A DNA stretch of 23,034 nucleotides from a virus. The DNA is taken from positions 1 to 23,034 of the IMG/VR virus record IMGVR_UViG_3300047408_000021. The stretch is one strand, 5' to 3'. Below are positions 1-23,034 of the stretch, piece by piece. Both the position numbers and the translations under genes were made by a program. The number at the start of each line of letters is the position of its first letter. Within the stretch, counting starts at the first letter, position 1. The notes under the pieces are model-generated. The model worked only from the letters and a program-made list of their open reading frames with translations, did not search any database and was not told the origin of the DNA.

Positions 1-5
1 CGCTT

Positions 6-28
6 GCCCATCTCTCCCCGAGATGGGC
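6..28 (+). terminator. Perfect 9-bp stem-loop upstream of terminase
   Basis: GCCCATCTC (6-14) pairs perfectly with GAGATGGGC (20-28) around a 5-base loop. There is no T-tract after it, so it could be a U-less terminator or an RNA structure in the leader of the terminase gene. If the genome is circular, it would lie inside the 3' end of the last gene. Confidence 0.5.
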
Positions 29-51
29 GAGTCTCACCGGAGGTGGTCCGA

Positions 52-1521
52 ATGTCTGTGACGGTCCCGGACTTACGTCCGGGGTTGGCCGAGACTCTCC
101 GGGGTTCGTACGGGGATGGGTTGCCGGAGCCGGATGCGGAGGCGACGTTGCCGCGTCTCATGGTGGGCAGGCACCCGGAGGCGGTGGGTTCGTACGGGCT
201 CGAGGCGTGTGAGTGGATTGAGGAGCGGTCGGGGCGGGCGTTGCGTTGGTGGCAGGCGCTTGTCATCTTTCGTGCCCTCGAGCATCGGGTGGACGGGTCC
301 CTGTGTTGGGACAACGTGCTCCTCTCGACCACCCGGCAGGTCGGGAAGTCGTACCTCCTCCGGGAGGTCATCCTGTGGCGGATGACGCACACCGAGTTGC
401 TTCACCGGGACGAGCCGGAAACCATCGTCTACACCGCGAACCACCTGGACACCTCGAGGGAGGTGTGGCGTCCGGCGATGATGTGGGCGACGCAGCAGGG
501 GTGGGAGGTCAGGAAGGCCAACGGGGAGCAGGCCATCACCAACCCTGCCGTGGATGCCCGCTGGCTCGTGCGGGCGGTGGGTACGGCGGGTTACGGTTTC
601 ACCATCTCGATGCCGGTCGTGGACGAGGCGTGGAATGTGCAGCCGACTGTCGTGGACGACCAACTCGCCCCGACGATGGTGGAGGTCACCGGGTCGCAGA
701 TGTGGTTGGTGTCCACCGCGCACCCGGAGGCAACGCCCCTGTTCCCCAACCTCCGTCGTGCAGCGACAGCGCAGATCACCGCGCCGGACGACACCCTCCT
801 CCTCGAGTGGTCGGCTCGACCTGGCCGGGAGTCCGACGACGAGGAGGGTTGGCGGGAGGCGTCGCCGTTCTGGAATGACAGGCGGCGGTCGTTCGTGGCT
901 GGCCGTCTCGAGAAGGCGACGAGCGACGCCTCATTCCGCTGTCAGTGGCTCAATGAGTGGCCGCAGTCCTCGACCCTGGGGTTGGCCGACGAGCAGGTGT
1001 GGGGGGCTCTGGCTGTCCCGGAGTTGGCTCGACCCGAGAGGGGTCCTCTGTGGCTGGCCCTCGAGTCTGTGGCGGGTGGTGGTGGGACAGCGGTGGTCGG
1101 GTGGATGGACGCCGAAGGCAACGTCTGTCTTACGGCAGAGCATCGGCTCCCGATGCTCCGCGCTCTGACCGTGGTCACGGAGGCGGCGGCAACCCACCCC
1201 GGCTCCACGCTCCTGTTGGGGGCGTCGCTGGACAAGATGATTGACCGTGCGCAATTCCCCGGCACCGTCCTCCTCGCCGGGGTCCGGGAGACGCGGCAGG
1301 CCACACACCTGTTTCAAGGGCTCTGCGCCGAGGGCAGGATCAGGCACGACGGGGACACGGTGCTCGCGGCACAGGTCACCAATGCTGTCGTACAACAGAC
1401 CGATCAGGGCGTGGTCATGTCGGGGACCCGCTCACCCGTACCAACCGACGCGGCACGCGGTAGCCTGTGGGTCACTTGGGCAGCGCACACGGCAGCCGCC
1501 ACCGTTCCGGCCATCTACTGA
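52..1521 (+). CDS. terL: Terminase large subunit
   Basis: This is the ATPase/nuclease motor that packages DNA into the prohead. From the start used here the protein is 489 aa. A Walker A-like motif (TTRQVGKS, about residues 93-100) and a Walker B motif (MPVVDE, about 187-192) are visible. A C-terminal half of RNase H-like nuclease type follows; its first acidic position looks like Glu in LALES rather than the usual Asp, which is my inference. I chose ATG 52 because GGAGG at 39-43 sits 8 bases upstream. The frame is also open from TTG 4, but that start would read through the 6-28 hairpin and has no visible ribosome binding site. The portal gene follows after 14 bases. No small terminase gene is visible in the window. 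Identification is strong because Walker motifs and gene order agree. Confidence 0.93.
   Translation: MSVTVPDLRPGLAETLRGSYGDGLPEPDAEATLPRLMVGRHPEAVGSYGLEACEWIEERSGRALRWWQALVIFRALEHRVDGSLCWDNVLLSTTRQVGKSYLLREVILWRMTHTELLHRDEPETIVYTANHLDTSREVWRPAMMWATQQGWEVRKANGEQAITNPAVDARWLVRAVGTAGYGFTISMPVVDEAWNVQPTVVDDQLAPTMVEVTGSQMWLVSTAHPEATPLFPNLRRAATAQITAPDDTLLLEWSARPGRESDDEEGWREASPFWNDRRRSFVAGRLEKATSDASFRCQWLNEWPQSSTLGLADEQVWGALAVPELARPERGPLWLALESVAGGGGTAVVGWMDAEGNVCLTAEHRLPMLRALTVVTEAAATHPGSTLLLGASLDKMIDRAQFPGTVLLAGVRETRQATHLFQGLCAEGRIRHDGDTVLAAQVTNAVVQQTDQGVVMSGTRSPVPTDAARGSLWVTWAAHTAAATVPAIY
68..81. repeat. CTGNCKTAMGNCAG site: CGGACTTACGTCCG
   Basis: Inside the terminase 5' end; 12 of 14 match CTGACTTACGTCAG and the half-sites mirror each other. 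Confidence 0.5.
1125..1138. repeat. Palindromic site: CTGTCTTACGGCAG
   Basis: Within the terminase nuclease region; full consensus match. Confidence 0.65.
1385..1398. repeat. Palindromic site: CTGTCGTACAACAG
   Basis: Near the terminase 3' end; read as Ala-Val-Val-Gln-Gln; one base off the perfect palindrome. Confidence 0.6.
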
Positions 1522-1531
1522 CGTAAGGCAG
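1518..1531. repeat. Palindromic site at terminase/portal junction: CTGACGTAAGGCAG
   Basis: Contains the terminase stop and overlaps the portal ribosome binding site; binding could block portal translation or transcription. Confidence 0.7.
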
Positions 1532-1535
1532 GCTC

Positions 1536-2891
1536 ATGGCGTGGTGGACACGAACCGCACACAACCGGGGGAAGGGCGACCTCCTGTTCAACGATCCCGA
1601 TGGATGGGTAATCGAACAGCCTCAACTCCGGTGGCTCGGGTCCGACCAACTCGCGCTCCTCACGACGCAATCGAGCGGTGGCGAAGGCGATTCCGCGTTA
1701 GACGTGGCGGAGCCGGGTAACTCGTTCCCCGCCATCACCCGCGCCACGACCCTCATCTGTGACTCCCTGGCATCGGTGCGGTGGCAGGTCTACCGGGGCA
1801 GGACCGAGTTGCTTCCGTCCCCCCGGTGGGTGCAGGATCCGGCTCTCTCGAGGCCGGACGGCAGGATCAGCGAGTGGACCCCGACCGGACGGAACCCCTT
1901 GGGTCCCGTCTCGTTTTGGTCGCAGGTCATCCTCTCTGCCCTGTGGTACGGGGATGCCTTCGTGTTCGTCGGGAGCCGCAGCCCCGACACAGGCGTCCCC
2001 GTACCGCCGCTCCTCCTCCTCCACCCGCTCCTCGTGGACGTGGTTGGCCCCGGACGTACGACAGCAGAGAAGCCGACCCCCGGCTACTGGCTCAATGTCC
2101 CCGCCGAGAGCGGGCAGCCCGAGGAGTGGCACAAGTTAGAGCCCGCCGAGGTCATGCACATCCCGGGAATGCCGCCCTATTGGGGCGGTCGCGGTCGCGG
2201 TGCCATCACCGGCCACCTCAAGAGTTGGGGCGAAGCGGTTGCGCAGCGCAACTACTCCACCGGAATCTTTGCGGCAGGGATTCCGGCGGGATACCTCAAG
2301 GTCACCGCCCCCAACCTGACACCCACGCAGGCCGACGACCTACGTGAGGAGTGGATGAAGAAACACGGCACCATGCCGGGACAGCGCGACATCGCTGTCC
2401 TCAATGCGGTCACCGACTTCGTGGCCGTGCAGATGGACCCCGAGACAGCGCAGATGGGCGACGCGAGGCGGCAGTCCACCCTCGACGTTGCCAACGCATT
2501 CGGGGTGGAGCCATACATGTTGGGGCTCCCGTCGGACAACTCGACGTACGCCAACATTGAGAGCCGAATGCGGCACTTCGTCCAATTCACCCTCCTACCG
2601 TGGGCGCGTCGGATTGAGGGTGCGCTCGACAGCGAGTTCCCGCAGGGCACCGAATTGCGGCTCGACCTCGACAGCCTGACCCGCGCCGACACCGGCAACC
2701 GAATCAAGTACTACGAGGCGGGACTCTCACAGGGGTGGCTCACCAAGGATGAGGTCCGGCTGGCCGAAGGGATGCCGCCGCTCCCGCCCGAGGAGGCAGA
2801 GCCGGTCCCGGCACCACCGGAGGCCGAGCCACCCGTGTCCATCGTCCCGCCACCGAAGCCCGAACCACCCCCCGAGGAAGGCGCAGCATGA
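1536..2891 (+). CDS. Portal protein (HK97/SPP1-like)
   Basis: This forms the dodecameric ring at the capsid vertex through which DNA enters and to which the connector binds. The 451-aa length is typical. The N-terminal half has the usual portal pattern (SFPAITRATTLICDSLASVRW; then SALWYGDAFVFV). The stretch around residues 325-345 (FGVEPYMLGLPSDNSTYANI) is the recognisable HK97-portal 'choose-partner' segment. The C-terminus is a proline/glutamate-rich tail (about residues 410-451), often disordered. ATG 1536 is preceded by AAGG within the palindromic repeat at 1518-1531, so that repeat overlaps the ribosome binding site. The stop overlaps the protease start (ATGA). Confidence 0.93.
   Translation: MAWWTRTAHNRGKGDLLFNDPDGWVIEQPQLRWLGSDQLALLTTQSSGGEGDSALDVAEPGNSFPAITRATTLICDSLASVRWQVYRGRTELLPSPRWVQDPALSRPDGRISEWTPTGRNPLGPVSFWSQVILSALWYGDAFVFVGSRSPDTGVPVPPLLLLHPLLVDVVGPGRTTAEKPTPGYWLNVPAESGQPEEWHKLEPAEVMHIPGMPPYWGGRGRGAITGHLKSWGEAVAQRNYSTGIFAAGIPAGYLKVTAPNLTPTQADDLREEWMKKHGTMPGQRDIAVLNAVTDFVAVQMDPETAQMGDARRQSTLDVANAFGVEPYMLGLPSDNSTYANIESRMRHFVQFTLLPWARRIEGALDSEFPQGTELRLDLDSLTRADTGNRIKYYEAGLSQGWLTKDEVRLAEGMPPLPPEEAEPVPAPPEAEPPVSIVPPPKPEPPPEEGAA
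2051..2064. repeat. Palindromic site: CGGACGTACGACAG
   Basis: In the portal gene, identical to the copy at 15890-15903, though the two sites encode unrelated residues (GRTT versus RTYDR). Confidence 0.6.
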
Positions 2892-3481
2892 CACTCTCGC
2901 AGCACGAGACGCGGGAAGCGTGCTTCCCGTTGGAACTACGCAACGCCGAGGCGCTCTCCTCCGAGCAGCGGCTCATGACCCTCCTCCTCGTGCCGTACGG
3001 GGAAGTCTCCATGCTCACCAAGTACCCGCAGGGGGAGCGGTTCCTCCGGGGCGCGTTCCGCAAGGCGGCGGCAGAGTTCAGGGGGCGGCGGTCGCCGCTC
3101 TACCTGTTCCGAGCCCACGAGCATGACCGCGCCGTCGGGCGGGCGGTGTCCCTGGCCGACACGCCGGAGGGTCCGGTGGCCGCGTTCAAGGTTGCGAACA
3201 CCCCGGCAGGGGAGGACGTGGTGACCGAGTACCGGGAGGGACTCCTGTCGTCAGTCAGTATCGGCTTCCGCGCCATCCTCGACGGGATCAACCGCACCGA
3301 CGGGGTGCGGGAGGTCCGTGAGGCAGCCATGCTCGAGGCGTCCGTCCTGCCGATGGGTGCCTACGAGGGTGCCCGCGTCCTCGAGTACCGGGAGCCCGAC
3401 GAGCCGATTGACCTGACCATGTGGCTCGCACCGCCACCACCCAAGATCGACCCCTCGCAGCCCTGGGGCCGAAGGGTCTAG
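2888..3481 (+). CDS. Prohead protease, S78/U35-like
   Basis: This processes the capsid precursor (its N-terminal delta domain) during maturation. The 197-aa length suits HK97-type proteases. The middle contains the His-containing segment LYLFRAHEHDRAVG (about residues 72-85) and the Ser segment LLSSVSIGF (about 118-126), matching the expected His and Ser catalytic neighbourhoods. The C-terminus is proline-rich (APPPPKIDPSQP). It starts at ATG 2888, overlapping the portal stop by 4 bases, so translational coupling is likely. It lies directly between portal and capsid genes, as in HK97. Confidence 0.9.
   Translation: MTLSQHETREACFPLELRNAEALSSEQRLMTLLLVPYGEVSMLTKYPQGERFLRGAFRKAAAEFRGRRSPLYLFRAHEHDRAVGRAVSLADTPEGPVAAFKVANTPAGEDVVTEYREGLLSSVSIGFRAILDGINRTDGVREVREAAMLEASVLPMGAYEGARVLEYREPDEPIDLTMWLAPPPPKIDPSQPWGRRV
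3245..3258. repeat. Near-match: CTGTCGTCAGTCAG
   Basis: One central mismatch; in the prohead protease gene at the catalytic serine region. Confidence 0.35.
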
Positions 3482-3482
3482 T

Positions 3483-3496
3483 CTGTCGTACGACCG
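3483..3496. repeat. Palindromic site after protease: CTGTCGTACGACCG
   Basis: Two bases after the protease stop, in the 133-base gap before the capsid gene. Confidence 0.65.
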
Positions 3497-3614
3497 GAGG
3501 CCGCACTCCGAGCCGGACCACCGCCGTCCCCCATCGCACGCGGGGGACACGGAGAGGCACCACTCGTAACGAGGGCACCCCACGGATTCCATCTACTCCG
3601 AAAGGTGCCCCATC

Positions 3615-4781
3615 GTGCCCACCTACGCCGAGACACTCATGGAGGAGCGGGACACTCTGTCCGCCGCCATCGAGTCCACCGTCAACTCCTCCAAGGATTC
3701 CGGCAACGGACTGTCCGAGGACGACAAAACCAAGATCAAGGGGATGCAGACCCGCGTGGCCGTCATTGACGACACGCTCGGGGTCATCGCCTCCGAGCAG
3801 GACTCCACACGCAGGGCCAACGAGTTCGCCGCTCGGTTCCTCCGGCAGCCGAAGGCTCCCACCGAGGAGCGCTCCGCCGCTCGAGTCGAGACGGTCGGGT
3901 CGGCGTTCGCCGCGTCGGGCGAGTACCGCGACTATGGGCAGAACCCCCACGGCAAATCCGGGTACTTCGAGTTCACGCAGCCCGAGGAGGGTGAGCAGCG
4001 GGCACCCGCCATGACAGGCGCGTTCCCCGGCTCGATCAAGGCGTCGCAGATCATCGTGCCCGAGGCCACCGAGCAGTTCCCCTTGTTCGGGCTCGTGGGC
4101 ATGGAGCAGGTGTCCACCGGCACGTTCGAGTACGTCCGCACCGTGTTCGATGACAACGCCGCCGTGGTCCCGGAGGGCGCGCTCAAGCCGGAGTCCACGA
4201 TCACCGAGCAGATCACGCCGGGGGCGCTCGACACGATTGCCCACTGGACGCAGGTCACCCGGCAGGCCCTCGAGGACTCCGCCCGCATCCGGTCCATCAT
4301 CGACGGCAAGTTGACGGAGGGCGTCAACCGGAAGGTCCACGCCTCCATTGCGGAGGTACTCACCGCGTCCAACCTGCCCGCTGTCACCGGCTCCGACCTC
4401 CTCGCCGCCATCCGGGTCGGGATCGCCACCGTGCAGTCGGCGGGATGGGTGCCCAACGCGCTCCTCCTGAACCCGATGGATTGGGCAGACCTCGACATCG
4501 CCGTCATGGTCGGGGCCAACGGGGGACCGACCCGCAACCAGTCGTTCTGGGGGCTCACGCCGGTCGCGGACGCAGGACAGCCCGCAGGCACCGCCACCGT
4601 GGGCGACTTCAAGACCGGGGTGACCCTGTTCTACCGGGCAGGGGTCGGCGTGTACGCCACCGACTCCCACGCGGAGACGTTCACGTCCAACGTGTTCACG
4701 ATCCTGGCCGAGCGTCGGACCAAGGCCGCGTGCCTCAACCCGTACGCGCTGGCCGAGTGCTCCGCTACCGCTGCCGAGTGA
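3615..4781 (+). CDS. Major capsid protein, HK97 fold
   Basis: This is the shell protein. The 388-aa product has a charged, coiled-coil-like N-terminus (about residues 1-75; TLMEERDTLSAAIEST and DDKTKIKGMQTRVAVIDD) that probably acts as a scaffolding delta domain removed by the upstream protease. The HK97-fold body follows, recognisable from IIVPEATEQFPLFGLVGMEQ, VVPEGALKPES and IAHWTQVTRQALEDS. The start is GTG 3615, with GAAAGGTG at 3600-3607 as ribosome binding site. A 133-base gap separates it from the protease; it carries one copy of the palindromic repeat and no separate scaffold gene. Confidence 0.94.
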   Translation: MPTYAETLMEERDTLSAAIESTVNSSKDSGNGLSEDDKTKIKGMQTRVAVIDDTLGVIASEQDSTRRANEFAARFLRQPKAPTEERSAARVETVGSAFAASGEYRDYGQNPHGKSGYFEFTQPEEGEQRAPAMTGAFPGSIKASQIIVPEATEQFPLFGLVGMEQVSTGTFEYVRTVFDDNAAVVPEGALKPESTITEQITPGALDTIAHWTQVTRQALEDSARIRSIIDGKLTEGVNRKVHASIAEVLTASNLPAVTGSDLLAAIRVGIATVQSAGWVPNALLLNPMDWADLDIAVMVGANGGPTRNQSFWGLTPVADAGQPAGTATVGDFKTGVTLFYRAGVGVYATDSHAETFTSNVFTILAERRTKAACLNPYALAECSATAAE

Positions 4782-5125
4782 TCCCGGTGGGCACCTTGGT
4801 AGCGGTTGACGACTTACGTCAGGTCCTCGACATCCCCGAGGCCATCGTCTCTAACGAGGACCTCGAGAAAGTCATCACCGCTACCGAGGCAGCCCTCCTG
4901 CCGCACCTGACCGACGACGACCACTCCGCTCACGGCAATTGCGGGGAGGCCGCTCTCGGGATGAGTGTGCAGGTCTGGCAGTCCCGGCACGCGCCGGGAG
5001 GACAGATGGTGGGCGTGGACCTCAACCCGCAGTCCACGCCGCACCTGTTGGGTCCCGGCTTGCTCATGAGGTTCCAAGGGCTCCTCGGACCCTGCCTCCC
5101 GTACGGGGGGGCGGTGGTCGGGTGA
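4778..5125 (+). CDS. Head-to-tail adaptor-like protein
   Basis: A 115-aa protein directly after the capsid gene, the normal position of the adaptor that binds the portal (HK97 gp6/SPP1 gp15 type). The opening VAVDDLRQVLDIPE followed by EKVITATEAALLPHL is the pattern I associate with actinophage adaptors (a short helix, then an all-helical body). The start is uncertain: GTG 4778 overlaps the capsid stop (GTGA), while GTG 4787 is in frame 9 bases later. Neither has a strong ribosome binding site. One palindromic repeat (4809-4822) lies in its first codons. Function rests mainly on position. Confidence 0.65.
   Translation: MIPVGTLVAVDDLRQVLDIPEAIVSNEDLEKVITATEAALLPHLTDDDHSAHGNCGEAALGMSVQVWQSRHAPGGQMVGVDLNPQSTPHLLGPGLLMRFQGLLGPCLPYGGAVVG
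4809..4822. repeat. Palindromic site: ACGACTTACGTCAG
   Basis: About 30 bases into the adaptor gene; the right half is perfect. Confidence 0.55.
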
Positions 5126-5502
5126 ACCCCCTCACCGAGTCGCGGCAGGCCCTCGTTGCCGTCCTCGAGCCCCTCGGGGTGACCATCTACGGCTCACCGC
5201 CGGAGTCCGTCACCCCACCGGCAGCGGTGATCCTCCCCTCGCCTGGGGAGTGGTACGTCCCCGCCACCTACGGCTCGTTCGCCGTGCATTGGCAGGTGAC
5301 CCTCATGGCAACCATGCAGGGGGCCAACGCCGCCGCCCTCGAGCGGCTCGAGGCCCTCCTGTGGGACGCAGACCTGGCACTCAAGGCCGTCGGTGTCACC
5401 GGGCACCCGTCGTCACCGCGCATCCTCAAGATCGGCACCGCCGAAGTAGCAGCCACCGACCTCCCCGTGCAGGTCTACGTCACCACCACCGAAGGAAGTT
5501 GA
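5122..5502 (+). CDS. Tail terminator/connector-like protein
   Basis: A 126-aa protein beginning with GTG 5122 that overlaps the previous stop by 4 bases. The pattern (LTESRQALVAVLEPLGVTIYGSPPESVTPPAAVILP, then VHWQVTLMATMQGANAAALERLEALLWDA) matches small tail-terminator or tail-completion proteins: an N-terminal helix, a central strand pair and a helix. It lies just before the tail-tube gene, the usual place for a terminator. A separate stopper gene is not seen, so this protein or the gene at 6356 may fill that role. Confidence 0.6.
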   Translation: MNPLTESRQALVAVLEPLGVTIYGSPPESVTPPAAVILPSPGEWYVPATYGSFAVHWQVTLMATMQGANAAALERLEALLWDADLALKAVGVTGHPSSPRILKIGTAEVAATDLPVQVYVTTTEGS

Positions 5503-5505
5503 CCC

Positions 5506-5919
5506 ATGCCCACGACAGCCATCACCGGGAAGTCCTGCACGTTCGAGTACGGCGGCAGTACCTCCGGCACAGCGCAGATCACCACCGCCACCATTGACGA
5601 GTCGGCATCGTCAGAGACGATCCAAACCCTCGGGGGCTCCGTCGCCATCAGTCAGGGCATCGAGTCCACCGTGTCCTGTGACTTCCTCTACGACGGCGAC
5701 GTGGCGGCGGGGTTCTACGGACTCCTCAAGGAAGCCATTGACTCTGGCTCCACCGGCACCCTCACCATCGAGGGCGGGTCCGGGGTCACCACCGCCCCCG
5801 GATGGGAGGGTGAGGCGCTCGTGACCTCCCTCTCCGCCGAGATGCCCGCCGACGGCGCGGTCACCTGTTCCGCCGAGTTCGCCATCAGCGGGGCGCTCCC
5901 CTTCACGGCGGGAGCCTGA
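5506..5919 (+). CDS. Major tail (tube) protein
   Basis: A 137-aa tail-tube subunit. The sequence is beta-rich and rich in Thr, Ser and Gly. It holds the common tube-protein pattern of a short N-terminal strand (SCTFEYGG) and a late 'ALVTSLSAEMPADGAVTCSAEF' segment (the typical 'effdvpadg' strand of lambda gpV-like tubes). Position between connector genes and the chaperone supports the call. ATG 5506 has GAAGGAAG at 5491-5498 upstream. The stop codon lies inside a palindromic repeat (5916-5929). Confidence 0.85.
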   Translation: MPTTAITGKSCTFEYGGSTSGTAQITTATIDESASSETIQTLGGSVAISQGIESTVSCDFLYDGDVAAGFYGLLKEAIDSGSTGTLTIEGGSGVTTAPGWEGEALVTSLSAEMPADGAVTCSAEFAISGALPFTAGA

Positions 5920-5929
5920 CGTAAGTCCG
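5916..5929. repeat. Palindromic site at tail-tube stop: CTGACGTAAGTCCG
   Basis: Includes the tube gene stop codon and precedes the chaperone start by 23 bases. Confidence 0.65.
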
Positions 5930-5952
5930 CACCACAACAGATCGGGCACACC

Positions 5953-6237
5953 ATGAAGGTTCCACTCACCGTCACCTACGCCGACGGCACCACCGAGGAC
6001 ATCACCCCGACCCCGCTCGCCGTCATCGGATGGGAGAGGTGGAGTGGCCGAAAGATCACCGACCTGTCCTCCGATAGCGGCGGGATCGGGATGGGCGACA
6101 TGGTGCGGATGGCCTGGGAACAGGTCCACCTCTCCGGTCGTACGACAGAGGAGTTCGAGGAGTGGGCGGCACGCCTTGACGACATCGACCCGAAGGGAGC
6201 CCCCGAGGACCCTACGTCTGGCGACGCGGAAGCCTGA
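5953..6237 (+). CDS. Tail assembly chaperone, unshifted product (G-like)
   Basis: A 94-aa protein between the tube gene and the tape measure, the position of gpG in lambda and of the first chaperone in actinophages. It contains a small acidic domain with PLAVIGWERWSGRKITDLS and the acidic tail EEFEEWAARLDDIDPKGAPEDP. It probably binds the tape measure during tail assembly and would be absent from virions. ATG 5953 lacks a clear Shine-Dalgarno sequence. A downstream segment in the -1 frame (6204-6353) is likely fused to it by frameshifting. Confidence 0.75.
   Translation: MKVPLTVTYADGTTEDITPTPLAVIGWERWSGRKITDLSSDSGGIGMGDMVRMAWEQVHLSGRTTEEFEEWAARLDDIDPKGAPEDPTSGDAEA
6135..6148. repeat. Palindromic site: CGGTCGTACGACAG
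   Basis: In the chaperone gene, upstream of the frameshift region. Confidence 0.55.
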
Positions 6238-6353
6238 ACCGGACGTTGGTGGAAGTCTCCATTGCCACCGGCATCCCGCTGGACTCCATCCGTTGCCTGT
6301 CGTGGGAGGAGATTGCCACCTATGTTGACGTGCTCACCACGAGGAGGGCGTGA
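6204..6353 (+). CDS. Tail assembly chaperone extension (GT-like, -1 frameshift)
   Basis: Read in the -1 frame from about the CCCCC run at 6200-6204, the sequence encodes RGPYVWRRGSLNRTLVEVSI and continues through IPLDSIRCLSWEEIATYVDVLTTRRA to TGA at 6351-6353. It has no start codon or ribosome binding site of its own. Its content (a Leu-rich helix with a 'LVEVSIATG' core and a closing 'WEEIATYVDVL') is like the T domain that actinophages fuse to G by frameshift. The slip site is inferred: GCC CCC GAG shifted to CCC CGA. No classical X-XXY-YYZ heptamer is obvious, so the exact site is uncertain. Confidence 0.65.
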   Translation, partial: RGPYVWRRGSLNRTLVEVSIATGIPLDSIRCLSWEEIATYVDVLTTRRA

Positions 6354-6355
6354 GA

Positions 6356-6850
6356 ATGTCGCAATTCCAATTCGGCGACATGCAGGGCGTGGCCGAGACT
6401 CTCGCCGCCCTCGAGGACATGCGTCCCGGACTGCATGACCAACTCCTCGCCAAGGTGGACGCCGCCGCGAAAGAGATAGCAGCCGCCGTGGACGCCGCCG
6501 TACCCGGCGACCCGCCCATGTCCGGCATGGACGACCACGACGGGCGCACCGGCTGGCGGGTGGGTAGGGGTGAGGCGTACTCCCGCCGCTACGACCAAGG
6601 GAAGCCCACCGACTCCGAGTGGCCCATCTACCGGGTCGGCATGACGGGCGCGGCATCGGTCATGGCCGATATCTCCTCACAGGGCAACACCCGCTCCGGG
6701 GAGGAGATGGTGGCCGTGCTCAACCGGGTGGGGCAGGCGTCCCGGTGGGTGTGGCCGACCGGGAAGGCCAACGTGTCCAAGATCGTCAGCAGAATGCAAC
6801 TCGCCGTCAACAAACTTGAGGCCGACATGAACGCCAAGATGGAGGAGTAG
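6356..6850 (+). CDS. HK97 gp10-like tail-completion/minor tail protein
   Basis: A 164-aa protein between the chaperone and the tape measure. The N-terminus (VAETLAALEDMRPGLHDQLLAK, then VDAAAKEIAAAVDAAVPGDPP) is a pair of helices like the N-terminus of HK97 gp10-type proteins. A positively charged middle and a C-terminal helix (ANVSKIVSRMQLAVNKLEADMNAKM) follow. GGAGG at 6343-6347 favours ATG 6356 over the in-frame GTG 6350. In most related phages a gp10-type gene precedes the tube gene, so the location is unusual. The assignment is tentative. Confidence 0.45.
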   Translation: MSQFQFGDMQGVAETLAALEDMRPGLHDQLLAKVDAAAKEIAAAVDAAVPGDPPMSGMDDHDGRTGWRVGRGEAYSRRYDQGKPTDSEWPIYRVGMTGAASVMADISSQGNTRSGEEMVAVLNRVGQASRWVWPTGKANVSKIVSRMQLAVNKLEADMNAKMEE

Positions 6851-6853
6851 GCC

Positions 6854-8677
6854 GTGGCAATCGTCATTCCCATTGTCGCCAAGTTTGTTGACGACGGACT
6901 CAAGGATGCTCAAAAGAGCATCATGGAGACGGAGAAGGGCTACACCAAGGTTGCCGCCAAGGTTCACAAGTTGGCCGGTCCCTCCAAGGCCATCGTTGCC
7001 GGGATGGGAACCGCCCTGTACACGATGGCGAAAAACGCCGGGGGCGCAGCCAAGGCGCAGTCCAAGTTGGAAGCGTCAATGGCGGCGGTCGGCTACAAGA
7101 ACCTAGCGGACGAGGCATCCGACTACGCCGAGAAGTTGCAGCACGTCATCGGGGTGTCCGACGAGGACATCAAGTCCACCATGCAGAAGTTGTCGGCGTA
7201 CGACGCCACCGCCGAGTCCGCCGACATGATGGCTCGGGCGACCCTCGCCGCCGCCAACATGAGCGCAGCGGGGTTCGGCACGATGGACTCCGCCGCCATC
7301 GCCCTCGGGCGGGCGTTACAGAACCCTGAGAAGGGGATCGTGGCCCTCGGGAAAAAGGGCGTGCAGTTCACCAAAGACCAAGAGGATCAAGTCAAGGCCA
7401 TGATGAAGGTGGGTGACACCGCCGGGGCGCAGGCCCTCATCATGGAGGAGGTGGAGTCCTCCTACGACGGGGTTGCGAAGGCGTCGGCATCCGGCACCGC
7501 AAAGATGAAGTTGGCGTGGGACGAGGCGTCCGAGACGATGGGCTCCACCCTCGCCCCGATGATTACCCGGGTCAATGAACTCCTCATCAAGTTGGCAGGC
7601 TTTGTCACCGAGAACGCTCGAGCGTTCCGCATCCTCGCCATCGCCATCATGGGCATCGCCGGGATCATCGTCGTGTGGGACGCCATCAACAAGGTGATGG
7701 TGACCATGAAGGCCATGAACAAGGTCATGCACATCAGCAAGGCAGCAGCCGCCGCGTACAAGGCAGCCATGAAGTTGATCGGCCCCGCAGCATCAGCCGC
7801 AGGCCGGGGCATCCTCGCCATGACCAAGGCGCTTGGCTTGCAGAAAGCCGCACTCAAAGCGGCAGCGGTGGCGACCAAGGTGTTCAAGACGGCGATGCGG
7901 GCGATGGCCGGACCTATCGGTTGGATCACCGCCGCCATCATCGCGCTCGCCATCGTCATCATCAGGAATTGGGACAAGATCAAGGCCGTGACCCTCAAGG
8001 TGTGGGGATGGGTCAAGGGCTATCTCCTCAAGATATGGAACAGCCTCAAAACCGCCGTGAGCAAGACGTGGAACGCCATCACCAAGGTCATCAGCAAGGC
8101 GTGGGACCTCATCAAGCGCATACTCCGGCTCAACCCGTTCATCTTCGTGCTCACCCACCTCGACTGGATCAAGGCCAAGGTGGGGGCCGCGTTCGATTGG
8201 GTCAAGACCAAGATTCAGAACGCCTGGAACGCCATCAAGGGACTGTTCAAGTCCAACCCCTTCACCGCCATCAAGGGGTTCCTGGACACCATGAAGGGAT
8301 GGTTCACCTCCACGTTCGCGGAGATAGGCAGCAAGATCGAGGCATTCGTCGGCAAGGTCAAGGGCGCAGCCGAGTCCGTCAAGGGGGCATTCAACAAGGC
8401 GAAGGACCTGGCCGACAAGATGCCCAAGCCCGGGAAGGGTAAGAGCGGGACCTCCGACTCCGCCGCCGTCTACGCCATGCCGGTCACCCGCATGTTGGCC
8501 GGTGGAGTGCCCGCCCCGACCAAGGCGGCTCCGGTCAGGGGCGGAGGCGGCGGCGGTCCCGTCATCAACATCAACGGAGCCCTCGACCCCGAGGCTGTCG
8601 CAAGACAGGTCCGGCACCTGTTGGATTCCCACGACAGGCGGCAGGGTAGGACCGTGGTCCGAGCGGTCGCGTTCTAA
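6854..8677 (+). CDS. Tape measure protein
   Basis: A 607-aa tail-length ruler. The sequence is rich in Ala, Lys and helices (KLAGPSKAIVAGMGTALYTMAK, MMARATLAAANMSAAG). It has two hydrophobic segments (about residues 256-277 and 354-374) that could insert into the host membrane for DNA entry. Several Trp-containing amphipathic repeats follow (KVWGWVKGYLLKIWNSLK, KTWNAITKVISKAWDLIK, DWVKTKIQNAWNAIKGLF), typical of tape measures. The C-terminal end is Gly-rich (APVRGGGGGG). At roughly 0.15 nm per residue the tail would be near 90 nm (known scaling, my estimate). GTG 6854 follows GGAGGAG at 6841-6847. Confidence 0.92.
   Translation: MAIVIPIVAKFVDDGLKDAQKSIMETEKGYTKVAAKVHKLAGPSKAIVAGMGTALYTMAKNAGGAAKAQSKLEASMAAVGYKNLADEASDYAEKLQHVIGVSDEDIKSTMQKLSAYDATAESADMMARATLAAANMSAAGFGTMDSAAIALGRALQNPEKGIVALGKKGVQFTKDQEDQVKAMMKVGDTAGAQALIMEEVESSYDGVAKASASGTAKMKLAWDEASETMGSTLAPMITRVNELLIKLAGFVTENARAFRILAIAIMGIAGIIVVWDAINKVMVTMKAMNKVMHISKAAAAAYKAAMKLIGPAASAAGRGILAMTKALGLQKAALKAAAVATKVFKTAMRAMAGPIGWITAAIIALAIVIIRNWDKIKAVTLKVWGWVKGYLLKIWNSLKTAVSKTWNAITKVISKAWDLIKRILRLNPFIFVLTHLDWIKAKVGAAFDWVKTKIQNAWNAIKGLFKSNPFTAIKGFLDTMKGWFTSTFAEIGSKIEAFVGKVKGAAESVKGAFNKAKDLADKMPKPGKGKSGTSDSAAVYAMPVTRMLAGGVPAPTKAAPVRGGGGGGPVININGALDPEAVARQVRHLLDSHDRRQGRTVVRAVAF
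8595..8608. repeat. Near-match: CTGTCGCAAGACAG
   Basis: One central mismatch (T to C); in the tape-measure 3' end. Both half-sites are perfect. Confidence 0.4.
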
Positions 8678-10977
8678 TGGCAGTCACCCAACGCCCCTAC
8701 CTCACCGTTGGCGGGGTCACCGTCAACCCGTTCAATGTGCTACTCCCCCTCACCGTCACCATCGGGCGCTCCGACCCGACCACGCAGCCCGACGCCAACG
8801 CCCTCTCGTTCGGGTGGTACGGCGAATCGTTCCCGTCCTACCTGCACCGGGGTGCCCCTGTGACCGTGTGGATGGGGGCCAAGGCCGAGCCCGACGTGTG
8901 GGAGGACATCTGGACCGACATCTGGACCGGCTCCGCCCCCGACGAGTCCGGCGGCAACAAACGGTTCATCGGCAGGGTCGCGGACATTGCCGCGTCACCC
9001 GACGTGACCAACGGGAAGGTGCAGGCGTCCGTGACGTGCATCGGGCTCCTCACCGACCTGGCAGACCTCATCGTCGGGGACGAGCCCTGGCCGATAGACA
9101 CCGACCTCGAGCGGGTGGAACGCATCCGGCACCTGACCCGCAACGACTTCCCGTTCGTCAATGAGGGAAGTCCTGCCTTACGTCTGCGCCGTCGGGACGT
9201 GGACCGGCAGAACGCCCTCGAGTTGCTCCACCTGTTCGCCGGGTCCGTGGGAAGCATCGTGTGGGAGTACCCCGACGGCTCCGTTCACTATCAGCGCTAC
9301 GACACCCGCGACGTTCCGGTCCCCGGGGCCAACGCCTACCTCCCGCCACAGTCCATCGTGGCCGATGCACAGTGGGCGCAGTCCACGGACCAACTCATCG
9401 ACCGGGTGCGGGTGGAGTACGGCGACGACCCGCCCGACGGGGACCGTCCGACGTTCGTGGCCGGGGACGGCTTCCACGAGACACGGCTCTCCGGCGAGGC
9501 GGCGGACATCGGCACCGCCACCATCATCGGGACCGTGGTGCTCGAGCGGTGGGGGCGGTCGGACCTGTGGGACGCCCCGCAGATCAACACCGGAACCTAT
9601 CTCCTGGACGAAGCCACCTACGAGGCCCTCCTAGCCCTCCTCCCGGGCGACCCGCTCGAGACAGGCAACCTGACCCCCGGTCCGTCCCCCGGCTCGGGAG
9701 GCGGCGGTCTGTGGTTCGTGGAGGGGTGGCAGGAGACGTGGGACCGAGCCGGGAACGGGGCACCGCTCGACCACGAGTTCGCCATCAGCGTCTCCGACGT
9801 ACGCCGGTTCGCCGTGAACGGCGTGGATGTGAGCCCGCTCCTGTTGTCCGTCACTCCCGCGTCCTGGGTCATCGGGGCCGGACTCATCACCGTCACCCTC
9901 ACCGTGAACTATCCGCCCAACCCGCCGGTCGGCGTGTTCTCCCTGTCCATCGACGGCATGGAGCCGCTCGCCCCCATCCCGCTCCCGCAGTCCGGGAACT
10001 TCGTGTCATGGACCCTGCCCGCCGACCTCATCCCCCCCGGCAAGCATGAACTTCGAGCCACCTATACCGGCTACCCGGAGCAGTACCGCCCCGCCACCTC
10101 CGACGCCGAGGTGGTCACCGTCACCAACGCCGCCGCGTACCTCATCACCCTGACCTCGCCCTCCCAACGCCCCCACGTCGGGGACCGGCACACCCTCTAC
10201 GCCACCCTGTTCCCCAAAACAGGTGACCTGGACGAGAACGTGCCGGAGGGCACCGTCCGGTTCGAGTCCGCCCCGGCATCCGGGACGCCGTGGACCCTCC
10301 ACGAGATTGTGGACGCACCCGGAGGTGATGACGGCAGGTTGGTCGCCTCCACCTTCACCGTCCTCCCCGGAGATATCGTCTGGCGGGCGCGCTACATCCC
10401 CAACCCCGACGAGACGCGGTGGGTGGCCGACACCTCCAACTCCATCGCCCTGTCCCCGGTCCACGCCTCCTACCAAACCCTTGTCTACGAGTGCCTGAAC
10501 GGGGGCACCACCTACAACGAGGCCGGGGTGGTCGTGCCGCTCCCTGACTTACGACAGGGCGATTGGGGGGACGGCAACGGGGACTACCGCTCCCTCATGG
10601 CGTACGCGATGAACGTGGCCGACTGGCAGGACTGGACCGTGACCAAGGTGGAGGCGTTCCTGCACGTCACCGCGTTCCAACAAGGCGAGATAGGCACCAT
10701 CCGGCTCGGGTCCTACTACGGGGGACCGGACGACATCCTGCACCGTACTGACGTAAGTCAGTGGCCGGTGGGCACCGGGAGGTGGGTGGACATCACACCT
10801 TGGGGTCGGCACCTCCTCGCCAACAATCCGAGGATGAACGGGCTTGCCATCGGCCCCGGTGAGCGGGCGGCGGGCGTCCAAGTCGATGTCGCCCACGACG
10901 CCGCCAACATGCCCAAGATCAGGGCGACCGGCTACCGATGGGTGACCGGCCCGATTGCTGAGAGGATGTCCCCGTGA
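8677..10977 (+). CDS. Large tail-tip protein: hub + two Ig-like domains + C-terminal module
   Basis: A 766-aa protein whose ATG overlaps the tape-measure stop (TAATG). Residues 1 to about 380 resemble actinophage hub/minor tail proteins (FIGRVADIAASPDVTNGKVQ, LTDLADLIVGDEPWPIDTDL, NALELLHLFAGSVGSIVWEY). Residues about 382-485 and 485-600 read as two Ig-like repeats (SVTPASWVIGAGLITVTLTV ... KHELRATYTG; ITLTSPSQRPHVGDRHTLYA ... PGDIVWRARY). Residues about 600-766 form a separate module (VYECLNGGTTYNEAG, KVEAFLHVTAFQQGEIGTI) resembling beta-sandwich surface or carbohydrate-binding domains. It probably combines tail-tip structure and receptor contact. No separate distal-tail gene sits between it and the tape measure. 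Confidence 0.75.
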   Translation: MAVTQRPYLTVGGVTVNPFNVLLPLTVTIGRSDPTTQPDANALSFGWYGESFPSYLHRGAPVTVWMGAKAEPDVWEDIWTDIWTGSAPDESGGNKRFIGRVADIAASPDVTNGKVQASVTCIGLLTDLADLIVGDEPWPIDTDLERVERIRHLTRNDFPFVNEGSPALRLRRRDVDRQNALELLHLFAGSVGSIVWEYPDGSVHYQRYDTRDVPVPGANAYLPPQSIVADAQWAQSTDQLIDRVRVEYGDDPPDGDRPTFVAGDGFHETRLSGEAADIGTATIIGTVVLERWGRSDLWDAPQINTGTYLLDEATYEALLALLPGDPLETGNLTPGPSPGSGGGGLWFVEGWQETWDRAGNGAPLDHEFAISVSDVRRFAVNGVDVSPLLLSVTPASWVIGAGLITVTLTVNYPPNPPVGVFSLSIDGMEPLAPIPLPQSGNFVSWTLPADLIPPGKHELRATYTGYPEQYRPATSDAEVVTVTNAAAYLITLTSPSQRPHVGDRHTLYATLFPKTGDLDENVPEGTVRFESAPASGTPWTLHEIVDAPGGDDGRLVASTFTVLPGDIVWRARYIPNPDETRWVADTSNSIALSPVHASYQTLVYECLNGGTTYNEAGVVVPLPDLRQGDWGDGNGDYRSLMAYAMNVADWQDWTVTKVEAFLHVTAFQQGEIGTIRLGSYYGGPDDILHRTDVSQWPVGTGRWVDITPWGRHLLANNPRMNGLAIGPGERAAGVQVDVAHDAANMPKIRATGYRWVTGPIAERMSP
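9173..9186. repeat. Palindromic site: CTGCCTTACGTCTG
   Basis: In the hub part of the tail-tip gene; reverse complement CAGACGTAAGGCAG. Confidence 0.6.
10544..10557. repeat. Palindromic site: CTGACTTACGACAG
   Basis: In the C-terminal module of the tail-tip gene; encodes PDLRQ. Confidence 0.65.
10748..10761. repeat. Palindromic site: CTGACGTAAGTCAG
   Basis: Full consensus match with perfect half-sites, about 200 bases after the previous copy. Confidence 0.7.
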
Positions 10978-11780
10978 GTCTCCTACCAACCGAGGTCCCG
11001 GGACCCAACCCCGGGCAGCCGGGGCACTTCGGTCACCACGACTGGCTCACCTCATCGGTGAAGGCGCTGGACGACGGATTCGACCTCGTGGCCGTCCTCA
11101 TCCCGCAGACGATCCTCTACACCGCGTCCTCCACCTGGACGAAGCCCGCCAACCTTGTCTACGCGGAGGTGCAGGTGAGCGGAGGCGGAGGCGGAGGCGG
11201 AGGGGCCGGGGCCACCACCGCGAACCAAGCGGCAGCCGCAGGAGGAGGCGGCGGCGGCGCTTGGGCGCTCAAAGTGTTCAAGGCCGGGGACCTCCTCGCC
11301 ACCGAGACTGTCACTGTCGGGACCGGCGGCAACGGCGGCACCAACGGGAACTACGCGGGAGGCAACGGGAAGGCGTCCACGTTCAAGACACTGAACGCCA
11401 ACGGCGGCACGGGCGGGTCACCAATGGTCGCCACCACCGCCAACGCGGGAGCAGCGGGAGGCAACGGGGCAGCCTCCACAGGCGGGGACTACTACTCCAA
11501 CGGCAGAGGCGGCAGGCCGGGACGGGTCATCGCCGTCTCCGGGGGCAACGCCGGATTCGTGCCCGGGGACGGCGGCACGTCGTTCCTAGGCGGTCAAGGG
11601 AAGGGCACCGACAACACCAACGGCGGAGCCGGAGCCGGGGGCGGACCCAACGGCGGCGGCGGCTCCGGTGCGTCCTCGAGGTCCGGTGGGACCGCCTACG
11701 TCGGCGGAGCCGGAGGCAACGGGTCCGTCATCGTCACGTCGTATGTTCTGACCTGGGTCGCCGCACCCCCGAGGCCGTAA
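10974..11780 (+). CDS. Glycine-rich tail adhesin-like protein
   Basis: A 268-aa protein starting at GTG 10974, overlapping the upstream stop. Residues 1-45 are a short attachment region. The marker TASSTWTKPANLVYAEVQVS, followed by a long stretch of Gly-Gly-Gly, Gly-Asn-Gly and Gly-Ala-Gly (about residues 70-255), is the 'WxxPAG...GGGGGG' pattern seen in glycine-rich phage tail adhesins and fibres. These domains usually form polyglycine-helix bundles exposing loops to the receptor (family knowledge). The run of varied loops (NYAGGNGKAS, NAGFVPGDGG) is where host-range variation would be expected. Confidence 0.7.
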   Translation: MSLLPTEVPGPNPGQPGHFGHHDWLTSSVKALDDGFDLVAVLIPQTILYTASSTWTKPANLVYAEVQVSGGGGGGGGAGATTANQAAAAGGGGGGAWALKVFKAGDLLATETVTVGTGGNGGTNGNYAGGNGKASTFKTLNANGGTGGSPMVATTANAGAAGGNGAASTGGDYYSNGRGGRPGRVIAVSGGNAGFVPGDGGTSFLGGQGKGTDNTNGGAGAGGGPNGGGGSGASSRSGGTAYVGGAGGNGSVIVTSYVLTWVAAPPRP

Positions 11781-11785
11781 GACAG
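11772..11785. repeat. Palindromic site before M23 gene: AGGCCGTAAGACAG
   Basis: Spans the adhesin stop and the M23 ribosome binding site; the right half is perfect. Confidence 0.55.
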
Positions 11786-11794
11786 GAGTTCGTC

Positions 11795-12418
11795 ATGGTC
11801 AACCCCGTTCCCGGCAAGTCCGTCACCACCCCCTACGGCAAGCGAGGGTCCTATTGGTCGTGTGATGAGGACGCCAACGGCAACGGCATTCACACCGGGG
11901 TGGACTACGCCGCACCCTCCGGGACACCTGTGGTCGCCGCCCGAGGAGGGAAGGTCGTTCACTGTTCACACGGGTCGGCGTTCGGCAACCATCAGATCGA
12001 GATACTCCCCGGGGACGGCACCCGCGACTTTTACGCCCACCTGTCCTCGAGGGTCGGCAACGGGGTCAAGGTGTCAACCGGGCAGAAGGTCGGCGCGGTC
12101 GGCGCGGAGGGCAACGTCACCGGAGCCCACCTGCACTTCGAGCGGCACAAGGTCGCCACCGGAGGGTGGTCGTGCGGGATCATCGTGGACCCAACCAAGT
12201 CCATCAACTACGCCTCCGAGGAGGACGACGACATGCCGCTCAACAAGGACGACAAAGACTGGATCAACAAGCAGATCGAGGAGAGCCAGCAGGCGGTCAT
12301 CAAGCGGATGAACGAGTTGATGGGCGACGTGGTGGATCACCCGACCAAAGAGAACAAGGACAACACCGTGTTCGCCAAGACCGCCCTGGGGATGCTCCTC
12401 GACCGTACGGGGAAGTGA
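11795..12418 (+). CDS. M23 peptidase (endolysin or tail-associated lysin)
   Basis: A 207-aa protein with a LytM/M23 zinc metallopeptidase domain (about residues 5-135). The ligands are visible as HTGVD (His33, Asp37) and HLHF (His112, His114), with His82 in YAHLSS. These enzymes cut peptide cross-bridges in peptidoglycan. The C-terminus (about 145-207) is helical and acidic (DKDWINKQIEESQQAVIKRM) and resembles short helical tails on other actinophage lysins. ATG 11795 is preceded by CAGGAG within the palindromic repeat at 11772-11785. With a holin-like gene close downstream, endolysin is the most likely role, but a virion-associated role cannot be excluded. Confidence 0.88.
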   Translation: MVNPVPGKSVTTPYGKRGSYWSCDEDANGNGIHTGVDYAAPSGTPVVAARGGKVVHCSHGSAFGNHQIEILPGDGTRDFYAHLSSRVGNGVKVSTGQKVGAVGAEGNVTGAHLHFERHKVATGGWSCGIIVDPTKSINYASEEDDDMPLNKDDKDWINKQIEESQQAVIKRMNELMGDVVDHPTKENKDNTVFAKTALGMLLDRTGK

Positions 12419-13158
12419 TGCGACGATGCCTTGAGGCGACTCTCCTGGCACTCGCTCTCTCGGTAGGCGTCCCCGCCGCTACCGGCGTATCCCCCGTATC
12501 GCAGAGTAGTGGCGGGGACTCGCTTGTCACCATCACCACACAGAACGTCCGGGTGAGCCTGCCCCCCGCTCGAGCCCGCCACGACATCCGGCGGGCGGCG
12601 GTCAACTCCTCCATCGTGCTCACACAGGAGATGGGCAGGCGGCGCGCCTCGAGGTTCGCCCCGACCGGGTGGGGGGCCGCTCACTTCCCTGGCTTACGTC
12701 AGGGCGACTGTGCCACCTACTACGACCGGAGCACCTGGCGTAAGACAGCATCCTGGACGACGCTCCTGACCGCCGCCCGCTTCCGCGCCGGACACCGCTA
12801 CGCCTTGACCACCATCCTCCGGGGACAAGGGACCCGTCTGGCCGTGGTGTGCGTCCACCTCATCACCCGGTCCCTCGCCCGCCGAACCGTCTACTCACGC
12901 GGCATGGTCCGGCTCCGGCTCCTCCTCTCGAGGCTCCATGTGCCACACGTCGTCGTCGGCGGGGACTGGAACCGGGTGTGGCCGTTGCGGGCACCGCTGG
13001 CAGGGTTCGGCACCCGGGAGCCACCGGCAGCCACCGGCAGCCGGGGAGGTCGCATCGACTTCCTGTGGTGGAAGGGAGCCGGAGAGCGGACAATCAGGGT
13101 GATCGGGCACACCTACTCCGACCACAACGGCGTGCGGGTAGGACTACGACTCCACTAG
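12418..13158 (+). CDS. Exported endonuclease/exonuclease/phosphatase (EEP)-fold protein
   Basis: A 246-aa protein with an N-terminal signal-like stretch (MRRC then LEATLLALALSVGVPAATGV; about residues 1-24; Cys4 is too early for a typical lipobox). The EEP family motifs are complete: Asn in TTQNVRV (Asn43), Gln-Glu in VLTQEM (Gln70, Glu71), His147 in VVCVHL, GDWN (Asp183, Asn185), Asp214 in RIDFLWW, and SDH (Asp235, His236). The set matches DNase I-like nucleases and Mg-dependent phosphodiesterases. The start overlaps the M23 stop (TGATG), so they are coexpressed. The substrate cannot be told from sequence; a secreted DNase is one possibility. Confidence 0.8.
   Translation: MRRCLEATLLALALSVGVPAATGVSPVSQSSGGDSLVTITTQNVRVSLPPARARHDIRRAAVNSSIVLTQEMGRRRASRFAPTGWGAAHFPGLRQGDCATYYDRSTWRKTASWTTLLTAARFRAGHRYALTTILRGQGTRLAVVCVHLITRSLARRTVYSRGMVRLRLLLSRLHVPHVVVGGDWNRVWPLRAPLAGFGTREPPAATGSRGGRIDFLWWKGAGERTIRVIGHTYSDHNGVRVGLRLH
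12689..12702. repeat. Palindromic site: CTGGCTTACGTCAG
   Basis: In the EEP gene, 32 bases before the next copy; the closest pair in the window. Confidence 0.65.
12735..12748. repeat. Palindromic site: CTGGCGTAAGACAG
   Basis: Second of the close pair in the EEP gene; opposite central orientation (GTAA versus TTAC). Confidence 0.65.
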
Positions 13159-13170
13159 GGGGAGGCGACC

Positions 13171-13404
13171 GTGCGCCGGTCCACGACCGACCTCCTCCTC
13201 CTGATGATCGCCGGGACCGTCTGCCTTGTGATCCTGTTCGTCGGCGGGGCCGTGTTCGTGCTCGAGTTGCGGGGCTCCGATACCTCCAAGTTGGCGGGCA
13301 ACCTCACCGATGTGGTGAACACGTTGGTCGGGCTCCTCGCTGGCTTCCTGGCCGGTAGGACCGACCGGAGGCGGAAGGCGGAGACGTTGGAGGCGGAGGA
13401 GTGA
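13171..13404 (+). CDS. Holin-like membrane protein
   Basis: A 77-aa protein with one strong membrane segment ([20 protein letters not shown], about residues 8-32) and a weaker hydrophobic stretch ([15 protein letters not shown], about 47-62), ending in a charged tail ([15 protein letters not shown]). This arrangement fits small actinophage holins. GTG 13171 is preceded by a GGGGGAGG-like ribosome binding site. It follows the M23 and EEP genes and overlaps the collagen-like gene by 4 bases. The holin role is inferred from size, membrane segments and location. Confidence 0.65.
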
Positions 13405-13898
13405 TCGGGACCGTGGTCGGCTTCACCCTGTCGGCGGTGCTGGCAGGCGTGGCCCTCGGACGTGCCGCGTTCGGTCCCGAACCGGGGGAGCCTGTTGGAC
13501 AGGTCCAACACGTCCAACACGTCGTTCCCGGTCCTCCCGGTCCCGAGGGGCCACCGGGACCTGTTGGACCTGTTGGACGCCCTGGACGCCCTGGCAGGGA
13601 CGGGGTGGACGGGAAGGACGGGCGCAGCGTCACGGGGCCGCAGGGTCCGCCGGGGGCGTCCGTGGCAGGCCCTCGAGGGGCACGAGGTCGGCAGGGTCCG
13701 CAGGGTCGGGCGGTGGTCGGACCTCAAGGTAGGCCGGGGCGACCGGGTAGGCCGGGGCGACGTGGGGGCCGGGGACCTCGGGGGATCAGGGGACCTGTCG
13801 GCCCGCCCTGTCCTCCGGGGTTCTCCGGGCGGCGGGAGAACGTCCACACAGACATCCCACAGGGGACCATCGTCGTGTTCGTGTGCGTGCTCGGGTGA
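13401..13898 (+). CDS. Membrane-anchored collagen-like protein
   Basis: A 165-aa protein. Residues 1-24 ([20 protein letters not shown]) form a hydrophobic anchor. Residues about 43-140 are Gly-X-Y triplets ([20 protein letters not shown], then [12 protein letters not shown], and on), probably a trimeric collagen-like stalk. The C-terminus is a short non-collagen cap ([20 protein letters not shown]). Its place inside the lysis cassette, after the holin-like gene and before a one-span membrane peptide, is unusual. The coding DNA also contains five copies of the TGTTGGAC/GTCCAACA half-site. Function unknown. Confidence 0.8.
13493..13578. repeat. TGTTGGAC half-site cluster inside collagen-like gene
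   Basis: TGTTGGACAGGTCCAACA (13493-13510) is an 18-base near-palindrome, followed by another GTCCAACA at 13512-13519 and two direct TGTTGGAC at 13562-13569 and 13571-13578. It differs at one base from the palindrome at 22090-22107. It may be a binding site embedded in coding sequence. Confidence 0.6.
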
Positions 13899-13993
13899 AC
13901 CGGAAGCCCGGGGTTCCTCCGCCCGTCCTGTGGTGGTCCCTGTTCATCCTCCTGTGTTACGTGCTCGGGGTCTGGCTCATCCTCAAGGGGTGA
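13895..13993 (+). CDS. 32-aa single-span membrane peptide
   Basis: A very short gene starting at GTG 13895 (overlapping the collagen-like stop by 4 bases) and ending at TGA 13993. After a short charged, proline-containing head (NRKPGVPPP) comes a hydrophobic span ([20 protein letters not shown]) ending LKG. Size and context suit a second holin or a spanin/antiholin-type regulator, but nothing in the sequence decides. The stop region also carries the GTGA-N6-TCAC box. Coding is supported by the stop-start overlap and the clean membrane segment. Confidence 0.55.
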
Positions 13994-14003
13994 CACAGGT
14001 CAC
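13990..14003. promoter_or_regulatory. Crp/GlxR-like box GTGA-N6-TCAC
   Basis: GTGACACAGGTCAC matches the Crp/GlxR core GTGA-N6-TCAC. It is centred about 63 bases upstream of the start point I infer for the promoter at 14025-14053, the class I activator distance. A second copy stands in the same relation to the next leader at 15019-15032. Confidence 0.4.
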
Positions 14004-14024
14004 ACGCCGAAAGCGTCTACCGAC

Positions 14025-14053
14025 TTGACTGTCAATCCGCTAGACGGTAGATT
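14025..14053 (+). promoter_or_regulatory. Promoter for the right-arm (SprT-like) operon
   Basis: TTGACT (14025-14030), a 17-base spacer and TAGATT (14048-14053) form a good vegetative promoter. The spacer contains the repeat TGTCAATCCGCTAGAC (14030-14045). A palindromic repeat (14056-14069) covers the likely start point, a good place for a repressor. Confidence 0.65.
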
Positions 14054-14055
14054 CT

Positions 14056-14069
14056 CTGTTGTAAGGCAG
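14056..14069. repeat. Palindromic site at promoter start point: CTGTTGTAAGGCAG
   Basis: Three bases after the -10 box at 14048-14053; a classical repressor position. Confidence 0.65.
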
Positions 14070-14071
14070 GA

Positions 14072-14093
14072 ACACCAACCGCTAACCGAAAGG
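14072..14093 (+). promoter_or_regulatory. Leader repeat plus Shine-Dalgarno of the SprT-like gene
   Basis: ACACCAACCGCTA at 14072-14084 is followed by GAAAGG at 14088-14093, 6 bases before ATG 14100. The same leader element occurs before the genes at 15271 and 19860. Confidence 0.6.
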
Positions 14094-14099
14094 CACACC

Positions 14100-14867
14100 A
14101 TGTCCAGCACCGACTTCGCCCCCGCCCCGTTCACCACGACCGGAGCCGAAGGCATCGCCCCCGTAGTCGCTTCCTTGCAGAAGGTGTGGAAGCGCCTACA
14201 GAAGGCGCAGCCGACCCTCCCGGACGCCACCATCGTCATCAAGCGCGACTCACGCGCCTGGGGTCACACCACCACCATGAAGGTGTGGGGCTCGCAGGCC
14301 ACCAAGGGTCGCGGCAAGGCCAAGACCGTCTCCCTCGCCAACGAGCGGTTCGAGGTCATGGTGTCCGGCGAGAACCTCTCGAGGGGTCCGGTGGCCGTGC
14401 TCGGGACCCTGCTTCACGAGGCAGCCCACGCCCTCAACCTGGCCGACGGGATCATGGACGTGGACTCCAACGGGCGGCACAACAAAAAGTTCAAGGCCCG
14501 CGCGGAGGAGGCGTGGGGGCTCGACATCCGGGACCTCGGGAATTGGCTCGGATGGACCGACACCCACGTCCCCGCCGAGTGCGCGAAGCGGTGGTCTGTT
14601 GAGGTCAAGATGATCGCCACCGCCCTGCACAAGGCGACCGTGGCTCACCACCCGTCAGTCGGCAAGGGCGGCACCGCTGTCATCGTGCCCCCGAAGCCGG
14701 GACGCACCAAGACGGGCGGCAGGGCGAAGAACCTCAACCGCGCCGTGTGCAAGTGCGTGCCGGACGCCTCCGGGTGGAGGCCCTCGCTCCGGGCGTCGGC
14801 TCGAGTCCTCGCCATTGGCATCAAGTGTGAGGAGTGCGACGCTCTGTTCGAGGTGACTGGCGAGTGA
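14100..14867 (+). CDS. SprT-like zinc metallopeptidase with C-terminal zinc ribbon
   Basis: A 255-aa protein. The metalloprotease motif HEAAH (about residues 106-110) followed by H in NGRHNKKF (about 127) is the SprT/Wss1-type arrangement HExxH...H. The C-terminus has CKC and CEEC pairs (about residues 217-250) that probably bind a second zinc. Cellular SprT-like proteases (Spartan) degrade DNA-protein cross-links, so a role in clearing or remodelling DNA-bound proteins is possible. ATG 14100 follows the leader repeat and GAAAGG. The frame is open from ATG 14025, but that ATG lies within the -35 box. This is the first gene after the lysis cassette and has its own promoter. Confidence 0.75.
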   Translation: MSSTDFAPAPFTTTGAEGIAPVVASLQKVWKRLQKAQPTLPDATIVIKRDSRAWGHTTTMKVWGSQATKGRGKAKTVSLANERFEVMVSGENLSRGPVAVLGTLLHEAAHALNLADGIMDVDSNGRHNKKFKARAEEAWGLDIRDLGNWLGWTDTHVPAECAKRWSVEVKMIATALHKATVAHHPSVGKGGTAVIVPPKPGRTKTGGRAKNLNRAVCKCVPDASGWRPSLRASARVLAIGIKCEECDALFEVTGE

Positions 14868-15022
14868 GTTGGTGGCGAGAGGTGTGGCAGGAGGTCCCCT
14901 GCCCCGTGTGTGAGGCGGGGCCGGGAGAGCCCTGCCGCACCCTCTCCGGCAGGGTGAGTTACGAGCCTCACGCCGAGAGAGCGCGGCTTGCCCGCCTCCA
15001 CCGGCTCGACCCGTACCTGTGA
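14864..15022 (+). CDS. Small zinc-finger protein (CPxC...PGEPC type)
   Basis: A 52-aa protein starting at GTG 14864 in overlap with the previous stop. It contains CPVCEAGPGEPCRTLSGR followed by EPHAERARLARLHRLDPYL. This is a small zinc-binding family common in actinobacterial phages and hosts, with the last metal ligand probably His in EPHAER. The role is unknown; DNA or protein binding is usual for such fingers. Confidence 0.7.
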   Translation: MSWWREVWQEVPCPVCEAGPGEPCRTLSGRVSYEPHAERARLARLHRLDPYL

Positions 15023-15032
15023 CGCAGATCAC
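15019..15032. promoter_or_regulatory. Second Crp/GlxR-like box
   Basis: GTGACGCAGATCAC overlaps the stop of the preceding zinc-finger gene. As at 13990, it stands about 27-40 bases upstream of a TGTCAA...CTAGAC repeat. Confidence 0.4.
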
Positions 15033-15072
15033 TGTCAACCTACTAGGCACTCACTTGTCAACCTGCTAGACT
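15033..15072 (+). promoter_or_regulatory. Tandem TGTCAA-N4-CTAGAC-like repeats upstream of C2HC gene
   Basis: TGTCAACCTACTAGGC (15033-15048) and TGTCAACCTGCTAGAC (15056-15071) lie 23 bases apart. TAGACT at 15067-15072 could be a -10 box, but no convincing -35 is spaced correctly, so this may be an operator rather than a simple promoter. Confidence 0.45.
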
Positions 15073-15073
15073 A

Positions 15074-15087
15074 CTGACGTAAGGCAG
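15074..15087. repeat. Palindromic site: CTGACGTAAGGCAG
   Basis: Two bases after the TAGACT element before the C2HC gene; identical to 1518-1531. Confidence 0.7.
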
Positions 15088-15109
15088 ACAACGAGAGGAG
15101 AACCAAGCG

Positions 15110-15199
15110 ATGCACAAGTGCCCGCACTGTGGCTACTCGTTCCCCGATAAGGGGAGCCTGAAAGCCCACACGGACGGAGGGTGCCCCGACGCACCCTGA
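15110..15199 (+). CDS. 29-aa C2HC zinc-finger peptide
   Basis: A tiny gene with ATG 15110, preceded by GAGAGGAG. It encodes a single finger: Cys-X2-Cys in KCPHCGYSF, then His in LKAHTDGG and Cys after X4 (C-X2-C-X12-H-X4-C). The finger fills almost the whole product. Its own leader (two operator-like repeats and a palindromic site at 15074-15087) implies it is regulated separately. Possibly a DNA-binding regulator; no data decide. Confidence 0.6.
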   Translation: MHKCPHCGYSFPDKGSLKAHTDGGCPDAP

Positions 15200-15208
15200 A
15201 CCACCGAC

Positions 15209-15239
15209 TTGCCAACCCGCTCGGGCGGGGTGGTACAGT
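15209..15239 (+). promoter_or_regulatory. Putative promoter for the 15271 operon
   Basis: TTGCCA (15209-15214) and TACAGT (15234-15239) are separated by 19 bases. The -35 overlaps a degenerate TGCCAACCCGCTCGGG copy of the leader repeat. Confidence 0.45.
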
Positions 15240-15245
15240 CCGTTT

Positions 15246-15265
15246 ACACCAACCGCTAGAAAGGA
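15246..15265 (+). promoter_or_regulatory. Leader repeat plus Shine-Dalgarno of the 15271 gene
   Basis: ACACCAACCGCTA (15246-15258) is identical to the copy at 14072-14084 and merges into GAAAGGA, about 7 bases before ATG 15271. Confidence 0.6.
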
Positions 15266-15270
15266 TCAGC

Positions 15271-15684
15271 ATGAACAAGACATCAACCACCGCGACAGTC
15301 ACCCGGATTCCGCCGTGCGACTTTTGCACCAACTCCGCCGTCTACGACACGAAGATGCGCGACCGCTCCTCATGGGCATACATGTGTGAGGACCACTACG
15401 CCGTGCTCGGAATCGGTCGGCTCGGGCTCGGACTAGGCCAGAGGCTTATCCTCCCCGCAGATAAGGCAGACACCCCGGACACCCCGGACGCCACGTCCTC
15501 GAGGACGGAGTGGACAACCGCCGAGTTGCGGGAGGAGTTCACCGTCCTGGGGTTCTCAATGGGGTACGTCGTCGTACAACGCAAGGCCGACGACGTGAAG
15601 GGCTCCATGCTTTTCAAGCGAGTCAATGACGCCGACGGCGAACCCCACCGCGTTTACTACGGATGGGCGGAGGACAAGGCATGA
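15271..15684 (+). CDS. Hypothetical protein with N-terminal zinc-binding motif
   Basis: A 137-aa protein. The N-terminus has CDFC (about residues 16-19) and MCEDHY (about 38-43), a four-ligand zinc pattern shared with small actinophage early proteins. The C-terminal part (EEFTVLGFSMGYVVVQRKAD, then GSMLFKRV) looks like a short beta-strand module seen in related phage proteins. The connecting region has Thr/Pro/Asp repeats (ADTPDTPDAT). It starts at ATG 15271 after a leader repeat and heads an operon of five overlapping genes ending at 16918. Confidence 0.6.
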   Translation: MNKTSTTATVTRIPPCDFCTNSAVYDTKMRDRSSWAYMCEDHYAVLGIGRLGLGLGQRLILPADKADTPDTPDATSSRTEWTTAELREEFTVLGFSMGYVVVQRKADDVKGSMLFKRVNDADGEPHRVYYGWAEDKA

Positions 15685-15776
15685 GCGACCACCGGCACCG
15701 TTGGGAGATTCAGTACGGCGGCGGCTCGCGTTGCGCCGTGTGCGGGGCAACGACAGATCGGAACGTGGAGTCATGA
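15681..15776 (+). CDS. 31-aa CxxC micro-protein
   Basis: A micro-gene with ATG 15681 overlapping the previous stop by 4 bases and overlapping the next ATG by 4 bases. The product starts MSDHRHRWEI and has one CAVC pair (residues 18-21) with His residues upstream, so it can form a small zinc site. Support comes from tight coupling on both sides. No function can be assigned. Confidence 0.5.
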   Translation: MSDHRHRWEIQYGGGSRCAVCGATTDRNVES

Positions 15777-16111
15777 GCGAGTACGACAACCCGTCCGATT
15801 GGGCCGCGTCCCTCGAGGCCAACCTCCTCCACTGTCGGGAGTTGGGTCACTCGTGGGACGGCTACACCGCGTCCTATGACAACAAGTCGCGGACGTACGA
15901 CAGGACCCTCATGTGCGCATCCTGTGGCACCGAGCGGCGGCAGATTCTCGACGCTCGAGGAGAGGTCATCAAAAACGGCTACGGCTACGTCCCCGGCTAC
16001 CTCGCCAAAGGACAGTTCGATCACGTCGGGCACAAGGTCCCGCGTGCCACCTTCCGACTCGTGGCCCTGCAACGCATGGTCACCCCGGCTCGCAAGAGGA
16101 GGGCGTCATGA
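15773..16111 (+). CDS. Zinc-binding hypothetical protein
   Basis: A 112-aa protein of a type common in actinophages: ANLLHCRELGHSWDG at the N-terminus, then CASCGTERRQILDARGEVIK and NGYGYVPGYL. The Cys (RE)LGH and CxxC supply four metal ligands. A palindromic repeat (15890-15903) lies in the coding sequence. Function unknown. Confidence 0.6.
   Translation: MSEYDNPSDWAASLEANLLHCRELGHSWDGYTASYDNKSRTYDRTLMCASCGTERRQILDARGEVIKNGYGYVPGYLAKGQFDHVGHKVPRATFRLVALQRMVTPARKRRAS
15890..15903. repeat. Palindromic site: CGGACGTACGACAG
   Basis: In the zinc-binding gene at 15773; identical to 2051-2064. Confidence 0.6.
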
Positions 16112-16281
16112 AGGGCGTCAAGTACGCCACCGTCCGCAACGAGAAGCACACCATCACCGTGCGGACATGGCGGGAGCGGAAGGGTCCCGGCTCCCGCGTG
16201 TTCGAGGACCACTACAGGTTCGTCCTCGACGGGAAAATCCTGGACGAGGGGACGCTGGCCGACCCGAAGGACGAAGGGTGA
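16108..16281 (+). CDS. Small hypothetical protein
   Basis: A 57-aa, beta-rich, strongly charged protein (KYATVRNEKHTITVRTWRER, then DHYRFVLDGKILDEGTL) with no recognised domain. It overlaps both neighbours by 4 bases, so it is part of the operon beginning at 15271. Confidence 0.5.
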   Translation: MKGVKYATVRNEKHTITVRTWRERKGPGSRVFEDHYRFVLDGKILDEGTLADPKDEG

Positions 16282-16703
16282 GCAGGCGCGCCAAGGATGA
16301 GCCTTGGATGAACAAGTGCAAGGTCTGTGGCCGTCAGGCGGAGGTGGGGCATCCTGACGGCTACGGCGGGCAGGAGTACTACTGTGCCCTCCACGAGCCG
16401 GAGACACTCGAGAACCTGTGGACGGGACCGCCGGACGGGGAGCGCAGCGGTGGGACTTACGACAGCAGTCGGGACAAGGATCGGCTCAACCGGCAGGCGC
16501 GCATGGTGTGGCTCGTGATGGCCGACGGCGAGTGGCACACCCTGTCCGGCATCGCCGCCCGGACGGGGCAGCCGGAGGCGTCCATATCTGCAAGGCTCCG
16601 GGACCTACGCAAACGGCGGTTCGGGTCGCACATCATCGCCCGCCGCTACGTCGCCGACGGGCTCCACGAGTATCGCTGGGAAGGGAGGAGGAACCTCGCA
16701 TGA
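16278..16703 (+). CDS. Zinc ribbon + winged helix-turn-helix protein
   Basis: A 141-aa protein from GTG 16278. The N-terminus has CKVCGRQAEVGH and CALHEPE, a four-ligand zinc site (about residues 14-40). The C-terminal half (NRQARMVWLVMADGEWHTLS, IAARTGQPEASISARLRDLR, then a beta-hairpin ending YRW) is a winged helix seen in phage DNA-binding proteins. It may be a transcription regulator or an accessory replication protein. A palindromic repeat (16452-16465) is in its gene. Confidence 0.6.
   Translation: MSRRAKDEPWMNKCKVCGRQAEVGHPDGYGGQEYYCALHEPETLENLWTGPPDGERSGGTYDSSRDKDRLNRQARMVWLVMADGEWHTLSGIAARTGQPEASISARLRDLRKRRFGSHIIARRYVADGLHEYRWEGRRNLA
16452..16465. repeat. Palindromic site: GGGACTTACGACAG
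   Basis: In the linker between zinc and winged-helix parts of the 16278 gene; encodes GTYDS. Confidence 0.55.
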
Positions 16704-16918
16704 CGCACCGGCTACCTAGCACCGTCCGAGCCGGACGGAGGGTCACCGAGTTGGAGGATCGTCTCATCGTGGCTCGAGCCGCGCGGGACGCCGCCATCCG
16801 TGACCGGCACCGGCAGGGCATCGGTCCCACACAGATCGCACGGGAGGTCGGGATCACCCGGCAGGCCGTCTACAACGTGCTTGTCAACCAACTTGACCCT
16901 GATCGCTCCGTCGTGTGA
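16700..16918 (+). CDS. Small helix-turn-helix protein
   Basis: A 72-aa protein, ATG 16700 overlapping the previous stop. An amphipathic N-terminal helix (VTELEDRLIVARAARDAAIR) is followed by a resolvase-type helix-turn-helix: GIGPTQIAREVGITRQAVYN (about residues 41-60). It could be a DNA-binding regulator and is a candidate for a protein reading one of the dispersed motifs, but that link is speculative. Confidence 0.6.
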   Translation: MTHRLPSTVRAGRRVTELEDRLIVARAARDAAIRDRHRQGIGPTQIAREVGITRQAVYNVLVNQLDPDRSVV

Positions 16919-16931
16919 CAATCGACTAGAC
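16893..16931 (+). promoter_or_regulatory. Weak promoter and TGACAATCGACTAGAC repeat
   Basis: TTGACC (16893-16898), 18 bases and GACAAT (16917-16922) form a possible promoter; the repeat copy TGACAATCGACTAGAC spans 16916-16931. It lies across the end of the preceding gene and precedes the gene at 16956. Confidence 0.35.
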
Positions 16932-16933
16932 AG

Positions 16934-16955
16934 ACACCAACGAAAGGAACCGCTA
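16934..16955 (+). promoter_or_regulatory. Leader variant: GAAAGG before CCGCTA
   Basis: ACACCAACGAAAGGAACCGCTA directly precedes ATG 16956. Compared with other leaders, the Shine-Dalgarno core and the AACCGCTA part are in reversed order. Confidence 0.5.
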
Positions 16956-17279
16956 ATGAACGAGGACATCAAGGTGATGAACACCGCCGACCTCACCGAG
17001 TTGAACAATCGGGCCATCCGCTCCAAGTTCAACCGGACCCTCGCCGCCCCATTCATCGCCATGCTCGACCCCAACGGGAACCACATCGCCTCACTCATCC
17101 TGTGGGGCCACAACGCCGACAGCGCTCACAAGTTCCACCACCGGGCGCGCGTGCTCTGCAAGATCATCGACCACGACAAGCCCGTCATGGTCCTCCTCGA
17201 CATCGCGGATGAGGATTGGGCACGACTCCACACGCCCGCCGAGTTCAAGGATGCCGCCGATAGTGTCGGCGGGGTCTGA
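16956..17279 (+). CDS. Hypothetical protein
   Basis: A 107-aa protein with no recognised domain. Features are a helical start (MNTADLTELNNRAIRSKFNR), a beta strand pair (APFIAMLDPNGNHIASLILW) and a His-rich segment (SAHKFHHRARVLCKIIDHDK). It has its own repeat-bearing leader and is followed by a 102-base gap with a hairpin, so it may be its own transcription unit. Confidence 0.55.
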   Translation: MNEDIKVMNTADLTELNNRAIRSKFNRTLAAPFIAMLDPNGNHIASLILWGHNADSAHKFHHRARVLCKIIDHDKPVMVLLDIADEDWARLHTPAEFKDAADSVGGV

Positions 17280-17303
17280 CACCATCACAAACGTCTCCCG
17301 GGA

Positions 17304-17333
17304 GCCGGGGTGCATCGGGGGAGCACTCCCGGC
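17304..17333 (+). terminator. GC-rich stem-loop, possible terminator
   Basis: GCCGGGGTGC (17304-17313) pairs with GCAC-T-CCCGGC (17323-17333) with one bulged T and a 9-base loop. No T-tract follows. It lies between two genes with separate leaders, so termination or attenuation is possible. Confidence 0.35.
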
Positions 17334-17342
17334 ACCGGGGGC

Positions 17343-17370
17343 GAACCAACCGCTACAACCAACCCGCTAG
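17343..17370 (+). promoter_or_regulatory. Double leader repeat before the 17382 gene
   Basis: CGAACCAACCGCTA and CAACCAACCCGCTAG stand side by side just before GGAGAAACC and ATG 17382. No -35/-10 pair was found upstream. Confidence 0.5.
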
Positions 17371-17381
17371 GAGAAACCAAC

Positions 17382-17966
17382 ATGACCGACAACATCAGCA
17401 TCAACATCCCGAAGGACGGGGCCATCCCGTACGTGGAGGGCAGCCACGCCGTCGGCGTACAGGTGGAGACTCGCACCACCGAGAGCGACGCGCTACAGGT
17501 CCGGCTCACGTTCGAGGCCGTCGGGGAGGACGCCCTGCACGCCGGGTCCCTCGTGGCCGAGTTCACCCTCATCAGGCCGGAGCAGGTCCCGCACTCCGAC
17601 AAGTCCGACGACGAGCAAGCCACCATCGGCAGCAACTACGCCCGACTCATGGTGGAGGCGGCGCAGCACATCGTCGGGGAGCACCTGTCGGAGTTCTACT
17701 CCGAGGCCCTCTCCACCGCCATCGCGGACAGGGTGGCCGAGCAGGGCGGCGCGACAGTGGAGGGCATCGCCAAGACCTGCATGATGATCGCCGCGCTCCT
17801 CATCGTGCAGGCCGGGGGCGACAAGGCCAAGGCCAAGGCCAACGCCGACGTTGCAGGCAACCCGACCCTCCGGGACCTCGCCCTCAAGTCGGGGATGACC
17901 GAGGCGCTCATGGGTCACGTGACCGAGACCGTGCGCGAGGCCATCGACCTGTGTGACCTGTCGTGA
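17382..17966 (+). CDS. Hypothetical protein, helical C-terminus
   Basis: A 194-aa protein. The N-terminal half is beta-rich (VGVQVETRTTESDALQVRLT); the C-terminal half is helical with an Ala/Lys segment (GGDKAKAKANADVAGN) and a hydrophobic stretch (KTCMMIAALLIVQAGG) too polar at the ends for a confident membrane span. It precedes the RecB-like nuclease by a 4-base overlap, so it may act in the same recombination step. Family not recognised. Confidence 0.55.
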   Translation: MTDNISINIPKDGAIPYVEGSHAVGVQVETRTTESDALQVRLTFEAVGEDALHAGSLVAEFTLIRPEQVPHSDKSDDEQATIGSNYARLMVEAAQHIVGEHLSEFYSEALSTAIADRVAEQGGATVEGIAKTCMMIAALLIVQAGGDKAKAKANADVAGNPTLRDLALKSGMTEALMGHVTETVREAIDLCDLS

Positions 17967-17971
17967 GTGAG
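17958..17971. repeat. Near-match: CTGTCGTGAGTGAG
   Basis: Two mismatches; covers the stop/start overlap before the RecB-like nuclease. Confidence 0.3.
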
Positions 17972-18844
17972 AGCCATCCGGTCCTCCAACGGCTGTCGGG
18001 GAGGTCACGGCGTTACGCCCGGATTGACCTGGGTAGGATCGTCCCCTCCGTCACCACTGTCGTAAGTCTGACCCCCAAGCCATACCTCATGAATTGGGTG
18101 GTCAAGTTGGCGGCGGAATGGGCAGCGGCACACACGCTGGACCTCATGCCCATGTCGTACGAGGAGCGGGTGGCACTCATCAAGGCCGAAACCACCGTGC
18201 TCCGTGAGGAGGGTGCTCGGAAGGGCACCCTCCTCCACGAGTACGCCGAGCAGTACGTGTGGTTGGGCAGCGCGGAGCCGCCCAAGACCAAGCCGGAGCA
18301 GTCCGTCATCGACATCATCGACCTGTTGCAGCCGCACGTCCTGTTCACCGAGGCGATGGTGTGGAACGGGGAACACGGCTATGCCGGGACCCTCGACGGG
18401 GTGTGGGAGGTGACCATCGACGGGCGCGTGGAGACGTGGCTCGTGGACTGGAAAACCTCCAAGAGTCGGAGCGCGGAGTGGGCTCTGCAAGGGCTCGCCT
18501 ACGCCAAGGCCGAAACCATCTTCAACGGCAGGGGTGAGGAGTTCCCGATGCCGCACATTGACCGCATCGTGGTCCTGTGGGTCCCGTTCGATGGGCCGTG
18601 GGCGGTGCTCCCGGTGCAGGCCGGTGAGTTCGAGTGGGCAACCTTCCGGGCCGCGTTGCAGGTGCTCCGGTGGCACGACGCTCAAGGGGTGCAGGACGTT
18701 CTAGGACCACCGCTCTACGGACTTACGTCAGAGGTTGAGACGCCCCCGACCCCGAAGCCGGAACATCTCGAACGCCTGCACGCGCTCGGGATCGACTATC
18801 CCGCCCGCGTCATTCCGCCCGGAACGGGAGACACCGATGGCTGA
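17963..18844 (+). CDS. PD-(D/E)XK nuclease, RecB/Cas4-type exonuclease
   Basis: A 293-aa protein starting at GTG 17963. The N-terminus VPSVTTVVSLTPKPYLMNWV matches the entry segment of RecB-like phage exonucleases. The catalytic set is visible: His92 (LLHEYAE), Asp145 (TLDGVW), Asp162 and Lys164 (LVDWKTSK), and the Gln motif at Gln176 (ALQGLAYAK). Such nucleases resect double-strand ends for recombination or degrade host DNA. No Cys cluster for an iron-sulphur site was seen, unlike typical Cas4. The palindromic repeat appears twice in its gene (18057, 18718). Confidence 0.85.
   Translation: MSESHPVLQRLSGRSRRYARIDLGRIVPSVTTVVSLTPKPYLMNWVVKLAAEWAAAHTLDLMPMSYEERVALIKAETTVLREEGARKGTLLHEYAEQYVWLGSAEPPKTKPEQSVIDIIDLLQPHVLFTEAMVWNGEHGYAGTLDGVWEVTIDGRVETWLVDWKTSKSRSAEWALQGLAYAKAETIFNGRGEEFPMPHIDRIVVLWVPFDGPWAVLPVQAGEFEWATFRAALQVLRWHDAQGVQDVLGPPLYGLTSEVETPPTPKPEHLERLHALGIDYPARVIPPGTGDTDG
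18057..18070. repeat. Palindromic site: CTGTCGTAAGTCTG
   Basis: Near the 5' end of the RecB-like nuclease gene. Confidence 0.6.
18718..18731. repeat. Palindromic site: CGGACTTACGTCAG
   Basis: Near the 3' end of the RecB-like nuclease gene; encodes GLTSE, another frame. Confidence 0.6.
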
Positions 18845-19037
18845 GCACACCGCCGAGAATGGGCTACTCACCTGCGAGGACTTCCCCGGCCCTGAATCCT
18901 GCTGCGACTCATGCCACGAGGACGCCGACGAGGGATACATCGAACTCTCGTGGGGAGACACGGACGACGGGCGCGAGTATGTGGTTTGCTGCGCTCGCTT
19001 ACGGAACATGGAGCGCGAGCCCACCGACTTGACATGA
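18837..19037 (+). CDS. Small Cys-rich acidic protein
   Basis: A 66-aa acidic protein with ATG 18837, overlapping the nuclease gene by 8 bases. CCDSCHED (about residues 22-29) and CCARLRN (about 51-57) can form one zinc site. Function unknown; context is next to the recombination nuclease. Confidence 0.55.
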   Translation: MAEHTAENGLLTCEDFPGPESCCDSCHEDADEGYIELSWGDTDDGREYVVCCARLRNMEREPTDLT

Positions 19038-19059
19038 TCGAGTGTCAAGGCGCTAGACT
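19029..19059 (+). promoter_or_regulatory. Promoter with TGTCAAGGCGCTAGAC repeat
   Basis: TTGACA (19029-19034), a 19-base spacer and TAGACT (19054-19059). The repeat TGTCAAGGCGCTAGAC occupies 19043-19058. It sits 47 bases before ATG 19106. Confidence 0.55.
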
Positions 19060-19105
19060 CTCGGAAGCAACATCAACCAACACAACACGGAAGCGAGACA
19101 GCAAC

Positions 19106-19468
19106 ATGACAGACGAACAGATCAATTGGGACGACATGGCAACGTCCGGCTTCATGAAGTTCGAGGCCATCGGGGACAGCATCAGCGGCACCATCGCCAA
19201 GGTGTACCCCGGCACCGACTTCAACGGGAACCCGTGCCCCGTGCTCGACCTCATCACCGAGGACGGAGAGCGCACCCTCTCGTGCGGTCAAGCCAACCTC
19301 AAAGCGCAGATCGTCGCCATCAAGCCCAAGGCCGGTGAGACGATCAAGGTCACGTTCGACCACGAGGAGAAAGCCGCCCTCGGGATGCGCAAAGTGTTCG
19401 TCATCGAACACTCCAACCCCCTCGGGGCGACCGTGGAGACGACCGAGCCCGCAAAGCCGGGGTTCTGA
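19106..19468 (+). CDS. Probable single-strand DNA-binding-like (OB-fold) protein
   Basis: A 120-aa protein with ATG 19106. The pattern FMKFEAIGDSISGTIAKVYP, LDLITEDGERTLSCGQANLK and KPKAGETIKVTFDHEEKAAL recalls small OB-fold phage proteins of the DUF669/SSB kind, with an acidic, proline-containing C-terminus (ETTEPAKPGF). It has its own promoter and precedes the primase-helicase, so a role in coating single-stranded DNA is plausible. The assignment is inference from pattern, not a certain family. Confidence 0.5.
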   Translation: MTDEQINWDDMATSGFMKFEAIGDSISGTIAKVYPGTDFNGNPCPVLDLITEDGERTLSCGQANLKAQIVAIKPKAGETIKVTFDHEEKAALGMRKVFVIEHSNPLGATVETTEPAKPGF

Positions 19469-19469
19469 C

Positions 19470-19736
19470 ATGGCGCTCAACGGGCTCACCGATCGGGTCA
19501 AGACCGACGACGGCTATCACTTCACCCGGTTCACCGTCTCCGGAGAGGCAGAAGTCCTCCGCCGCGACGACCTCCGAGGGTGCTGGGAGGTCAACGGCAC
19601 CGTCTACGGCAGCCGAGAGGAGGCGTTCGAGGCAGCCGAGCAGATGCTCGACGCCGAGACGCAGGAGGCCCCGGAGCCTGACGACTCCTCGCCCGACCTG
19701 GCCGAGCGGGTAGCAGCCGGACACGCTACAGCCTAG
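19470..19736 (+). CDS. Hypothetical acidic protein
   Basis: An 88-aa protein starting one base after the previous stop codon (TGA C ATG). It has a small beta-sheet start (GYHFTRFTVSGEAEVL), then an acidic helix (EEAFEAAEQMLDAETQEAPE) and tail. Likely cotranscribed with the 19106 gene and ending at the strong hairpin after 19742. Function unknown. Confidence 0.55.
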   Translation: MALNGLTDRVKTDDGYHFTRFTVSGEAEVLRRDDLRGCWEVNGTVYGSREEAFEAAEQMLDAETQEAPEPDDSSPDLAERVAAGHATA

Positions 19737-19741
19737 TAACC

Positions 19742-19785
19742 ACCGGAGCCGGGTGGGAGTGTATGAGACTCCACCCGGCTCCGGT
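19742..19785 (+). terminator. Strong 15-bp terminator hairpin
   Basis: ACCGGAGCCGGGTGG (19742-19756) pairs perfectly with CCACCCGGCTCCGGT (19771-19785); AGT/ACT extends the stem after one bulge. It is followed by TCTAGTT, only weakly T-rich. It separates the 19106-19736 operon from the primase gene. A weaker, mismatched stem (GGAGAAGCC with GGCTCCTCC) follows from about 19794. Confidence 0.75.
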
Positions 19786-19821
19786 TCTAGTTCGGAGAAG
19801 CCCCCGCTAAAAGGCTCCTCC

Positions 19822-19849
19822 ACACCAACCGCTGACACCCACGAAAGGA
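19822..19849 (+). promoter_or_regulatory. Leader repeat plus Shine-Dalgarno of the primase-helicase
   Basis: ACACCAACCGCTG (19822-19834) and GAAAGG (19843-19848) precede ATG 19860. No clear promoter was found between the terminator and this leader. Confidence 0.6.
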
Positions 19850-19859
19850 CCATTCCACC

Positions 19860-22064
19860 ATGACTGACAGCGACCAACAGGGTACGGCACTCGCCACCGC
19901 TCTGCACGTCGTAGGCCACTGGCCGGGGGCCAAGGTGCTCCCCGTACGGGGCAAGGTCCCCGTCTACGACGAAGTGCCCCACGGCTCAAGAGACGCCACC
20001 GACGACCCGCAGACCATCGCCGCATGGTTCACCGGCACCGACTACGGGGTGGCCGTCACCGGGGTCCTCGCCATCGACGGCGACGACCTCGACGCCACGT
20101 TCGACGGGCTCGGGGATGACCTCCTCGAGGGCGTGCAGATACAGGGCAACCCCTACCGCATGACGTTCGTGTTCGCCCAACCCGCCAAGCCCTACGGAGA
20201 CGGCAAGCACCCCGGCGGGGAGGTCAAAGGCTCCGGCTACGTCGTGCTCCCACCCTCCGCCCATGACGGCGGGGACGAGTGTGTCACCTGCCAGACCGGG
20301 CCGCACACCTACCGTTGGGTGCGCCGTGACCTCGACGGCGGGCTCCCTGCCCTGCCCGCGTCGCTGACCGGATGGCTGGACGAGCACGTCAGACGACAGG
20401 GCGACCATGTGCAGCCCTCCGACGAGGTGCCCCCGCTCTGGCTCACCCACGGCGACACGTGTCGGACTGTCGTACGACAGGTGGACGAAGCCACCCTCAA
20501 CCTTGACAAGCCGGACGTGTCCAAACACCCCATCATGACCGACGCCACCCTGCGCCTCCTCCGGCTCGGGGAGCAGGGGCACGCCGGGGTCGGCACCGCC
20601 ATCGCCGCCGTCTACGGGGCGTTCCTGACCGCCTGTCGCCGCGACTCGCCGGGGCGGGCAGCCCTGGCTCCACCGGAGTTCCACCGGGCGCTCCTGGGGG
20701 CCGTGAGCAGGATCGAGGCCGACGGGCTCACCGCCCCCGAGGACTACGGGTGCTGTACTCCGGAGCCGGACCCGCTGACCGACGACCTCGTGTTCACCGC
20801 CACCCCCCTCCTGGCCCACATCAGGTCCACCGCCCACGCCCGACGGGTAGGACCGTGGGCGCTCCTCGGGTCGGCCCTCGCCCGCGCCGTGGCCGAAACT
20901 CCCCCCCACATCCGGCTCCCACCGTTCGTCGGCGGAGACGCCTCCCTCAACCTCTACGTCGCCCTCGTGGACGCATCAGGGGCAGGCAAGTCCGCCGGAC
21001 ACAAGGCGGCAGCCGAAACGTTCACCGGGATGGCATGGGCACGGCAGGTCCCCAACGGGTCCGGGGAAGGGCTCATCGCCTCATTCCTCGAACGCACCCC
21101 GAAAGCCGACCTCGAGGCCGACCCCCACCAACCCCGCTTCCGGCTCCACACCAACCCTCAAGTCCTCATGTACGTAGACGAGATCGGGCAACTCCAAGTC
21201 GGCAGCCAACGGCAGGGTGCGTCCATCGACCCCATCCTCCGATCCATGTGGAACGGGGAGCACGTCGGCACCAACAATGCCGAAGCCGACCGCAACCGGA
21301 ACCTCCCGCCGCACTCCTACCGGCTGGCGCTCGTGGCCGGGGTGCAGCCGGGGCTCGCCGGGTCGCTCCTGTCGCAGCAGGCCACCACGTCGGGGACGGC
21401 TCAGCGGTGGCTCTGGCTCCCGGTCACCGACCCCTTCACCCCCGACATGGTGCCCGCCATCCCACCGCCACAGACCTGGACCCTGGACCTGCCCGCGTCC
21501 GGGGTCCGGTACATCACGTTCCCGACGTACGTCAGGACCGAGGTGGACGAGGCGCGGCTCCGGGTGCTCCGGGGGATCGGGGTCACCGAGGAGGACAAGG
21601 TGAAGGCCCACGCCATGCTCACCCGGATGAAGGTGGCCGCAGCGGTGGCCGTGCTCCACAACTCCCTCGAGGTAGATGACCTGTTCTGGCGCATCGCCGG
21701 GGTGGTGATGGAGAAGTCCGACGCCACCCGCGCCGGGGTCCTGCACCTGTTGGCGGAGTCGGCGGAGCGGGAGGCGGAGTCCCGTGGCCGGACGGCGGCA
21801 GCAGCCGACAGGGGACGGCGCAAGGCGGAGGGTGAGACGGACGAGAGGATCGCCCGGAGGCTCGTGAAGGTGGTCCTCGACCATCATGCGGAGGGCACTC
21901 CGCGCCATGATTCGGGGGCCGGTTGCGCCCGGTCCTGCCTGACCCTCGCCATCGCCTCGAGGGACCGGGCGTACCTGGACGGCGGCATTGGCTACGCCCT
22001 CGACATGGACCTCCTGACGATGGGTGAAGATGGTCACTTCCGTATGGGGGCGGAGGGGTTGTAA
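19860..22064 (+). CDS. Primase-helicase fusion (prim-pol + P-loop ATPase)
   Basis: A 734-aa replication protein. Residues 1-160 match the bifunctional primase/polymerase domain: DATDDPQTIAAWF, VTGVLAIDGDDLD (acidic residues about 73-78), GSGYVVLPPSAH. Residues about 360-530 are an ATPase/helicase domain with Walker A (DASGAGKS, about 371-378), Walker B (VLMYVDE, about 435-441) and a possible arginine finger in GTAQRWLW. The C-terminal 150 residues are helical with a probable winged helix (RRLVKVVLDHHAEGTPRHDS). As no DNA polymerase gene is present, it probably primes and unwinds for host polymerase. The gene is preceded by a terminator and followed by the repeat-rich gap. Confidence 0.85.
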   Translation: MTDSDQQGTALATALHVVGHWPGAKVLPVRGKVPVYDEVPHGSRDATDDPQTIAAWFTGTDYGVAVTGVLAIDGDDLDATFDGLGDDLLEGVQIQGNPYRMTFVFAQPAKPYGDGKHPGGEVKGSGYVVLPPSAHDGGDECVTCQTGPHTYRWVRRDLDGGLPALPASLTGWLDEHVRRQGDHVQPSDEVPPLWLTHGDTCRTVVRQVDEATLNLDKPDVSKHPIMTDATLRLLRLGEQGHAGVGTAIAAVYGAFLTACRRDSPGRAALAPPEFHRALLGAVSRIEADGLTAPEDYGCCTPEPDPLTDDLVFTATPLLAHIRSTAHARRVGPWALLGSALARAVAETPPHIRLPPFVGGDASLNLYVALVDASGAGKSAGHKAAAETFTGMAWARQVPNGSGEGLIASFLERTPKADLEADPHQPRFRLHTNPQVLMYVDEIGQLQVGSQRQGASIDPILRSMWNGEHVGTNNAEADRNRNLPPHSYRLALVAGVQPGLAGSLLSQQATTSGTAQRWLWLPVTDPFTPDMVPAIPPPQTWTLDLPASGVRYITFPTYVRTEVDEARLRVLRGIGVTEEDKVKAHAMLTRMKVAAAVAVLHNSLEVDDLFWRIAGVVMEKSDATRAGVLHLLAESAEREAESRGRTAAAADRGRRKAEGETDERIARRLVKVVLDHHAEGTPRHDSGAGCARSCLTLAIASRDRAYLDGGIGYALDMDLLTMGEDGHFRMGAEGL
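20467..20480. repeat. Palindromic site: CTGTCGTACGACAG
   Basis: A perfect 14-base palindrome in the primase-helicase gene. Confidence 0.7.
21522..21535. repeat. Palindromic site: CCGACGTACGTCAG
   Basis: In the primase-helicase gene, one base off the consensus. Confidence 0.55.
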
Positions 22065-22069
22065 GACAG
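22056..22069. repeat. Palindromic site at primase stop: GGGTTGTAAGACAG
   Basis: Includes the primase-helicase stop and opens the repeat-rich gap; the right half is perfect. Confidence 0.55.
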
Positions 22070-22078
22070 GAGTTTCGG

Positions 22079-22127
22079 TGTTGGACAAGTGTTGGACATG
22101 TCCAACATGGGGGGCATGTTCCAACAT
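22079..22127. repeat. TGTTGGAC palindrome cluster, left part
   Basis: One half-site, one perfect 18-base palindrome (22090-22107) and one degenerate copy in 49 bases, directly downstream of the primase-helicase stop. Confidence 0.75.
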
Positions 22128-22212
22128 TGACAACCAAACGGTTGAATGGCTCTGACCTGCATAAACACTCAAAAAGTTTGAATCGCATTAGGCGCGCGAG
22201 AGTGAACCCCCA

Positions 22213-22238
22213 TGTTGGACCGTCCAACAGTCCAACAT
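22213..22238. repeat. TGTTGGAC palindrome cluster, right part
   Basis: TGTTGGAC-C-GTCCAACA followed at once by GTCCAACAT. The inverted pair plus an extra right half-site copies the layout at 13493-13519 in the collagen-like gene. Confidence 0.75.
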
Positions 22239-22260
22239 CAGCACACCAAGAGGAGCAGCG

Positions 22261-22512
22261 GTGGACCCCATCCGACAGGAAGCACGGCGCATGATGAACG
22301 TGGTCCGAGAGCACGAGAAAAAGCGGCACCGGCAGTACGACCCGCCACCCCACCACGAGTGGGGATGCTCGGAGACCTGCCTCCGGTTCTACGCCGGAAC
22401 CACCATCACCGGCCCCCACTACATCGAGGCCCTCGCCCTCGCCGTGCAAGTCGGCGGGATCGTGGTCACCCCCGGGGTCCGGTACGCACCCGGATGGATG
22501 CGACCCGCATGA
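22261..22512 (+). CDS. Hypothetical protein
   Basis: An 83-aa protein from GTG 22261 with AGAGGAG upstream. It opens with a basic helix (EARRMMNVVREHEKKRHRQY), then a Cys pair (CSETC) and a small globular end (GTTITGPHYIEALALAVQVG). No family recognised. The stop overlaps the next start by 4 bases. Confidence 0.55.
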   Translation: MDPIRQEARRMMNVVREHEKKRHRQYDPPPHHEWGCSETCLRFYAGTTITGPHYIEALALAVQVGGIVVTPGVRYAPGWMRPA

Positions 22513-22646
22513 TGATCCTGTTGACCCAACGGCGACTCACCCAACGCCGAGCCGACGCCATCCGCAACGCCATCGACCACCCGCCCTCATCATGGGGATG
22601 GACCTGGCTCCGCATCCGGCACGGCGTACGACGGACCCACCTGTGA
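22509..22646 (+). CDS. 45-aa basic micro-protein
   Basis: ATG 22509 overlaps the previous stop (ATGA) and its own stop overlaps the next GTG. The product is Arg-rich (MMILLTQRRLTQRRADAIRN, ending GVRRTHL) with several Trp. Support rests on the coupled overlaps; function unknown. Confidence 0.45.
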   Translation: MMILLTQRRLTQRRADAIRNAIDHPPSSWGWTWLRIRHGVRRTHL

Positions 22647-23034
22647 CCGGCTCGAGCAAGCGCAAAGGCGACCGAGCCGAACGCGAAGCCGCCACCCTCC
22701 TGACCCGACTCCTCGCCCACCCCGTACGCCGACTCCTCGGAGCAGGACGCACCGACGACCACGGCGACCTCGACGGCATCGACGGATGGGCGGTGCAGGT
22801 AGCAGACTGGACCGACCTTGCTCGTGCCGTAAGACAGAAGCCACTCGACGCCGAGTTACAGGCAGCACACGCAGGGCAGCGACACGGAGCCGCACTCATC
22901 AGGTTGAGAGGGGGGGAGTTCCGCATCGTCATGACACCGCAGACATGGGCCACCATCGTCACAGAGAACAGGCCCCCCCTCCCGCAGAAACAAGCCCCCC
23001 CATCAGGCCCCCCCCTTCCCCCCCGAGACAGCCC
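22643..23034 (+). CDS. PD-(D/E)XK (Holliday junction resolvase-like) nuclease, partial
   Basis: Starts at GTG 22643 and stays open to the right edge (130 full codons). KGDRAEREAATLLTRLL (Glu14), GAGRTDDHGDLDGIDG (Asp42) and VQVADWTDLARAV are the family's usual order of E, GDL and QV-K. The expected catalytic Lys after QV is Ala (QVADW), so activity is doubtful or another residue serves. The C-terminus from about residue 105 is a proline-rich tail, encoded by long C-tracts. If the window edges are joined, the frame ends at TGA 59-61, giving about 150 aa. Confidence 0.6.
   Translation, partial: MTGSSKRKGDRAEREAATLLTRLLAHPVRRLLGAGRTDDHGDLDGIDGWAVQVADWTDLARAVRQKPLDAELQAAHAGQRHGAALIRLRGGEFRIVMTPQTWATIVTENRPPLPQKQAPPSGPPLPPRDS
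22824..22837. repeat. Palindromic site: GTGCCGTAAGACAG
   Basis: In the resolvase-like gene; the right half is perfect, the left weak. Confidence 0.5.
22973..23024 (-). repeat. C-tract cluster (G-quadruplex potential on the - strand)
   Basis: Four runs of seven or eight C (22973-22979, 22995-23001, 23008-23015, 23018-23024) give four G-tracts on the opposite strand, close to the right edge. They encode the proline-rich tail of the last gene. Confidence 0.6.

Follow-up and report, generated by a model that had tools for sequence, protein, structure and literature searches.

The window analyzed here comprises an entire IMG/VR virus record (23,034 nt). It encodes a prim-pol protein, directly followed by a gap that carries repeated copies of one half-site word, TGTTGGAC (GTCCAACA in the opposite orientation), and copies of the same word recur in a collagen-like open reading frame (ORF). 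The features under study are as follows.

13401 to 13898, plus strand: collagen-like ORF carrying the putative ectopic cluster (PF01391, E 9e-12)
13493 to 13519: putative ectopic triad, ><< (TGTTGGAC, GTCCAACA, GTCCAACA)
13562 to 13578, plus strand: two direct half-sites in GPVGPVG codons, probably collagen-codon repeats
19860 to 22064, plus strand: Prim-Pol/DUF3987 (MCM-like AAA+)/C-terminal winged-helix protein, proposed origin-binding initiator (PF09250, PF13148)
22079 to 22107: left triad of the likely origin, >>< (TGTTGGAC, TGTTGGAC, GTCCAACA), including the palindrome 22090-22107
22100 to 22113 and 22207 to 22220: perfect 14-bp inverted repeat with a 93-nt loop
22108 to 22212: AT-rich block between the triads, candidate DNA-unwinding element, containing the 50 most AT-rich bp of the record (22141-22190)
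22118 to 22127, minus strand: half-site near-copy, TGTTCCAACA
22213 to 22237: right triad of the likely origin, ><< (TGTTGGAC, GTCCAACA, GTCCAACA)

The window contains 11 exact TGTTGGAC sites, against 0.78 expected from dinucleotide shuffles (none of 100 shuffles reached 11). All of them fall in two clusters, five in the collagen-like ORF (13493+, 13503-, and 13512-, then 13562+ and 13571+) and six in the gap (22079+, 22090+, and 22100-, then, beyond the AT-rich block, 22213+, 22222-, and 22230-), the latter reading >>< ... ><<. Random occurrence of the 8-mer elsewhere, which the preliminary description had named as grounds for abandoning its proposal, was thus absent from the window. The two 18-mers on which that description was built (13493-13510 and 22090-22107) lie where it placed them and differ at one base. 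It also reported an extra GTCCAACA after the inverted pair in both places; the copies at 13512-13519 and 22230-22237 are real, but the second follows another inverted pair (22213-22229) and not the palindrome at 22090. The leading half-site at 22079, which the description had missed, turns the left gap cluster into a triad, a layout also seen in L003, L010, L014, and many homologous loci. The near-copy at 22118-22127 and the AT-rich block separating the gap triads had likewise escaped notice. A megablast search of the whole window against phage records gave no match.

A second family of dispersed palindromes (CTTACG/CTTACGTCAG, GTAAGACAG) has about 17 sites in the window, at positions 72, 1129, 1522, 4813, 5920, 9177, 10548, 10752, 11776, 12693, 12739, 15078, 16456, 18061, 18722, 18998, and 22828, and looks like a set of dispersed operators. 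The related genome G001 has 18 CTTACG sites and G003 only 3.

Within the gap, the first half-site lies 14 nt past the prim-pol stop codon. The 14-bp inverted repeat spans the AT-rich block, and the strand fold of positions 22070-22245 has a z score of -5.6. Stem-loops at the 3' side are present in the prim-pol replicons of pRN1 and phage BIP-1 (PMC4234260). These features would fit a pRN1-like stem-loop origin in which half-site identity is a mere by-product of stem complementarity. However, the half-sites are also arranged as direct repeats, number up to 14 in relatives, and, in the sister phages described below, have taken on one shared new word at almost every copy, those in direct repeat among them, which makes the stem-loop explanation highly improbable. 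An Rfam search gave no match, and GC skew does not mark the likely origin.

An alignment of four prim-pol proteins retrieved 80 homologous loci from viral contigs, most of which, in a de novo k-mer scan, proved to carry a cluster of one short word directly after the prim-pol gene. The systematic count covered 80 usable loci, drawn from viral contigs, the window itself, and three records of Gordonia/Mycobacterium phages. When the best exact 8-mer was required in at least 5 copies in the 450 nt around and beyond the prim-pol stop, 50 of the 80 loci qualified (5 to 14 copies each), compared with 5 of 1600 control windows taken from these loci. The isolated Gordonia phages TinyDot and Reyja have 14 and 4 copies, respectively, and the Corndog-type phage Firecracker (L173) was negative for such a cluster. 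The commonest half-site layout is >><><<, and the half-sites point mostly inward on either side of the largest gap in 32 of 42 nonredundant loci. A 50-mer ranking in the top 0.5% for AT content lies in the 260 nt past the stop in every one of the 42 genomes examined; for 33 of them, the window (22141-22190) included, no other 50-mer of the genome is as AT-rich. The word itself differs between lineages (TGTTGGAC, GGTGGACA, GGGGGGAC, GGTGTACA, TGTCGGAA, and others). These findings indicate that the cluster after the prim-pol gene is very likely the phage replication origin. The likely origin can therefore be placed exactly for a large set of prim-pol (DUF3987) phages, isolated Gordonia phages included.

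The architecture of the prim-pol protein was modeled with AlphaFold from a 40-sequence alignment. The ATPase domain was predicted with confidence, and the N-terminal prim-pol part was poorly modeled. Residues ~313 to 630 of the predicted structure align with MCM helicases (Z of ~15, with a root mean square deviation of 4.0 to 4.7 over ~250 residues), so the DUF3987 region, which corresponds to a Pfam family of unknown function (PF13148), looks to have an MCM-like fold. A winged helix is also confidently predicted at residues ~680 to 730, with pLDDT blocks mostly above 90 and a last block of 73. A sequence search of the PDB returned only weak P-loop matches.

Sister phages connect this protein to the half-site word. 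The helicases of L203 and L246 are 94.5% identical, and nearly all half-sites have changed together from GGTGGACA to GGTGGCCA. Those of L227 and L236 are 97.7% identical, with only 71% identity over the last 70 amino acids, and the half-sites have changed from GGTGTCAG to GGTGGAGG. The center of the origin is largely kept in the sister phages, while the C-terminal domain and almost all half-sites changed together. At the level of single residues, one helix-2 position is occupied by R, K, or H in 28 of the 33 proteins that go with a G at base 2 of the word, compared with 1 of the 13 that go with a T, the word classes being assigned by hand from the words (Fisher P of 2e-6 for 46 sequences, uncorrected for kinship). 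After tree correction, the association kept its direction (about 3.9 versus 1.0 of 6 independent pairs) and was not significant, the pairs being too few. Since each lineage has its own word, and the word shifts along with the C-terminal domain, the prim-pol/MCM-like protein is the likely binder of the half-sites. Such sister pairs mean that the specificity of an initiator for its iterons can be read and tested.

The co-change also bears on whether both clusters are instead operators of a separate regulator, either a host factor or the small helix-turn-helix protein encoded at 16700-16918, with a gap that is regulatory and not an origin. The sites are indeed palindromic and dispersed, and one site in G001 lies ~50 to 60 bp upstream of a start codon. 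However, the word changes with the prim-pol C-terminal domain in sister phages, the cluster follows prim-pol and brackets the most AT-rich DNA across the family, and a scan limited to consensus matches detected no sigma-70-like promoter in the gap. We regard the operator explanation as very unlikely. The suggestion of replication iterons in the preliminary description is, by contrast, strongly supported for the gap by recurrence after homologous genes, co-change with the protein, and the AT-rich block.

From the observed layout, recurrence, and co-change, we infer how an origin of this kind would work. The winged-helix C terminus of the prim-pol/MCM-like protein would bind the half-sites in the two triads, the helicase domains would assemble at both sides of the AT-rich block and melt it, and priming would fall to the prim-pol domain. 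The triad in the collagen-like ORF would represent this binding unit at an ectopic position, where it lacks an unwinding element. Most likely the same initiator could bind there as well, and the triad might take part in replication control by titration or by pairing with the origin. Taken jointly, an origin in the gap and an ectopic binding unit in the ORF form the reading that we favor as reasonably probable.

The collagen-like ORF itself leaves room for another origin of its cluster. The half-site is used five times in the ORF, as previously described, but the non-collagen VQHVQH comes from only two of the five copies, and another two encode ordinary Gly-Pro-Val-Gly-Pro-Val-Gly. The cluster might be neutral, with the gap still the origin, and have arisen from Gly-Pro-Val codons (CCT GTT GGA C), a 9-bp tandem duplication, and an inverted duplication by template switching. 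Consistent with this, at least one TGTTGGAC appears in 21 to 32% of synonymous recodings of the ORF, the same or similar words are present in collagen-like genes of unrelated phages, GTCCAACAC forms an exact 9-bp tandem repeat, and positions 13503-13523 and 13558-13578 make up a 21-nt inverted repeat with 90% complementarity. The collagen cluster was seen in one phage only. On the other hand, its ><< geometry is that of the right origin triad and of the ectopic triads in a sister phage, each arm of the palindrome corresponds precisely to the 8-mer, and none of 20,000 synonymous shuffles produced five sites (maximum, 3), in a model that does not allow for duplications. A neutral cluster is therefore a possibility that deserves weight, although it falls short of being probable. 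The inner gap of the collagen cluster is GC-rich coding DNA (21% AT), so the cluster is not a second full origin.

Relatives were compared at both loci. G001 (the nearest relative, prim-pol 55%), G002 (a 10.9-kb fragment), and G003 have the origin cluster without the collagen cluster. The preliminary description had argued from conservation of both clusters and had named relatives keeping one alone as counterevidence; on that point it did not hold. A second record, G004 (L150/L348), shows full identity to the window across the 11.5 kb that were compared and ends at window position 13474, 19 bp before the collagen triad, so it provides no test of that site. The end may reflect an assembly break at the palindrome or a coincidence. 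Scans with the terminase, the capsid, and an SprT-like protein found no further relative reaching the collagen region. Nearby, the gene at 12418-13158, between peptidase-like and membrane genes, has an apparent signal peptide and an endonuclease/exonuclease/phosphatase domain, and L003 holds a relative of it.

Copies outside the origin were nevertheless found in G001. The palindrome GTTGGA-N4-TCCAAC occurs six times in this genome, twice in the origin and four times elsewhere (2999, 14098, 16620, and 18679), and is its most overrepresented gapped palindrome (simulated expectation, 0). A third half-site accompanies each of the four ectopic palindromes; it is exact in three of them and degenerate in the one at 18679. 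Their settings are a gene end, a position just past an SprT-like gene, a position upstream of a start codon, and an intergenic hairpin-like stretch, indicating that ectopic triads occur in the clade at nonhomologous places. In a distant relative, G042 (the L223 contig), two origin-like copies lie 43 kb apart, at 3497-3709 and from 46356 onward; they are 76% identical over 215 nt, and only one follows a prim-pol gene.

When 42 genomes were scanned with their own words, the only other distant cluster of exact 8-mers was in G014, and it was rejected as repetitive low-complexity sequence. When genome contigs were scanned for ><< triads, the single match was a Bacteroides nordii contig with an AT-rich region of different appearance, and tandem half-site scans matched mostly collagen-like codons and unrelated AT-rich phages. 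Some AT-rich phages carry clusters of TGTTGGA(C/T) (L032, 7929-8143; L127, 8914-9120; L346, 1510-1812; L155, 940-1250), one of them in Bacteroides nordii. In L032 and L127 the clusters lie upstream of a conserved protein of ~165 to 190 amino acids, and that of L032 comes after a gene for a CHC2/DnaG-like primase. These phages apparently use the same word in an unrelated replicon.

Given the G001 palindromes of the same word, an ectopic initiator-binding site in the window is plausible, and with it the earlier proposal of one protein binding both clusters. The collagen cluster is either a stray second initiator site or a by-product of the gene's own repeats. Weighing the G001 triads against the codon and duplication evidence and the GC-rich inner gap, we consider it slightly more likely than not that the collagen triad binds the initiator, and we regard a genuine role in control as doubtful. 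A broader proposal, that phages of this clade scatter lone initiator-binding triads, also inside genes, as cis replication-control sites that communicate with the origin, and that the VQHVQH coding was bent to keep them, is likewise rather unlikely. If the ectopic triads are real, replication-control DNA would be embedded in a coding gene.

Several known systems resemble this arrangement. The alpha protein of satellite phage P4 is a primase-helicase-DNA-binding fusion, and P4 has iterons at ori and at a distant second site, crr. The window likewise combines such a fused protein with iterons at the likely origin and a second distant site, but here the second site consists of one triad and two codon-like sites and is not conserved. 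The P4 alpha primase is of the bacterial (Toprim) type (PMC4234260), whereas the domain in the window is Prim-Pol (PF09250); the P4 cognate site is mentioned in PMC6092414.

The pRN1 origin is a stem-loop 3' of the prim-pol gene (PMC4234260). The window shares with pRN1 and BIP-1 a protein with Prim-Pol, helicase, and winged-helix domains, an origin (in the window, a likely one) 3' of the gene, and stem-loop potential. However, pRN1 has an SF3 helicase and no iterons, whereas the window encodes an MCM-like helicase domain and has clear iterons, which are the conserved element. SaPI Rep and SCCmec Cch2 each use the C-terminal domain to recognize repeats that lie immediately 3' of the gene encoding them (PMC7581432). 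Repeats directly downstream of the helicase gene are common to Cch2 and the window, and the C-terminal double-stranded-DNA-binding domain of Cch2 has a putative counterpart in the winged helix predicted here, but Cch2 is accompanied by a separate polymerase pair and three short direct repeats, in contrast to the inverted two-triad layout and fused prim-pol seen here.

The general arrangement is like that of PICI origins, in which two iteron sets flank an AT-rich region after pri-rep and replication was shown by plasmid tests (PMC6092414). As in PICI/SaPI elements, the likely origin lies directly after the primase/initiator-helicase gene, with two iteron sets flanking an AT-rich region. Iteron binding by the helicase C terminus in PICI/SaPI may have a counterpart here, where a winged helix is predicted and the half-sites change together with the C terminus. 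The window differs in its fused Prim-Pol-family primase and its ectopic cluster 8.6 kb away, and its own terminase, portal, and capsid genes (a terminase profile match, a major-capsid homologue, and a full run of structural genes) set it apart from satellites, which lack structural genes. The locus therefore appears to work like a PICI origin without belonging to a PICI. Among the top open-access matches, no paper joined DUF3987 with iterons or origins, which is weak evidence of novelty. What is new here relative to these systems is the spread of the layout over DUF3987 prim-pol phages, the co-change of initiator and iterons, and the ectopic sites.
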